Of a stretch of DNA of 64,000 nt, positions 1-64,000 are shown piece after piece. Origin of the DNA: Candidatus Planktophila dulcis (GTDB lineage Bacteria; Actinomycetota; Actinomycetes; Nanopelagicales; Nanopelagicaceae); contig NZ_CP016777.1 in the NCBI RefSeq assembly GCF_002288225.1, forward strand, positions 372,001-436,000, written 5' to 3'. Made by a program: the position numbers and the translations under genes. The stretch's first letter is position 1. Each line of letters begins with the position of its first letter. The notes under the pieces were generated by a model. The model was not told the DNA's origin. It made no database searches and saw only the letters and a program-made list of their open reading frames with translations.

Positions 1-390
1 ACAGGCAAGATTCTTAACTACCGTGCATCACGCGATGTTGTTGTTCGCTCCAAAGATGTGCAGCTTGTCTCTAAACTTTCTCAAGGAATAGGAACCATCT
101 TGCAGCAGGGTGTGACTGTAAATAACTACGGTCCTCAGTACTACCTCTCCACTCTTCCCAAGCTTCGCCCACAACTTCTTGAAGAGGCGATGAAGGATGC
201 CAAGATCCGTGCAGAAGCAATCACTAAGGCAGTGGGCGGCAAAGTTGGTTCAGTGCAATCAGTTCGCTCAGGCGTATTCCAGGTGACAACACCGGATTCA
301 ACGATGACGCAAGATACTGGCGCATATGACACTTCCAGTATTGAAAAGACCGTGACATCAACAGTCTCAGTTACTTTCTCCGTTAAGTAG
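1..390 (+). CDS. SIMPL domain (DUF541) protein, C-terminal part, cut by left edge
   Basis: The reading frame is open from base 1, so only the last 129 residues are present and the start lies outside the window. Visible signs of the SIMPL/DUF541 family are the early segment NYRASRDVVVRSKD, the run of residues ending in DAKIRAEAITKAVGGKVGSV, and a C-terminal beta strand TSTVSVTFSVK that ends the protein. Family members are usually exported or membrane-attached and of poorly defined role. It is convergent with the carboxylase gene on the other strand with only 6 bases between the two stop codons, and no terminator hairpin is visible there. Confidence 0.8.
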   Translation, partial: TGKILNYRASRDVVVRSKDVQLVSKLSQGIGTILQQGVTVNNYGPQYYLSTLPKLRPQLLEEAMKDAKIRAEAITKAVGGKVGSVQSVRSGVFQVTTPDSTMTQDTGAYDTSSIEKTVTSTVSVTFSVK

Positions 391-396
391 TTCCTA

Positions 397-1785
397 CTAA
401 AGAGGAATATTGCCGTGTGATCCACGGCGGTATTCAGTTGCTGCAAGAACCTTTGCAATAGCGCTACGAGTCTTATCGGGCTCGATCATTTCATCGACTG
501 CGCCAATTTCAATGGCGCGAGCAACACCGCCTGAAGCTTTCTCATGCTCGGCAGCAAGCTCAAGCTCCATGCCCTCTCGTTGTTCAGCAGGAAGATCTGC
601 AAGAAGTCTGCGGTGCAGAACGCGCACAGCGGCAACTGCGCCCATGACTGAAACTTCTGCTTGAGGCCAAGCAAATACGCGAGTGGCACCGAGTGACTTT
701 GAATTCATCGCAACAAAGGCTCCACCGTATGCCTTGCGGGTAATGACGGTAACGCGAGGAACAACAGCTTCAGCAAATGCGTGAAGCAACTTCGCACCGC
801 GGCGCACAGCGCCTTCCCACTCTTGGCCGATGCCAGGCAAGAAGCCAGTCACATCGGCAATAACAACAAGTGGAATTCCAAAGGCATCGCAGGTGCGAAC
901 AAAGCGAGCTGCCTTTTCACCGGCTGCAGAGTCAAGGACTCCACCGATCACTTGTGGGTTATTTGCGATAACTCCCACTGTCCGACCACCGAGTCGGCCA
1001 ATAACAGTTGTCATGTTCTCAGCCCACATATCAAGGAGCTCTAACTTTTCGCCATCCTTATCGAGAATCGCATCAACAAGTGGATGTACTTCATAAATAC
1101 GCTTTGCAGAATCTGGAACTAAATGGGCAAGCTTCACATCTTCTACGTGCGGCGACATTAAGCTTTGATTAGCAAAGAGGGATACAAGATCTTGAATCTC
1201 GCTATAGGCAATATCTTCAGAAGGCGCGATGACGTGTGCAACACCTGAATTCTTACTATGCGCCTCTGGCCCACCGAGCAGTGCCATATCGACGATATCT
1301 CCGGTTACAGATTTCACGACATCGGGTCCTGTAACAAAGATCCGTCCTTCAGGTGCAAGGACCACGATGTCGGTGAGGGCTGGACCGTAAGCGCCGCCTC
1401 CAGCTGTGGGACCAAGAACTAATGAGAGTTGTGGGATGCGACCACTTGCTGTGACCATCGCTTGGAAGACTTCACCAAAAGCGTTGAGGGATGCAACACC
1501 ATCACTTAATCGCGCACCGCCTGAATGCCAAATTCCAATGATCGGAACTTGTGCTCCCATCGCTGCGCGATATGCCTGCACAATAACTTGCGAGCCTTCA
1601 ATGCCGAGTGCGCCACCTTTAATAGTGGGGTCAGATGCGAAGACAACAACTTTGTTTCCCTTAATTAATCCTGTTGCTGCAACCATTCCACAATCAGTGC
1701 GAGGAAGGAGTAGCTCAAAATTGCCGTCATCAAGTAATTTGGCGATACGGGCTTCAGGATCGAGCACCTTCTCTGGTGTTGCCAT
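397..1785 (-). CDS. accD6: Acyl-CoA carboxylase carboxyltransferase (beta) subunit, AccD6-like
   Basis: 462 residues, full length for the actinobacterial acyl-CoA carboxylase beta subunit, which transfers CO2 from biotin to acetyl- or propionyl-CoA to make malonyl- or methylmalonyl-CoA. Crotonase-fold signs include GGARLSDGVASL and GPTAGGGAYGPALTD in the N-half and the second oxyanion region TGFLPGIGQEWEG plus RKAYGGAFVAMNSK in the C-half. It is the last gene of the reverse-strand fabD-fabH-acpP-fabF-accD operon, the same position as accD6 in mycobacteria, so its job is most likely malonyl-CoA supply for fatty acid synthesis. The start ATG at 1785 follows the fabF stop by 9 bases. A biotin-carrying alpha subunit is not in the window. 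Confidence 0.93.
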   Translation of the reverse strand: MATPEKVLDPEARIAKLLDDGNFELLLPRTDCGMVAATGLIKGNKVVVFASDPTIKGGALGIEGSQVIVQAYRAAMGAQVPIIGIWHSGGARLSDGVASLNAFGEVFQAMVTASGRIPQLSLVLGPTAGGGAYGPALTDIVVLAPEGRIFVTGPDVVKSVTGDIVDMALLGGPEAHSKNSGVAHVIAPSEDIAYSEIQDLVSLFANQSLMSPHVEDVKLAHLVPDSAKRIYEVHPLVDAILDKDGEKLELLDMWAENMTTVIGRLGGRTVGVIANNPQVIGGVLDSAAGEKAARFVRTCDAFGIPLVVIADVTGFLPGIGQEWEGAVRRGAKLLHAFAEAVVPRVTVITRKAYGGAFVAMNSKSLGATRVFAWPQAEVSVMGAVAAVRVLHRRLLADLPAEQREGMELELAAEHEKASGGVARAIEIGAVDEMIEPDKTRSAIAKVLAATEYRRGSHGNIPL

Positions 1786-1794
1786 GGCTTTAGA

Positions 1795-3033
1795 TTAGAG
1801 CGATTTAAATGCAAGTACTACGTTGTGGCCGCCAAATCCGAAAGAATCATTGAGCGCAGCAATATCTCCCGCTGGAAGTTGGCGTGGTGTGTCGCGAACG
1901 ACATCGACAGTCACAGCTGGGTCTAAGTTTTCGATGTTGATAGTTGGGGGAGCAAGGCGATCTTGAAGAGCTTTGACAATAAAGACAGATTCGATTGCAC
2001 CAGCACCACCGAGTAGGTGTCCTGTCATTGACTTTGTTGCAGATACTGCAACGTGATCAGCATCTGCGCCCAGTGCTTTGCGCAGTGCATTTGCTTCAGC
2101 AACATCTCCTGCAGGAGTTGATGTTGCATGTGCATTCAGGTGCACGATGTCCTTCGTGGAAAGTCCAGAATTTTCTAGTGCAAATTTAATTGCGCGCTGC
2201 ACGCCACTGCCATCAGGGTCTGGGGCTGCGATGTGATAACCATCTGATGAAAGACCTTGTCCGCCGATTTCGCAGTAGATCTTTGCACCGCGCGCTTTAG
2301 CGTGTTCATACTCTTCAATAACAAGGATTCCGCCGCCTTCACCGAGGACGAAACCATCGCGATCAACGTCATAAGGTCGTGAGGCACGAGCTGGTGCATC
2401 GTTGCGCGTTGAAAGTGCCTTCATCGCGGCAAAGCCAGCCATCGGCAATTGGTGAATCGCAGCTTCAACGCCACCGGTGACGATGATGTCGGCGCGATTG
2501 TTCTTAATCATTTCAAAGGCATAACCGATTGCTTCGGCACCTGATGCACATGCGCTCACCGGGGTGTGAACACCCGCCTTTGCTTGAAGTTCAAGACCGA
2601 CATTTGCAGCTGGTCCATTAGGCATCAACATCGGAACAGTGTGTGGACTGACTGCGCGTGCACCCTTTTCATTTAAGTTCACAAATTGATCAAGGAGAGT
2701 AATGACTCCGCCAATACCGGATGCGATAACTACGCCAAGGCGTTCCTTATCAACCTCATCAGGAGAGCCTGCATCTTTCCAGGCTTCACGGGATGCAACG
2801 AGTGCGAATTGTTCTGAGCGATCAAGACGGCGCATCTCAACGCGCTCCATCTGATCTGCAGGTTCCGTCGCAACGCGCGCAGCGAAGTGCACAGGTAGGA
2901 GCTCTCGCCAATCTTCAGTAAGAAGTCTGACTCCAGATTGGCCGGCAAGTAGCGCCTTCCACGTTGAATCGACATCTCCACCGAGAGGCGTTGTGGCACC
3001 AAGGCCTGTAACGACTACGCGACGTTGTGACAT
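1795..3033 (-). CDS. fabF: 3-oxoacyl-ACP synthase II (FabF/KasA type)
   Basis: 412 residues, standard length. Condenses malonyl-ACP with a growing acyl-ACP during fatty acid elongation in the cytosol. The Cys-His-His active site is visible: Cys about residue 162 in VSACASGAE, His in LNAHATSTPAGD and His in SMTGHLLGGAGA. The glycine-rich C-terminal SFGFGGHN is also present. It lies between acpP (19-base gap) and accD6 in the reverse-strand operon and is presumably transcribed from the fabD promoter. Confidence 0.96.
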   Translation of the reverse strand: MSQRRVVVTGLGATTPLGGDVDSTWKALLAGQSGVRLLTEDWRELLPVHFAARVATEPADQMERVEMRRLDRSEQFALVASREAWKDAGSPDEVDKERLGVVIASGIGGVITLLDQFVNLNEKGARAVSPHTVPMLMPNGPAANVGLELQAKAGVHTPVSACASGAEAIGYAFEMIKNNRADIIVTGGVEAAIHQLPMAGFAAMKALSTRNDAPARASRPYDVDRDGFVLGEGGGILVIEEYEHAKARGAKIYCEIGGQGLSSDGYHIAAPDPDGSGVQRAIKFALENSGLSTKDIVHLNAHATSTPAGDVAEANALRKALGADADHVAVSATKSMTGHLLGGAGAIESVFIVKALQDRLAPPTINIENLDPAVTVDVVRDTPRQLPAGDIAALNDSFGFGGHNVVLAFKSL

Positions 3034-3052
3034 ACCGCTATAAATTTTCTAC

Positions 3053-3301
3053 TTATGCAGCAGCGTTAACGATGAAGTTGACTGCATCGCCGACTGTAGC
3101 GAGCTCAGTTACCTTCTCATCAGGAATCTTCACGCCAAAGCGCTCCTCGCAAGCGACTACAACTTCAACCATGCTGAGTGAGTCAACTTCGAGATCTTCT
3201 GTGAAGTTCTTACCAAGTTCGATGGATGCAGCTGGGATACCCGCTACTTCTTCAACGATCTCTTTAATTCCTGCAAGTACATCTGCTGGTGATAACGCCA
3301 T
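3053..3301 (-). CDS. acpP: Acyl carrier protein
   Basis: 82 residues. Carries acyl intermediates on a 4'-phosphopantetheine arm; the attachment serine is about residue 41 in the motif LEVDSLSMVEV. The acidic helix-rich composition is typical. An AAGGAAAA-like ribosome binding site lies just before the ATG on the reverse strand. The 102-base gap to fabH upstream is the only sizeable gap in the operon, so an additional internal promoter for this highly needed protein is possible, but I do not see a convincing -10/-35 pair. Confidence 0.95.
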   Translation of the reverse strand: MALSPADVLAGIKEIVEEVAGIPAASIELGKNFTEDLEVDSLSMVEVVVACEERFGVKIPDEKVTELATVGDAVNFIVNAAA

Positions 3302-3403
3302 TATTTTTTCCTTTGCTATATCTGTATTCGTGGGGACAGGTGTGTAATTGTGTACGAAAGAAGTGCTTACTTCCCAGTAAATGGGTGGGTATTCCCAAGA
3401 AAA

Positions 3404-4429
3404 TTATGGTTTAGGGGGTAATTTCACAACCTGACCCGCATAAACGAGACCTGCGCCATAGCCAATGAGCAGAGCCAATTTTCCATGGAGCTCAGGGTGT
3501 TTCTGCAAAAGAGCATCCATAGCAAGTGGAATGGATGCAGCTGATGTATTTCCATTCTTACGGATGTCATCAGCGATGATCACTGAATCAGGCATTTTCA
3601 TCTCTTTCGCCATTGTTTCAATGATGCGCACATTTGCTTGGTGTGGAATAAATGCATCAATGTCATTGACACTAAGGCCTGCAGATTCAAGTGCTTTGAG
3701 AGCTGCCTTGCTCATCGAAAATACAGCCCAGCGGAAAACTTTTTGACCTTCTTGAGAAATATTTGGCCACTTACTTCCAGCCTTCGTTAATTGTGTCTCC
3801 ACATCACGCACTTCAATCCATGATGGATTCATCTGAATGGCGTCGCGCTCATCAGCATCTGAGCCCCACTCAACAGGACCGATTCCAGCTTCTTGCGATG
3901 CACCGATAACAACTGCGCCTGCGCCATCTGCGAAGATAAATGCCGTTGCGCGATCATCAGGATCTGTGAAATCTGAGATCTTCTCTGCGCCAATGACTAA
4001 GACGGTCTTAGAGGTTCCAGACTTAATGAAGTCATGGGCCATAGCCACGCCATAAGAAAATCCAGCACATGCTGCATTGATATCAAAGGCTGCAGCTTTG
4101 GGATGGCCTAGGCGTTGCAGGATTGCAGTTGCGGCAGATGGTGCCTGGAAAGGAAAGGTAATCGTTGCAACGATGATGGTGTCGATATCTGTAATGGAAA
4201 GCTTTGCTTTCTTGAGCGCATCCTGCGCAGCCCAAGTGGCCATATCGAGAACCGTCTCTGTCTCATCTGCAAAGCGACGAGTTTCAATACCTGTGCGTTG
4301 CTGAATCCACTCATCACTGGAGTCAATACGCACTGCAACTTCATCATTAGTGACGATGCGCTTAGGACGGTATGAACCAACAGAAAGAATCTGGCTCTCA
4401 CTACCTGTCTTTGATGCAATTGTTGCCAT
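3404..4429 (-). CDS. fabH: 3-oxoacyl-ACP synthase III
   Basis: 341 residues. Starts fatty acid synthesis by condensing an acyl-CoA with malonyl-ACP. The catalytic triad is visible: Cys about residue 121 in NAACAGFSYG, His in IPHQANVRI and Asn in NGNTSAASIP. The ATG overlaps the fabD stop by one base (TAATG), indicating translational coupling. Whether it prefers acetyl-CoA or branched primers cannot be told from these motifs. Confidence 0.96.
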   Translation of the reverse strand: MATIASKTGSESQILSVGSYRPKRIVTNDEVAVRIDSSDEWIQQRTGIETRRFADETETVLDMATWAAQDALKKAKLSITDIDTIIVATITFPFQAPSAATAILQRLGHPKAAAFDINAACAGFSYGVAMAHDFIKSGTSKTVLVIGAEKISDFTDPDDRATAFIFADGAGAVVIGASQEAGIGPVEWGSDADERDAIQMNPSWIEVRDVETQLTKAGSKWPNISQEGQKVFRWAVFSMSKAALKALESAGLSVNDIDAFIPHQANVRIIETMAKEMKMPDSVIIADDIRKNGNTSAASIPLAMDALLQKHPELHGKLALLIGYGAGLVYAGQVVKLPPKP

Positions 4430-5337
4430 TACTTGCCTCCATGAGTTGCAACGAATGCACGCGCTGCATCGAGATCTGCAGGGCTCTTTAAAGCGAACTG
4501 TTTAATACTAGGAGCAGCGCGCTTGATAAGTCCAACAAGGGTTCCAGCAGGGGCAACTTCAATAACCCCAGTAACGCCTAGGGAGAGAAGAGTCTCCATA
4601 CATAAATCCCAGCGAACAGGGTTAGCAATCTGATTGACGATGCGATCTAGTACTTCTGCACCATCTGTCACCACAGCTCCATCTTTATTGGAGAGAACTC
4701 CGACTGCAGGAGTCGATGTGGACATCGTTGCGGCAAGTGTGCGCAGTGGCTCAACTGCCGGCTGCATATAAGAGGTGTGAAATGCGCCTGCAACTGCCAA
4801 GGGGCGAACACGAGCACCATCAGGTGCAAGTTGCGCAAGAGCATCAAGATCTCCTGCAGCAACAATCTGCCCACCACCATTGTCATTGGCTGCAACAAGA
4901 CCTAAATCGGAAATTGCGCGAAGAACTACTTGGCGATCACCACCTAATACAGCTGCCATTCCTGAAGGAGTAACTCCTGCAGCCTTTGCCATTTCAGCAC
5001 CGCGAGTGGTCACAAGCTTCATCGCATCTATAGGTGAAAGTGCTCCTGCGATAGCAGCTGCAGTAATTTCCCCAACAGAGTGGCCAGCAACAAAAGAGAA
5101 TGAACCGGTAGCACCTAAGGCATGAGCACTGATCACACCTGCAGCAACGATGAGTGGTTGCGCGTTGGCAGTATCTTTAATTTCATCAGCATCAGCAGTT
5201 GTGCCAAGGCGAATGACATCAATGCCGATGGCATTAGAGAATTCCTTGGCCAAGGAGTGCAACTGTGGATCTTCAAGCCAGGCGCTGAGCATTCCGGGAG
5301 TTTGTGAACCTTGTCCCGGAGCGATGATTGCGAGCAT
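4429..5337 (-). CDS. fabD: Malonyl-CoA:ACP transacylase
   Basis: 302 residues from the ATG at 5337. Loads malonate onto ACP. The N-terminus MLAIIAPGQGSQTPGM and the nucleophile motif GHSVGE (Ser about 87) are typical, with the His in VAGAFHTSYMQPA. The frame is open for 13 more codons upstream to an ATG at 5376, but 5337 is chosen because the family consensus begins there and because a -10 box (TATATT) ends 6 bases before it, placing the transcript start at or next to this codon. First gene of the fab operon. The TetR/PucR-type regulator often found upstream of fabD in actinobacteria is not present here. Confidence 0.95.
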   Translation of the reverse strand: MLAIIAPGQGSQTPGMLSAWLEDPQLHSLAKEFSNAIGIDVIRLGTTADADEIKDTANAQPLIVAAGVISAHALGATGSFSFVAGHSVGEITAAAIAGALSPIDAMKLVTTRGAEMAKAAGVTPSGMAAVLGGDRQVVLRAISDLGLVAANDNGGGQIVAAGDLDALAQLAPDGARVRPLAVAGAFHTSYMQPAVEPLRTLAATMSTSTPAVGVLSNKDGAVVTDGAEVLDRIVNQIANPVRWDLCMETLLSLGVTGVIEVAPAGTLVGLIKRAAPSIKQFALKSPADLDAARAFVATHGGK

Positions 5338-5343
5338 GAAGTT

Positions 5344-5371
5344 AATATATTGGATTACGAACGAGTAACAA
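5344..5371 (-). promoter_or_regulatory. Promoter of the fab operon
   Basis: On the reverse strand a -35 like TTGTTA (5366-5371), a 16-base spacer and a -10 TATATT (5344-5349) end 6 bases before the fabD ATG, predicting a leaderless mRNA. Confidence 0.6.
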
Positions 5372-5378
5372 GCCATAT

Positions 5379-5390
5379 CCGAGCGCTCGG
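5379..5390. promoter_or_regulatory. 12-bp palindrome upstream of the fab promoter, candidate operator
   Basis: CCGAGCGCTCGG is a perfect palindrome ending 8 bases upstream of the -35 box of fabD, flanked by an additional AGCC/GGCT match. Position and symmetry fit a dimeric transcription factor site. The regulator is unknown. Confidence 0.45.
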
Positions 5391-5419
5391 GCTCAGAAAA
5401 AGAAGAATTATGAAATCTC

Positions 5420-5542
5420 TTACTTACTATGTATGCGAAGAGTTAACCACGCTGAATCAGCGATTAGTGTTGATGGTGTGGAGAATTCTGGAGTTGGGCG
5501 AATCTCCTGATCGACAATCTCTTCGATCTGACGGATGTTCAT
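5420..5542 (-). CDS. Small ORF coupled to the SGNH esterase (40 aa)
   Basis: The reverse-strand ATG at 5542 overlaps the stop codon of the esterase gene in a TAATG arrangement, the same coupling used by certain genes in this window. The product begins MNIRQIEEIVDQEIRPTPEF and is 40 residues long with no recognised domain. It could be a real small protein or a chance frame; the coupling is the only support. The 80 bases between its end and fabD contain the fab promoter and palindrome. Confidence 0.35.
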   Translation of the reverse strand: MNIRQIEEIVDQEIRPTPEFSTPSTLIADSAWLTLRIHSK

Positions 5543-6393
5543 TAAGAAACCTTCTCATTCTGAAGTCGATTGATATGAATATCTGCATGTGCTGCAAAAT
5601 CTGGATAGTAGATATTGGATTCTGCTCTTTCATTTCTATGACGTGCCATATAGATCAACTCATAAATTGAGAGGATGAGAATTGCTGGGAGAAGATCGAC
5701 GCTTCTCTTAAGAAACCATGGTGTGCCATTTTTAAGCATCCAGATAATGGAATCTTTGCGACTTCTATTGTTCTTAAAGGTGAAGATGACGGGATCAACT
5801 TCAAATCCACGCATACGAAGGAGATGGGCAAAGTTATCGGCAATAAATTGATGTCCATGGCGACTTGGATGCATGCGATCCACATGCCACTTATTGCGAT
5901 CATAGATTTTTTCGAGTGATCTTGTTTCAAGAAGTATCGCGCTATAGCGCTTGGCCATCTTTCTTGTGATGCGATTTACTGCATCAACGCGGCGGCGGCA
6001 GACTCGAGCAACTAGGTATGGCATCGGAACAATCTCAGTTGGGTCGTGAAGTTCAAGCAACATCGCTGTCGCTCCCATCTCCTCAATCTGTCGCAGAGTC
6101 TCATTGAGGTTCACCTCAAAGACTTCAGGTGAGAATCCATTACGCAAGAGATCATTTCCACCCACGATCACTGCCACAAGCTCAGGCTCGTGAATGAGAA
6201 TCTTGGGAAGTTGTTCATGGAGAACTTCTTTAGATTGAGCACCTGGACGAGATGCGTTGATATAGATAAGTGGTTCAGTGAAGGCTTGCGCTAGGTGATA
6301 GCCCCATCCGAAGTGGTTGCCATGTAAATCTGAATCACCAACACCTGATGCTGCGCTATCGCCAATGATTGCAAGGGTCAGAGGCTTTTGCAT
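5542..6393 (-). CDS. SGNH/GDSL-family hydrolase
   Basis: 283 residues from ATG 6393, which follows the glycosyltransferase stop by a single base; the longer open frame upstream overlaps that gene and is not coding. SGNH blocks: GDSAASG near residue 12 (Ser nucleophile), a Gly at the SRPGAQ block, GGNDLLR (Asn) and DRMHPSRHGH (Asp and His). No signal peptide, but a hydrophobic segment LLPAILILSIYELIYMA near the C-terminus could attach it to the membrane. Probably an esterase or deacetylase acting on the product of the two neighbouring glycosyltransferases (inference). Confidence 0.85.
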   Translation of the reverse strand: MQKPLTLAIIGDSAASGVGDSDLHGNHFGWGYHLAQAFTEPLIYINASRPGAQSKEVLHEQLPKILIHEPELVAVIVGGNDLLRNGFSPEVFEVNLNETLRQIEEMGATAMLLELHDPTEIVPMPYLVARVCRRRVDAVNRITRKMAKRYSAILLETRSLEKIYDRNKWHVDRMHPSRHGHQFIADNFAHLLRMRGFEVDPVIFTFKNNRSRKDSIIWMLKNGTPWFLKRSVDLLPAILILSIYELIYMARHRNERAESNIYYPDFAAHADIHINRLQNEKVS

Positions 6394-6394
6394 A

Positions 6395-7522
6395 TTAGGC
6401 CACTTTCTCTGGGTGCAGGGTGTCGAGTCTGTGAATAGTTGCAGACCATGGAAAGCGCTCTGCTTGCACTCTGCATCGCGCAGATAGCGTTGGATCTTCT
6501 TTAATCTCTTCCAGAATAATCTCAACTGCATCAGCAAAGGCGGCGCCGTTATTAGCTGCCGTGAGACCCACAAAGTCACCGTTATCTTCATAGAGGAACT
6601 CACCAACAGCACTTGTTTCTGATGCAACTACAGGAGTTCCGCTGGCAAGTGATTCAAGGGCTGCAAGGCAGAATGTCTCGATTGGTCCTGGTGCAAGTGA
6701 AACATCGGCAGATGCAATCATTTGAGCAAGGAGATTCTTATTTGCAACGTATCCCCAGAAAGTAACCGGGATATCGCGAGATGAGTCATAGAGCTTCTTA
6801 TGAAGAGGACCGCTACCAATATAGACAAGGCGTGCATTGATTCCACGATTGAGAAGTTCTCGCAGAGTCTGCAATGAGCGTTCAGGCTTCTTCTCAGGAG
6901 AGAGTCGCCCACAATGTACGAGGAGAACATCTCCGCCCTTGATCATCTTTGCACGAAGTTCTTCATTGCGATGATCTGGCGAGAAAGTATTGAGATCAAC
7001 GCCAAGTGGAACTCGGACAACATTTGTTGTGCCAATGTCGTTGAATTCAGCAGCAGCAAAGTTAGTTGTCGTAACAACAAAATCGAACTTTCCCGCAAGT
7101 CGTGAATTGTGCCAACCTACAAAGGGCTTGAGTGAGACTCCGAAGAAGTTCTTCACAAGTCCACGCAGAGTCTCGTGGCTAAAGACAATCGCAGGAATAT
7201 CACGGCGCTTAGCCCAGTTGCCAAGGCACGAGAGAGTGAATCGATCAGAGACTTCAAGTCGATCTGGCTTAAGAGATTGCAAAATTGTCTTGACCTGTCG
7301 CGTTGAGCGAATCACTCGGTAGCCGCCGCTGAAAGGAATCGTCCATGAAGGCAAGGTGATGCAGCCACCATGTTCTGTCTTCTCGCGTGAGAACTTTTTG
7401 CCAGGGACTACATAGATGAATTCATGACCAATCTTCTGATATTCAGTTCCAAGGTTGTGAAGCGTTGTCTTGATGCCACCAGATTTTGGGCCATAGAAGT
7501 TGGCGATATGAATAATCTTCAT
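6395..7522 (-). CDS. Glycosyltransferase, GT4 family
   Basis: 375 residues with the two Rossmann-like halves of a GT-B enzyme. The N-half begins with MKIIHIANFYGPKSGGIKTT, and the C-half has the phosphate-binding region HCGRLSPEKKPERSL and the donor-binding acid motif region APGPIETFCLAALESLASG. It overlaps the upstream mannosyltransferase-like gene by 4 bases (ATGA), so the two are co-translated. Likely acts on an envelope glycolipid or polysaccharide with its neighbour; the sugar donor is not readable from the sequence. Confidence 0.87.
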   Translation of the reverse strand: MKIIHIANFYGPKSGGIKTTLHNLGTEYQKIGHEFIYVVPGKKFSREKTEHGGCITLPSWTIPFSGGYRVIRSTRQVKTILQSLKPDRLEVSDRFTLSCLGNWAKRRDIPAIVFSHETLRGLVKNFFGVSLKPFVGWHNSRLAGKFDFVVTTTNFAAAEFNDIGTTNVVRVPLGVDLNTFSPDHRNEELRAKMIKGGDVLLVHCGRLSPEKKPERSLQTLRELLNRGINARLVYIGSGPLHKKLYDSSRDIPVTFWGYVANKNLLAQMIASADVSLAPGPIETFCLAALESLASGTPVVASETSAVGEFLYEDNGDFVGLTAANNGAAFADAVEIILEEIKEDPTLSARCRVQAERFPWSATIHRLDTLHPEKVA

Positions 7523-8670
7523 GCGACCAGCTCACGATGCTTGGTTGTTCCTAAAATTGCATCTGAGTAATGCAACATCAGCTGGCTATTGATGTAATCC
7601 CATGTGCGGTGCTCGACTGCTTTTCGTGCTGCCAGTTGCATTAAATCAAAGGATGAGTGGGAGCGAAGTGTTTCAACCGCTTCAAGAAGGGAATGTGAAT
7701 CTGAAGTATCAATGAGTAGCCCTGTCACACCATGGTCGATGAGGTCTACAGGACCGCCTGAATCAGGACCAATGACTGGCACACCTGATGCGAGTGCCTC
7801 TTGGATTGCTTGGCAGAAAGTCTCGTGTTTTCCTGTGTGAACAAAGATGTCAAAGGATGCAACATAGCGAGCTAGCTCTGTTCCCGATTGATATCCAACA
7901 AATCGCGCATTCGGAAGTTCTTTCTTAAAGCGAGCTGCCGCAGGGCCATCGCCAACAATCACAAGTTGAATATGTGGTTGTTGATCTAGGATTGCAAGAT
8001 CTTCAATGCGTTTTTCATTGGCAAGTCGACCAACATAACCCACGATAAATTTCTCTTTGCCACCCGTTATGTTCTTGCGGAGTGATTCATCACGTCGTGA
8101 CGGATCGAAATTAACGAGATCTACTCCGCGCTTCCAAATACGAACATTGTGAACACCGCTGCTCTCAAGATCTCGACTTGCCCACTTGGATGGAGCCAAG
8201 GTGATGTCGGATGCTTGGTGAATTCTTGAGACCCACTTCTTTAAGGTGGTGTGTGCAATCGTCAATCCGTAGTGACGAGCAAAGCCTGCTATGTCAGTCT
8301 GATAGACAGAGACGGTTGGAATTCCCATCTTCTTTGCAATGCGCGCAACGTAATGACCGAGAAAGATGGGGGATGCTAGGTGAATGACATCGGGTGCGAA
8401 TCCTTCAAGAAGTGGCTCGAGAAATTTGCGCGGAACTCCCATGGGAATGAGCTTCTTCATTGAAATACTAGGAACGTGCTTGATCTTGTAATCCAGGTAA
8501 CGAGTAGGAGCGCCTTCGCTCTCGGGAGCGATGATCAAAACTTCATGGCCTTGTGACTTGCAGTATTCAAGGAGTCGAAGAACTGAGTTGGTCACGCCAT
8601 TGACCTGGGGTAGAAAAGCCTCAGTGACGACTGCGATACGCAGCTTTGGAGAAGTCTGTGAATCCATCAT
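7519..8670 (-). CDS. mgtA: GT4 glycosyltransferase, MgtA-like (probable GDP-mannose-dependent)
   Basis: 383 residues. The N-terminus RIAVVTEAFLPQVNGVTNSV and the donor-site region GKHETFCQAIQEALASGVPV closely resemble the mycobacterial/corynebacterial MgtA group, GDP-mannose-dependent alpha-mannosyltransferases acting on glycolipids. Two successive ATGs (8670 and 8667) are possible starts; a TATCTT box sits directly before them, favouring the second. First gene of the three-gene envelope cluster. The mannose assignment is by family resemblance only. Confidence 0.82.
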   Translation of the reverse strand: MMDSQTSPKLRIAVVTEAFLPQVNGVTNSVLRLLEYCKSQGHEVLIIAPESEGAPTRYLDYKIKHVPSISMKKLIPMGVPRKFLEPLLEGFAPDVIHLASPIFLGHYVARIAKKMGIPTVSVYQTDIAGFARHYGLTIAHTTLKKWVSRIHQASDITLAPSKWASRDLESSGVHNVRIWKRGVDLVNFDPSRRDESLRKNITGGKEKFIVGYVGRLANEKRIEDLAILDQQPHIQLVIVGDGPAAARFKKELPNARFVGYQSGTELARYVASFDIFVHTGKHETFCQAIQEALASGVPVIGPDSGGPVDLIDHGVTGLLIDTSDSHSLLEAVETLRSHSSFDLMQLAARKAVEHRTWDYINSQLMLHYSDAILGTTKHRELVA

Positions 8671-8786
8671 GAAGATAATGTGAGCGATGAAGCCATCTAC
8701 ATGTGCCCCGAGAGGTTACGTGTTCCTGAATAGAAGGTGAAGTATTAGTTGAGGGTTCTGCGCTTCACAAAGTACCTACCCGTCAG

Positions 8787-8792
8787 TAACAT
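8787..8792 (+). promoter_or_regulatory. -10 box of etfB, leaderless arrangement
   Basis: TAACAT ends 7 bases before the etfB ATG at 8800, supporting that start over the GTG-like open frame further upstream. Confidence 0.45.
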
Positions 8793-8799
8793 ATGCCCC

Positions 8800-9582
8800 A
8801 TGAAGATTGCTGTCTGCGTCAAGCAGGTTCCCGATTCATGGGCTGAGAAGAAGATGGTCAACGGAGTTCTCGATCGTGAGAACGTTGATGCAGTTCTCAA
8901 TGACCTAGATGAATATGCCGTTGAAGAAGCTCTTCGCATTGCTGAAGCTCATGGCGGCAATGAAGAAGGTGGAGCACACACGGTCACTGTTATTTCTATG
9001 GGACCAGATCGCGCAACTGAGGCAGTGCGTAAAGCACTTTCCATGGGTGCAAACGATGCAATCTTGGTCAGCGATAGCGCACTCGCTGGCTCTGATGCCC
9101 TTGCAACATCATCTGTTCTTGCCAAGGTAATTGCAGATGGGGGGTATGACCTTGTTATCTGTGGAACTGAATCTACCGATGCTCGTATGAGCGTTGTGCC
9201 GGCGATGATCAGCGCTCGCCTTGGCTGGGCGCAACTGACCTTTGCATCTAAAGTCACTGTAGATCCTGCAGGAAAAGTCTCCATTACTCGCGTCACCGAA
9301 GCTGGCGTCGATGAAATCTCTGCAGCATTTCCTGTTGTCATCAGCGTTGTTGAAAAAATCAATGAGCCTCGCTACCCATCCTTTAAAGGAATCATGGCTG
9401 CAAAGAAGAAGGTTATTGATCAAAAAGATTTAGCTGCAGTGGGCGCATCAGCGCAGAGTGCGTGGTCACAAGTCAATGATGCAACACCACGTCCTGCACG
9501 AGCAGCCGGTGTCAAAGTCACTGATGAAGGCAATGGCGGACAAGACCTCGTGAACTTCCTAGCAGAGAAGAAATTGATATGA
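8800..9582 (+). CDS. etfB: Electron transfer flavoprotein, beta subunit
   Basis: 260 residues beginning [14 protein letters not shown], the family N-terminus. With EtfA it forms the FAD heterodimer that accepts electrons from acyl-CoA and other dehydrogenases. The family segment [20 protein letters not shown] is visible mid-protein. The stop overlaps the etfA start (ATGA). The frame extends 17 codons upstream, but the -10 box and family consensus favour 8800. Confidence 0.95.
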
Positions 9583-10532
9583 GCACCGTATTTATCCTGG
9601 CTGATTTTTCAAGTGATAAGGCCACTAAGACCACAGCAGAGCTTGCAACAGCAGGTGCTCGAATTGGCGCTGTCACTGCAGTAGTTCTAGCAGGTAGTGG
9701 AAAAGGTGCAGCACTTGCTGCAACTGTGAACCAAGGACCTATTGCAAGTGTTCTTGTTATTGAATCTGATGACTTTGCATCCCACGGCGTTGCAGCATCT
9801 GCCGATGCGCTTGCAAGCCTTGTGAAAGAGAAGTCACCTGCTGCCGTTCTTATTGCATCGCATGCATTTGGTAAAGAAGTTGCAGCTCGCGTTGCGGTAC
9901 TGACTGAATCTGGAATTATCACTGACGCCGTTGATGTTGCAGCAGATTGCACAGCAACTCAGCTTGTCTTTGGTGGATCAACAACAGTGCACTCTAAGGT
10001 CTCACATGGCGTTGCAATCATTACTGTTCGCCCCAATAGCGTTGAAGCAGATTTATCTGCATCATCTCCTGCAATTACTAATGGCACAGCGAATATTGGA
10101 AATGATGCAAAGAAAGCAACTATTTCTTCATCACAACCACCTGTAAAGGGTGGCCGTCCTGAATTAACGGAGGCCAATGTGGTTGTCTCGGGTGGACGTG
10201 GAACTGATGGAAACTTTGCACCTGTTGAAGCATTCGCTGATTCACTGGGCGCAGCAGTTGGTGCATCACGCGCAGCAACTGATGCAGGGTGGTATCCACA
10301 CTCACACCAAGTTGGTCAGACAGGAAAGACAGTGAGCCCACAGCTCTATGTCGCATGCGGAATCTCTGGCGCAATCCAACACCGCGCAGGAATGCAGACT
10401 TCAAAGACAATCGTCGTGGTCAATAAAGATCCTGAAGCACCGCTCTTTGATATTGCAGATTTCGGCGTCATCGGAGACCTCTTTAACGTGCTGCCCAAGG
10501 CCACAGAAGGCATCACAGCCCGCACGAACTAG
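9579..10532 (+). CDS. etfA: Electron transfer flavoprotein, alpha subunit
   Basis: 317 residues. The C-terminal FAD domain is clear: [10 protein letters not shown], then [20 protein letters not shown] and [19 protein letters not shown]. Pairs with EtfB just upstream (4-base overlap). The next gene, a cysteine desulfurase, starts 10 bases later; a TAGACT box 6 bases before that start may give it its own leaderless transcript. Confidence 0.96.
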
Positions 10533-10541
10533 ACTGCTCCC

Positions 10542-11680
10542 ATGAGCGTCTATCTCGACCATGCGGCTACTACGCCGATGTTCGATATCGCCATTGATGC
10601 GATGAATACTTCACTTCGCAAACTCGGTAACCCTTCATCTCTTCACACAGAAGGTCGCTCAACTCGTAAAGATGTTGAAGATGCGAGAGAGAAGATTGCT
10701 AAGGGCGTTGGCTGTTTATCGAGTGAAGTCATCTTCACCGGCTCAGGCACAGAAGCCAATAACGCAGCTATCAAGGGTCTGTTCTGGCATAGCGATAAGA
10801 AAGTCATTCTCATCTCCAGCATCGAACACCATGCTGTTCTTGACCCAGCACATTGGCTTGTAGAACATGAGGGCGCTGAGCTCTTTGAGATTCCAGTTGA
10901 TGCTGATGGAGTCATTGATCTTGTATTCCTCAAGAAGACCGTTGCAGAGCGCGCATCAGAGATTGCGCTCATTTCTGTGATGCATAGCAATAATGAGACT
11001 GGTGTGATTCAACCGATTGCAGAAGTTGTAAAGATTGCAGGCGATATCCCTGTCCATTGTGATGCGGTGCAGAGCTTTACTAAGGTGGCACTCTCCTTTA
11101 AAGATCTAGGCCTCTTTGCGATGACAATCAGTGGACATAAAGTTGGTGGACCACTTGGTATCGGCGCGCTAATTCTGCGCCGCGCAGTAGAAATTCCAGC
11201 TCTCTTACATGGCGGGGGACAAGAGCGCGATATTCGAAGTGGCACACTCAATGCTCCATCGATTGTGGCACTTGCTGCAGCTGTTGAAGCAAAGCTCTAT
11301 GACGCAAGCAAAGTTGCAGAGCTACGTGATTCATTTGAAGCAGGCGTTCTTGCATCTCGTCCTGATGCTGTCATTAACGGCAAAAGTGCACCGCGCCTTC
11401 CAGGAATTTCCAACATTACATTTCCAGGAACACAGAGTGATTCACTATTACTTCTTATGGACTCACAGAAAGTTTCCTGTTCCACAGGTGCTGCCTGCAC
11501 AGCAGGAGTTCACCGCCCCAGCCATGTATTGATGGCGATGGGCCTTACTGATGTGGTTTCTCAATCATCACTGCGCTTCTCATTTGGAACGACCAATACC
11601 GCTAGCGATGTTGCCTATGCACTCTCTGTTTTGCCTGATGTGATTGAACGCGGTTTAGCTGCCAATGCAGTGGGTAGAAA

Positions 11681-11684
<4 letters not shown>
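10542..11684 (+). CDS. Cysteine desulfurase (NifS/IscS family)
   Basis: 380 residues. Removes sulfur from cysteine using PLP and passes it on as a persulfide. Visible: N-terminal [10 protein letters not shown], the PLP lysine in [14 protein letters not shown], and the catalytic cysteine in [12 protein letters not shown]. The short active-site loop is of the IscS/NifS kind. It overlaps mnmA by 4 bases, so it most likely supplies sulfur for tRNA 2-thiolation by MnmA; this pairing is standard in actinobacteria. Confidence 0.94.
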
Positions 11685-14772
<3,088 letters not shown>

Positions 14773-14784
14773 TAATCTTCACTC

Positions 14785-14904
14785 ATGATGATGCTCAACG
14801 CCGAAGTTGTTCGTGAACTTCCCCTTCCTCCCTATGCATTCGGTCTTATTGCATTCGGAGTCTTTGCATTCCTTCTGTATATCGTTCTTCGCTTCGATAA
14901 GTAG
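14785..14904 (+). CDS. Small membrane protein (39 aa)
   Basis: Three ATGs in a row (14785, 14788, 14791) open a frame of 37-39 residues with one hydrophobic segment, LPPYAFGLIAFGVFAFLLYI, followed by the basic end VLRFDK. It fills the gap between ligA and nadD almost exactly, ending 6 bases before nadD. Tiny one-helix proteins at this position are common in actinobacteria. Function unknown. Confidence 0.65.
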   Translation: MMMLNAEVVRELPLPPYAFGLIAFGVFAFLLYIVLRFDK

Positions 14905-14910
14905 TAGACC

Positions 14911-15462
14911 TTGCGCGTAGGGCTTTACGGCGGCACATTCGACCCCATTCATAACGGTCACATGCACGTTATCCAGGAGTTAATCTCTCGAAAGATTGTG
15001 GATCACTTACTTGTTCTTCCAGCTGGCCAACCGCGTCTGCGCGATAACGAGCCACATGCAACTGGTGCCCAGCGCCGTGCCATGTGTCAGTTAGCGGTGA
15101 GTGAACTCCCTGCTGAGATAAGTAAGTGCGTTGAAGTAAATCCCATTGAAGTATTACGAGAAGGACCTAGCTTCACGATCGATACCGTTGAGGCTGTGGC
15201 GCAGAACTATGAAGGCGACACCATTGTTCTCATTGTCGGCACTGATGCCTACGAAAAGATTGATCAATGGCATCGCGCTGATGAGCTTAAAGAGATGGTT
15301 GAGTTTGTTGTCATTGACCGCCCTGAATTTTCTGGACAGCACAACACAAGCGTGGATGCGATTGCAGTCTCTGCAACTGATATCCGAGCACATAAATCTG
15401 ATGCAGTACCGGCGGCAGTCGCCGCCTATATAAAGGAGCACAACCTCTATGCCAGCAAGTAA
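14911..15462 (+). CDS. nadD: Nicotinate-nucleotide adenylyltransferase
   Basis: 183 residues with a TTG start; the N-terminus MRVGLYGGTFDPIHNGHMHV carries the nucleotidyltransferase GGTFDPxHxGH motif, and VSATDIRAHK matches the C-terminal SxTxxR motif. Makes deamido-NAD from nicotinate mononucleotide. The TTG is chosen because the motif begins immediately after it. Overlaps rsfS by 14 bases. Confidence 0.94.
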   Translation: MRVGLYGGTFDPIHNGHMHVIQELISRKIVDHLLVLPAGQPRLRDNEPHATGAQRRAMCQLAVSELPAEISKCVEVNPIEVLREGPSFTIDTVEAVAQNYEGDTIVLIVGTDAYEKIDQWHRADELKEMVEFVVIDRPEFSGQHNTSVDAIAVSATDIRAHKSDAVPAAVAAYIKEHNLYASK

Positions 15463-15823
15463 AGCCTGCGTCGAACGCACACAGATTGCAGCACGCGCTG
15501 CCGTTGATAAGTTCGGTACCGAACTCGTTGCACTCGACCTCTCAGATCAGAGTGTGCTCAGTGAGGTATTCCTTATTGTTACTGCAACCAATGCAAAGAT
15601 GATTGGCAGTATTGCAGACGAAGTAGAAGAGCAGCTTCGCCTTGTGGGGGATAAGCCACTACGCCGTGAAGGTACGGATGAATGGGTGCTCATTGATTAC
15701 TCAGATCTCGTCATTCATATCCAATCGACAGAGCTTCGTCGTTATTACATGCTCGATCGCTTGTGGAATGACTGCCCAAAGATTGAACTCGATATCGTTA
15801 AAGAGGAAGCAGCTCGTGGGTAA
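15449..15823 (+). CDS. rsfS: Ribosome silencing factor RsfS
   Basis: 124 residues of the RsfS/YbeB/Iojap family, which binds L14 on the large subunit and prevents subunit joining when nutrients are short. Family segments: FLIVTATNAKMIGSIADEVEE and GTDEWVLIDYSDLVIHI. Nested between nadD and the phosphatase with overlaps of 14 and 8 bases. Confidence 0.95.
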   Translation: MPASKACVERTQIAARAAVDKFGTELVALDLSDQSVLSEVFLIVTATNAKMIGSIADEVEEQLRLVGDKPLRREGTDEWVLIDYSDLVIHIQSTELRRYYMLDRLWNDCPKIELDIVKEEAARG

Positions 15824-16475
15824 TCAGATCATTTTGTGGCGCCACGGACAGACCGAATGGAATGTTGCCAATAAGTTTCAAGGCCACACAGATATTCCAC
15901 TCAATGAGGTGGGAAAGTTTCAAGCATCCCATGCAGCGCCCATGATCGCTGCAATGGATCCCACAATGATTATTGCAAGTGATTTGGTTCGAGCGCAGAG
16001 CACAGCCCATGAGTTAGTCAAGCTCACAGGACTTGAAGTACTTACCGACCCACGCCTTCGCGAGACAAATTGCGGAAACTGGGAAGGCTTAACCGGTGAT
16101 GAGATTCGAAAAGTAGATCTAGCTAACTTACGTGAATGGTCGATGGGTGGAGATAACCCAGCTGGCACAGTGGGTGAAAGACGTAGCGAAGTTGGAGCAC
16201 GTGGAGTTGCAGCGATTACGGAAGCACTCGCAGGTAAAGAGAATCAGCGACTTGTCGTTGCAACACATGGTGGAACATCTCGAACAATTATTGGTTCTTT
16301 TCTTGATTTGCCGATTCCATACTGGTCTCGCGTTGGTGGGTTATCAAATGCGCAATGGTCGATTCTTGAAGAGTCGCCTAAAGGTTGGTTATTGGTCGAA
16401 CATAACGCCGGATCTATTCCAGAGCCTGTCTATGGCGAAGAATCCGGCGCAGTGATACCTGATTCAGTACGGTAA
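15816..16475 (+). CDS. Histidine phosphatase family protein (phosphoglycerate-mutase-like)
   Basis: 219 residues from the GTG at 15816, giving MGNQIILWRHGQTEWN. The RHG motif holds the phospho-accepting histidine, and the second histidine is in VVATHGGTSR. Broad family of phosphatases and mutases. In actinobacteria a member following rsfS is conserved; its substrate is not established by sequence. The frame continues upstream inside rsfS, but this GTG places the RHG motif at the usual distance from the N-terminus. Confidence 0.88.
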   Translation: MGNQIILWRHGQTEWNVANKFQGHTDIPLNEVGKFQASHAAPMIAAMDPTMIIASDLVRAQSTAHELVKLTGLEVLTDPRLRETNCGNWEGLTGDEIRKVDLANLREWSMGGDNPAGTVGERRSEVGARGVAAITEALAGKENQRLVVATHGGTSRTIIGSFLDLPIPYWSRVGGLSNAQWSILEESPKGWLLVEHNAGSIPEPVYGEESGAVIPDSVR

Positions 16476-16493
16476 AGTTCGCTTTTTAACAGC

Positions 16494-16566
16494 GGGGATA
16501 TGGCGCAATTGGTAGCGCGCTTCCATGGCATGGAAGAGGTTAGGGGTTCGATTCCCCTTATCTCCA
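16494..16566 (+). tRNA. tRNA-Ala (anticodon GGC)
   Basis: Cloverleaf folds fully: acceptor GGGGATA with TATCTCC, D-stem GCGC, anticodon stem CTTCC/GGAAG with loop ATGGCAT (anticodon GGC), T-arm AGGGG TTCGATT CCCCT, discriminator A. CCA is not encoded. The leuS start codon begins 2 bases after the discriminator. Confidence 0.95.
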
Positions 16567-16567
16567 C

Positions 16568-19039
16568 GTGAGTACAGAACGCGAACACGCGGCATACGAT
16601 TTTGCATACGTGCAAGAGAAGTGGCTGCCGATTTGGGATGCGCTCGAGCCATTTAAATCTGGTCGAGCCGATGATGTGCGCCCGAAGAAGTATGTACTCG
16701 ATATGTTCCCTTATCCATCAGGTGATCTACATATGGGCCATGCCGAGGCATATGCACTCGGGGATGTAATTGCTCGTTACTGGATTCAAAAAGGTTTCAA
16801 CGTCATGCACCCGATCGGTTGGGATGCATTTGGATTACCTGCAGAAAATGCTGCAATCAAGCGCAATGAAGATCCACGTATTTGGACCTATGAAAACATA
16901 GCAACGCAGAAAGCTTCGATGCGACGCTATGCATGTTCATTCGACTGGGATCGCGTCTTTAACACATGCGATCCTGAGTACTACAAGTGGAACCAATGGC
17001 TCTTTACCAAACTTCATGACCGTGGCTTGGCATATCGCAAGGACTCTGCAGTTAACTGGTGCCCAGGGTGTCAGACAGTATTGGCTAATGAACAAGTAGT
17101 AGCTGGACTCTGTGAACGATGTGACACAGCTGTCACCAAGAAGAAGCTCAACCAGTGGTATTTCAAGATTACTGATTACGCAGATCGCTTACTCGATGAC
17201 ATGTCAGAGCTAGAAGGCAAGTGGCCTGAAAAAGTCTTGCTCATGCAGCGCAACTGGATTGGTCGCTCACAAGGTGCCAACGTTAACTTTGTCATCGAAG
17301 GTCGCACAGAACCTGTCACAATTTACACAACTCGCCCCGATACTTTATACGGTGCAACATTTATGGTTGTTGCAGCTGACTCAGCACTGGCTGCTGAACT
17401 TGCAGCTGGCACACCCGTTGAAGCTGAATTCAAATCATATTTAGAGAAGATTAAGGCTGCATCAGATATCGATCGCCTTGCAACAGATCGCCCGAAATCT
17501 GGCGTTGATTTGCAGCGCTTTGCAATCAATCCAGTTAATGGCGAAAAGCTTCCTATCTGGGCATCTGATTATGTACTCGCAGATTATGGAACAGGTGCCA
17601 TCATGGCTGTTCCGGCTCACGATCAGCGCGACCTTGATTTTGCAAAGGCGATGGGACTTTCTGTTCGCGTAGTTGTTGAAACAGGCGAGGAAGATCCCAA
17701 TGAAACCGGTATTGCCACAACTGGTGATGGAAAGCTTGTTAACTCTGGATCTCTTAACGGTTTAACAAAGAGTGATGCGATTGCCGCAATTAATAAGCAG
17801 CTTGAAGCAGATGGACTTGGAAAGTCAGCTCGTAACTATCGCTTGCGCGATTGGCTTGTATCTCGCCAGCGTTATTGGGGCACGCCTATCCCAATCGTTC
17901 ACTGCGACAAGTGCGGTGAGGTAGCTGTTCCAGATTCAGAACTTCCATTGTTGTTACCTGATGCAAAGGGCTTAGATCTCAAGCCAAAGGGACAATCACC
18001 ACTTGCTGCAGCAACTGAGTGGGTTAATACCAAGTGCCCTAAGTGTGCAGGCCCTGCCATGCGCGATACCGACACGATGGATACCTTCGTTGACTCATCT
18101 TGGTACTACTTGCGTTACCCATCATCGACGAATTCGACTGAACCATTTAATCGCGCAGAGATTGATACATGGCTACCCGTTGATCAATATGTGGGTGGCG
18201 TTACCCACGCAATTCTGCACTTGCTCTACTCGCGCTTCTTCACCAAAGTCTTATATGACATGAAGATGCTCTCATTTACTGAGCCTTTCACGCGTCTTCT
18301 CAACCAAGGAATGGTTGTCATGGATGGCTCTGCGATGTCTAAATCTCGTGGCAACCTCGTGCGCCTATCTGATGAACTTGAAAACCACGGCGTTGATGCA
18401 ATTCGTTTATCTATGGTCTTCTCAGGTCCGCCTGAAGATGATGTGGATTGGTCAGATGTTTCACCATCAGGCTCTGTGAAGTTCCTGAGTCGTGCATGGC
18501 GTCTATCAGGTGATGTCACATCAGCACCTGGTGTTGATTTCGGTAAGGGCGAGCTTTCACTTCGCAAGGCAACACATAAAGCACTTCATGATGCAGGTTT
18601 TGCCGTTGAATCTTTTAGATTTAACGTAGCCATTGCTCGTGTGATGGAGCTTGTGAATGCAACACGTAAGGCAATTGATTCAGGTTGTGGCGCGGCAGAT
18701 CCTGCAGTGCGTGAGGCAACGGAAGCAACCGCAATTATGTTATCCCTTGTTGCACCATTTACAGCAGAGGAAATGTGGGAGCGCTTAGGCCATAAGCCCG
18801 CTATCGCACTTGCTGGCTGGCCCGCAGTAGATCCAGCCCTGCTTGTGGATGACGAAGTAGAGGCTGTTATTCAGATTAACGGCAAGATTGTTGGACGCAT
18901 CAATGTCTCACCAACGATTTCAGATGCTGATTTTGAAGCAGCCGCCCTAGCTCTTCCTGCGATTGTCGCAGAGCTCAAGGGCGCAACGCCTAAGAAGGTT
19001 ATTGCTCGCGCTCCAAAGCTTGTCAACATCGTTCTGTAA
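16568..19039 (+). CDS. leuS: Leucyl-tRNA synthetase
   Basis: 823 residues. HIGH-type motif [13 protein letters not shown] near residue 56, a CP1 editing domain with [13 protein letters not shown] and the region around [31 protein letters not shown], and the KMSKS-type [10 protein letters not shown] loop, then an anticodon-binding domain. A zinc-type CDKCGEV/CPKC pair is present. The GTG at 16568 is the only start that fits the family N-terminus ([15 protein letters not shown]), yet it lies one base after the tRNA-Ala discriminator, so there is no room for a ribosome binding site outside the tRNA. Confidence 0.97.
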
Positions 19040-19096
19040 TCAACAGAGCTCACTTTTTTGCGCTAATACTCGCGCTCCATCTAGCACCATCCGCGG

Positions 19097-19705
19097 ATGG
19101 AAAATGAATATCTCTCTAATCTAAGAAATTGGTGGGGCGATCTCCACTACTCGTCCCTTCAAAAACGAGGCCTTGCAATCATTGCCTGCCTTGTCATCAT
19201 CATCTCTGCACTCTTTGTTCTCCGTGGTTCTTCACAAGAAGTTATTGCAGCCCCTGCTCCCCTTGAGATGGAAAGCATTTCGCAGCAAAGATTGATGGTC
19301 GATGTTGCAGGCGCCGTTGTGAACCCTGGTGTGTATTCCCTTCCCCTGAATGCACGCGTCTTTGAAGCAATTAAAGCTGCAGGCGGGCTCAAGAAAGGTG
19401 CTGATACTTCCGATATCAATCAGGCACGAATACTCAGAGATGGTGAACAGATATATGTCTATCCCACCACAACAAGTTCTGGGGGAGTTGCAAGGCCTGC
19501 AATGCGAAAGAACGGCCCCGTCATGATTAATAGAGCTACTGTGAAAGATTTCGAATCACTCGATGGCATAGGTCCTGTGCTCGCCAATCGCATCGTGAGC
19601 TATCGAAAGATTAATGGACCTTTTGCAGCAGTTGAAGATCTCTTAAAAGTTCCTGGTATCGGGCAGAGCAAATTCGCACAGTTCAAAGAGAAGCTGCGCG
19701 TGTAA
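19097..19705 (+). CDS. comEA: ComEA family DNA-binding competence protein
   Basis: 202 residues: short cytoplasmic N-terminus, one membrane helix (about residues 25-43), an SLBB domain (VDVAGAVVNPGVYSLP) and a C-terminal helix-hairpin-helix pair (LDGIGPVLANRIVSYR and VPGIGQSKFAQF). Binds incoming DNA outside the membrane and hands it to ComEC, encoded directly downstream. No other pilus or uptake genes are in the window. Confidence 0.92.
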   Translation: MENEYLSNLRNWWGDLHYSSLQKRGLAIIACLVIIISALFVLRGSSQEVIAAPAPLEMESISQQRLMVDVAGAVVNPGVYSLPLNARVFEAIKAAGGLKKGADTSDINQARILRDGEQIYVYPTTTSSGGVARPAMRKNGPVMINRATVKDFESLDGIGPVLANRIVSYRKINGPFAAVEDLLKVPGIGQSKFAQFKEKLRV

Positions 19706-19848
19706 TCGACAGTCGCGCCCTCGCATTAGGGGGTGCGATCTGGGTTGGCGCACTCATACAAAGTTGGAGCGCACCGTGGGCTATCTCTGCGGTAGCGCTC
19801 CTTCTGGCTCTTATCTCAACGCGCAAGAGACGATTTGTCGTACTCATC

Positions 19849-21825
19849 GTGGCACTTCTTCTTGGTGCATCCATCATGTCGATTCGTATGACAGCGCTGG
19901 AATCAAGTGCCATTCATCAATATCGGGATAGAAGCACCGAAGTCATCGTTCAAGTAACTACCGATCCAGTACGTGTTGCTCCCAAGATTATGGGAACAGC
20001 TTTTGCGCCAACATCTTTTAGCTTTATAGGCCAGGCACTTGAAGTAGATAACCGCTACAAACTTCGCATACCTGTTCGAGTCTTTGCCTCAACGTATAGC
20101 GTTGAAGGTTTGCTTCCGGGTCAAAAGATAAGCGTGCAGGCTAAGGTTCTAAAGAGTAAAGAGCGACGGGTTGCAGCGCTGCTAATAGTTAAGCAGAGAG
20201 TGAAGGTATTAACGCCACCATCTCGATGGGCCCAATCACTTGCAACTATTCGCCTTGGGCTTCGACAGGCAACGGGCACAGGAGATGCGGGTGCGTTGAT
20301 TCCCGGAATGGTTATTGGAGATGTGAGTAAACAGAGCGCTGATTTCAAAAACGATATGCGCAGATCAGGGCTTACCCATCTTGTTGCAGTCAGTGGCGCA
20401 AACTTTGCCATTGTTTCAACCTTTGTCTTGTGGGGGATGCAATTCATCTTTCGAAGGCTCAATCACCGCCTTATTGCAACTGCGATATTTCTAGCTGCAT
20501 TTATCGCACTTGTGCGTCCATCACCATCAGTGCTTCGCGCAGCTGCCATGGCTGCAGTTCTTCTCTTCGCATATGGAAGACGACAAGGTCGCGATTCATT
20601 GCCAGCGCTTGGCTTTGCCATAGGAGCAGTGGTGATTGCCGATCCTTTTCAGGCGCGTGATCCAGGTTTTGCACTCTCTGTTCTTGCAACCGCAGGGCTG
20701 CTGCTCCTTGCACCAAAGATAAAACCAAAGTTCTTAGCTCCACCGATTGCTGCAATGGTTTTTTGTGCACCCATCATCGTCTCCCTCTCTGGATATATCA
20801 GCCCCATGAGCGTTCTCGCCAACTTACTTGCCGCCCCTGCCGTCACACCTATCACCATTGTGGGATTTATTGCAGCACTCATCTCTCCTATTGCACCTGT
20901 GATATCAGCAGGGTTGATATTTCTTGTGAAGCCACTTGCTACATGGATTGCTTGGGTTGCCGAGTGGATTGCACAATTTCCCGTCTTCACACTAATAACA
21001 GGACTCTATGGCTTCCTTGCGGCAGCGTTGATAGTTGCTGCTATCTACTTTGGCCGTGCAAAGTTTGCAATCGGCTTATTGATTCTTGTCATCGCCTTCT
21101 CCTGGATACAGCGATTTCCAGCAGGAGATTGGCAGATTGCCAATTGTGATATCGGTCAAGGTGATGCGATGGTGATTAACTTAAAGAACAATCGAGGGAT
21201 AGTCATTGATGTGGGACCAGATCCACAAGCCATGGATAGATGTTTACATCAACTAGGAATCAAAGAGATTCCACTACTTATTCTGACTCACGTGCATGCA
21301 GATCATGTGGGTGGGTTGCAAGGAGCTAAGAAGAACCGAAAAGTTGGCACAACATGGTTTGGCAATATCAGCGCAGGAGCAAAGGCACGTATTGATGGAA
21401 TAGATATCGAAGTAATCTGGCCAGAGCAAGGTGATTTCGATGGCAACCCCAATAACGCAAGTATTGCGGCAACCTTTCGCTCCAAAGATTTCACACTCTT
21501 TGCAGCCGGTGATATTGAACCTCCGGTGCAGAGCCTGCTCAGATCACGAGTTGGTAAGGTCGATATCTATAAAGTTGCACATCACGGCTCCAAATATCAA
21601 GACCTCGATTTAATGCGAGAGCTCGCACCGGCACTGGCCATCATCAGCGTTGGCGCTGAAAATAGCTATGGACATCCTGCACCGAGCACTATCTCGGCCT
21701 TGACCGACTTACACGCTAAGGTATTGCGTACCGATATTGGTGGGGCAGTTGCCATCCGAGCAGAGCGCCATCGCTTATCAATCCAGCGCAGCAAGCGCTG
21801 GTTAAGGATTTTCTTCTGGAGTTAG
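19849..21825 (+). CDS. comEC: ComEC/Rec2 family DNA uptake channel
   Basis: At least 658 residues: N-terminal soluble OB-like domain, multi-helix Competence core (VAVSGANFAIVS) and a C-terminal metallo-beta-lactamase domain with LTHVHADHVGG. 19849 (GTG) is the first standard start codon, but the frame is open further up to the end of comEA, and the extra 48 codons encode two hydrophobic stretches (ALALGGAIWVGALI and WAISAVALLLALI) that match the usual ComEC N-terminal helices. The true product therefore probably begins at 19705, where the comEA stop reads TAATC rather than TAATG. Confidence 0.92.
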   Translation: MALLLGASIMSIRMTALESSAIHQYRDRSTEVIVQVTTDPVRVAPKIMGTAFAPTSFSFIGQALEVDNRYKLRIPVRVFASTYSVEGLLPGQKISVQAKVLKSKERRVAALLIVKQRVKVLTPPSRWAQSLATIRLGLRQATGTGDAGALIPGMVIGDVSKQSADFKNDMRRSGLTHLVAVSGANFAIVSTFVLWGMQFIFRRLNHRLIATAIFLAAFIALVRPSPSVLRAAAMAAVLLFAYGRRQGRDSLPALGFAIGAVVIADPFQARDPGFALSVLATAGLLLLAPKIKPKFLAPPIAAMVFCAPIIVSLSGYISPMSVLANLLAAPAVTPITIVGFIAALISPIAPVISAGLIFLVKPLATWIAWVAEWIAQFPVFTLITGLYGFLAAALIVAAIYFGRAKFAIGLLILVIAFSWIQRFPAGDWQIANCDIGQGDAMVINLKNNRGIVIDVGPDPQAMDRCLHQLGIKEIPLLILTHVHADHVGGLQGAKKNRKVGTTWFGNISAGAKARIDGIDIEVIWPEQGDFDGNPNNASIAATFRSKDFTLFAAGDIEPPVQSLLRSRVGKVDIYKVAHHGSKYQDLDLMRELAPALAIISVGAENSYGHPAPSTISALTDLHAKVLRTDIGGAVAIRAERHRLSIQRSKRWLRIFFWS

Positions 21826-21830
21826 GGGGT

Positions 21831-22784
21831 GTGATGAACGCGTTCTATCTCCTGCTTGGTTCAGAAGGCGCCCTTGCAGATCGCGCCCTTGCAAAGCTAC
21901 AAGCAGAGTTTAAAGAAGAGAGCGCAGAAATCACCACCATCGATGCATCTGATGCACTGGTGGGAGATATCGCAGATGCTTTAGCGCCCTCACTTTTTTC
22001 TGAGCGCCGCGGCCTGATCATTAAAGATTTGCAGGATCTGCCTGAAGATTCCAAAGCTGAAGTCACTCGCTATTTAGAGCAACCAGATCCCACGATGACT
22101 GTTGTCTTTGTCCATAAAGGTGGCGTTAAAGGAAAAGCTCTCCTTGATGCGATTAAGAAGGTAAAGCCTGAAATCGTGCCATGTGATGCAATCAAGAAAG
22201 AATCTGAGAAAGAAGATTTTGTTAAAGGTTTATTCCAAGATGCAGGTCGCAAGGCAACACCGGGTGCAATCAAGGCAATGGTTGGAGCCCTGGGTAATGA
22301 TTTACGCGAGCTGCAATCGGCAGTCTCACAGATTGCACTCGATGCTCCTGCCGGTGCTATCGATGAAGCGATGGTGGATAAATTCCATCAAGGTCGCATT
22401 GAAACAACTGGCTTTGATGTTGCTGATGCAACGATTGATGGCAACTTACCTGTTGCGCTAATTACCTTGCGCAGCGCACTGGAGACTGGCACAGATCCTG
22501 TCATGGTGACATCTGCGATTGCATCATCACTGCGATCTCTTGCAAAGGTCTCTGGAACAAATCGTGGAACAAAATCATTTGAATTAGCTGGACAACTTGG
22601 AATGGCTCCATGGCAGATTGATAAAGCTCGTCGCCAGCTGCAATCGTGGACACCTCGTGGAATTGCATCTGCCGTTGAGGCGATCGCCAAGGCCGATGCC
22701 GATGTGAAGGGGGCCTCATCTGACCCCATCTTCGCGCTTGAAAAAGCCCTGCAGACCATCGCTGCAGCCCGCGCCCAACGTTGA
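21831..22784 (+). CDS. holA: DNA polymerase III delta subunit
   Basis: About 316 residues; GTG 21831 is directly followed by ATG 21834, and the latter is the more likely start (MNAFYLLLGSEGALADRAL). Clamp-loader AAA-like subunit that opens the beta ring. The C-terminal region with APWQIDKARRQLQSW matches the family collar domain. Starts 6-9 bases after the comEC stop, so probably co-transcribed. In many actinobacteria the neighbouring rpsT is on the other strand; here both run the same way. Confidence 0.9.
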   Translation: MMNAFYLLLGSEGALADRALAKLQAEFKEESAEITTIDASDALVGDIADALAPSLFSERRGLIIKDLQDLPEDSKAEVTRYLEQPDPTMTVVFVHKGGVKGKALLDAIKKVKPEIVPCDAIKKESEKEDFVKGLFQDAGRKATPGAIKAMVGALGNDLRELQSAVSQIALDAPAGAIDEAMVDKFHQGRIETTGFDVADATIDGNLPVALITLRSALETGTDPVMVTSAIASSLRSLAKVSGTNRGTKSFELAGQLGMAPWQIDKARRQLQSWTPRGIASAVEAIAKADADVKGASSDPIFALEKALQTIAAARAQR

Positions 22785-22891
22785 TTCCAGCGATAAATCT
22801 CGATTTTGGGCTCGCCCCCTTGCGCTGATAACCTACGCCTCTGCACAAATCACAAGGTTTGGCTAAAAAGAGATAAATCGGAGCAATACAC

Positions 22892-23161
22892 GTGGCAAAT
22901 ATCAAGTCGCAGATCAAGCGTATTAAGACAAACGAGAAGGCATACCTTCGCAACAAGTCTGTCTCATCATCTATCAAGACTGCAGTTCGCAAGTTTCGCG
23001 AGGCTGTCGCTAAGGGTGATGCTGCAACAACTACGACTGAACTCCGCGCAGCTTCAAAGGCTCTCGATATCGCAGTTGCAAAGGGCGTTATCCATAAGAA
23101 CGCTGCAGCTAATAAGAAGTCTTCAATGGCTAAGGCTGCTGCTAAAGCCGGCGTTCGTTAA
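22892..23161 (+). CDS. rpsT: 30S ribosomal protein S20
   Basis: 89 residues, GTG start giving [20 protein letters not shown], a classic S20 N-terminus, and highly basic throughout. A GGAG ribosome binding site lies a few bases upstream. The 107-base gap before it must hold its promoter, although I cannot assign the boxes with confidence. Confidence 0.96.
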
Positions 23162-23195
23162 TTTTCGCCGAACCAGCAGAATAAAGGTCTCTTAA

Positions 23196-25076
23196 GTGCC
23201 TGCAATATCCATTGCTAAGGCGCCACAACCAGCATCGACAAATCCGGCGCAGATTCGCAATTTCTGCATCATCGCCCATATCGATCACGGCAAATCAACT
23301 CTTGCCGATCGCATGCTCCAAATTACTGAAGTTGTAGAGGCACGCAATATGCGCGCGCAGTATCTAGACCGCATGGATATTGAACGCGAACGCGGAATCA
23401 CTATTAAGTCTCAGGCAGTTCGCCTTCCTTGGCGCAGCGGCCTTGATAACCAGGAATACATCCTGAACATGATCGACACACCAGGTCACGTTGACTTCAC
23501 CTATGAAGTATCACGATCACTTGCTGCCTGTGAAGGCGCGGTTCTCCTTGTTGATTGCGCACAAGGTATTGAAGCCCAAACTCTTGCTAACCTCTATCTT
23601 GCGATGGAGAACAACCTCACCATCATTCCTGTTCTGAACAAGATTGATCTTCCAAATGCACAACCTGAGAAGTTTGCTGCAGAACTTGCAGGGCTCATTG
23701 GCTGCAAAGTTGAAGATGTCTTGCGCGTTTCAGGTAAGACGGGCGATGGCGTTGCTGACCTTCTTGATCAAATCATTGCGCAGATTCCAGCACCTACCGG
23801 AGATGCCGATGCACCAGCACGCGCTCTCATCTTTGACTCTGTCTATGATTCTTATCGAGGCGTTGTTACTTACGTGCGCGTGATCGATGGTCATATCAAT
23901 CCACGTGAGCAGATTCAGATGTATTCAACGGGTGTAAAGCATGAAGCACTTGAAGTTGGCGTTATTAGCCCTGAACCACTGCCATCAAAGGGTCTTGGTG
24001 TGGGCGAAGTGGGTTACTTGATTACTGGTGTGAAAGATGTGCGCCAATCACGTGTGGGTGACACGATCACAAACTTTGCACGTCCAACAAAGCAGCCTCT
24101 GGGTGGATATAAAGATCCCAAGCCAATGGTCTTCTCAGGTCTATTCCCACTCGATGGCGCAGATTTTCCTGTCTTGCGTGATGCACTTGAGAAGCTGCAA
24201 CTTAACGATGCAGCTCTCGTCTATGAACCAGAGAGCTCTGCAGCGCTCGGCTTTGGTTTCCGCTGCGGTTTCCTCGGTCTTCTTCACATGGAGATTGTGC
24301 GTGAGCGCCTTGAGCGCGAAGCAAAGCTGAACTTGATTTCAACTGCCCCTAACGTGGTCTATCGCGTGACAATGGAAGATGGCAAAGAATTTATCGTGAC
24401 TAACCCGTCAGAATTTCCAGATGGCAAGATCAATAATGTGAAAGAGCCAATCGTGAAGTCAACGATTCTTGCTCCTTCAGAATTTATTGGAGTCATCATG
24501 GAGCTCTGCCAAGATCGCCGCGGCATCATGCTCGGTATGGATTACATCTCTGAAGATCGCGTTGAAATCCGTTACACCTTGCCTCTTGCTGAAATCGTCT
24601 TCGACTTCTTTGATCAACTCAAAAGCCGCACACGAGGCTATGCATCCCTTGATTATGAAGAGATCGGCGATGAAGAAGGCAATCTCGTTAAGGTTGATAT
24701 TCTCTTGCAAGGTGAAGCAGTCGATGCATTTAGCGCAGTAGTACACCGCGATAAGGCATATTCCTATGGCGTGATGATGACTGGCAAGCTGCGCGAGCTC
24801 ATTCCTCGTCAACAGTTCGAAGTTCCTATTCAGGCAGCTATTGGCTCTCGCATTATTGCCCGTGAATCTATTCGCGCTATCCGTAAGGATGTTCTTGCTA
24901 AGTGTTATGGCGGCGATATCTCTCGTAAGCGCAAACTTCTCGAGAAGCAGAAGGAAGGTAAGAAGCGCATGAAGATGGTGGGACGTGTTGAAGTTCCACA
25001 GGAAGCCTTCGTTGCAGCCCTTGCTACCGATGCCGATATCGAAAAGATTAAAGCAGCCCGCAAGCTCGAAGGCTAA
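23196..25076 (+). CDS. lepA: Elongation factor 4 (LepA)
   Basis: 626 residues with a GTG start. Ribosome-associated GTPase. G1 is [14 protein letters not shown]3 DTPGHVDF and G4 NKIDLP; the LepA-specific C-terminal end is seen in [19 protein letters not shown]. Followed after 6 bases by hemW, an arrangement common across bacteria. Confidence 0.97.
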
Positions 25077-25082
25077 GTAGCC

Positions 25083-26201
25083 ATGCTCTCGTTCTACGTC
25101 CATATTCCATATTGCGTTCGTCGCTGTGGTTACTGCGACTTCAATACCTACACACCATCTGAACTCCAAGATGGTGCAACCTTTGAAATTGTCTCTGGCG
25201 ATTACATCGATGCAGTTCTCAAAGAGTTAGAGGCAGCTCCTAAAGATCTGGTTCCCACTATCTTCTTCGGCGGAGGAACTCCATCACTTCTGCCTCCTAA
25301 AGATCTTGGTCGCGTAATAACTGCAATCAAGGCTCGCAATGGAGTTACAGATGATTGCGAAATTACCTTAGAAGCAAACCCAGATTCTGTAACACAGGAA
25401 AAGCTCAATGAATTGATTGCTGTGGGGTTTAATCGCATTTCTTTCGGCATGCAATCATCGAATGCAGATGTATTGAAAGTCCTCGATCGCACACATAATC
25501 CTGAGAACGTTCGCAAAGCTGTTGATATGGCACGAGCTGCCGGATTCCAATCAGTCAGCGTTGACCTTATTTATGGAGCGCCAGGAGAATCTTTGAGTGA
25601 CTGGGCAGCGACTGTAAAAGAGGCGCTCTCGCTCAATATCGATCACATCAGCGCCTATGCACTCATCGTTGAAGAAGGCACAAAGCTTGCGGCTCAAATC
25701 AAGCGCGGTGAATACACCATGCCTGATGATGATCTGATGGCAGATATGTATTTACTTGTCGATCAACAGTGTCTGCAAAAAGGTTTGAAATGGTATGAAC
25801 TTTCAAACTGGTCAAAGCCAGGACATCAATGTCGCCACAATATTGCTTACTGGAAATCCAATAATTGGTGGGGCTTAGGTCCTGGTGCTCACTCACATAT
25901 CGATCAGAAGCGATTCTGGAATGTGAAGCACCCCAATGCCTATAAAGAGAAGGTCTTTGCAGGGATTTCACCGATTAAGGATTCTGAAATTTTAAGTGAT
26001 GAAGAGAAGAAATCTGAATACATCATGCTTGCAATCCGTATGCCAGAAGGTGTGAAGAAGGCAGCGCTCAGTGTTGCCCAATTTGAACGTTCTATGGAAT
26101 ACATCAAGAGTGGTCATGTGATTGAGAGAGAGAGCGCTCTGGCTCTGACTCCAAAGGGTCGCTTGATTGCAGACCGCATTACGCATGAAATGCTTCGTTA
26201 G
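25083..26201 (+). CDS. hemW: Radical SAM heme chaperone HemW (coproporphyrinogen-III-oxidase-like)
   Basis: 372 residues. The 4Fe-4S binding motif HIPYCVRRCGYCDF (CxxxCxxC) is at the N-terminus and EANPDSVT plus the SFGMQSSNADVL segment are family hallmarks. HemW binds heme and delivers it to respiratory enzymes rather than acting in heme synthesis. Its TAG stop codon is part of the CIRCE operator of hrcA. Confidence 0.93.
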   Translation: MLSFYVHIPYCVRRCGYCDFNTYTPSELQDGATFEIVSGDYIDAVLKELEAAPKDLVPTIFFGGGTPSLLPPKDLGRVITAIKARNGVTDDCEITLEANPDSVTQEKLNELIAVGFNRISFGMQSSNADVLKVLDRTHNPENVRKAVDMARAAGFQSVSVDLIYGAPGESLSDWAATVKEALSLNIDHISAYALIVEEGTKLAAQIKRGEYTMPDDDLMADMYLLVDQQCLQKGLKWYELSNWSKPGHQCRHNIAYWKSNNWWGLGPGAHSHIDQKRFWNVKHPNAYKEKVFAGISPIKDSEILSDEEKKSEYIMLAIRMPEGVKKAALSVAQFERSMEYIKSGHVIERESALALTPKGRLIADRITHEMLR

Positions 26202-26224
26202 CACTCGCACGATAAGATTGCCAA
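26198..26224 (+). promoter_or_regulatory. CIRCE operator upstream of hrcA-dnaJ
   Basis: TTAGCACTC, 9 bases, GATTGCCAA. The left half matches the CIRCE consensus exactly, and the right half matches 7 of 9 bases of GAGTGCTAA with the canonical 9-base spacer. It ends 3 bases before the hrcA ATG and covers a TAAGAT -10 box (26213-26218), so HrcA binding would block a leaderless hrcA-dnaJ transcript. Confidence 0.8.
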
Positions 26225-26227
26225 ACT

Positions 26228-26956
26228 ATGACCACTGATCGCCGCCTAGAAATCCTTCGGGCAATCGTCGATGAATATGTCGAGACCCAAGAGCCTGTTG
26301 GCTCAAAGGCGATTGCTGAAAAGCGTGCACTGGGAATTAGCCCTGCAACTATCCGTAATGAGATGGCAGTTCTTGAAGAAGAAGGCTTTATTACTCAGCC
26401 TCACACAAGTGCTGGTCGCATCCCTACCGATCGTGGATATCGACTCTTCGTCGACAAACTCTCTGCAGTCAAACCTCTTTCAACTGCTGAACGTCGCGCC
26501 ATTGAAACTTTCCTTGAGGGAGCACATGATCTCGATGAAGTTGTGAAGCGCTCTGCAAAGTTATTGGCAGATATCACCAAGCAGGTAGCTGTTGTGAAGT
26601 ATCCAAAAATTGGGGATTCAAGCGGGCGAGAGATGATGGCTATTTCTGGAACTGCAAACCTTGCGCGCTCTGGAGAAGATTTAGGTCCAGCTCTTTCGCC
26701 AATCCTTGAAGCGCTCGAGGAACAAGTTGTATTGCTACGTCTATTAAGCGATGCCCATCCCACAGTGCATGTGACGATTGGTAGTGAACAGCAAGATATG
26801 AATTTGCAGACAACTTCTCTTGTCAGCGTTGGCTATGGCTCTGATGCATCCCTTGGAATTCTTGGACCTACACGTATGGATTACGCAGGTTCGATGGCAG
26901 CTGTCTCTGCCGTTGCTCGCTATGTCGGTCGATTTATTACAGAGAGCGCTAAGTAA
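26228..26956 (+). CDS. hrcA: Heat-inducible repressor HrcA, shortened
   Basis: 242 residues against about 340 in most actinobacteria. The N-terminal winged helix ([20 protein letters not shown] to [17 protein letters not shown]) and the C-terminal half of the GAF-like domain (GTANLAR to TRMDYAGSM and VARYVG) are well preserved. About 100 residues between KQVAVVKYP and ISGTANLAR, which would hold the start of the GAF-like domain and the inserted dimerisation domain, are replaced by a short linker. The frame is intact, so this looks like a genuine streamlined protein. Overlaps dnaJ by one base (TAATG). Confidence 0.92.
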
Positions 26957-28059
26957 TGGCTGATTATTACGGTCTGCTTGGCCTAGATCGCGGTGCATCA
27001 CAAGATGACATCAAGAAGGCATATCGCAAGATTGCACGCGAACTGCATCCAGATGTGAACCCAGATCCTGAAGTGCAGAATAAATTTAAAGAAGTTACCG
27101 CTGCCTATGACACGTTATCTGATCCACAAAAGCGTCAGCAATATGACATGGGTGGCCAAGGTGGATTCGGCGGAGGATTCGGTGGCGGTGGATTTAGCGA
27201 CATCATGGATGCATTCTTTGGTGGCGGTGGAAATCGTGGACCTCGTCCACGTATGCGCCAAGGACAAGATGCGCTCATTCGCATTGAGGTAGATCTCAAT
27301 GAGGCATGTTTTGGAACAGAGCGCGATATCACTTTGGAATCTGCTGTCATCTGCCAGAAGTGTGAAGGACAAGGAACTGCTAACCAGAGCGCACCATCAA
27401 TGTGTCCAGTCTGTAAGGGGCGCGGTGAAACTCAATTTGTTCAGAAGTCATTCCTCGGTCAAGTAATGACATCACGTCCATGTAATAACTGCTCTGGTTA
27501 TGGAAGTGTTATTACAGATCCATGTCGTGAATGTGGTGGCGATGGTCGTGTGCGTGCGCGCCAAACAATTAACATCAAAGTTCCAGCAGGTGTTGAGACT
27601 GGTAACCGCATCCAGATGGCAGGCCGCGGTGAAGTGGGTCAAGGCGGGGGACCTGCAGGAGATCTCTACGTTGAAATCGTTGAAGAAGAACATGAATTCT
27701 TGCTACGCGATGGCGATAATTTACATATTGCCATTGAAGTCTCATTCGCTGCAGCATCTCTTGGCACAACAGTGGCTGTTGAAACACTCGATGGCCCAGT
27801 CAAGGTGGAGATCAAGGCAGGAACTCAGAGCGGTGCAACCGTTCCAATCAAGGGCAAGGGCATGACACGTCTTCGCACCACACAGCGCGGTGATCTCATC
27901 GTCCATGTCGATGTTGCCACACCTCACAAGCTCAGCCGTGATCAAGAGAAGTTACTCAAGGATTTTGCATCATCTCGTGGTGAAAAAGAGGGCGATGTAA
28001 AGATTAAAGGCCATAGAGAAGGACTCTTCTCTAAATTCCGCGATGCATTTGGTCGCTAA
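26956..28059 (+). CDS. dnaJ: Chaperone DnaJ
   Basis: 367 residues. J-domain with HPD in ELHPDVNPD, a Gly/Phe-rich linker (about 70-95), four zinc repeats (CQKCEGQG, CPVCKGRG, CNNCSGYG, CRECGGDG) and two C-terminal substrate-binding domains. Co-chaperone of DnaK. Placed directly after hrcA and therefore under CIRCE/HrcA control. Stop overlaps the rsmE start by one base. Confidence 0.97.
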   Translation: MADYYGLLGLDRGASQDDIKKAYRKIARELHPDVNPDPEVQNKFKEVTAAYDTLSDPQKRQQYDMGGQGGFGGGFGGGGFSDIMDAFFGGGGNRGPRPRMRQGQDALIRIEVDLNEACFGTERDITLESAVICQKCEGQGTANQSAPSMCPVCKGRGETQFVQKSFLGQVMTSRPCNNCSGYGSVITDPCRECGGDGRVRARQTINIKVPAGVETGNRIQMAGRGEVGQGGGPAGDLYVEIVEEEHEFLLRDGDNLHIAIEVSFAAASLGTTVAVETLDGPVKVEIKAGTQSGATVPIKGKGMTRLRTTQRGDLIVHVDVATPHKLSRDQEKLLKDFASSRGEKEGDVKIKGHREGLFSKFRDAFGR

Positions 28060-28775
28060 TGCGCACCCTCTTCTTCGTTGACGATCTTCCCACCACAGTG
28101 GGAAGCACATATGAATTCAATAACGATGATGCCCTCCATGCCATTCGTGTGCTTCGCACCAAGAGTGGAGATGACTTCAATCTCTCGGATGGCAAGGGAA
28201 ATTGGTCTCATGTGCAGGCAAAGGAAGTTCATAAGAAGCATATGACTGTTGAAGTTCTTGAGACTGGTCATCAAGATGCACTTGGAACACACTTCACAGT
28301 CATTCAAGCAATCCCTAAGGGTGATCGCATCAAGGAAGCTATTGAGCTATGCACTGAAGGTGGAGCAGATTGCATTGTGATGTGGAAAGCTGCACGTAGT
28401 ATTGGAAAATCAGATGACAAGATTGAAAAGCTTCAGACCACAGCACGTGAGGCAAGTAAGCAATCACGCCGCTTTCGCATCCCTGAGGTCATGGGCGTAG
28501 CTGCAACTAATGCAGTTGTGGATCAAATAGCGCAAGCTGATTTAGCGATCGTCTTTCACGAATCAGCAACAATGAAAGTTTCAGAAGTTGTGGCACCAGG
28601 TTGCACAAAGGTCGCAATTATCATCGGACCTGAAGGCGGGTTAACGGATGATGAAATCGATACCTTTGCAGCAGCTGGAGCGAAGGTTGCCTTGATGGGA
28701 CGGCCTGTTCTGCGCTCAGCACATGCAGGACTAGCTGCTTTATCTGCCGTCAACACCGCCCTTTCTGTGTGGTGA
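28059..28775 (+). CDS. rsmE: 16S rRNA m3U1498 methyltransferase
   Basis: 238 residues of the SPOUT fold: N-terminal PUA-like part, then ELCTEGGADCIVMWKAARS and the knot motif IIGPEGGLTDDEI followed by GRPVLRSAHAGLAAL. Methylates U1498 of 16S rRNA. Coupled to dnaJ (TAATG). Confidence 0.95.
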   Translation: MRTLFFVDDLPTTVGSTYEFNNDDALHAIRVLRTKSGDDFNLSDGKGNWSHVQAKEVHKKHMTVEVLETGHQDALGTHFTVIQAIPKGDRIKEAIELCTEGGADCIVMWKAARSIGKSDDKIEKLQTTAREASKQSRRFRIPEVMGVAATNAVVDQIAQADLAIVFHESATMKVSEVVAPGCTKVAIIIGPEGGLTDDEIDTFAAAGAKVALMGRPVLRSAHAGLAALSAVNTALSVW

Positions 28776-28807
28776 ATTGACCTGGATACCGATAGATTTT
28801 CAGTCAT

Positions 28808-29791
28808 ATGGAACGCCTCTTAATCACCGTCCCACCCGCCATCCCGATGGTTTCACTCGTCGGAGCCAATGATGCAAATATGTTGGCAATCGAGGCAGCA
28901 TTTCCTTCAGTCAATGCCACTGTGCGCGGCAATGAAATCACCCTGCGCGGACCACATATCGACTGCCTTGCGATGGAGAAGTTGATTACCGAGATGATGG
29001 TTGTAATCCGTTCAGGTCAAAACCTCAACGTTGATGCAGTCTTACGCAGCATTGCGATGCTTGAAGCACAACCAGCACATAACCCTGGTGAAGTTCTCTC
29101 ACTCAATATTGTCTCTAACCGTGGCAAGACAATTCGCCCAAAGACTGCGAACCAAAAGCTCTATGTCGATGCTATTGAAGAGAACACCATTACATTTGGA
29201 ATAGGTCCTGCTGGAACTGGAAAGACATATCTTGCGATGGCAAAGGCAGTTGCAGCGCTGCAAGCAAAGAAAGTCAATCGCATTATCTTGTCTCGTCCTG
29301 CTGTTGAAGCAGGGGAGAAGCTTGGATTCTTACCTGGAACGCTGAATGAGAAGATTGATCCTTATCTTCGACCACTCTTTGACGCACTCCACGACATGAT
29401 CGATGTTGAAGCAATTCCTCGTCTGATGCAGACCGGCGTGATTGAAGTAGCACCACTTGCCTTTATGCGCGGTCGCACACTCAATGATGCATTTATTGTC
29501 TTAGATGAAGCGCAGAACACCACACCTGAGCAGATGAAGATGTTCTTAACGCGCCTTGGATTTGGTTCCAAGATGGTGATTACTGGCGATATCACTCAAA
29601 ATGATCTACCTAACGGGCAACGTTCAGGTCTTGGCATTATTCGAGACATCCTTGATGGCGTTGATGACATCGCATTCTTGGAGCTCACTGCAGATGACGT
29701 TGTGCGCCACCGCTTAATCGGTGACATTGTGAAGGCTTATGACAAATACGATGCAGCAAAGACTATGCCGCATTCCATTCGCAAATCATGA
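28808..29791 (+). CDS. phoH: PhoH-like ATPase
   Basis: 327 residues. Walker A GPAGTGKTYLA, Walker B-like VLDEAQNTTPEQM and TGDITQNDLP. Conserved in operon with ybeY and believed to act with it in RNA metabolism; the exact activity is not settled. Overlaps ybeY by 4 bases (ATGA). Confidence 0.94.
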   Translation: MERLLITVPPAIPMVSLVGANDANMLAIEAAFPSVNATVRGNEITLRGPHIDCLAMEKLITEMMVVIRSGQNLNVDAVLRSIAMLEAQPAHNPGEVLSLNIVSNRGKTIRPKTANQKLYVDAIEENTITFGIGPAGTGKTYLAMAKAVAALQAKKVNRIILSRPAVEAGEKLGFLPGTLNEKIDPYLRPLFDALHDMIDVEAIPRLMQTGVIEVAPLAFMRGRTLNDAFIVLDEAQNTTPEQMKMFLTRLGFGSKMVITGDITQNDLPNGQRSGLGIIRDILDGVDDIAFLELTADDVVRHRLIGDIVKAYDKYDAAKTMPHSIRKS

Positions 29792-30231
29792 CCGTTGAGC
29801 TAGTTAATCGCTCTGGCGCTTTGGTGCCCGAAACCCAGATGCACACCCTGATTGATTTCGGCATTGAATATATGGAGCTCAACCCTGAGTGTGAGATTTC
29901 TCTGACCTTTGTCGATCCTCAAGAGATGGAAGAGCTTCACATTAAGTGGATGGATGAACCAGGACCCACAGATGTTCTCTCATTTCCTATGGATCTGCCT
30001 CAAAGCAAAGGTGAAGCGGTAACTCTTGGAGATATCGTGATTGCTCCTGCCGTTGCAGCGCAGCAAGCGCAGAGCGCAGGTCATAGCGTTGAAGAAGAAA
30101 TCTATATCCTTGCTACACATGGCTTGCTCCATATCTTGGGCTATGACCACGCAGATCCTGATGAAGAGAAAGTCATGTTCGCGTTGCAAGAGAAAATAGT
30201 GAAGGAGTGGTCACTGACAGTGACCAAATAA
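29788..30231 (+). CDS. ybeY: rRNA maturation endoribonuclease YbeY
   Basis: 147 residues. The zinc-binding motif HGLLHILGYDH is complete. Involved in 16S rRNA 3' end maturation and ribosome quality control. Coupled to phoH upstream. Confidence 0.95.
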   Translation: MTVELVNRSGALVPETQMHTLIDFGIEYMELNPECEISLTFVDPQEMEELHIKWMDEPGPTDVLSFPMDLPQSKGEAVTLGDIVIAPAVAAQQAQSAGHSVEEEIYILATHGLLHILGYDHADPDEEKVMFALQEKIVKEWSLTVTK

Positions 30232-31097
30232 CTGTGAAGGTAAAAATAGTAAAGAAGATTAGCTTGGCATTTAAGGGTTTTGCATGGGGACTTCTTTCAG
30301 ATGAAGATGAGCTACGACAGCTCATGGATCACGCCCATACCCGCGGCCTTGTTGAATCAGATGAACACGAGATGATTCATAATGTATTTGAACTAGGGGA
30401 CACCTTGGTGCGCGAGCTTATGGTTCCCCGCACAGATATGGTCTGGATTGAGAAAGATAAGACTCTGCGCCAGGCGCTCTCACTTGCACTTCGCTCTGGC
30501 TATTCACGTGTTCCTGTAGTCGGAGATGGCATCGATAACATCATCGGAATCGCCTATGTGAAAGATTTAGCAAAGCGAGCACTCGATCACCATGAAGCAG
30601 AAACAACTGAGAAGGTTGAACAACACACTCGCCCTGCAGTCTTTGTGCCCGAAAATAAGGAAGCTGCAGAGCTATTAAAAGAAATGCAGCGCGATCAGAT
30701 CCACCTTGCCATCGTTGTCGATGAATATGGTGGAACTGCAGGAATTATCACTATTGAAGACATTATTGAAGAGATCGTTGGTGAGATTGCCGATGAATAC
30801 GATGATGGCATTGAAGCTTTCACCTGGATTACTGAGACCAAGGCCCGCGCAAAAGCCACGATGCATGTTGAAGATTTAGCCGATGAGCTCAAGATTGAAA
30901 TGGATCGTGATGAGTTTGAAGATGTCGACACCATCGGCGGATATATGGCTGAGAAGTTAGGCCGCGTTCCGATTGCAGGGTCCACTATTGATTTGCAGGG
31001 ATGGTCGATTACATCTGAGCGCCCAGTTGGACGTAGACGTCGTATTAGCTCAGTTATTATTGAGCGACTAGATACGGAGATTGATGAGCATGAATAA
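30207..31097 (+). CDS. CBS-domain protein of the CorC/TlyC hemolysin family
   Basis: Up to 296 residues. Two CBS motifs (from VRELMVPRTDMVWIEK and TRPAVFVPENKEAAELL) and a C-terminal CorC-HlyC transporter-associated domain. The N-terminal DUF21 membrane domain common in actinobacterial homologues is missing, so this is the soluble CorC-like form. Start is uncertain: GTG 30207 overlaps ybeY by 25 bases, whereas GTG 30234 follows its stop by 2 bases and gives MKVKIVKKISLAFKG. Role in magnesium/cobalt handling is by family only. Confidence 0.88.
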   Translation: MVTDSDQITVKVKIVKKISLAFKGFAWGLLSDEDELRQLMDHAHTRGLVESDEHEMIHNVFELGDTLVRELMVPRTDMVWIEKDKTLRQALSLALRSGYSRVPVVGDGIDNIIGIAYVKDLAKRALDHHEAETTEKVEQHTRPAVFVPENKEAAELLKEMQRDQIHLAIVVDEYGGTAGIITIEDIIEEIVGEIADEYDDGIEAFTWITETKARAKATMHVEDLADELKIEMDRDEFEDVDTIGGYMAEKLGRVPIAGSTIDLQGWSITSERPVGRRRRISSVIIERLDTEIDEHE

Positions 31098-31401
31098 TCC
31101 AGAAGATACAAAGCTGGTAACTCTTGCTACCTCCACCCTTGCTCGAAGCGGTGCGCAGCAAGCAGCAGCGCTGCGCGATAACACAGGACGCACCTATGTT
31201 GCGATCAATGTGACATCACCATCTCTCAACCTTGATGCATTTGAAGCAGTTCTTACTGTGGCTCTTGCATCTGGAATAACAGGAATTGAGAGCGTTGTTG
31301 CTACAGGTTCACTTCCTGCAAATACCAAGGCGATTAAGGATTTTGCACCTACTGCAACGATTTTCTATATTGATTCAGACGGCAAGGAAAGCTCGCTTTA
31401 G
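31090..31401 (+). CDS. Cytidine-deaminase-like protein, catalytic motifs absent
   Basis: 103 residues from ATG 31090 (an ATG at 31084 is an alternative). Short segments such as GRTYVAINVTSPSLNLDAFEAVL resemble actinobacterial cytidine deaminases encoded at this exact position between the CBS protein and era, but the zinc motifs HxE and PCxxC are not present, so catalysis is unlikely. The era gene expected next in related genomes does not follow; a FAH-family gene does instead. Confidence 0.6.
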   Translation: MNNPEDTKLVTLATSTLARSGAQQAAALRDNTGRTYVAINVTSPSLNLDAFEAVLTVALASGITGIESVVATGSLPANTKAIKDFAPTATIFYIDSDGKESSL

Positions 31402-31421
31402 CCTTATTTACGCCTTGAAGA

Positions 31422-31427
31422 TAAGAT
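31422..31427 (+). promoter_or_regulatory. -10 box of the FAH-gltX pair
   Basis: TAAGAT ends 6 bases before the ATG at 31434, predicting a leaderless transcript. Confidence 0.5.
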
Positions 31428-31433
31428 TGCCCA

Positions 31434-32222
31434 ATGCGCGTAGTTCGATTTACACCTCAGCCTGATGCAGGTTTAGGTACCGACCCGCTCTTTGGAATCC
31501 TTGAAGAAGATAATCAGATTTCGATCATCTCAGGAGATCCGATCTATCACGGCATTCAAAAGACAGCAGCGAAGGTCGATCTGACAAAGGTGCGCCTATT
31601 GGCACCAGTCATTCCTCGCTCCAAGATTGTTGCAGTGGGTAAGAACTATGCAGATCACGCAGCTGAAATGGGTGGCGTTGTTCCCGATGAACCCATCATC
31701 TTCTTAAAGCCCAATACATCTGTCATTGGACCTGGCGACACCATCGTCTGGCCTGCAATGGCTCCCACTATTGATTATGAAGCAGAGCTTGCCATTGTGA
31801 TTGGTCGCGTATGTAAGGAAGTTCCGAGAGAGCGCGTTAAAGATGTGATCTTCGGATATACCTTGGCAAATGATGTGACATCTCGCGAACTACAAAAGCG
31901 TGATGGACAGTGGATGCGCGCAAAGTCATTTGATACCTTCTGCCCGCTTGGTCCATGGATTGAAACAGAGTTTGTTCCCGGCACACAGCGCATCACCACA
32001 ACGCTTAACGGTGAAATCAAGCAAGATGCCAAGTTATCTGACATGATCTTTAAGGTCGAAGATATTATTTACTTCGTGACTCAAGTAATGACTCTCTTGC
32101 CTGGCGATGTAATCATTACTGGCACACCAGCTGGAATCGGACCAATGCCTGAAAAATCTACTATTGCTATATCCATCGAAGGCCTTGGCCAATTAACCAA
32201 TAAGGTGAGCGCGCGTCCATGA
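31434..32222 (+). CDS. Fumarylacetoacetate hydrolase family protein
   Basis: 262 residues. FAH-fold metal site signs: KNYADHAAEMGG, the EAELAIVIGR segment (acidic metal ligands) and RAKSFDTFCPLGPWIE; the C-terminus has LLPGDVIITGTPAGIG. The family covers hydrolases, isomerases and decarboxylases of 2-oxo-acids. It overlaps gltX by 4 bases, an arrangement conserved in actinobacteria but without a known functional link. Confidence 0.9.
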   Translation: MRVVRFTPQPDAGLGTDPLFGILEEDNQISIISGDPIYHGIQKTAAKVDLTKVRLLAPVIPRSKIVAVGKNYADHAAEMGGVVPDEPIIFLKPNTSVIGPGDTIVWPAMAPTIDYEAELAIVIGRVCKEVPRERVKDVIFGYTLANDVTSRELQKRDGQWMRAKSFDTFCPLGPWIETEFVPGTQRITTTLNGEIKQDAKLSDMIFKVEDIIYFVTQVMTLLPGDVIITGTPAGIGPMPEKSTIAISIEGLGQLTNKVSARP

Positions 32223-33676
32223 GTAAAAAAGTTAAGGTACGTTTTGCGCCATCTCCCACAGGAGATCTCCACGTTGGAAATATCCGCACAGCACTCTTTG
32301 ATTGGGCATATGCCCGTCACACAGGTGGCACATTCCTCTTTCGTATTGAAGATACTGATACAACGCGCGTTACTGATGAATACATCAATGCAGCAATAGA
32401 CACCTTAAAGTGGCTTGGTCTGCAATGGGATGAGGGTCCAGAAGTTGGTGGCCCAAATGGTCCTTACCTTCAATCACAACGTCTTGATATCTATGCAGAG
32501 TGGGCACAGAAGTTCCTCGATCAAAAAGATGCTTACTACTGTTACTGCTCACCGGATGAACTTGAAGCAGTGCGTGAATCACAGCGAGCTGCAAATGTTG
32601 CACCCGGATACAACGGACATTGCCGTGAGCTAACAGCAGATCAAATCGCTGCCTTTAAAGCACAAGGTCGTGAAGGTGTTGTGCGCATGCGCATGCCTGA
32701 TGGCACAACGACTTTCAGAGATGAAATCCGCGGCGATGTGACTTTTGATCACAAGTTTGTTCCTGACTTTGTTCTTGTGCGCGCAGATGGCTCACCTCTC
32801 TACACACTCGCTGTTGCAGTCGATGATGTTCTGATGGGTGTGACTCACGTATTACGCGGTGAAGACTTACTATCATCGACTCCACGACAGATTCGTGTGT
32901 ATCAGGCGATGGGTGTGAAGTTGGAGGATTACCCAGTCTTTGCTCACCTTCCCTTTGTCATGGGTGCAGATAATGCAAAGCTTTCTAAGCGCAATGGTGA
33001 AGTCTCTATCGCTTGGTATCGCGAGCAGGGATATTTGCCTGAGGCAATCTGTAATTACCTCGCTCTACTTGGATGGTCACCAGGTGATGATCGTGAGAAC
33101 ATTTCCATGAAGGAGCTCACTGAGCTCTTTACCGTGGAGAAGGTGCACTCATCTCCTGCCCGCTTTGATATGAAAAAGCTTGAGGCAATTAACGGCGATA
33201 AAATCCGTGCCCTAAGCCTTGAAGAGTTCGCCACATGGACCATGCCATTTCTCATTAAGGCTGGAATCATTACAGGCACTAATGCTGAAGTTGAGCTGGT
33301 CAAGCAGGCACTTCCCATTATTCAAGAGCGCATCGTCAAGCTTGATGAAGCACCTCAGTTATTGAAATTCCTCTTTGTGAAGGAATTTGCTGTCGATGCT
33401 GATGCGGTTTCAAAGATAACTGATGCTGGGGCCAAAGATATTTTGAAGCGCTCACTTGCAGATCTTGAGGGAGTTGCAACGTGGAACCACGAAGCAATTG
33501 AAGCGGTGCTTCGTGCATCCCTGATTGAAGAGCTAGGGCTCAAGCCACGTATTGCATTTACCGCACTTCGTATTGCAACAACTGGAAGCACTATCTCTCC
33601 ACCGCTCTTTGAATCAATGGAGTTGCTTGGGAAAGAGGCCTGCTTAGCCCGTATTTCCAAGGCCCTAGCGCTCTAA
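32219..33676 (+). CDS. gltX: Glutamyl-tRNA synthetase
   Basis: 485 residues. HIGH-like motif SPTGDLHVGNIRTALFDW at the N-terminus, KMSKS-like KLSKRNGEVS mid-protein and an anticodon-binding C-terminal domain. tRNA-Gln and tRNA-Glu genes follow within 270 bases. If the organism lacks GlnRS this enzyme would also mischarge tRNA-Gln for GatCAB; nothing in the window decides that. Confidence 0.97.
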   Translation: MSKKVKVRFAPSPTGDLHVGNIRTALFDWAYARHTGGTFLFRIEDTDTTRVTDEYINAAIDTLKWLGLQWDEGPEVGGPNGPYLQSQRLDIYAEWAQKFLDQKDAYYCYCSPDELEAVRESQRAANVAPGYNGHCRELTADQIAAFKAQGREGVVRMRMPDGTTTFRDEIRGDVTFDHKFVPDFVLVRADGSPLYTLAVAVDDVLMGVTHVLRGEDLLSSTPRQIRVYQAMGVKLEDYPVFAHLPFVMGADNAKLSKRNGEVSIAWYREQGYLPEAICNYLALLGWSPGDDRENISMKELTELFTVEKVHSSPARFDMKKLEAINGDKIRALSLEEFATWTMPFLIKAGIITGTNAEVELVKQALPIIQERIVKLDEAPQLLKFLFVKEFAVDADAVSKITDAGAKDILKRSLADLEGVATWNHEAIEAVLRASLIEELGLKPRIAFTALRIATTGSTISPPLFESMELLGKEACLARISKALAL

Positions 33677-33743
33677 ATTGCCGCTGTAATTTCTACCCTT
33701 TTGTTAAGGTAAACTTTCCACCTTGCCACACGGTGAAAAGTAT

Positions 33744-33815
33744 TGGGGTATGGGGTAATTGGCAGCCCTGCTGATTCTGGTTCAGTAAGTCTAGGTTCGA
33801 GTCCTGGTACCCCAG
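33744..33815 (+). tRNA. tRNA-Gln (anticodon CTG)
   Basis: Acceptor TGGGGTA with TACCCCA, anticodon stem GCTGA/TCAGT with loop TTCTGGT (anticodon CTG), T-arm CTAGG TTCGAGT CCTGG, discriminator G. CCA not encoded. Confidence 0.93.
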
Positions 33816-33871
33816 CGATATACAGCACTTACGTACAACTTAATATGTTTGTCCTAGTAATTTTTTGGCAC

Positions 33872-33944
33872 GGCCCCGTCGTCTAGCGGCCTAGGACTCT
33901 GGCTTCTCAAGTCAGCTACGAGGGTTCGAATCCCTTCGGGGCTA
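33872..33944 (+). tRNA. tRNA-Glu (anticodon CTC)
   Basis: Acceptor GGCCCCG with CGGGGCT, anticodon loop TTCTCAA (anticodon CTC) on stem CTGGC/GTCAG, T-arm GAGGG TTCGAAT CCCTT, discriminator A. The stretch 33677-33977 contains only this tRNA, tRNA-Gln and presumably their promoters. Confidence 0.93.
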
Positions 33945-33980
33945 CAGTTCGTTACAACTTCGATAAGAATCGAGATAGTG

Positions 33981-35372
33981 ATGGCTATTACCAAACGCGT
34001 GGATCTCTCTGATGCGCAGGTAAAGGCTCTCTCATCTTTGGTCAGCGGTCGCATCTCTCAAAATGAATCAGTACTAGATAGCCATGGGCGCGATGAATCT
34101 GCATTTCCTCCCGTTCGCCCATCTGCCGTAGTCACAGTTCACTCAACGGATGAAGTCTCCAAAGTCCTTTCATACTGCAACGGTGAAGGTATTCCCGTCG
34201 TTGCCTTCGGCGTTGGTTCATCCCTTGAAGGCCATGTGTTGCCTCTCTTTGGTGGAATCTCACTGGATTTAAGTGAGATGGATTCGATTATCAAAATCTC
34301 TCCTGATGATTTAACAGTGACTGTGCAAGCTGGCGTTAAGCGCATGGCGCTGAATAAGAAGCTATCCAATGATGGATTGTTCTTCTCGGTAGATCCTGGC
34401 GCTGATGCAACGATCGGTGGAATGACCTCAACCGGAGCTGCTGGAACTACAACTGTGCGCTATGGATCTATGCGTGAGAATGTACTCAAACTCACCGCAG
34501 TATTGGCAGATGGCACAGTTATCCAAGCAGGACGCGAGACTCGCAAACTCTCTGCAGGCTATGACTTAACACGACTCATTGTTGGTTCTGAAGGCACACT
34601 TGCCATCGTCACAGAGATTACCCTTCGTGTCTTTGGTATTCCAGAGAAGATGGCTGCTGCAGTATCGCGCTTTCCTTCCCTAGCAGATGGTGTGCAGGCA
34701 GCTATTGCTATTGTGCGATCTGGTGTTGCTATTGCTCGCTGTGAATTCCTGGACGCGCAATCGATTAAGAACGTTAACGCCCATGATGGGCTCACTTTGC
34801 AAGAAGCGCCCACACTTCTCTTTGAATTCCATGGATCTCCTCGTGGAGTGGAAGAAGATGCCAAGGTAGTTCAAGAGATCACATCTGACTTCGGTGGCAC
34901 AGATTTTGAATGGACGACGGAGGAAGGCCAGCGCCGTAAGTTATGGCAAGCACGTCACAACGCATATTGGGCAGGCATCGCAGCATTTCCTGGAAAGCGC
35001 GCCATCAGTACCGATGCTGCAGTTCCGCTTTCAAAGCTTGCAGATGCAGTTGCGATTGCAGAGAAGATTTTGAAGGAATCACCATTCCCACACTCCATCT
35101 TGGGACATGTGGCTGACGGTAATTTCCACACCTTTATCGTCACTGATCCAACAAAGCCTGAAGAGCTCGATGCCATTCGTGAACTCACACATAAGACCAC
35201 CTCAGCAATTATTGCGATGGGTGGCACCTGCACGGGCGAGCATGGAATTGGTGCTGGAAAGATTGATTCATTGCTGGAAGAGGCAGGTCAGTCATCAGTT
35301 GCAGTGATGAAATCCATCAAGGCAGCCCTTGATCCCAATGGAATTTTGAACCCTGGGAAAATCTTTCACTAA
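33981..35372 (+). CDS. FAD-binding oxidase, glycolate oxidase GlcD / D-lactate dehydrogenase type
   Basis: 463 residues from ATG 33981 (preceded by an in-frame GTG at 33978). FAD-binding PCMH domain with VVAFGVGSSLEGHVLP and GMTSTGAAGTTTVRYGSMREN; the C-terminal cap ends with GGTCTGEHGIGAGKIDSLLEE. Oxidises 2-hydroxyacids such as glycolate or D-lactate. Its stop codon directly abuts the stop of the convergent glycerate kinase gene, and the pair suggests glycolate/glyoxylate to glycerate metabolism (inference). GlcE/GlcF partners are not in the window. Confidence 0.88.
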   Translation: MAITKRVDLSDAQVKALSSLVSGRISQNESVLDSHGRDESAFPPVRPSAVVTVHSTDEVSKVLSYCNGEGIPVVAFGVGSSLEGHVLPLFGGISLDLSEMDSIIKISPDDLTVTVQAGVKRMALNKKLSNDGLFFSVDPGADATIGGMTSTGAAGTTTVRYGSMRENVLKLTAVLADGTVIQAGRETRKLSAGYDLTRLIVGSEGTLAIVTEITLRVFGIPEKMAAAVSRFPSLADGVQAAIAIVRSGVAIARCEFLDAQSIKNVNAHDGLTLQEAPTLLFEFHGSPRGVEEDAKVVQEITSDFGGTDFEWTTEEGQRRKLWQARHNAYWAGIAAFPGKRAISTDAAVPLSKLADAVAIAEKILKESPFPHSILGHVADGNFHTFIVTDPTKPEELDAIRELTHKTTSAIIAMGGTCTGEHGIGAGKIDSLLEEAGQSSVAVMKSIKAALDPNGILNPGKIFH

Positions 35373-36461
35373 TTAGAGCGAAGCGGCTATTGCTGCACCA
35401 ATCTTTGTCACAAGCGGTTCCGGGTTTGCGATGCACTTTTTGATATCAGGCTCAAGAGAGGCCAATGTAAAGATGCCTTTAAATCCAGTTTCTTGATGCG
35501 CATCCGCATCACCACAGACCAAGAATGTGGGGATAGAAGATTTCATAGCACGCTGCAAGATTCCCCACGGTGCTTTGCCTTGGGAGCTCTGTGAATCAAA
35601 GCGACCCTCTCCTGTGATGATGTAATCGGCGCCAACTAACTGTCTATCGAATTGCACAAGGTCAAGAATCAGATCAATACCGCTCTCTGCTGTGGCAGAT
35701 AGGAATGAGTAAGCCATAAATCCAAAGCCACCTGCAGCACCGGCACCAGGTGCGGATGCGTGTGGGCCACCCACAAGTGATGCAAAGTGGGCAAGAGATG
35801 TCTCAAGGATCTCTACTTCTTCACGTGATGCACCTTTCTGTGGTGAAAATACTTGCGCAGCACCCTCACTACCTAAAAGTGGATTCTTCACATCATTTGC
35901 CAATACAAAGGTGGTTTGTGCAAGGCGCGAATCGAGACCAGTAACATCTATCTTGACGCAGTCGATAAGTGCGCCACCACCTTGTGCAATCTCATTTCCT
36001 GCAGCATCAGTGAGCTTTGCACCGAGTGCTTGCAGTGCACCTGCCCCCGCATCTGTTGTTGCACTTCCACCGACTGCCAAAATGATCTTCTTCGCACCTT
36101 TATTAAGGGCGGCAAGAATGAGTTCTCCTGCACCGAATGAAGATGATTTAAGTGCTGACCTCACGCCATCTGGTAGCTGTGAAAGCCCAGAAGCTTGGGC
36201 CATCTCAACAAAAGCTATGTCATCTTTGAGTGCAATATGCGCCTTCACTAGATTTCCGACAGGTCCTGCAACTTCACATTCAATAGTTTTAAAGCCTGCG
36301 TTAAGAATTGCATCGAGGGATCCTTCGCCACCATCGCCGATAGCAATCTTTACGATTTCACATGTTGGGATAACAGAGTGAATACCGGCTGTAATCCACG
36401 ATGCAATCTCACTGGAAGTTGCACTGCCCTTAAATGAGTCTGGGGCTATGACAATCTTCAT
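35373..36461 (-). CDS. Glycerate kinase (type I)
   Basis: 362 residues. N-terminus MKIVIAPDSFKGSATSSEIA and the signature VGGSATTDAGAGALQALGA identify the GarK/GlxK family, which phosphorylates D-glycerate. A TAAGAT box (36468-36473 on the reverse strand) ends 6 bases before the ATG, so a leaderless transcript is likely. Divergent from the second FAH gene across 37 bases; the two -10 boxes lie 12 bases apart. Confidence 0.93.
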   Translation of the reverse strand: MKIVIAPDSFKGSATSSEIASWITAGIHSVIPTCEIVKIAIGDGGEGSLDAILNAGFKTIECEVAGPVGNLVKAHIALKDDIAFVEMAQASGLSQLPDGVRSALKSSSFGAGELILAALNKGAKKIILAVGGSATTDAGAGALQALGAKLTDAAGNEIAQGGGALIDCVKIDVTGLDSRLAQTTFVLANDVKNPLLGSEGAAQVFSPQKGASREEVEILETSLAHFASLVGGPHASAPGAGAAGGFGFMAYSFLSATAESGIDLILDLVQFDRQLVGADYIITGEGRFDSQSSQGKAPWGILQRAMKSSIPTFLVCGDADAHQETGFKGIFTLASLEPDIKKCIANPEPLVTKIGAAIAASL

Positions 36462-36467
36462 GTATGC

Positions 36468-36491
36468 ATCTTAGGAGCGCTGCGCTAATCT
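36468..36491. promoter_or_regulatory. Divergent -10 boxes between glycerate kinase and FAH gene
   Basis: TAAGAT on the reverse strand (36468-36473) and TAATCT on the forward strand (36486-36491) each end 6-7 bases before their start codons. Both promoters must have -35 regions inside the opposite promoter or gene. Confidence 0.45.
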
Positions 36492-36498
36492 TACGACT

Positions 36499-37344
36499 AT
36501 GAAAATCGCGCGATTTGGTCAGGTTGGTTCAGAACGTCCTGCTGTCATGTTGAGCCAGACTCAAGCAGTCTATGTCGATCACTTGATTATGGATTGGAAC
36601 CGCCCAGAGCTTGAAGCAGGTGCGCTTGATAAGGTGAAGTCAGCAGATCTTTCATCACAGACTCCCTTTGATATTGCAGGCCTACGTATTGCAAGCCCCG
36701 TTGCACGACCAACAAAGCTCATCTGCATCGGCCTTAACTATGCCCGTCACGCAGCTGAATCTGGAATGACACCACCACCAGAGCCTGTTGTCTTTATGAA
36801 GGCCCCTGATTGCCTGACAGGACCTAATGATGCAATCGCAATTCCACCGAATTCAACAGCCACAGATTATGAAGTAGAGCTTGCAATCGTTATTGGAAAG
36901 CGAGCTCTCTACTTAAAGTCTGAGTCAGAAGCTCGCAGCCACATCCTTGGATATTCCATCAGCCAAGATGTTTCAGAGCGCCACTGGCAGATTGAACGAG
37001 CAGGCCAATGGGTAAAGGGAAAGTCTTTCCCGACATTTAATCCCATGGGTCCTGCCATTGTTACTGAAGATGAATTTAAGCCAGATGATGTTCGCCTGTA
37101 TTGCACCGTAGATGGAGAAAAGCGCCAAGATTCACGCACCAGCGATCTCATCTACGGAATCGATCACATCGTCTGGTACTTAAGCCAATTTATGGAGCTC
37201 TTCCCAGGCGATGTCATCAATACTGGAACACCAGAAGGTGTTGGCATGGGCTTTAAACCAACCAAGTATTTAACTGTAGGTCAAGAAGTTATTACTGGTA
37301 TCGAAGGCCTCGGTGAGATGCGTTCGAAGACAGTAGCTTCTTAA
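36499..37344 (+). CDS. Fumarylacetoacetate hydrolase family protein (second copy)
   Basis: 281 residues, with an N-terminal extension typical of the ureidoglycolate lyase / 2,4-diketo-3-deoxy-fuconate hydrolase subgroup (ARFGQVGSERPAVM). Metal-site segments: GLNYARHAAESG, YEVELAIVIGKRA and KGKSFPTFNPMGP; C-terminal LFPGDVINTGTPEGVGMG. Distinct from the FAH protein next to gltX. Likely acts in sugar-acid breakdown, but the substrate is not determinable. Confidence 0.88.
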   Translation: MKIARFGQVGSERPAVMLSQTQAVYVDHLIMDWNRPELEAGALDKVKSADLSSQTPFDIAGLRIASPVARPTKLICIGLNYARHAAESGMTPPPEPVVFMKAPDCLTGPNDAIAIPPNSTATDYEVELAIVIGKRALYLKSESEARSHILGYSISQDVSERHWQIERAGQWVKGKSFPTFNPMGPAIVTEDEFKPDDVRLYCTVDGEKRQDSRTSDLIYGIDHIVWYLSQFMELFPGDVINTGTPEGVGMGFKPTKYLTVGQEVITGIEGLGEMRSKTVAS

Positions 37345-37358
37345 CGTTCAGACCAGAG

Positions 37359-37874
37359 TTATCTTTCAGACTTGTGGCGATCTGCCATCATCTCCATCAG
37401 TGCAAAGAGAACGCCTGAAACCACGAAGGTCATATGAATTCCAATACGCCATCCTTCACGGCTGGCATCAAATGGACCTTCTTGCATAAAGTCTTTGAGG
37501 AGTTCAATGACTGAGATTGCAACGAGTGAGCCAATGAGCTTGATCTTCATACCGCTTGAATCAACATGACCCATCCAGTGTGGTCGATCTTCTGCGCCAT
37601 CTGCAATAGCAATCTTAGAGACGAAGTTTTCATAGCCTGCAAAGAGAACCAAGATAATGAGATTGCCAAGTAATACTGTGTCAAGAAGTTCAAGAACTTG
37701 CAAAGTAATCTCACTCATTGTCGATGAGGTTATATGGCTCATGATGTGCCAGAAAGAGTGGAAGAAGCGATAGAGGATAGGAATGAGTGCAAGAAGTAGG
37801 CCTATATAGAGCGGCGCCAATAGCCAGCGTCCGGCGAAGATTACTTTCTCCAAGAAGTGCTCAAGTTTTATCAT
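37359..37874 (-). CDS. YqhA/UPF0114 family membrane protein
   Basis: 171 residues from ATG 37874. N-terminal MIKLEHFLEKVIFAGRWLLA and the conserved GHVDSSGMKIKLIGSLVAIS segment are the family hallmark; three to four membrane helices. Function unknown. The open frame continues upstream, overlapping the divergent esterase gene; that part lacks family similarity and is rejected. Confidence 0.88.
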   Translation of the reverse strand: MIKLEHFLEKVIFAGRWLLAPLYIGLLLALIPILYRFFHSFWHIMSHITSSTMSEITLQVLELLDTVLLGNLIILVLFAGYENFVSKIAIADGAEDRPHWMGHVDSSGMKIKLIGSLVAISVIELLKDFMQEGPFDASREGWRIGIHMTFVVSGVLFALMEMMADRHKSER

Positions 37875-37932
37875 GTTGCCGATTATGGCATTTGAGTGTG
37901 ACAAATCTGGTGCGACATACGATGATGCACTC

Positions 37933-38772
37933 ATGAAGATGCGCTTATTCACCGCCCTAGCGCTGACCTTCACATTGATGACCCCCGCTACCGCTAGCCA
38001 CAACTTCATCGTCGGTGGCGATCGCCCGGTCACCGTCCACCTTCCTGACACACTCGCAAACCCAGCGCCACTTCTTATTCTCTTGCACTCGGCCTCAACT
38101 TCCGGTGCCCGCCTTGAGAGTTATATGAAGATTGCACCGGTTGCAAAGTCACAAGGCCTTATCTATATCGCACCTGATGGCAACACCAACGCTGAAGGGA
38201 AACGATTCTGGAACGCCTCAAAATCATGTTGCAATAGATTTAGCCAAGAAGTCGATGATGTTGCTTATATCGATGCGCTCATCGATGAGATCAGCGCAAA
38301 GATACCGGTTGACCCAAAGCGCATCTATCTCATCGGCCATAGCAATGGCGCCTTCATGTCATTTACCTATGCATGCAAGACAGATAAAGTTGCAGCAATT
38401 GTGGCTCTTGCAGGGGCTATGGATCAGAACCCAGGGTGTGCGCCTACGACTCCGGTCTCACTTCTCAATATTCACGGCACCGCCGATAAGGTGATAAAGC
38501 TCAACGGGGGAGTAATGAATAACAACTCCTACACAAGTGCAACAACTACAGTCAATACCTTTATCTCAGTCAATAGATGCGCTCAGGCAACTGCTCTGAA
38601 GAAAGATTTTGACCCCGTCATCACAGGTGCTGAGACCACCATCTATGACTATGTCTGTGGCACTCACGCAGAGTTACAATTCTGGAAGATTAAAGATGGA
38701 GCACATAAACCCAATCTGCCGAGTGATTTTGCCCAGCAAGTAATCTCATTTTTATTGAAGCAGAGTAAGTAG
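37933..38772 (+). CDS. Secreted esterase, LpqC / PHB-depolymerase-like
   Basis: About 279 residues with a signal peptide (MKMRLFTALALTFTLMTPATASH, cleavage probably after ATA or TAS). Alpha/beta hydrolase: oxyanion region LILLHSASTSG, nucleophile motif IGHSNGAF, Asp in HGTADKVI and His in DGAHKPNLP. Similar proteins are annotated as polyhydroxybutyrate depolymerase or feruloyl esterase. Two adjacent cysteines (SKSCCNRF) are typical of the secreted LpqC group. Confidence 0.85.
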   Translation: MKMRLFTALALTFTLMTPATASHNFIVGGDRPVTVHLPDTLANPAPLLILLHSASTSGARLESYMKIAPVAKSQGLIYIAPDGNTNAEGKRFWNASKSCCNRFSQEVDDVAYIDALIDEISAKIPVDPKRIYLIGHSNGAFMSFTYACKTDKVAAIVALAGAMDQNPGCAPTTPVSLLNIHGTADKVIKLNGGVMNNNSYTSATTTVNTFISVNRCAQATALKKDFDPVITGAETTIYDYVCGTHAELQFWKIKDGAHKPNLPSDFAQQVISFLLKQSK

Positions 38773-38792
38773 AGATAGGGCAGAATCACACC

Positions 38793-40139
38793 GTGCATAA
38801 ATTCACCTCAGAGGTAGAAGAGCTCGCAAAAGCTGTTATGGAGTACAGCCTTGCCCGTTTGAAATCAGATCCACCTCTGGATGGTCCTCGCAGTGAAGCA
38901 GACCTCTATGCAGAACTCGGTAACACCATTACTGCAGCAGGCTTGGGTGGAAAAGAGACCCTCAAGGTATTTACAGAAACTCTCGCACTTGCCTGCATCT
39001 CAACAGATCACCCACGTAACCTTGCATTTATTCCATCTGCTCCCAGTGAATACTCCAACCTCTTTGATCTTGTAGTCGGTGCATCCTCTCTCTATGGCGG
39101 CTCATGGCAAGAAGGAGCAGGAGCTGTCTTTGCTGAGAACCAAGCAATTAAATGGCTCATTGATATTGCAGGACTACCAAGTTCAGCAGGTGGCGTCTTT
39201 GTGCAAGGTGGCACGATGGGCAATCTTTCTGCCCTCGTTGTTGCGCGCGATCAAGCACGCAAAACTCACCCTGACACACAGCGCTGGGTAATCGCATGTA
39301 GCGCAGAGTCACATTCATCTATTACATCTGCTGCCCACGTCATGGATGTTGATCTGCTAAAAATTGACACAAATGAAGAGCTTCGCCTTGATGGAGCACA
39401 CGTTGCCACAGCAATCGATGAACTACATGCCACTACCAATAAGCGCGTCTTTGCCATTGTGGGAACTGCAGGCTCAACCAACCTTGGCATCGTTGATGAT
39501 TTAGCATCCCTTGCAAAAACTGCGAAGGAGCGCAATATCTGGTTCCACGTCGATGGCGCCTATGGTCTTGCAGGACTCTGTGCACCATCTGTGCGCCATC
39601 TCTATAAGGGTGTTGAAGATGCAGATTCCTTTATCGTCGATCCACATAAATGGCTCTTTGCACCCTTTGATGCATGTGCACTCGTCTATCGCAATCCACA
39701 TGTAGCGAAGGAGACACACACGCAACATGCAAGTTATCTTGAGACTCTCCACGATGACTCATGGTCACCTTCTGATTACGCCATCCATCTCACTCGTCGC
39801 GTGCGCGGTTTACCTTTCTGGTTCTCACTGGCAGCCCATGGCACCGATGCTTATTCGAAGGCAGTAGAAGAAGGAATTCGCCTTGCAAAGGATTCAGCAA
39901 AGCTCATTGCAGCTCACCCAAACCTAGAGTTAGTGCGCGAGCCAGAACTTTCCATCGTTGCCTTCACACGTAAAGGGTGGTCACCTGCCCAATATCAAGA
40001 GTGGTCTGATGCACTCCTTGAGAAGCAGATTGGCTTTATCCCACCATCAAAGCATGCAGGTGAATCAATACTGCGCTTTGCCTTCGTCAACCCATGGACA
40101 TCGATGGATGATGTTCAGATGATTCTAGATACGCTCTAA
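38793..40139 (+). CDS. Group II PLP-dependent amino acid decarboxylase
   Basis: 448 residues, GTG start. PLP lysine in SFIVDPHKWLFAPFDACA, Asp/Ala pair in WFHVDGAYG. Resembles aromatic-L-amino-acid/tyrosine/diaminobutyrate decarboxylases; substrate not clear. Its stop overlaps the stop of the convergent agmatinase gene by 4 bases, so an amine-related role is tempting but unproven. No signal peptide or membrane segment. Confidence 0.87.
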   Translation: MHKFTSEVEELAKAVMEYSLARLKSDPPLDGPRSEADLYAELGNTITAAGLGGKETLKVFTETLALACISTDHPRNLAFIPSAPSEYSNLFDLVVGASSLYGGSWQEGAGAVFAENQAIKWLIDIAGLPSSAGGVFVQGGTMGNLSALVVARDQARKTHPDTQRWVIACSAESHSSITSAAHVMDVDLLKIDTNEELRLDGAHVATAIDELHATTNKRVFAIVGTAGSTNLGIVDDLASLAKTAKERNIWFHVDGAYGLAGLCAPSVRHLYKGVEDADSFIVDPHKWLFAPFDACALVYRNPHVAKETHTQHASYLETLHDDSWSPSDYAIHLTRRVRGLPFWFSLAAHGTDAYSKAVEEGIRLAKDSAKLIAAHPNLELVREPELSIVAFTRKGWSPAQYQEWSDALLEKQIGFIPPSKHAGESILRFAFVNPWTSMDDVQMILDTL

Positions 40140-41134
40140 CGATCTAATAAGTTCTGCGTTGGGTTATATGCACTGCCACTACGGCGCTTAGCAATTGCGC
40201 TGAGGGCTTCCAACACAACACGATTAGCAAGAATGGCAGTGATATCTGCGCTATCAAATGCTGGAGCAACCTCCACCACATCAATACCAACAACAGGTAG
40301 TTCAAGACAGATTCTGCGCACAGCTTCTAACAATTCACGAGAAGTCATTCCACCAGGCTCTGGTGTTCCAGTTCCTGGCGCCATCCCAGGATCGACCACA
40401 TCGATATCAACGGATAAGAAGACTCCATCGCAACCATCAGTCAGGGTTGCAAAAGATTCATCCAATACTGCCTTGAGTCCACGATGATGAATCTCAGTCA
40501 TCTCATAGGAGCGCATACCTTGATCGCGCATCCACTCAAGAGTTGCGTTATCTGGCCAATATCCACGAAGACCTAACTGCAGGAAGCGATCTCCGCGCAC
40601 ATAGCCATCATTAATCAAATTACGCATCGGTGTTCCATGCCCCACCAGAGCGCCCCACTGATCTTCACCCGTATCGGCATGTGCATCAAAGTGGACCATT
40701 GAAACTTTTCCACGACCTAAGTGGTTAGCAATACCTGCAACGTCAGCCGATGCAATCGAGTGATCTCCACCTAAGACAACTGCAATAGCGCCAGCACGAG
40801 AGATCTTCTCTGTTGCCTCACGCAAGACTGCAAGCGACTTCACCAAATCTCCACCAGGCATGAGCAAATCACCTGCATCAAAGACTTTCAGATCCTTCAA
40901 ACCATCTGTGCGCAGAGCTAAATGTGGGCGCTGCCCATCATGTGGCAGGTAATCGCCACCACGAATTGCTTGAGGACCAAACTTTGCACCAGAGCGATGC
41001 GATGTTCCACTATCAATCGGTGCACCCACGATGATGACATCGGCGCCCTTATAGGTTGCAGGGACATCGAGATCACATGCAGGTATTCCAAGGAAGGTAA
41101 AGGCCGGTCCATACATATTGCCGTGGTTGGTCAT
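40136..41134 (-). CDS. speB: Agmatinase / ureohydrolase
   Basis: 332 residues. Binuclear manganese site complete: GGDHSI, HFDAHADTG and SVDIDVVDPGMAPG followed by TPEPGGMTSREL. Family hydrolyses agmatine, guanidinobutyrate or proclavaminate, releasing urea. A TATCCT box (41141-41146, reverse strand) ends 6 bases before the ATG, giving a leaderless transcript. Confidence 0.9.
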   Translation of the reverse strand: MTNHGNMYGPAFTFLGIPACDLDVPATYKGADVIIVGAPIDSGTSHRSGAKFGPQAIRGGDYLPHDGQRPHLALRTDGLKDLKVFDAGDLLMPGGDLVKSLAVLREATEKISRAGAIAVVLGGDHSIASADVAGIANHLGRGKVSMVHFDAHADTGEDQWGALVGHGTPMRNLINDGYVRGDRFLQLGLRGYWPDNATLEWMRDQGMRSYEMTEIHHRGLKAVLDESFATLTDGCDGVFLSVDIDVVDPGMAPGTGTPEPGGMTSRELLEAVRRICLELPVVGIDVVEVAPAFDSADITAILANRVVLEALSAIAKRRSGSAYNPTQNLLDR

Positions 41135-41163
41135 GGGTTAAGGATATCTCTCTAATTGCAAAA

Positions 41164-41185
41164 GCCCGCGGTGTTTACCGCGGGC
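41164..41185 (-). terminator. GC-rich hairpin between agmatinase and tRNA
   Basis: GCCCGCGGT and ACCGCGGGC are perfect arms (9 bp) around a 4-base loop. Read on the reverse strand the hairpin is followed by TTTT, so it can stop antisense transcription coming from the SnoaL gene before it enters speB. No T-run follows on the forward strand. Confidence 0.6.
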
Positions 41186-41296
41186 CTTGGGATTTGCAAC
41201 CCTCTAACGCCTTAAAAGATTAGCACATAAAAACTTATCCACATCGTTTGAATATTTCCAGTTGCGCATGAAAACACTTTGAGAGTCTTCGCCCAC

Positions 41297-41370
41297 GTCC
41301 GTGTAGCTCAGTGGATAGAGCGACTCTCTAACGCAGGGTTGGGTCGTGGGTTCGAATCCCACCACGGGCA
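41297..41370 (+). tRNA. tRNA with Arg-like body and anticodon AAC (identity uncertain)
   Basis: Acceptor GTCCGTG with CACGGGC (one G-U), D-arm GCTC AGTGGATA GAGC, anticodon stem ACTCT/AGGGT with loop CTAACGC, T-arm GTGGG TTCGAAT CCCAC, discriminator A. The fold reads anticodon AAC, formally Val, but the D-loop with A20 and the overall body look like tRNA-Arg, whose expected anticodon would be e.g. ACG. A six-base variable loop is also unusual. Followed directly by a strong terminator, so it is expressed as a single gene. Confidence 0.7.
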
Positions 41371-41379
41371 GTTCTGGGA

Positions 41380-41419
41380 GATAGGGCCTCGTTGCGTTAG
41401 CGAGGTCCTATCTTCTTTT
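41380..41419 (+). terminator. Intrinsic terminator of the tRNA
   Basis: A 12-bp stem (41380-41391 with 41401-41412, one G-U) around a 9-base loop, followed by TTCTTTT, nine bases after the tRNA end. Confidence 0.9.
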
Positions 41420-41434
41420 AATGACTATCCGTAA

Positions 41435-41782
41435 CTATTCGGTTGAGTTTAAGAAACCATACATCTTGAGAATTACTCCTGCATCAAATTCATAGACCCA
41501 TATCCAGTCTTCAGTATGTCCATCACTGAATCCTCTGAAGGATTCAGTGTGTGAAACCAAGTTACCCACCTGAATACAGACCGAACTTGTATTTACTACT
41601 TCAGGGTGCTCACGCCACATGCCTTCAAGTGCCGATAGAAATCTTTGCCCTCCCTGCAAGACAACAGATCCTGAAGAATCAAACCAGGTGAACTCTGGGT
41701 GTATGTAGCCTTGAATGCTCGCAATATCTCGAGCTTGAAACTTAAGAACAATATCTTCAATTGCCTGAGTTTCTATCGACAT
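41435..41782 (-). CDS. SnoaL/NTF2-like small protein
   Basis: 115 residues. The pattern of an N-terminal helix (AIEDIVLKFQARDIASIQGYI) followed by HPEFTWFDSSGSVVLQG and C-terminal beta strands ending DAGVILKMYGFLN fits the cone-shaped SnoaL-like/DUF4440 fold. Such proteins are polyketide cyclase-like or of unknown role. Divergent from the SOUL gene. Confidence 0.7.
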   Translation of the reverse strand: MSIETQAIEDIVLKFQARDIASIQGYIHPEFTWFDSSGSVVLQGGQRFLSALEGMWREHPEVVNTSSVCIQVGNLVSHTESFRGFSDGHTEDWIWVYEFDAGVILKMYGFLNSTE

Positions 41783-41845
41783 CCCATGACAGTAGCCCTG
41801 AATATCCGGGGTGTATACACATTACAAAGCAACTACCCTTTACTC

Positions 41846-42367
41846 ATGACCCAGAGACAAGAGTTCCAAGTCATACGCACCTATAGCGACTTTGAGCTAC
41901 GCCAATATGAACCTTGCGTCATCGCTGAGGTGAAACTCTCTGGGCAATATTCCACTGTAGGCAGCCAAGCCTTTCGCCATCTCTTTCAATACATCTCACA
42001 GGGCAATAAGACATCCCAGAAGATTGCAATGACTGCGCCAGTGATTGCAGCCCAGCACACAGATCACAGCAATTCTGATGATTGGTATATCTCCTTCGTG
42101 ATGCCAGCAGGCAGCACCTTTGAGCAGATGCCCCATCCCAATGATCCAGAAGTAACCTTGCGCGCACTCGATAGCCAGATGTGCGTTGCACTCTCATTTC
42201 GCGGACGAGCAACGCAAGAGAAATCCAATCAACTCATCAAAGAATTGAGAGCAGCTGCAGCAAAGGAAAATATCGCACTCTCCAGTGAAACAAGAATCTG
42301 TCGCTTTGATCCGCCCTTTAAGCCAGGCATCTTGCACTATAACGAGATTGTGATTCCGCTTATTTAA
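41846..42367 (+). CDS. SOUL family heme-binding protein
   Basis: 173 residues from ATG 41846, chosen because a TACCCT box ends 6 bases before it and because the family begins near FQVIRTYSDFELRQYEP. Further family segments are KIAMTAPVI and SFVMPAGST, and the end GILHYNEIVIPL. Bacterial SOUL proteins bind tetrapyrroles; role unclear. Overlaps the convergent gene by 4 bases. Confidence 0.85.
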   Translation: MTQRQEFQVIRTYSDFELRQYEPCVIAEVKLSGQYSTVGSQAFRHLFQYISQGNKTSQKIAMTAPVIAAQHTDHSNSDDWYISFVMPAGSTFEQMPHPNDPEVTLRALDSQMCVALSFRGRATQEKSNQLIKELRAAAAKENIALSSETRICRFDPPFKPGILHYNEIVIPLI

Positions 42368-42711
42368 GGCAGTCTGACCACCAACTCAACAATTGAATCA
42401 GCATCAGCGCTTGCACCTAGTTCAATACTGACATTGGTAGTAAAACCACGAAGCGTTGCTTCAGATAAGACAACCATCTGCGCTGCAATATCTGTCATCC
42501 AATAGAAGGCACCTGGCCCCACCTGCTCAATAATGGCTGCAGCATCTGCCAGTGCCTCATCACTGAACTTCTCAACGCCATCACGATTATCTGCAAGTAC
42601 TCGCAGTAAGAAATCTCTTATGAGTGATGCATCAGAGCGAACCCGCTCGTGCTCATTCAATATCTGGGTTAATTCGCGATCTATCGCTCTATGCCTAAAC
42701 CAAGTGAACAT
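42364..42711 (-). CDS. Unrecognised small protein (115 aa)
   Basis: I do not recognise a family. Predicted mostly helical, with a basic N-terminus (MFTWFRHRAIDRELTQIL) and an acidic C-terminus; no signal peptide, membrane segment or cysteine pairs. Convergent with the SOUL gene with a 4-base overlap of stops. Confidence 0.6.
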   Translation of the reverse strand: MFTWFRHRAIDRELTQILNEHERVRSDASLIRDFLLRVLADNRDGVEKFSDEALADAAAIIEQVGPGAFYWMTDIAAQMVVLSEATLRGFTTNVSIELGASADADSIVELVVRLP

Positions 42712-42769
42712 GCCTTAAGGCTAGAACCCGGCACTGACATCTATCCACAGCCATCCGATTAAGCGCAAT

Positions 42770-42826
42770 ATGAGTGAATTCAACCGCCTACCTTTCCACC
42801 GCTGCGAATCACCAGCACCACTCTAA
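42770..42826 (+). CDS. Very short leader-type ORF (18 aa)
   Basis: ATG to TAA encoding 18 residues (MSEFNRLPFHRCESPAPL). It precedes a 7-bp hairpin (from about 42849, arms CTCGAGC and GCTCGGG) and the strong ribosome binding site of the next small ORF. The arrangement resembles a leader peptide, but no function is shown. Confidence 0.3.
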   Translation: MSEFNRLPFHRCESPAPL

Positions 42827-42893
42827 AGAATCAGGGGCATGCGATTTCTCGAGCACTCCCCAAGCTCGGGAAGAGTGGAAGGAGGTGATTGCC

Positions 42894-43004
42894 ATGGTTC
42901 CAGAATTTGACTGGACAAAGGTCGTGGTGACTTTCATTAAGTCTTTCTTTGGATTTTTGTCCAGAAAAAGCCGAAGTCGCCGCGATAACGGCGACTTCAG
43001 TTAG
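42894..43004 (+). CDS. Small amphipathic/basic peptide (36 aa)
   Basis: A full-strength ribosome binding site, GGAGGTGA, lies 7 bases before the ATG, much stronger than most genes in this window. The product has an aromatic-hydrophobic stretch (FDWTKVVVTFIKSFFGFL) followed by a basic segment (SRKSRSRR), like membrane-active peptides, type I toxins or leaderless bacteriocins. The last codons form one arm of a perfect inverted repeat and a terminator follows. Possible roles are small protein, peptide toxin or a structured RNA; no homologue is recognised. Confidence 0.5.
   Translation: MVPEFDWTKVVVTFIKSFFGFLSRKSRSRRDNGDFS
42973..42998 (+). repeat. Perfect 10-bp inverted repeat inside the 36-aa ORF
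   Basis: GAAGTCGCCG, six bases, CGGCGACTTC. It is GC-rich and falls over the last codons, so ribosomes reading the ORF would have to open it. Confidence 0.85.
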
Positions 43005-43021
43005 CTGAGGTCCAAAGCAAA

Positions 43022-43059
43022 GGAACCCCTCGGAGTTTTAATTCCGAGGGGTTCTTTCT
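43022..43059 (+). terminator. Intrinsic terminator after the 36-aa ORF
   Basis: Arms GGAACCCCTCGGA and TCCGAGGGGTTCT around an 8-base AT-rich loop, followed by TTCT. It defines the end of the small transcription unit. Confidence 0.8.
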
Positions 43060-43088
43060 ATCAGAGAGAAAATAGTAATTTCAATGAA

Positions 43089-43268
43089 ATGACACTCCCA
43101 TGGGAAAGATTTTTGGATCTGGTAACTCGGAGTAATTTCATCGCCTACGCCAAGCTCTACGCGCAGGTCGATGCCACTGACAAGGAACTCACAGAAATTT
43201 CAACGAGCGCGCCACAAGCGCCCGTAATAATCTCTTCCATATGTATCGCAGACTCACACCCCTCATAG
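43089..43268 (+). CDS. Possible small protein (59 aa) before the cytochrome b5-like gene
   Basis: ATG to TAG frame beginning MTLPWERFLDLVTRSNFIAY, with a helical-looking, protein-like composition in its first 40 residues. It overlaps the start of the next gene by 28 bases in another frame and has no ribosome binding site. Without homologues I cannot tell a real gene from chance. Confidence 0.3.
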   Translation: MTLPWERFLDLVTRSNFIAYAKLYAQVDATDKELTEISTSAPQAPVIISSICIADSHPS

Positions 43269-44071
43269 CCATCGCACTCGCTATCTCACTGGCACCTGCT
43301 TCCTCAGCACATCAGCCAGTTGTCTTACTTGATACCGACACCACACCGAGTGCTGGCCCACTTCTTGTAGATGGCACTATCTCTTTTGCTATTCGCGCAT
43401 CCTTTACCAAGTCAGGTCAGAAGAAGGCATTTCGTGCCTCCCTAAAAGAGGGCGATTTATTTTCTGTGCAGTATCTGATCGTGGATAAGAAGCCAGAGAG
43501 TGGGTTAAAGAACTCACTACTTCCACAACTAGTAATTACATCTCCCACAGGGAAGAAGATCACTGTGGCTTTCAAGGAGCGCACACCATTTTTTGAGACC
43601 TACAGTCGCACCACCTATCTCTATCTCTCAAGGGTGAGCCAACCTGCAGAGGCAGGTATCTACTCCTTCGTGATCACATCACGAGCAAGAGCTGCAATTA
43701 CTGTGGCAGTAGGAGATCGTGAAGTGCAAGGTGAAGTAGTGCGCGGTGCGGCACCAACACCAACAGTCAAGCCAACACCTGCTGCAACGCAAGAGCCTGC
43801 CAAAGCTTCACCCACACCTGAAGTCACCACACAATCTGCATACACAATGGCAAAGGTGAAAGAGAATAACTCTGCAGCAAGTTGCTGGTCAGTCATTAGC
43901 GGCAACGTCTATAACCTCACCCAATGGATTAACCAACATCCAGGAGGTCCATCAGCTATTCGTGGCCTCTGCGGCGTCGATGGCAGTTCATCCTTTAACG
44001 GCAAGCATGGTCGCCAAAGTAATCCCAATGAAACTCTGGCAGGTTATCTTCTGGGCCCACTTGTAAAGTAG
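43241..44071 (+). CDS. Secreted protein with C-terminal cytochrome b5-like domain
   Basis: 276 residues. Signal peptide (MYRRLTPLIAIALAISLAPASSA, cleavage before HQPV), a beta-rich domain to about residue 165, a Pro/Thr/Ala linker (about 170-198) and a cytochrome b5-type domain. The last contains CWSVISGNVYNLTQWINQHPGG with the HPGG heme-ligand motif, and a second His in FNGKHGRQ. Probably an exported heme-binding redox protein; partner unknown. A Cys pair (SCWSV and GLCGV) may form a disulfide. Confidence 0.82.
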   Translation: MYRRLTPLIAIALAISLAPASSAHQPVVLLDTDTTPSAGPLLVDGTISFAIRASFTKSGQKKAFRASLKEGDLFSVQYLIVDKKPESGLKNSLLPQLVITSPTGKKITVAFKERTPFFETYSRTTYLYLSRVSQPAEAGIYSFVITSRARAAITVAVGDREVQGEVVRGAAPTPTVKPTPAATQEPAKASPTPEVTTQSAYTMAKVKENNSAASCWSVISGNVYNLTQWINQHPGGPSAIRGLCGVDGSSSFNGKHGRQSNPNETLAGYLLGPLVK

Positions 44072-44263
44072 TTACTACTTACTTGTAGCAGGAAAATCCC
44101 CTCAAAACTAGATGTTAGGTAGGGGTGATTAGTGGCCGCCACTTTTAAGGCACAGTAATTGCCTGGGTGAGCATTTTGTATATAAAAGTGAACGGATGGA
44201 CCCCCTTCGGTGCGCGAGGGAGTACCCGTGGGCATTGATTCACCCTGGAAATCTCTTGTTTGT

Positions 44264-44280
44264 TATTGAGTGACTCAATA
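44264..44280. promoter_or_regulatory. 17-bp palindrome, candidate operator of the ABC transporter operon
   Basis: TATTGAG TGA CTCAATA is perfectly symmetric around its centre and lies 58 bases before the transporter start codon. A -35-like TTGAGT overlaps it, with GACAAT 17 bases downstream as a possible -10. Consistent with a repressor site for a sugar-responsive regulator that is not encoded nearby. The rest of 44072-44338 has a TATAAA box (44181-44186) and an imperfect stem (GGGTGA 44165-44170 with TCACCC 44240-44245) but no gene. Confidence 0.5.
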
Positions 44281-44338
44281 CCATTTCTGACAATCTCAAT
44301 CACTACCAGGGATATCCATCTAACCAAGGAGGAGAAAC

Positions 44339-45700
44339 GTGATTAATTCACGCGCTACACGCAAGGGGTTTGCAACAGTTGCTGCTGCCTCACTTGTCAT
44401 CAGCGTTCTGTCAATGGGTTCAAGCTCTGCTGCAGATGCAACATGGGCATGTAAGCCAACAAAGGCTAAGCCAGTGACAGTTCGTCTTATCGAGTACTTC
44501 GCAGGACCAGCTCGTACACCACTTCTGAATGCATATGCACGTCAGTTCGAAGCTAAGAATCCAAATGTGAAGGTAGAAATCATTTCTCCATCACAAGCAG
44601 ACTCTCCTGCAAAGATCACTCAGCTTCTACAGGCTAAGAATGTAGATATCGTTGAACCTGCAGGAGCAATCTTGGGTCAAGCGATGTCTGCTAAGCAGCT
44701 TGCAAATATCTATCCATATTTCTCAAAGACCAAGGGCTGGGCTGGCTTAACTGACTACTCCAAGTTCCAGGCTGAACTATTTGGTAAGAAATCTACCTAC
44801 ATGGTTCCAAATGGTTACTACGTAAAGGCTGCATTCGTTCGTCCAGAACCAATTGCTGCAGGAGCACCAGCTGTTCTTAAGAAGATTCAGGCTGGAACTG
44901 CAACATGGGCTGACATTCTTGCTGCTAAGTCTTCAAACACTGCAACATCTTCGATGTATGCAATGCGCGGAGCACGTGCATCATTTACTCAGGCAATCTT
45001 CGTAATCCGTGCATATAACGCACCAGATCTAAACTCTGGCGGATACTGGAATAAGAGCACTTCAACAAGCATGTTCAACAGTGCAAAGTCGAAAGAAGCT
45101 CTTGATCTGATGATGCAGATCTGGCGTGAAGCATCACCAAAGGCAGCTGTTTCATGGGGTTACCCAGAAATGGTTCAGGGCTTTGTTGATGGAGTAGCTC
45201 ACTACCTCATTCAGGATAACGAAGTTATCCAGATTGTTGATGAGAAGTTTGCTCCATTCGAAAGTGGCAAGTGGATAATGGCTCAAATGCCAAAGGGTCC
45301 AACAGGCTACTCAGCTCAGGATGTAAGCGGTGGTGGATGGTCTATTGCACAGTCTTCAAAGTGCAAGAACATCGCTACTAACTTCCTTGACTACATCACA
45401 ACAGACCCACAGCACTCATCATTCGCTCGTGCATATGGTGTTGGTCCTGTGACAAAGACAGCTGCATCAGACCCATTCTTTAAGACTGGTGCTTGGGCTA
45501 TCTACGACAAGATCGGCAAGGATAAGAAGGAAATTAAACTTGACGGTTCAGATGTCGCACAAACCTGCTACGGCGAATTCTTCACCCAGGCAGATAAGGA
45601 CATGCAGGCAATGTATGCAGGTTCACTTTCAACATCAGATGCCCTCAAATCTTGGGGCGCATTCTGGGATACAAAGTGCATCAATCCTTACAACAAGTAG
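44339..45700 (+). CDS. Sugar-type ABC transporter substrate-binding protein
   Basis: 453 residues, GTG start preceded by AAGGAGGAG. Sec signal peptide (TRKGFATVAAASLVISVLS, cleavage near SSSAAD). No lipobox cysteine is seen, unusual for a Gram-positive binding protein. Extracellular solute-binding family 1 pattern: LNAYARQFEAKNPNVKVEI and a hinge region with QDVSGGGWSIAQSSK. First gene of an operon with two permeases. Substrate unknown, probably a carbohydrate. Confidence 0.9.
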   Translation: MINSRATRKGFATVAAASLVISVLSMGSSSAADATWACKPTKAKPVTVRLIEYFAGPARTPLLNAYARQFEAKNPNVKVEIISPSQADSPAKITQLLQAKNVDIVEPAGAILGQAMSAKQLANIYPYFSKTKGWAGLTDYSKFQAELFGKKSTYMVPNGYYVKAAFVRPEPIAAGAPAVLKKIQAGTATWADILAAKSSNTATSSMYAMRGARASFTQAIFVIRAYNAPDLNSGGYWNKSTSTSMFNSAKSKEALDLMMQIWREASPKAAVSWGYPEMVQGFVDGVAHYLIQDNEVIQIVDEKFAPFESGKWIMAQMPKGPTGYSAQDVSGGGWSIAQSSKCKNIATNFLDYITTDPQHSSFARAYGVGPVTKTAASDPFFKTGAWAIYDKIGKDKKEIKLDGSDVAQTCYGEFFTQADKDMQAMYAGSLSTSDALKSWGAFWDTKCINPYNK

Positions 45701-45734
45701 TAAAACTGCTTAAATAGAGGCAGAAGTTGCAAAG

Positions 45735-45771
45735 CAACGGTGGCTAGAAATTTACTTACTAGCCACCGTTG
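45735..45771 (+). terminator. Strong hairpin between binding-protein and permease genes
   Basis: Arms CAACGGTGGCTAG and CTAGCCACCGTTG (13 bp, perfect) around an 11-base loop, without a T-run. Likely a 3'-protecting hairpin or partial stop that keeps the binding protein mRNA more abundant than the permease part. Confidence 0.65.
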
Positions 45772-45815
45772 ACACTTCATAAATATGAATCATTGAGAGT
45801 TGGGGTATTTTCGCG

Positions 45816-46742
45816 GTGAAGAGTTCAATGCATAAAGTGGCTCGTAAGGATGGAAAGAGTGCACAGAATGTTCTTGCACCTCTATGGTTCTTACTCCCAG
45901 CGCTGTTATTAGTTGGAATCTTTATTTACTATCCAGTTTTTGCCACTGCAAATCTCTCATTTAAGAATTACAAGCTCTTTGATCAGAGCAATATTTTCTA
46001 TAACGGCTTTGAAAACTTCCGCGGAATCTTCAAGGATTTGGCATTTCGCCGAATAATCCAGAACTCAATCTTGTGGGTGACAGTCTCACTCTTCTTCCAA
46101 TTCACCATTGGCTTTGGCCTCGCTCTTTACCTCCGAACCAAGTTCCGGTTCTCTGGCATTTATCAGGGAATCATCTTCATTCCTTGGGCACTCTCAGGTT
46201 TTCTTATGGGATTGGTCTGGAAGTGGATCTTTGATGACAACCTAGGCGTTCTTAACGACATGATGCTCAAGGCTGGAATTATTGATGTTCCCATTCCTTG
46301 GCTTTCAAATGCCAACTGGGCAATGGCAGCTGTGATCATTGCAAATATTTGGTATGGCGTGACCTTCTTCGTCATCATGATTCTGGCAGCGCTCCAAGGT
46401 GTTCCGAAAGAGATGCTTGAGGCAGCCGATCTTGATGGATGCGGAAAGACTAAAACTCTGTTCTTGGTCATCATTCCCTACATCCGCCAGACCTTGATTC
46501 TTATCGTACTTCTGAGAGTCATTTGGATTACTAATTTCCCAGACATCATCTTTGGCATGACAAGTGGTGGTCCAAATCAGCAGACACACATTCTCTCATC
46601 GTGGCTTGTCCAAAAGATTACCTACGATCAGGACTGGGGTAGTGGTTCTGCACTCGGTCTTCTTATTCTCAGCGTTCTTTTGATTTTTTCAGTTTTCTAT
46701 CTCTTGGCAACACGCCTCGAAAAAGAGTCGGAGGAGTCATAA
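45816..46742 (+). CDS. ABC transporter permease, MalF-type
   Basis: 308 residues from GTG 45816 (ATG 45828 is an alternative). Six membrane helices and the cytoplasmic EAA loop LEAADLDGCGKTKTLFLVIIPYI that contacts the ATPase. Forms the channel with the next gene product. Stop directly abuts the next start. Confidence 0.92.
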   Translation: MKSSMHKVARKDGKSAQNVLAPLWFLLPALLLVGIFIYYPVFATANLSFKNYKLFDQSNIFYNGFENFRGIFKDLAFRRIIQNSILWVTVSLFFQFTIGFGLALYLRTKFRFSGIYQGIIFIPWALSGFLMGLVWKWIFDDNLGVLNDMMLKAGIIDVPIPWLSNANWAMAAVIIANIWYGVTFFVIMILAALQGVPKEMLEAADLDGCGKTKTLFLVIIPYIRQTLILIVLLRVIWITNFPDIIFGMTSGGPNQQTHILSSWLVQKITYDQDWGSGSALGLLILSVLLIFSVFYLLATRLEKESEES

Positions 46743-47567
46743 ATGTTGAAGGCACTCGGTAAGGGTACAAAATTCACTGTTCTTGGACTCTGGTTCATAT
46801 TTACCATTTTTCCTCTCTACTGGATGGCACTTACTTCAATTCGCCCAGTCAGAGAAGTAACACAGAAAATCTATTACCCTAAATCAAATTCAACTCTCGA
46901 TAGCTACCGAACTCTCTTTAGCCAATACGCTTTTGGTACATATCTACGTAACAGCTTATTGGTGGCACTTGCAGCTGCTGCATTTGTAATCTTTGTGGGC
47001 CTTCTTGGTGCATATGCTCTTGCACGATATAAATTCAAGGGTAAGTCACAAATCATGCTCGTCTTCCTTGTAACTCAAATGATTCCAGCGCTCATTGCAC
47101 TAGCTCCTCTCTACCTCTTGCTGAGCAAAGTGGGGCTACTCAATAGTTTGATTGGACTCACCCTGTGTTACGTAGGTGGCATGGTTCCATTTGCCACAAT
47201 CATGCTCCGAGGCTTCTTACAGCGCATTCCTCCAGAGCTTGATGAAGCAGCGATGATCGATGGATGTAATCGCTTCACCGCACTCTTTAGAGTTGTATTC
47301 CCCGTCGCACTTCCTGGCATTGCAGCAACCTTTATCTTCGCCTTTGTGCAGTGCTGGAACGAACTCTTCTTGGCAATGATTCTTATTGACTCAGATGGGA
47401 ATAAGACCTTCCCTGTTGCGATGCGTTCATTTATCGGCGCCTACTACATCGAATGGGGCGGTCTAGCCGCATCGGTCATGATCGGAATCATCCCAACTGT
47501 CCTTATCTTCGCACTGATGTCCAAATTTATGATCTCAGGGTTGACTGCCGGAATCGTGAAGGGATAA
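46743..47567 (+). CDS. ABC transporter permease, MalG-type
   Basis: 274 residues, six helices; EAA loop LDEAAMIDGCNRFTALFRVVFPVALP. No ATP-binding subunit follows; carbohydrate importers of actinobacteria often share a general ATPase (MsiK) encoded elsewhere. Confidence 0.92.
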   Translation: MLKALGKGTKFTVLGLWFIFTIFPLYWMALTSIRPVREVTQKIYYPKSNSTLDSYRTLFSQYAFGTYLRNSLLVALAAAAFVIFVGLLGAYALARYKFKGKSQIMLVFLVTQMIPALIALAPLYLLLSKVGLLNSLIGLTLCYVGGMVPFATIMLRGFLQRIPPELDEAAMIDGCNRFTALFRVVFPVALPGIAATFIFAFVQCWNELFLAMILIDSDGNKTFPVAMRSFIGAYYIEWGGLAASVMIGIIPTVLIFALMSKFMISGLTAGIVKG

Positions 47568-47569
47568 CC

Positions 47570-48715
47570 GTGGAGTTTGATCTTCAAGAGTATAAAAGCG
47601 CCTGGAAATTAGATGAGAGCGTTCGCCACTGTAATCACGGCTCCTTCGGTGCTGTGCCAACTGTGGTTCAAGAAGTTCAAAAGAAGATTCAAGATCGGGT
47701 GCAACTTAACCCAGTGAAGTTCTTCGCTCGCCATGCGATGGTTGAGGTGCAGGAGGCGAGAGCAAAGATTGCGACCTTCCTCAATCAAAAGCCAGAACAG
47801 ATTGCGCTGGTGCGAAATACCACTGAGGCAGCAAGCACCACGATGCGAGGATTTCCTTTCAAAGCTGGCGATGAGGCGATAGTTCTTGACCATGAATATG
47901 GCGCTGTGATTTATGCAGTGCAACGGGCAGTGGAAGCTGCAGGTGGCTCGCTCATCACTGTTGTCATTCCACGTCTTGCCACAGATGAAGAAGTTATTGC
48001 AATCGTCAAAGCATCCTTTACGCCACGTACTCGCCTCTTTGTTGTCGATCACGTGACTTCAGCAACGGCTCGCACATTCCCAATCCAAGCGCTCAGTGAT
48101 TTATGTCGAGAAAAGGGGATAGCTATTGCAATCGATGCATCCCATACCCCAGGTAACTTTGATTTAGATCTAGATATGCTCGATGCTGATTTCTGGTTTG
48201 GCAATCTTCATAAATGGGCATCAGCGCCACTAGGTTGCGGTGTCTATCGCGTTGCAGAACGCTGGCAAGAGAAGATGAGACCACTTATAGTCTCGTGGCA
48301 AGATCTTGAGCTCTATCCACTGCAATGGGACATGCTGGGAACTGTTGATTTAAGTCCATGGCTTGCAGCACCTTCTGCCATTGAATTTTATGAAAAAATT
48401 GGATGGAAGAGAGTGCGCGCTGCAAATATTGCACGTATGAGATATGGCCGAGATTTAGTGATGACAGAGCTCGGAGTTGGCAGCGATGAGCTACGCGAGG
48501 AAGAGCTGCCCCTTGGAGTAATACCCCTGCATAAGATGGATGGCGGGCGTGATGGATGTATTGCGCTGCAACGTAAGTTTGCTGAGATTCACAAGATAGA
48601 GGTACCGATCACGACTGCATGCGACCAATACTTCATGCGCGTATCCGGCCAGCTCTATAACACTCCGGCAGATTATGAGGCCCTGGCAATTGCGGTGCGT
48701 GCGGAGTTTAAATAA
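47570..48715 (+). CDS. Class V aminotransferase-fold PLP enzyme
   Basis: 381 residues from GTG 47570, 2 bases after the permease stop. Pattern of the isopenicillin-N epimerase-like/cysteine desulfurase-like group: CNHGSFGAVPTVV, RNTTEAASTTMRG, DASHTPGNFDLD and the PLP lysine in FGNLHKWASAPLGCGV. Substrate unknown. Its place between importer and E1-like genes suggests it handles an imported compound or an intermediate. Confidence 0.85.
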   Translation: MEFDLQEYKSAWKLDESVRHCNHGSFGAVPTVVQEVQKKIQDRVQLNPVKFFARHAMVEVQEARAKIATFLNQKPEQIALVRNTTEAASTTMRGFPFKAGDEAIVLDHEYGAVIYAVQRAVEAAGGSLITVVIPRLATDEEVIAIVKASFTPRTRLFVVDHVTSATARTFPIQALSDLCREKGIAIAIDASHTPGNFDLDLDMLDADFWFGNLHKWASAPLGCGVYRVAERWQEKMRPLIVSWQDLELYPLQWDMLGTVDLSPWLAAPSAIEFYEKIGWKRVRAANIARMRYGRDLVMTELGVGSDELREEELPLGVIPLHKMDGGRDGCIALQRKFAEIHKIEVPITTACDQYFMRVSGQLYNTPADYEALAIAVRAEFK

Positions 48716-48717
48716 CC

Positions 48718-51093
48718 ATGGGCATATCTGAAAAGGATTGCGCGATACTGGAGGAGATTCAATCTCGCGCCTTATGGCTTGCGGTTCGAATGATCGATCA
48801 TGCAAACCATGACAGAGTAAATAACGATGGAATCAAAGTGGGCGGACATCAAGCTTCAAGTGCTTCCATGTCATCAATTCTGACTTCGCTCTATATGTAT
48901 CACCTCAATGCGCATGATCGTGTGAGCGTTAAGCCCCATTCATCTCCCTTCTTTCACTCCATCCAATACCTGCTAGGAAATCTTGATAAGAAGTATTTGA
49001 CGATGTTAAGAAGCGCTGGTGGATTACAGAGCTATCCATCTAGAACGAAAGATCCTGATGTTGTTGATTTCTCTACAGGTTCAGTGGGATTAGGCGCTGC
49101 AGCCCCGCTCTTTGCAGGAGTTACTAGGCGCTATGTGGATGCTCACTTTGGCGCAAGACCGGCCTCTCGCTTTATTGCTCTCATAGGTGATGCAGAACTC
49201 GATGAAGGCAATATCTGGGAGGCAGTTGCAGATCCTGCAACCGATGGACTTGGCAATGTGATGTGGGTCGTTGACTTCAATCGTCAATCTTTAGACCGAG
49301 TAATTCCAGGTATCCGTATCGCACAATGGCGTGCCCAATTTGAAGCTGCTGGGTGGCATGTGGCTGAGGTGAAGTATGGCTCAAAGCTCAAGAAAGCATT
49401 CTCAGCTAGTGGCAGTGAGCCATTTAAGAAATGGTTTGATGACATTCCTAATGAGCAGTATCAATCACTCTATGGGCAAAAGCTCGAAGATCTGAGGGCT
49501 CGTTTTCTAGACGGTGCACCCACCGGAGTTGCTGAGCACCTAAAGAAGTATTCCGATACTGAACTATTTGAAATTCTGAGCGATCTTGGTGGTCACAATA
49601 TCGAGTCACTCGTTGAGACATTTGAATCATGTGATGCAGTTACTGACCGCCCTAGCGTTGTTTTTGCTTACACAGTAAAGGGTTGGGGCCTTCCTATGGC
49701 TGGAGACCCACGTAATCACTCAGCGCAGATGTCTACTGAGCAAATCGATGTCATGCGCAGCGCTATGGGTTTGAGCTTAGATAATGAATGGGATGGCTTT
49801 GATCTAGATACCGCTGCAGGTACTTTTCTTGCAAAACGTAATGCAGCGCTGAAACGTGCCAGCTCATCAAAGGAGATCAGTGCAGTAATACCAACGACGA
49901 CTAATCCAAAGAGCACGGGAATGATTTCAACCCAAGAGGTATTTGGACGCGTATTAACTGAGATTAGTCGCGATGAAGCTATCAGGCCATATCTTGTAAC
50001 AACTGCTCCGGATGTTGCCACCTCGACAAACCTTGGTGGATTTATTAATAGGACTGGAGTATTTCATCCGCAAGAGTTACGCCGATGGAATGAAGATCCT
50101 GTTCTCAAATGGGCAGAAGGCCCTACGGGCCAACATATTGAGCTAGGTATCAGTGAGATGAATCTATTCATGCTCCTTGGCATGCTCGGCCTCTCTCATG
50201 ATCACTCAGATCAACCACTTATTCCTATCGGTACTGTCTATGACCCATTTGTTCTTCGTGGTCTTGATGCATTTATCTATAGCGTCTATTCAGGTGCGAA
50301 ATTTATTATTGCTGGCACTCCATCAGGTGTGACACTTGCACCAGAAGGTGGAGCCCACCAATCAACAATTACACCTTCGGTTGGCATGGAGCTACCGGGA
50401 GTAGTTTTGATGGAACCTGCCTATGCGCAGGCACTTGATTGGATGCTCTGTGATGCCATTGCACATGTTGCCGGCAATAAGAGCGATACAACCCCAGATT
50501 TGCGCCCCAGTGAACTTGCTTTCTATTTCCGTCTCACCACACGCCCAATTGATCAAGCTCCATTTGCACAAGCGCGAGAGCGATTAGGAGATGCTCTCCT
50601 TCGCACCCAAGTTCTTGCAGGTGCTTATCGCTTAGTCGATGGTCGCAATACTCCTGGAGTATCACTTGATGATTCACAAGCACCTGTAGTTCATCTCGTT
50701 GCAACAGGTGCTGTGATGCCTGAAGTATTACTTGCGGCCCAAGAACTTGCTCAAGAGGGGGTTATTGCCCACGTTGTTGAAGTAACTTCACCTGGACGCC
50801 TCTATGGAAGCTGGCAGCGCACTCTCAAGCAAGGAATTCGCACAGCGAGCACACCATCTTTTCCTGGTGCGCTACGTCCGATCTTTACTGAGCGTGCACC
50901 GATTGTCTCAGTTCATGATGGCGCATCGCATGCGATGTCATGGCTTGGTTCAGCACTGGGAATGCCACAAGTAGCAATGGGCGTTGACACCTTTGGTCAA
51001 TCAGGAACGATTGCTGACCTTTATCGAATCCATGATCTTGATAGTGGATCCATCGTCAATGGCGCACTAGCTGCGCTAAGTTTGAATGTGTAG
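48718..51093 (+). CDS. Pyruvate-dehydrogenase-E1-like / transketolase-like TPP enzyme
   Basis: 791 residues, shorter than AceE (about 890-920). ThDP-binding motif GDAELDEGNIWEAVADPATD to WVVDFNRQ is intact; the pyrimidine domain has QHIELGISEMNLFM and APEGGAHQST, and a transketolase C-terminal domain follows. No E2 or E3 gene is nearby, so it may act on its own or with the housekeeping complex. Candidate substrates are 2-oxo acids such as pyruvate or 2-oxobutyrate, but this is inference. Confidence 0.85.
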   Translation: MGISEKDCAILEEIQSRALWLAVRMIDHANHDRVNNDGIKVGGHQASSASMSSILTSLYMYHLNAHDRVSVKPHSSPFFHSIQYLLGNLDKKYLTMLRSAGGLQSYPSRTKDPDVVDFSTGSVGLGAAAPLFAGVTRRYVDAHFGARPASRFIALIGDAELDEGNIWEAVADPATDGLGNVMWVVDFNRQSLDRVIPGIRIAQWRAQFEAAGWHVAEVKYGSKLKKAFSASGSEPFKKWFDDIPNEQYQSLYGQKLEDLRARFLDGAPTGVAEHLKKYSDTELFEILSDLGGHNIESLVETFESCDAVTDRPSVVFAYTVKGWGLPMAGDPRNHSAQMSTEQIDVMRSAMGLSLDNEWDGFDLDTAAGTFLAKRNAALKRASSSKEISAVIPTTTNPKSTGMISTQEVFGRVLTEISRDEAIRPYLVTTAPDVATSTNLGGFINRTGVFHPQELRRWNEDPVLKWAEGPTGQHIELGISEMNLFMLLGMLGLSHDHSDQPLIPIGTVYDPFVLRGLDAFIYSVYSGAKFIIAGTPSGVTLAPEGGAHQSTITPSVGMELPGVVLMEPAYAQALDWMLCDAIAHVAGNKSDTTPDLRPSELAFYFRLTTRPIDQAPFAQARERLGDALLRTQVLAGAYRLVDGRNTPGVSLDDSQAPVVHLVATGAVMPEVLLAAQELAQEGVIAHVVEVTSPGRLYGSWQRTLKQGIRTASTPSFPGALRPIFTERAPIVSVHDGASHAMSWLGSALGMPQVAMGVDTFGQSGTIADLYRIHDLDSGSIVNGALAALSLNV

Positions 51094-51105
51094 CAAGTTC
51101 TCACC

Positions 51106-52350
51106 ATGGAGCTAGAAGTTTCACACCTGAAGAATCCAATCATCCCATCGCGCGGTGTCTGCGATCCTCATATCCATCTCTTTGACGGACGGGCCTATCT
51201 CTATGCATCCCATGATTTCTCTCGCGATAACACCTTATGGCGCATGCAAGATTGGCAGATTTGGTCATCAGCTAATTTAGTTGAATGGAAATTGGAATCA
51301 ACTCTTCGCCCAGAAGATCTCTATATGGGGCCTTCCGAGCAATGCTGGGCAGTCGATGCTGCTACTAAAAATGGCACCTACTTCCTCTACTTCTCAGATG
51401 GCAATCAAAGAACAGGTGTTGCAACTTCACATTCACCGGGTGGTCCCTTTATTGATGCTCTCGGCAAGCCACTTTTGGATGGAACGCTGACAACAACTAC
51501 CGAGTATGACCCTGCCGTATTTATCGATAGCGATGGTTCTGCCCACATCTTATTTGGTGGGCCTTCGTGGGCATACGGTGAAGGCGCTGGCTATTTCATG
51601 GCCGAGCTAGGTGATGACATGATTTCCATAAAGGGTGAAGCAAAACGCATTGAAGTAGGTCACGATGCAGATGACAAAGCATCCCTTCATAAACACAATG
51701 GAACGTATTACCTCACCTGGGCATCTTTCTATGCCACATCTAAAAATCTCTATGGCCCATACACATTCCGAGGAAACTTTGGAGCATCTCCTGATCATGG
51801 CTCCTTCTTCTCCATGAATAATCAAGATTTCAATGCATTCACAATCTTTGATCCTCACTTTGTCCATCGCGCAAGTGGAATCACCTATATTCATTACAGA
51901 GATAATGGAGAGATCGTTACCGATGGCCTCATAGTTGAAATGGGTGTTGGTCAATACGATGCGCAATGGAACAAAATTGAGGCTGAGTGGTTTATGGCAG
52001 CACACAACTGCTCGAAGAAGGAAAATCCTCGGTTAGGTTTTGACGTTTCCAATATCAAGGATGGCTCTTATCTTTACTATCCGAAGGTTAGGAATATTCC
52101 TAAGAATGCTCTGATTCACTTCTATGCATCTCCAACAGTTGATACGACAATTCAAATCCACTCACAATCAGTTGATGGTCCATTACTTGGAACGTGTCTT
52201 CTTGAGCCAGGTTTTCTTGCTTGGAAAGGTTATCGATCATTTTCAACTCGCCTCAATAACAGTGGGGGAGAAGAGGATATTTATCTAGTCTTTAGAGGTG
52301 AGGGTGAGTCACTTGTTAATCTTGATTGGTTCTCCTTTGCAAAAGAGTAA
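51106..52350 (+). CDS. Glycoside hydrolase, GH43-like
   Basis: 414 residues, no signal peptide, so cytoplasmic. Five-bladed propeller signs: CDPHIHLFDGRAYLYASHD (catalytic base Asp), AVDAATKNGTYFLYFSDG, TEYDPAVFIDSDGSAHILFGG and LHKHNGTYYLTWAS. The last 110 residues look like a carbohydrate-binding beta-sandwich. Probably cleaves arabinosides, xylosides or galactosides brought in by the ABC importer. Confidence 0.85.
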   Translation: MELEVSHLKNPIIPSRGVCDPHIHLFDGRAYLYASHDFSRDNTLWRMQDWQIWSSANLVEWKLESTLRPEDLYMGPSEQCWAVDAATKNGTYFLYFSDGNQRTGVATSHSPGGPFIDALGKPLLDGTLTTTTEYDPAVFIDSDGSAHILFGGPSWAYGEGAGYFMAELGDDMISIKGEAKRIEVGHDADDKASLHKHNGTYYLTWASFYATSKNLYGPYTFRGNFGASPDHGSFFSMNNQDFNAFTIFDPHFVHRASGITYIHYRDNGEIVTDGLIVEMGVGQYDAQWNKIEAEWFMAAHNCSKKENPRLGFDVSNIKDGSYLYYPKVRNIPKNALIHFYASPTVDTTIQIHSQSVDGPLLGTCLLEPGFLAWKGYRSFSTRLNNSGGEEDIYLVFRGEGESLVNLDWFSFAKE

Positions 52351-52396
52351 TCAAGTCACAGTAGCTATGAGAAAGGAGATATAACTAAAATTTCTC

Positions 52397-52424
52397 TTGC
52401 ATATAGAGAGAAGGAAGTTATACT
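52397..52424 (+). promoter_or_regulatory. Promoter of prpBCD with an overlapping inverted repeat
   Basis: -35 TTGCAT (52397-52402), 16-base spacer, -10 TATACT (52419-52424) ending 6 bases before the prpB ATG, so the mRNA is leaderless. TTCTCT and AGAGAA form a 6-bp inverted repeat flanking the -35, a possible regulator site. Confidence 0.65.
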
Positions 52425-52430
52425 TAACTC

Positions 52431-53312
52431 ATGTCCACTACATCTGCTGGAGCAAGATTTCGTAACGCTTTAGCTGATGAGAACCCTCTTCAAATAGTTG
52501 GAACAATCAGCGCTAATCACGCGCTCCTTGCACAACGCGCAGGCTATAAGGCAATTTATCTCTCAGGTGGTGGAGTGGCAGCCGGTTCTCTCGGTATCCC
52601 AGATTTAGGAATTACGACCCTAGAAGATGTTCTGACAGATGTACGCCGCATTACCAATGTTTGTGAGCTCCCACTCTTGGTCGATGCTGATACAGGATTT
52701 GGCGCCTCAGCTCATAACATTGCTCGCACAGTCAAAGATTTGATTAAGGCAGGGGCTGCTGCCATGCATATCGAAGATCAAGTGGGGGCTAAACGTTGTG
52801 GGCATCGCCCCAATAAAGAGGTTGTCTCTCAAGCAGAGATGGTCGATCGCATTAAGGCTGCCGTAGATGCGCGCACAGATGAGAACTTTGCAATCATGGC
52901 TCGGACAGATGCGATCGCTATCGAAGGAATAGATGCTGCCCTCGAGCGCGTGCACGCCTATATAGAGGCAGGTGCTGATCTGATCTTCCCTGAAGCAATT
53001 ACTACTCTTGAAGATTTTAAGAAGTTCAGTCAGGCTACTTCGAAGCCAATTCTGGCCAACATCACCGAGTTTGGCATGACGCCACTTTTTACACGCGATG
53101 AGTTAGCTGCAAGTGGCGTGAAAATGATTTTGTATCCACTCTCTGCATTTAGAGCGATGAATAAGGCTGCCGAAAATGTCTATGAGGCAATACGTCGCGA
53201 TGGAACTCAAGCTGGAGTATTGGAGACCATGCAGACTCGTGAAGAGCTCTATCAAAGCATTGACTACTACAAGTACGAAGAACGCCTAGATAAACTCCAG
53301 AAAGATAAGTAG
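52431..53312 (+). CDS. prpB: 2-Methylisocitrate lyase
   Basis: 293 residues. ICL/PEP-mutase barrel with the lyase signature [15 protein letters not shown] (catalytic Cys in KRCGH), DADTGFG metal ligands and IEDQVGAK. Splits 2-methylisocitrate into pyruvate and succinate, the last step of the methylcitrate cycle. Own leaderless promoter. Confidence 0.95.
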
Positions 53313-53342
53313 AACTCCGCCAAGAAGTAAAGGGTGAGCACT

Positions 53343-54479
53343 ATGGTCGATTTTAAGCCGAAGAAATCTGTCGCACTCTCTGGCGTTGTAGCGGGCAATA
53401 CAGCGCTCTGTAGCGTGGGTAAGAGCGGCAATGATCTTCATTACCGAGGTTTTGATATTGCAGATCTTGCAGCTCACTGTGAATTTGAAGAGGTAGCGCA
53501 CCTATTGATTCATGGGACTCTGCCATCACGGTCAGAACTTGCCTCCTATAAAGCTAAATTGAAGAGTCTTCGAAGTTTGGCGCCATCGGTGAAGAATATT
53601 CTTGAGCAAATCCCTGCAACTGCCAATCCTATGGATGTTATGCGCACAGGAGTCTCAGCACTTGGTTGCGTAGCACCTGAATCACTTGATCACAATGAGG
53701 TGCAGGCAAAAGAGGTCACCGATACTTTGATTGCATCATTGGGATCAATACTCATTTATTGGTATCACTTTGCCAATAGCGGCATACGCATCGAAGTAGA
53801 GACTGATGATGATTCCATTGGAGGACATTTCCTTCATATGCTCCATGGCGAGGCGCCAAGTAAGCTCTGGATAGATTCGATGCATGCGTCCCTTATTCTC
53901 TATGCCGAACATGAATTTAATGCCTCAACATTTGCAGGTCGTGTTATCGCAGGAACTAATTCTGATATCTACTCTGCAATTACAGGTGCGATCGGTGCTC
54001 TACGTGGACCTAAGCATGGCGGTGCCAATGAGGTAGCACTTGAGATTCAAGAGCGATATAGCAATCCAGATCAAGCTGAGGCAGATATCAGAGCTCGCGT
54101 TGCCAATAAAGAGGTCGTCATTGGTTTTGGACACCCTGTCTATACAGTCTCTGATCCACGTAATGAGATCATTAAGAAGATTGCTAAGGAGCTATCCCAA
54201 GACCAAGGCAGCACAGAGCTCTATGACATCGCATCAAGGATTGAATCTGTGATGTGGGAGATTAAGAATATGTTCCCTAACCTTGATTGGTTCTCAGCTG
54301 TTGCCTATAACCAGATGAAGATACCTACTGAGTTATTTACACCTATCTTTGTCATCTCCCGCACAACTGGGTGGGCAGCACATGTGATTGAACAGCGCAT
54401 AGATAACAAAATCATTAGACCCAGCGCCAATTACACAGGCCCTGAAGATCTCACCTTTATCCCGATAGAGAAACGGTAA
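53343..54479 (+). CDS. prpC: 2-Methylcitrate synthase / citrate synthase II
   Basis: 378 residues from ATG 53343; a GTG at 53334 is 3 codons upstream. Short type II citrate synthase with [17 protein letters not shown] (His), [16 protein letters not shown] (His) and [10 protein letters not shown]. In this neighbourhood it most likely condenses propionyl-CoA with oxaloacetate. 30 bases after prpB. Confidence 0.94.
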
Positions 54480-54484
54480 TCCAC

Positions 54485-55927
54485 ATGTCATCACATATCG
54501 TTCAATCAAATCTCGCCTACGATAAAGAGATCATCGATATCGTGGATTATGTAATCAATTTCAAGGTGACATCCGATGTGGCATATGAGACCGCATGGAA
54601 CTGCTTTATGGACACATTGGGCTGTGGCTTAGAGGCTCTGGAATACGAAGCCTGCACAAAGTTACTAGGACCTGTCGCACCTGGAGTCAGCGTTAAAAAT
54701 GGAGTGAAAGTTCCAGGCACCAGCTATGAACTCGATCCCGTGCAAGGGGCTTTTAATATCGGGGCGATGATTCGTTGGTTAGATTTTAATGACACCTGGC
54801 TTGCCGCTGAATGGGGACACCCATCAGATAACTTGGGTGGCATTCTGGCAACTGCAGATTGGCTCTGCCGCACAACCGATAAGAAATTTACAATTCGCGA
54901 CGTTCTCACAGCGATGATTAAGGCGCATGAGATTCAAGGGTGTATCGCACTTGAAAACTCATTTAATAAGGTCGGCATCGATCACGTCATTCTTGTCAAG
55001 GTTGCATCGACAGCAGTTGTAGCTCAGATGATGGGGCTAACCCGAGATCAAATTCTTGCAGCCGTCTCACTTGCCTGGGTTGATGGTCAATCACTGCGCA
55101 CCTATCGCCACTTTCCTAATGCAGGCTCTAGAAAGTCATGGGCTGCAGGCGATGCCACATCCCGCGCTGTGCGCTTAGCTCTGATCGCATCTACCGGTGA
55201 GATGGGATATCCAACAGCTCTTACTGCAAAGATATGGGGCTTCTACGATTCATCTTTCCGCGGTAACCACTTCACCTTCCAGCGTGAATACGGGACATAT
55301 GTCATGGAAAATATCCTCTTTAAGATTTCCTTTCCTGCAGAGTTTCACTCACAGACTGCAGTCGAAGCTGCCATGACACTTCACCGAGCGATGGTTGCAG
55401 CCGGTAAGAGCGCTGCAGAGATTAAAAAGGTGACTATCCGTACTCATGAAGCATGTATCCGTATTATCGATAAGAAGGGCCCCTTAAATAACCCTGCAGA
55501 TCGCGATCACTGCATTCAATATATGGTCGCAGTACCTCTGATCTTTGGCCGACTGACTGCCCGTGATTATGAAGAAGATATTGCAGCAGATCCTCGCATT
55601 GACCTACTTCGCGAGAAGATAATCTGCGTTGAAGATTCTCAATACTCAGCTGATTATCACAACCCCGAAAAACGCTCTATTGCCAATGCCATCACTATTG
55701 AATTTGATGATGGAAGCATCCTTGGGGAGGAGGCAGTTGAATATCCAATAGGCCATGCGCGCAGGCGCATAGAGGGCATCCCTCTTCTAGTGGAGAAGTT
55801 TAAAGTCAACCTTGCTCGCATTTATGGCAAGGAGCAGCAAGATCAAATCCTTGCCCTCTCACTTGATTACGAGAAGTTAGCAAAGACTTCTGTCAGTGAC
55901 TATATGGATCTCTTAGCTAAGCGCTGA
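54485..55927 (+). CDS. prpD: 2-Methylcitrate dehydratase (MmgE/PrpD)
   Basis: 480 residues. MmgE/PrpD family: MIRWLDFNDTWLAAEWGHPSDNLGGI near residue 97 and GSRKSWAAGDATSRAVRLA near 217, both hallmark segments. Dehydrates methylcitrate to methyl-cis-aconitate; rehydration to methylisocitrate needs an aconitase encoded elsewhere. Completes the prpBCD set. Confidence 0.95.
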   Translation: MSSHIVQSNLAYDKEIIDIVDYVINFKVTSDVAYETAWNCFMDTLGCGLEALEYEACTKLLGPVAPGVSVKNGVKVPGTSYELDPVQGAFNIGAMIRWLDFNDTWLAAEWGHPSDNLGGILATADWLCRTTDKKFTIRDVLTAMIKAHEIQGCIALENSFNKVGIDHVILVKVASTAVVAQMMGLTRDQILAAVSLAWVDGQSLRTYRHFPNAGSRKSWAAGDATSRAVRLALIASTGEMGYPTALTAKIWGFYDSSFRGNHFTFQREYGTYVMENILFKISFPAEFHSQTAVEAAMTLHRAMVAAGKSAAEIKKVTIRTHEACIRIIDKKGPLNNPADRDHCIQYMVAVPLIFGRLTARDYEEDIAADPRIDLLREKIICVEDSQYSADYHNPEKRSIANAITIEFDDGSILGEEAVEYPIGHARRRIEGIPLLVEKFKVNLARIYGKEQQDQILALSLDYEKLAKTSVSDYMDLLAKR

Positions 55928-55930
55928 TAC

Positions 55931-57151
55931 TCACAACTTCTTTGTACTACCGATAAAGCTTGCCTGAAAGGGAAGCAGAGGCATGATGCAGGCGTTAAAG
56001 GCGTGATAGACATCAGGCTTTCCAGACCATGTCATTGTTGTGACCTCTTGGGCTGCATTTAACTCGTGATGCCATGAACCAAATTTCTTATCGATGACAT
56101 GGTCTTGAATATACTGCCACCAGGTGTAGTAATCATCTAAGTATTGATCTTCTCCTGTGATTTTCCAGAGAGTAAAAGCAGCCATAAGAGCTTCAGCTGC
56201 TACCCATTGCATCCGTGAAGTTACAACCGGCTTCTTCTCCCAATCAATTGTGTAGACAAAGCCAGGAGATCCATCGGCAGCCCATCCATATCTCTTACCG
56301 ATCTCATAGATGGCACGAGCACTTTCAAGTACCCATGTGCGCCCCTGTTGCTCCTTGGGCATTGTTAGATCTAGTTGGAGTGCAAGACGAGACCATTCAA
56401 AGAGGTGTCCAATGGTGATGCCATAGGGGCGAAAGGGATCTGCTGGATTATCACTATTGAAATTGGTAAGCACATTCCACTTCGCATCAAAGTGCTCAGG
56501 CAACATCCACTCGCAGTCACGAGCAAATCCATCAAGTGCTCGCTGCGCTATCGCATAGGCACGATCTCTAAAAACAGTTTGACCAGTAGCCTCAAAGGCA
56601 GCTGTCAGCGCCTCAACGGCATGCATGTTGGGGTTGATTCCTCTATAGGAATCTAGGGATGAGAAATCCTGGCTCCAATCATTTCTCATCATCGAAAACT
56701 CTGGCTCCCAGAAGTACTTCTCAATAATTGCCTGTGCCTCATCAAATAACTCTTGAGCGCCTTGTACACCGAGTTCTATCGCTGTTGTGGCCCCAAGGAG
56801 TACAAACATGTGGTCATAGGCAAGTTTTCTATCGCTGACGACTGCGCCATCAGCGCTGACAGCGCTATAGAAGCCGCAGTTCTTCCTATCTCTAAAGATG
56901 TTACTCAGAGATTGCACACCATGCACAACGAGTTCTGTGCAATCTGCCAATCCCATCCGATGGCTTAAACCGAAGACTTGAATCTTTCTTGCCTGCATAT
57001 AACACTCAAGTGGTTTAGATGAATCTACTTTTCCATCTGCGGTGAGATAGCCGAACCCACCGGTATCAATGACCGAGCCACGTGCAAAGTTAAGTAGGGA
57101 GTGAGCCTCCTTCAGGAGAAACTCCTTGTGTTCTGCACTGATAGTTGCCAT
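55931..57151 (-). CDS. AGE-family sugar epimerase/isomerase
   Basis: 406 residues. Alpha/alpha-barrel of the N-acylglucosamine 2-epimerase / mannose isomerase / YihS group: catalytic-type histidines in NPNMHAVEALTAAFE, GHLFEWSRLALQ and PDVYHAFNACIMP, and the Arg in MQARKIQVFG. Most likely interconverts an aldose and a ketose such as mannose and fructose. Convergent with prpD, divergent from the kinase. Confidence 0.86.
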   Translation of the reverse strand: MATISAEHKEFLLKEAHSLLNFARGSVIDTGGFGYLTADGKVDSSKPLECYMQARKIQVFGLSHRMGLADCTELVVHGVQSLSNIFRDRKNCGFYSAVSADGAVVSDRKLAYDHMFVLLGATTAIELGVQGAQELFDEAQAIIEKYFWEPEFSMMRNDWSQDFSSLDSYRGINPNMHAVEALTAAFEATGQTVFRDRAYAIAQRALDGFARDCEWMLPEHFDAKWNVLTNFNSDNPADPFRPYGITIGHLFEWSRLALQLDLTMPKEQQGRTWVLESARAIYEIGKRYGWAADGSPGFVYTIDWEKKPVVTSRMQWVAAEALMAAFTLWKITGEDQYLDDYYTWWQYIQDHVIDKKFGSWHHELNAAQEVTTMTWSGKPDVYHAFNACIMPLLPFQASFIGSTKKL

Positions 57152-57175
57152 CCCGTTACGATACTATCGAATAAC
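57152..57175. promoter_or_regulatory. 24-bp divergent promoter with overlapping -10 boxes
   Basis: Forward TACTAT (57162-57167) ends 8 bases before the kinase ATG. Reverse TAGTAT (57161-57166) ends 9 bases before the epimerase ATG. The boxes share five base pairs, so the two promoters cannot open independently, and their -35 regions lie inside the opposite coding sequences. Confidence 0.55.
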
Positions 57176-57799
57176 ATGAAAAGCCTGACTCGCGATAGCG
57201 CACTTATCCGTGCGACTTCGCTTCAAGAGAGATCTCCTCGATTCATCTTAGGAATCGTTGGTAAGCCTGGCGTTGGAAAATCCACCTTTACCGATTACTT
57301 ACGTGAGCGCCTTTCACAGGAGTTAGTAGCCATTCTTCCTATGGATGGCTTTCATATGAGTAATGAAGAGTTAATTGAGCTCGGCCGTCGTGAGCGTAAG
57401 GGATCCCTGGACACCTTTGATGTTGATAGCTTTATTCAGACACTTGCACAGGTCAAGAAGTGCGAAGGTGATGTGAGATTTCCAATTTTTAAGCGAGAGA
57501 TTGAGGCATCGATTGCTGATGCAGGGGTAATCCCAGCTACGGCACAGTTAGTTATTGTTGAAGGCAATTACCTGCTCCATACCGATTCTGGTTGGGAAGA
57601 TGTGGCTAGTTACCTAGATGAGACGTGGTATCTAACGGTAGATGATCAGCTACGTATGCAGAGATTAATTGCTAGGCATATCGCATTTGGTAAGCCTGCC
57701 CAGGATGCCAAGGATTGGTCTGAAGGCACAGATGAAGTAAATGCCCGCATAATCCAAGAATCTGAAAGCAAGGCGGACTTCGTCGTCACCTTAAGTTAA
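57176..57799 (+). CDS. P-loop kinase, uridine-kinase-like (FrcK/YggC group)
   Basis: 207 residues from ATG 57176. Walker A GIVGKPGVGKSTF, PMDGFHMSNEEL and the VIVEGNYLLH segment are typical of the nucleoside/nucleotide kinase-like family, members of which sit next to sugar ABC transporters and phosphorylate sugars. Paired with an epimerase/isomerase, it may phosphorylate the resulting ketose. Confidence 0.83.
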   Translation: MKSLTRDSALIRATSLQERSPRFILGIVGKPGVGKSTFTDYLRERLSQELVAILPMDGFHMSNEELIELGRRERKGSLDTFDVDSFIQTLAQVKKCEGDVRFPIFKREIEASIADAGVIPATAQLVIVEGNYLLHTDSGWEDVASYLDETWYLTVDDQLRMQRLIARHIAFGKPAQDAKDWSEGTDEVNARIIQESESKADFVVTLS

Positions 57800-57877
57800 G
57801 ACAGAAACTTTGAGAGGGCTTCTTTTAAGGCCCTGCTATAGAATTTGAGCATAACCTTCTTGAAAGCGTGTTGAGTA

Positions 57878-58240
57878 ATGCCAGATAAGTGCGCCACCGT
57901 CATCTTCGATGGAGAATGCAGATTCTGCCTCGCATCGCTGAACTGGTTGCGTAGCAACCTTGATATTGAGGCACACCCCTTTCAGAGCGCAGATCTTGCA
58001 GGCTTTCACCTCACACGAGCACAGTGTGAGAGAGAGGTCATCGCACTGATTGATGGCACGGTCTATGGCGGGGCGCAAGCGGTAGCGCAATTGCTTGCAC
58101 TGCGCGGCAATCGAGGCCTCTCTCGATGTGTGAGGGCATCAGGAAAGCTCGGTGATCTGGGCTATCACTGGGTTGCAACGCATCGAAATTCACTACCGAT
58201 AAAGGCACTCACAGTTCTCCTTGAGCGTGCTGTGCGTTAA
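57878..58240 (+). CDS. DCC family thiol-disulfide oxidoreductase (DUF393)
   Basis: 120 residues. Begins with VIFDGECRFCLASLNWL, the family DGxCxxC motif, and has the downstream TVYGGAQAVAQLL segment. Thioredoxin-like redox protein; partner unknown. The gap 58241-58303 holds the start region of the next small gene. Confidence 0.88.
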   Translation: MPDKCATVIFDGECRFCLASLNWLRSNLDIEAHPFQSADLAGFHLTRAQCEREVIALIDGTVYGGAQAVAQLLALRGNRGLSRCVRASGKLGDLGYHWVATHRNSLPIKALTVLLERAVR

Positions 58241-58303
58241 CGAGCGCTGCCACCTGCCCTGGGCATAAGATTTGCATCTACCTACCTAGAAAAGAGATAT
58301 CTC

Positions 58304-58453
58304 ATGGGCGCTTGCCAATGTGGTTACACAACAGATCCTGAGAAGAATTGCAACGGAACACATAAGGTCGTTGCGGCAGTTAAAGCTGATATTGCAGAGA
58401 AGCTTGCAGAGAACGGCTTCCCTCACGCATCTGAATACGTAAAGAATAACTAA
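58304..58453 (+). CDS. 49-aa CDGSH-type iron-sulfur protein
   Basis: The N-terminus GACQCGYTTDPEKNCNGTH matches the 3-Cys/1-His 2Fe-2S pattern (CxC...CxxxH), with CNGTH in place of CDGSH. The rest is a helix rich in Ala and Lys. One of the smallest possible members, just the cluster-binding cap. Probably an electron carrier or sensor. Stop overlaps the convergent DoxX gene by 4 bases. Confidence 0.7.
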   Translation: MGACQCGYTTDPEKNCNGTHKVVAAVKADIAEKLAENGFPHASEYVKNN

Positions 58454-58914
58454 AGAGCTTTTCTCTCATTCATCATAGGAGTGAGCCGTGCGCCCACCAC
58501 CATCGCAGCTCCTATGAGTACGAGGTTCTTCACGATGTACTGACCTTCCAGAGTGAGATCAAAGATATTGCTCTGAAAACATACCTCGGGAAGAAGTATG
58601 AGTGGCAAAAATGTTCCCGGCATCTGTAGGGCAAGTAGTGCAAGGCCCACGCGGATAAATGAGGGAACGAGAAGGCAGATTCCAATGAGCGCCTCCCAGA
58701 TTCCCAAGATGGGGATGAAGATATCTGGGTTAAACCAGTAGACAGTCTTTGTGATGAGCTCATTTGCTGGACTATCACCGGCGACCTTTAAGAGGCCAAA
58801 CCAGATGAAGATAACTCCGAGTGAGATTTGAAGGGCAGGCATACTCACCTTATTTAGAAATCTAATCAGGGTGAGATCAAACTTCTTCACATCACCGAAG
58901 ACAGGAATATTCAT
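58450..58914 (-). CDS. DoxX-family membrane protein
   Basis: 154 residues from ATG 58914, chosen because GGAG lies 8 bases upstream (a GTG at 58920 is too close to it). Four helices; ISLGVIFIWFGLLKVAGDSP and LGIWEALIGICLLV fit DoxX/DUF417-like proteins. Function unsettled; linked to redox defence in other bacteria. Confidence 0.8.
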   Translation of the reverse strand: MNIPVFGDVKKFDLTLIRFLNKVSMPALQISLGVIFIWFGLLKVAGDSPANELITKTVYWFNPDIFIPILGIWEALIGICLLVPSFIRVGLALLALQMPGTFLPLILLPEVCFQSNIFDLTLEGQYIVKNLVLIGAAMVVGARLTPMMNERKAL

Positions 58915-58976
58915 TACCACAACTCCATTCTCAACTACCGATAATTTTACTAGCCATTATCTATGGCTGTGATATG

Positions 58977-59049
58977 AAAAAAAGAGCGCAGAGTCATGGA
59001 TGCGGGCAGGTGTGGTGCGCATCCCTCCCATAAGACTCATAGCCGCTCT
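58977..59049 (-). terminator. Long stem-loop with U7 end on the reverse strand
   Basis: Read on the reverse strand, AGAGCG/CGCTCT, GAGTC/GACTC and GGATGCG/CGCATCC helices stack into one long imperfect hairpin followed by TTTTTTT (58977-58983). No coding gene ends here on that strand, so it may end a small RNA or act as an attenuator before doxX. Confidence 0.6.
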
Positions 59050-59090
59050 CACACTGTAACTCGGCAGCAGCTGACGGTAATATTTGCGCC

Positions 59091-59225
59091 ATGAAGGCAA
59101 AGATAAAAAATGGCTTTGCCCCCAAGATATGTCTGCGCTGTGGCCTTGAGTTTGAGTGGCGCAAGAAGTGGGCCAGAGATTGGGAGAACGTGAAGTACTG
59201 CTCAGAGAAATGTAAGGGGCGGTAG
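59091..59225 (+). CDS. DUF2256 family zinc-ribbon-like protein (44 aa)
   Basis: [18 protein letters not shown] followed by [22 protein letters not shown]: CxxC plus CxxxC pairs and the FEWRKKWA segment that marks DUF2256. A TAATAT box ends 7 bases before the ATG. Stop is directly followed by the UbiA gene, implying one transcript. Function unknown. Confidence 0.82.
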
Positions 59226-59873
59226 ATGAGCAAGCTCCAAGGACTGCGTAAAGCATCTCACTTTGGCCCCACACTCATCGTCACCACCATCGGTTGGATC
59301 TTTGCTAATTATTACTGGTGGGAAGGACCTGCCTATGTCATCGCCTTTGGCATCTGCTGCGGACAGTTCGTAGTTGGCTGGAGCAATGATCTCTATGACT
59401 ACCAAGATGATCTTGCTCATCAGCGCACCAAGAAGCCTCTTGTTGCAGGGCTGATAACACCTGAATACCTACGTAAGTGGATTTATTTCATGACACCTTG
59501 TGCATTCCTCATTAATCTCTTTGGACCACTGGGCATCAAAGGTGGCTTGGTCTATATGCTCGGTATTGCTTGTGGCATTGGCTATAACTTCTACTTCAAA
59601 TTCAATGCAGCATCACCGCTGCCCTATGCAATTGCCTTTGCAGCCCTTCCCTCATCGATAGCAATATCGAAGGAGATCACACCACCTGTGTGGATGTGGC
59701 TTGGGGGAGCACTCTTTGGCATGGCAGCTCACTTCATCAATGTGATCAAGGATATGGATCAAGATCAGGCAAGTGGTATCAAAGGATTACCGCAGCGCTT
59801 AGGTAAGAAGCGCTCAATACTTGCAGCAGTTACTCTGATTGCACTGGGCGTGGTGGTTCTTTTTCTCTTCTAA
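59226..59873 (+). CDS. UbiA-family prenyltransferase, short form
   Basis: 215 residues with about seven helices; the usual UbiA length is near 290. First Asp-rich motif NDLYDYQDDLAHQRTKKP and second motif NVIKDMDQDQASGIKGLPQRLG are both present, so the active site looks complete while the C-terminal helices are missing. Substrate unknown (quinone or other aromatic/polyprenyl acceptor). Confidence 0.82.
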   Translation: MSKLQGLRKASHFGPTLIVTTIGWIFANYYWWEGPAYVIAFGICCGQFVVGWSNDLYDYQDDLAHQRTKKPLVAGLITPEYLRKWIYFMTPCAFLINLFGPLGIKGGLVYMLGIACGIGYNFYFKFNAASPLPYAIAFAALPSSIAISKEITPPVWMWLGGALFGMAAHFINVIKDMDQDQASGIKGLPQRLGKKRSILAAVTLIALGVVVLFLF

Positions 59874-59996
59874 CTACTCGAAATCCCCACCACGGCCAGT
59901 CTTGAGTTTTCTCTTCTTCTTAGATCCATCAAAGCGCGTTACCAGAGCTATGACCGCAATCGCATAGATGGCAATAATAATGAATCCGATTTCCAT
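59874..59996 (-). CDS. Small single-helix membrane protein (40 aa)
   Basis: MEIGFIIIAIYAIAVIALV forms one membrane helix, followed by the basic tail TRFDGSKKKRKLKTGRGGDFE. Stop abuts the UbiA stop exactly, and the next upstream gene ends only 4 bases before its ATG, so it fits the gap neatly. Function unknown. Confidence 0.6.
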   Translation of the reverse strand: MEIGFIIIAIYAIAVIALVTRFDGSKKKRKLKTGRGGDFE

Positions 59997-60000
59997 AGAT

Positions 60001-60375
60001 TTAACCTAGAACAGCCCACACAACGAGTGCGAAGATTGCAATACCAATACCCACGATGGCAATTGCTGAGAGTGAGAGAAGACCACGTGAGTCTGCAATC
60101 TTCTTAGTCAACGCTGATGGGTTGGTAACCTTCTTCAGGTCAAGCAAGAGCGCTTCACCTTCGCGCACAGCTGCATATTGGCTAATGATTGCCAAGATAC
60201 CTGTAGCTGCTGCAACACCGAGAGCTAGATACTTAGCTGAATCTGGCGCCTTGTGAAAGACATGCATCGCTGAAAGAACTGTGATGGCAATCAGGACAAG
60301 TGCTGGTGCAACCTGAGCCTGGATAATCTGCACGCGCATCTTGTTCCACTGATCGATTAATGATTTCTCATCCAT
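60001..60375 (-). CDS. Small membrane protein (124 aa), unrecognised
   Basis: Cytosolic helix at the N-terminus and three hydrophobic segments (VAPALVLIAITVLSAMHVF, LALGVAAATGILAIISQYA and LLSLSAIAIVGIGIAIFALVVW). No family recognised. Confidence 0.7.
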   Translation of the reverse strand: MDEKSLIDQWNKMRVQIIQAQVAPALVLIAITVLSAMHVFHKAPDSAKYLALGVAAATGILAIISQYAAVREGEALLLDLKKVTNPSALTKKIADSRGLLSLSAIAIVGIGIAIFALVVWAVLG

Positions 60376-60474
60376 TTATATGTTTCCTCTCCAAGAAACG
60401 TGTAATCCCTAGCGGGTTCCCCGCAAGGTTAAGTCCTGGCACCTAGCGCTGCACCTTGAAAGTTCAAGGCGCCG

Positions 60475-60675
60475 CTACTGAGCGCAGATCTGCGCTGCCT
60501 TTTCATTGGCATAATCCAGATTTGAGCCTGTCTCATCCAAGAGCTTTGCTGCTTCTAGCTCTAGGCACTTGTTATAGGAATCAGTATCTGTGGCACCGCC
60601 ATCAGATGAGGCGCCACATCCTGTGAGGATGAGGGCGCAGAGAAAAGCGAAGATCGGTAGGGCTCGTAATTTCAT
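60475..60675 (-). CDS. Small lipoprotein (66 aa)
   Basis: Signal peptide MKLRALPIFAFLCALILTGC with lipobox LTGC; the mature part has two further cysteines (NKCLELE and AQICAQ). A short hairpin (CCTTGAA/TTCAAGG near 60453-60468) lies just after its stop. Role unknown. Confidence 0.75.
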   Translation of the reverse strand: MKLRALPIFAFLCALILTGCGASSDGGATDTDSYNKCLELEAAKLLDETGSNLDYANEKAAQICAQ

Positions 60676-60705
60676 GGATAGATAGTAGGCAAGAAAGGCA
60701 AGAAA

Positions 60706-61071
60706 TTAAAGAAGGCTCTTCAGGTAGGTAAGGCCAAAACCAAAGCCAACAGCTGCATAGAGATAGCTAAACCAGGTGATCTCACCTGGAATCAAGAGGG
60801 TGAGCACACCGAGTGCCATAGCGCAGACACACATCACCTTTGCCACGCTACCGACTCTCACATCACTTACCTGCCCTGCGTTATTCCACATATTGCCAGC
60901 CAGTGCAATCAGAGTTATCCCAATCATGCGCATCGACCAGATCATCTCTGCACTCTTTGATAACGCTAAGAGATCAAGAAAGATAGATGGCAAGACAAGA
61001 AGAAAGAGAGCAGATGTCCCAAAGACAATAGAGCCAGCTTTGAGTGTGGTGCGCAGTGCAGGAGTGTTCAT
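60706..61071 (-). CDS. Small membrane protein (121 aa), unrecognised
   Basis: Four hydrophobic segments, first SIVFGTSALFLLVLPSIFL. No catalytic motif or family recognised. 30 bases upstream of the lipoprotein gene, so possibly co-transcribed with it. Confidence 0.68.
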   Translation of the reverse strand: MNTPALRTTLKAGSIVFGTSALFLLVLPSIFLDLLALSKSAEMIWSMRMIGITLIALAGNMWNNAGQVSDVRVGSVAKVMCVCAMALGVLTLLIPGEITWFSYLYAAVGFGFGLTYLKSLL

Positions 61072-61134
61072 GGGGAGAGATTACAGCGCAATTAAATGAA
61101 GGTTATGGAAGGACATTGACCCTAAACTCAACTC

Positions 61135-61722
61135 ATGCACCTCATCCGTAAACTCACACAGATCCTCTTAGGTGCCACCCTGATCTATACCGGCACGCTC
61201 CACCTCACAACAAGCCGTATGGAGTTCCAAGCTCAAGTACCACCATGGGTTCCCTTCTCACCTGACTTTGTAGTCCTTGCATCCGGTGTAGTTGAGATAG
61301 CACTCGGTCTAGCTCTCGTATCCCTTCAAAGACGCAGAGAAGTAGGAATAGCCACAGCGCTCTTCTTCATCGCAATCTTTCCTGGAAACATCTCTCAATT
61401 CGTCAATCAGATAGATGCCTTTGGGCTAGATAGTGATCGCGCTCGCGCAATCAGATTGCTCTTTCAGCCGTTGCTAGTGCTGTGGGCACTCTGGTCAACA
61501 ACAGCTTTGCCTCAAGGAAGTTTCAAGCGCTTCTGGAATTATGTGAAGAAAGTGATGAGAGAGAACAAAGTAGCCACAGTCATCGGCATTTTGATCGGAG
61601 GAGTTGGAACCAGGTTCCTAGAAGATGGGAATCTGTTGGTGACGAGCGTGCTTACGGGGATAACGACAGTAGCGACTTTGGTGGTGTGGCTATCCATAAA
61701 GAAGATTAAGTCTCTGCTTTAA
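61135..61722 (+). CDS. DoxX-like membrane protein
   Basis: 195 residues. LLGATLIYTGTLHLTTSRMEFQAQVPPWVP and GVVEIALGLALV match the DoxX/DUF4267-like group; a C-terminal two-helix extension is unusual. Its 3' end overlaps the convergent gene by 17 bases. Confidence 0.75.
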   Translation: MHLIRKLTQILLGATLIYTGTLHLTTSRMEFQAQVPPWVPFSPDFVVLASGVVEIALGLALVSLQRRREVGIATALFFIAIFPGNISQFVNQIDAFGLDSDRARAIRLLFQPLLVLWALWSTTALPQGSFKRFWNYVKKVMRENKVATVIGILIGGVGTRFLEDGNLLVTSVLTGITTVATLVVWLSIKKIKSLL

Positions 61723-61918
61723 GTTCTTGACGCATTCCTGTCCAACCGCATTTCTTGCATCCAATATCGAAATCACTCATGATGCATCCGCCAACAATGT
61801 ATTTATCGAAGTTAAAGTCATCGCTGGGCATTCCATAAACAATCTTTTGCAGTCCAACTTCGCCGCAACCTGGACAAGAAATTGCAGTCAGAGGCTTTCG
61901 CTTCGGTGAATTCGGCAT
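61706..61918 (-). CDS. Small zinc-ribbon-like protein (70 aa)
   Basis: Two CxxC pairs (ISCPGCGEV and IGCKKCGWTG) plus one extra Cys suggest a zinc ribbon. Family not recognised. Last of a run of reverse-strand genes of unknown role. Confidence 0.6.
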   Translation of the reverse strand: MPNSPKRKPLTAISCPGCGEVGLQKIVYGMPSDDFNFDKYIVGGCIMSDFDIGCKKCGWTGMRQELKAET

Positions 61919-61922
61919 CTTT

Positions 61923-62372
61923 TTAGTTCCCTCCCCAATATTTGTGCAACAACAGTTGGCTTCGGTCGGGCGATTTTGATTCAGCCCCTAAATATCGCTC
62001 CCATTCATCTTCATTGAGGGGGCGGAAAAGATACTCTCGCAATTTGCCATTATCGGGATCCTTGTATGCGCACCACAAAATTCCATCTTTAAAATATGGT
62101 TCAACGTTTGGGTCGAAGTGATGGGCTCGATTACTAAACCACATCCAAGAATTCTCAAATGAGCCATCACTCTCTAGCGCACAGACAACATCCTCAGAGA
62201 AGGCAATCCATTCCGAAAGTACTTTGTCGGTAAGTGGAATAGCCAGGCTATCGAGGATTGCCATCGGCCCAGGGATCATTCTTGGTTGAAACTCATCCGG
62301 TACACCTATGAGCTTGAGAAATTCTTCAGGTATTTCAACCTTGTCCCAGGGCGTAGGAAGAAAATGAGTCAT
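61923..62372 (-). CDS. Unrecognised protein (149 aa)
   Basis: Acidic, aromatic-rich soluble protein (FENSWMWFSNRAHHFDPNVEPYF). Composition resembles certain immunity or cytosolic proteins, but no motif allows a call. Starts 8 bases after the end of the gene upstream and ends 4 bases before the zinc-ribbon gene. Confidence 0.55.
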   Translation of the reverse strand: MTHFLPTPWDKVEIPEEFLKLIGVPDEFQPRMIPGPMAILDSLAIPLTDKVLSEWIAFSEDVVCALESDGSFENSWMWFSNRAHHFDPNVEPYFKDGILWCAYKDPDNGKLREYLFRPLNEDEWERYLGAESKSPDRSQLLLHKYWGGN

Positions 62373-62380
62373 GGTGATAC

Positions 62381-62782
62381 TTACCGAACCGGTTTCACCA
62401 AATCATAGAAAGCTTCAGAGCCCAACTTCTGGATTCTGGCCTTTGATGTGAATTTCAGTAGGTCGCCATCGATAAGTGGATCACGATCGTCGTAGTAGAT
62501 GTATTCCAAATCCAAATCAGTGGCCGCGTAGATAGCATCTCTAGCCTTCTGCACTTCATCGCTTGCGCCCCAGAAATCATCTTCTGAGAAGTTCTTGGAA
62601 ATTCCATACTTACCCAAGATGGCTTGCGATGATGAACCGAGAATTCCATCAACAAGAAAGTTCTCAAGAGAAGGCGTAGATGCCAATTCTTTGAAGGTAG
62701 CGTTCTGCCAAACTGGGCGGTCAAAATCGATATAGACCAGCAATTCGCCATTCACCTTTACCGCTGCAATAACATCACTCAT
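62381..62782 (-). CDS. Unrecognised protein (133 aa)
   Basis: Start at ATG 62782 (MSDVIAAVKVNGELLVYID), preceded by GGAG at 8 bases; an in-frame ATG at 62794 would contain that site. Acidic soluble protein with no recognised family. Confidence 0.55.
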   Translation of the reverse strand: MSDVIAAVKVNGELLVYIDFDRPVWQNATFKELASTPSLENFLVDGILGSSSQAILGKYGISKNFSEDDFWGASDEVQKARDAIYAATDLDLEYIYYDDRDPLIDGDLLKFTSKARIQKLGSEAFYDLVKPVR

Positions 62783-62812
62783 TTTTTTCTCCATTTCTTC
62801 TCAATTAAAGTA

Positions 62813-63382
62813 TCACTCTTCACTGACATCTGAGCTACCCAGCACTGAAAAATCCTCAATCCGTAAGTACTGTTTAAACGCCGTCACAGATCGTGTTGTG
62901 GCTTTGACCTTAGAGAGTGCGAACTTCTCCTCCCACCGCCGTAGGCGGATGAATGGTTCTTTCCTCCACATAGGTACTGATTCAAACAAGGTTCGAGCTT
63001 GAAGATCTCCCCAATCAGAAAGGCTCTGGGCTTTATCTAAGAAGTTGAGCATCTCTGTGATTCCCTCTTCCTGCACGCTCTTCGTGGCATGAATAGGAAT
63101 ACTGATTCCATTCATGATCGAGTGTCGCCCAAGTGGCAGAGAGACTCCATACTTTGTATTCAGGCTGCGATTGAACTTTAAGCAGACTTCACAGACATTC
63201 CAGGAGTAGCGCCCAGTGCCTCCTGCAATAGAGGCAGCACACATAGTGCACAGGTGAAAACCACTAGGGCAATCAACACCTGGATAAGCCTTGTATTTCT
63301 CACATCTACAGCGCTGCATCCCATGTCCTGCAGATGTAAGCCCAAAACAGGTTGTGCACACTAATAAACCAATAGGTGGCAT
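62813..63382 (-). CDS. Cysteine-rich probable zinc-binding protein (189 aa)
   Basis: The first 70 residues contain several cysteine pairs (LVCTTCFG, RCRCEKY, LCTMCAAS and VCEVCLKF) typical of multiple zinc sites. The C-terminal half is helical and basic. Family not recognised. Confidence 0.65.
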   Translation of the reverse strand: MPPIGLLVCTTCFGLTSAGHGMQRCRCEKYKAYPGVDCPSGFHLCTMCAASIAGGTGRYSWNVCEVCLKFNRSLNTKYGVSLPLGRHSIMNGISIPIHATKSVQEEGITEMLNFLDKAQSLSDWGDLQARTLFESVPMWRKEPFIRLRRWEEKFALSKVKATTRSVTAFKQYLRIEDFSVLGSSDVSEE

Positions 63383-63655
63383 AACAAATAGTCCTTACTG
63401 GACCTCTATACAAGAGACCCGCTCTTCCAGCGGTGTCTTTCATCGCTGGCAGGTCTTCCTTTAGAACCACCGTGCGCGAGTTATGCGCGGATTGGTACTA
63501 AGCAAGCTAAAGGGCTTAACGCTTAGTTCTTGACCTAGGGAAAGGGTAGCAGGGGGGAGTGTCAAACGATTGGACGGTACAGCATTCTCTGTGTAATGCT
63601 CTATAGATACTGTGGAAACGGGAGGCCGTAAAGAGGCCAACATCTGGAGGAATTC
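63383..63655 (+). other. Structured non-coding stretch before the edge gene
   Basis: No convincing gene. Contains CCGCT/AGCGG, GCGC/GCGC and ACTAAGC/GCTTAGT hairpins (the last at 63497-63527 with an inner AAGC/GCTT pair) and an AGCATT/AATGCT repeat (63581-63600) next to a TATAGA box. May be the promoter and leader of the following gene or a small RNA. Confidence 0.4.
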
Positions 63656-64000
63656 ATGCCTAGCAACTTACAAGATTTCTCACGCGAACAACTTTCACCA
63701 GACTTTATTTCTAGATTCTCCACAGATCTATTCATTGAAGAGATTGAAGAATGGTTTAAATATGCAACTGAATCTGTAATCCCTATGTATGAACAGGTAT
63801 CTCGATTTACATCTAAAGAATCAAATAAAGAATTTGCAAAACAAATGAAAATACTTTGCAATTACCTTGAATTCAAGCTTTATAGTTCAATTAGTAAGAA
63901 ACAAAATTTGCAGAAACAAGGAATGCTTAACGCCAATTTGTCAGAATTAGCCATTATTTCTGAATCTTCAAAAATTCACACAAATGCTGCAATTTTTGAT
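63656..64000 (+). CDS. AT-rich unknown gene, cut by right edge
   Basis: At least 115 residues, open to the end of the window. ATG preceded by GGAGG at 6 bases. Base use is clearly more AT-rich than the rest of the window, suggesting recent transfer. Product is helical and Lys/Glu/Ser-rich (FIEEIEEWFKYATESVIPMY); family not recognised. Confidence 0.6.
   Translation, partial: MPSNLQDFSREQLSPDFISRFSTDLFIEEIEEWFKYATESVIPMYEQVSRFTSKESNKEFAKQMKILCNYLEFKLYSSISKKQNLQKQGMLNANLSELAIISESSKIHTNAAIFD

Follow-up and report, generated by a model that had tools for sequence, protein, structure and literature searches.

In animal mitochondria, tRNA excision sets the 5' ends of mRNAs, an arrangement termed tRNA punctuation. 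The 5' ends of bacterial mRNAs are ascribed mostly to promoters, and otherwise to decay or to cuts by toxins. Bacteria can carry a tRNA and an mRNA on one transcript (e.g. tRNA–tufB of E. coli); we know of no bacterial tRNA–mRNA operon in which the start codon is placed exactly at the tRNA end. Eight tRNAs of C. glutamicum are reported to be co-transcribed with protein genes (PMC3890552). In the tRNA-Val/sRNA8 precursor of N. equitans, sRNA8 receives its 5' end when the tRNA is processed at its 3' end, a reaction attributed to RNase Z (PMC3491384), and in mycobacteria an RTG at the 5' end of an mRNA is described as both necessary and sufficient for a leaderless start (PMC4633059). No bacterial leaderless mRNA made by tRNA 3' processing was found in the literature covered, which comprised listed titles and the openings of abstracts, together with passages from PMC3848588, PMC4681348, PMC4633059, PMC3491384, PMC10673834, PMC3890552 and PMC3774663, with most subscription journals outside its range.

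The locus described here lies in a stretch of 64,000 nucleotides from Candidatus Planktophila dulcis, a member of the Nanopelagicaceae; we call this stretch ‘the window’. Its features are:

Ends at 16475, + strand: histidine-phosphatase-like frame, the upstream neighbour (named by look)
16494..16566, + strand: tRNA-Ala(GGC) (Rfam tRNA model, 67.7 bits; ARAGORN; G3–U70 and discriminator A73 read from the sequence)
16567, + strand: encoded C74 of tRNA-Ala; the predicted cut lies 3' of it, between C74 and GTG
16568..19039, + strand: leuS, leucyl-tRNA synthetase, GTG start, predicted leaderless mRNA (ORF of 823 aa; TIGR00396)

As read from the window, the junction runs ...TATCTCCA, then a single C, then GTGAGTACAGAA. 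The tRNA has a well-formed cloverleaf, its GGC anticodon and G3–U70 pair are those of tRNA-Ala, and the genome's 40 tRNA hits include no second GGC alanine tRNA. The synthetase scores 942 bits against TIGR00396 (cut-off 548.4), residue 10 falling on profile position 1 in the best stretch, and its N-terminus is 95–98% identical to those of the nearest titled relatives, actinobacterium IMCC25003 and Candidatus Planktophila isolates. The in-frame stop upstream of leuS, at 16541, is inside the tRNA, and the first ATG, GTG or TTG after it is the GTG at 16568. The original prediction placed this GTG against a discriminator at 16566, which direct reading, Rfam, ARAGORN and the ORF all confirm. It also held that no other start fits, and this stands: there is no candidate upstream in frame, and the next one downstream, a GTG (V15), would delete the AYDFAY block that the genus shows and so truncate the conserved N-terminus.

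We consider it probable that this is tRNA punctuation in a bacterium, in which 3' processing of tRNA-Ala would make a leaderless leuS mRNA, and that it is a general device for making 5' ends rather than one specific to synthetases. The tRNA and leuS would be co-transcribed from the promoter of the tRNA, and an endonuclease would cut the precursor just 3' of the encoded C74, as CCA tRNA ends mapped in other actinomycetes suggest. The CCA-adding enzyme would then supply C75 and A76 to the tRNA. The released 3' piece would be the leuS mRNA, with GUG as first codon at its very 5' end, and actinobacterial ribosomes would initiate on it in leaderless fashion, an ability that others have demonstrated for mycobacteria.

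The first element of this scheme is C74 itself. It is encoded in 38 of the 40 tRNA hits in the window's genome, and CCA in 13 of them. The corresponding figures are 38 and 12 of 39 in a complete relative (G015), and 30 and 8 of 30 among the best-scoring tRNA hits of five genomes from five other families. In the actinomycete tRNA genes counted, then, C74 is encoded and C75–A76 mostly are not. The C74 rule is broken in the genome by two odd tRNA-like hits, at 41297–41370 of the window and at 449935–450008 of G000. The former is a tRNA-Val(AAC)-like gene of unusual anticodon with a G after the discriminator (no C74), followed, by eye, by a hairpin and a T-rich tail; it is possibly a decayed or acquired tRNA.

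The second element is the cut. The published 5'-end map of P. acnes has part of the CCA tRNAs cut inside the triplet, between the Cs in every example given, and others a few bases downstream (PMC3848588). In S. coelicolor, the cut falls between the Cs in most of 12 CCA tRNAs, and cuts in tRNAs without CCA are put only ‘within a few nucleotides downstream’ (PMC4681348). Given the C74 encoded here, a cut between C74 and C75 as in other actinomycetes would release a piece that begins exactly at GUG, with 0 bases before the start; the published cuts at this position concern CCA tRNAs and other genera, which we count against punctuation.

The third is the promoter of the tRNA, for which there is a candidate:

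16473..16478, + strand: TAAAGT, probable –10 box of the tRNA-Ala (hence tRNA–leuS) promoter; overlaps the stop codon of the phosphatase gene

From this box, transcription would start near 16485. Of 70 distinct loci, 58 have a TA[AG][AG]nT motif no more than 60 bases upstream of tRNA-Ala and 63 no more than 100 bases upstream; in 21 of the 70 the motif falls, as in the window, on the stop codon that closes an upstream frame of at least 60 codons. In five loci (L003, L031, L032, L035 and L036) the box lies 62–91 bases before tRNA-Ala, compared with 15 in the window, with hairpin-like sequence between. A generic sigma-70 and terminator scan detected no promoter at tRNA-Ala/leuS. The minimum-energy fold of the unprocessed precursor stretch differs from the cloverleaf, a result that we count against punctuation and that is uninformative.

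Relatives carry the same synthetase gene both with and without the junction, and so offer a comparison. We call the spacing ‘offset 1’ when C74 is followed directly by the start codon (C then GTG), and ‘offset 3’ when C and two bases precede an ATG, leaving a two-base leader after C74. From 110 oriented leuS loci, 104 were classed; the six dropped ones, in which the match started too near the end of the locus, include two joined at offset 3 (L060 and, by eye, L023). Removal of eight duplicates left 96 distinct loci: 11 at offset 1, 18 at offset 3, 10 at offsets 21–93, and 57 with the tRNA farther away or absent from the stretch. The start codon is thus at, or a few bases from, the tRNA end in 29 of 96. 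The junction recurs in relatives; 18 of the 29 are at offset 3, and their two-base leader past C74 is counted against punctuation.

This comparison bears on a simpler explanation, that leuS has a promoter of its own inside the tRNA gene and makes an ordinary leaderless mRNA, the tRNA junction being incidental. Such promoters are the rule in unjoined leuS genes with a genus-like N-terminus: TAnnnT was found by script in 20 of 23, always at spacer 6, and L025 and L057 have it, by eye, six bases before a second ATG, which brings the total to 22 of 23. In the window's own genes, too, spacer 6 is the commonest, with 11 of 118 candidate starts against 0–5 for any other spacer. L067, unjoined and genus-like, has an SD-like stretch, and among all unjoined leuS genes TAnnnT or an SD-like stretch is present in 50 of 67. 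Joined genes lack these signals. Neither TAnnnT at spacers 5–8 nor an SD-like 4-mer occurs in any of the 29 distinct joined leuS loci, TAnnnT is absent at spacers 3–11 from all 32 joined leuS loci (the window's included), and neither signal, TAnnnT again being sought at spacers 5–8, occurs at any of the 45 verified junctions of the family survey described below. In the window, the site in question is:

16554..16562, + strand: where the –10 box of a leaderless promoter (spacer 5–8) would have to lie; T-arm and acceptor strand of the tRNA, no TAnnnT

At the would-be box, pairing within the tRNA dictates the bases. A promoter of a form other than TAnnnT may be envisaged as a variant, and we judge an internal leuS promoter, overall, quite unlikely.

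Punctuation as the source of the leuS mRNA was proposed in the original prediction, with 1–2 bases before the start codon. Comparison favours the proposal, in that joined genes lack box and SD, nearly all unjoined genus-like ones possess one or the other, and the same junction is found elsewhere; the leader is likely to be 0 bases rather than 1–2. On a quick leuS tree, six or more switches between the joined and unjoined states are required, and four for offset 1; three of these four are forced by well-supported branches. Changes may also run the other way. L005 and L036 have a spacer before leuS, with TAGAAT six bases from the ATG, in a clade (support 99) in which all the rest, nine members, have the offset-1 junction; to judge from these sequences, they may represent a return to a promoter.

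How far the junction extends beyond leuS was surveyed in 61 genomes from 17 genera of the family (0.9–2.2 Mb as listed, incomplete ones included). The search pattern comprised T-arm, acceptor strand, C74 and RTG, with RTG starts at offsets 1–3. It matched 152, 55 and 60 times at offsets 1, 2 and 3, and a reversed-pattern control 24, 13 and 8 times. We fetched 60 of the 152 at offset 1, picked for variety before their frames were viewed, and 40 of the 55 and 40 of the 60 at offsets 2 and 3, taken in even steps. ARAGORN verified tRNAs in 50, 13 and 20 of these, and among verified tRNAs a frame of at least 60 codons opens from the RTG in 45 of 50 at offset 1, compared with 2 of 13 and 3 of 20 at offsets 2 and 3, respectively. 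Two of the three offset-3 frames are leuS or SDR genes behind tRNA-Ala(GGC). The other five verified offset-1 cases comprise two short frames behind tRNA-Ile (38 and 41 codons), two that run off the contig and one with an immediate stop; ten offset-1 matches without a tRNA yielded one frame of at least 60 codons. Fisher's test for 45/50 against 5/33 gives 3e-12; since the rows of the survey share ancestry, the number of different tRNA–gene pairs is the safer measure. By position, eleven such pairs in the family have domain support, one member of each having been scanned:

Leu(CAA) – ANTAR regulator: offset-1 pair, domain scan
Arg(TCT) – RNase T-like exonuclease (oligoribonuclease by look): offset-1 pair, domain scan
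Pro(GGG) – CDP-alcohol phosphatidyltransferase: offset-1 pair, domain scan
Ala(GGC) – SDR: offset-1 pair, domain scan
Leu(CAG) – GDPD: offset-1 pair, domain scan
Ala(TGC) – cyclophilin: offset-1 pair, domain scan
Leu(GAG) – phosphoribosyltransferase: offset-1 pair, domain scan
Asn(GTT) – ACT domain: offset-1 pair, domain scan
Met(CAT) – homocysteine S-methyltransferase: offset-1 pair, domain scan
Ala(GGC) – leuS: offset-1 pair, TIGR00396
Lys(TTT) – drug/metabolite-type transporter: offset-1 pair, match under curated cut-off

Long frames likewise lie behind Arg(TCG) and behind one tRNA to which no anticodon was assigned. Two short frames, of 41 and 38 codons (L322 and L332), start at the GTG that follows C74 of tRNA-Ile(GAT); the 38 aa product has no Pfam match, and both are reminiscent of the DLW-39 family.

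The search was also widened to the class. Across 118 genomes, including those of the family, the pattern matched 300 times against 63 for the reversed control, and most of the strings printed were, by eye, not tRNA ends. Twenty tRNA-like matches picked by hand included 15 tRNAs, 10 of which open at least 60 codons. Seven look like genuine genes: GlmU behind Gln(TTG) in three cases, a Nif3-like gene behind Val(TAC) in three, and a transporter-like gene behind Ser(TGA) in one. Domain scans covered one GlmU copy, which fell under the curated cut-off, its stretch being cut, and one Nif3 copy. That only 7 of the 15 tRNA cases are convincing as genes is counted against punctuation.

The tRNA-Ala/leuS junction is more than chance: it recurs in relatives, and there is a strong preference for the exact offset over starts one or two bases farther on. 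The same preference weighs against plain compaction, according to which genome streamlining presses genes onto tRNAs, the offset has no relevance to the mRNA end, and translation proceeds, for example, on the unprocessed transcript. Small genomes in the family suit this explanation, as do offsets of 3, 4 or 7 at some junctions. Closeness alone would not favour offset 1 over offsets 2 and 3 as observed, and joined genes have no SD, in contrast to genes slightly farther from their tRNA, as described next. Compaction as the whole explanation seems to us unlikely.

Genes at a short distance from a tRNA are best seen in relatives in which leuS is unjoined and tRNA-Ala lies 130–1300 bases upstream of it. 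There, the first long frame behind the tRNA is SDR-like, with a domain match confirmed on one junction copy. Of 32 such loci, two lack a frame, leaving 30 (two duplicates included), of which ten are at offset 1, six at offset 4, one each at offsets 3 and 7, and twelve at offsets 22–48. An SD-like stretch precedes 7 of the 12 genes at 22–48 bases versus 0 of the 18 nearer ones. The six loci at offset 4 are counted against punctuation. With an SDR gene at the tRNA-Ala junction in unjoined relatives, leuS appears to have taken over the junction of another gene. And because unjoined genus-like leuS has a leaderless promoter of its own, with the SDR gene behind the tRNA in many, leuS seems, from these arrangements, to have exchanged a 5' end set by a promoter for one set by a tRNA upon loss of the SDR gene.

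The ANTAR response regulator (PF00072 and PF03861), which a search at E 1e-60 found in 28 of 37 genomes of the genus, behaves similarly. At 22 of these 28 loci it follows tRNA-Leu(CAA) with offset 1 despite variable length of its N-terminus, and in the remaining six it lies 17–55 bases away, four having, by eye, an SD-like stretch. Outside the genus, two copies that lack a tRNA in front have TAGGCT six bases before the GTG. In L227, an ATG directly after C74 opens a seven-codon frame that ends in TGA shortly before, and in frame with, the GTG of the regulator; this is a broken junction or an assembly error.

As for the nuclease, RNase Z (TIGR02651) over cut-off was found in none of 8 genomes of the genus and none of 61 of the family, even though most tRNA genes lack CCA in the two genomes counted; we count this against punctuation. 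Absence of RNase Z from the family is likely on this sequence evidence rather than proven, since the model passes in only 9 of 14 control genomes and is under cut-off in five. The weak TIGR02651 hits listed are mostly frames of ComEC size (about 720–810 aa) or RNase J size (about 560–600 aa), named by size and place, and a few are frames of 238–526 aa. PF12706 has three hits in the window's genome, including one in a frame about as long as RNase J (565 aa) and one in a 452 aa frame at 23424, and L199, from another family, has a 257 aa MBL protein, UlaG-like by eye.

Were the tRNA matured instead by a distant cut and 3'–5' trimming, the start of the leuS mRNA would be lost. The two products would then compete, processing would destroy the message, and leuS would be expressed from uncut transcripts only, a negative link. 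The failure to find RNase Z over cut-off is in keeping with such a route. Against it, the genome's single tRNA-Ala(GGC) has to be made, an uncut transcript offers no SD for leuS, and P. acnes, which is reported to have no obvious RNase Z homologue, still cuts tRNA 3' ends endonucleolytically (PMC3848588). We regard competition as very unlikely.

Punctuation, then, is the reading we prefer, and its scope appears broader than one synthetase. The original prediction suggested that synthetase expression is coupled to tRNA processing, and as a form of regulation this is unsupported: the tRNA is alanine's, the enzyme leucine's, and unrelated genes are arranged likewise, so that we set synthetase-specific feedback aside. 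Unrelated genes of the family with the same junction point instead to a general 5'-end device for compact genomes. On balance, we lean towards a wider proposition. In the Nanopelagicaceae, and more thinly in other Actinomycetes, maturation just 3' of an encoded C74 by a nuclease other than RNase Z would give roughly a dozen genes mRNAs that are exactly leaderless, and the junction would act as a heritable ‘socket’ that different genes (SDR, leuS) fit base-exactly, in place of their own leaderless promoters. If so, tRNA genes serve as promoter and processing signal for housekeeping mRNAs, and some mRNAs are born with a 5' monophosphate yet translated. The keeping of C74, but seldom of C75–A76, in the actinomycete tRNA genes examined would be explained, and a tRNA 3' endonuclease other than RNase Z would be indicated. 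The mitochondrial mode of punctuation would also have a counterpart in free-living bacteria.

The comparison with animal mitochondria is the closest. Both would have mRNA 5' ends set by tRNAs, as proposed here, starts at or a few bases from the tRNA, and leaderless translation. Unlike in mitochondria, the genes here are single chromosomal genes of a free-living bacterium, the encoded C74 is kept, no RNase Z over cut-off is found, and tRNA-Ala keeps a promoter-like box of its own. With the promoter-made leaderless mRNAs of Mycobacterium, Propionibacterium, Streptomyces and Corynebacterium, the leuS message would share RTG at the 5' end and lack of an SD; it would differ in owing its 5' end to cleavage of an RNA rather than to a promoter six bases upstream. 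Bacterial tRNA–mRNA operons (E. coli tRNA–tufB, C. glutamicum) resemble it in having tRNA and mRNA on one transcript. In N. equitans tRNA-Val/sRNA8, finally, the 5' end of the downstream RNA comes from tRNA 3' processing, as we propose for leuS, but there the product is an archaeal C/D box sRNA, and here it would be an mRNA.
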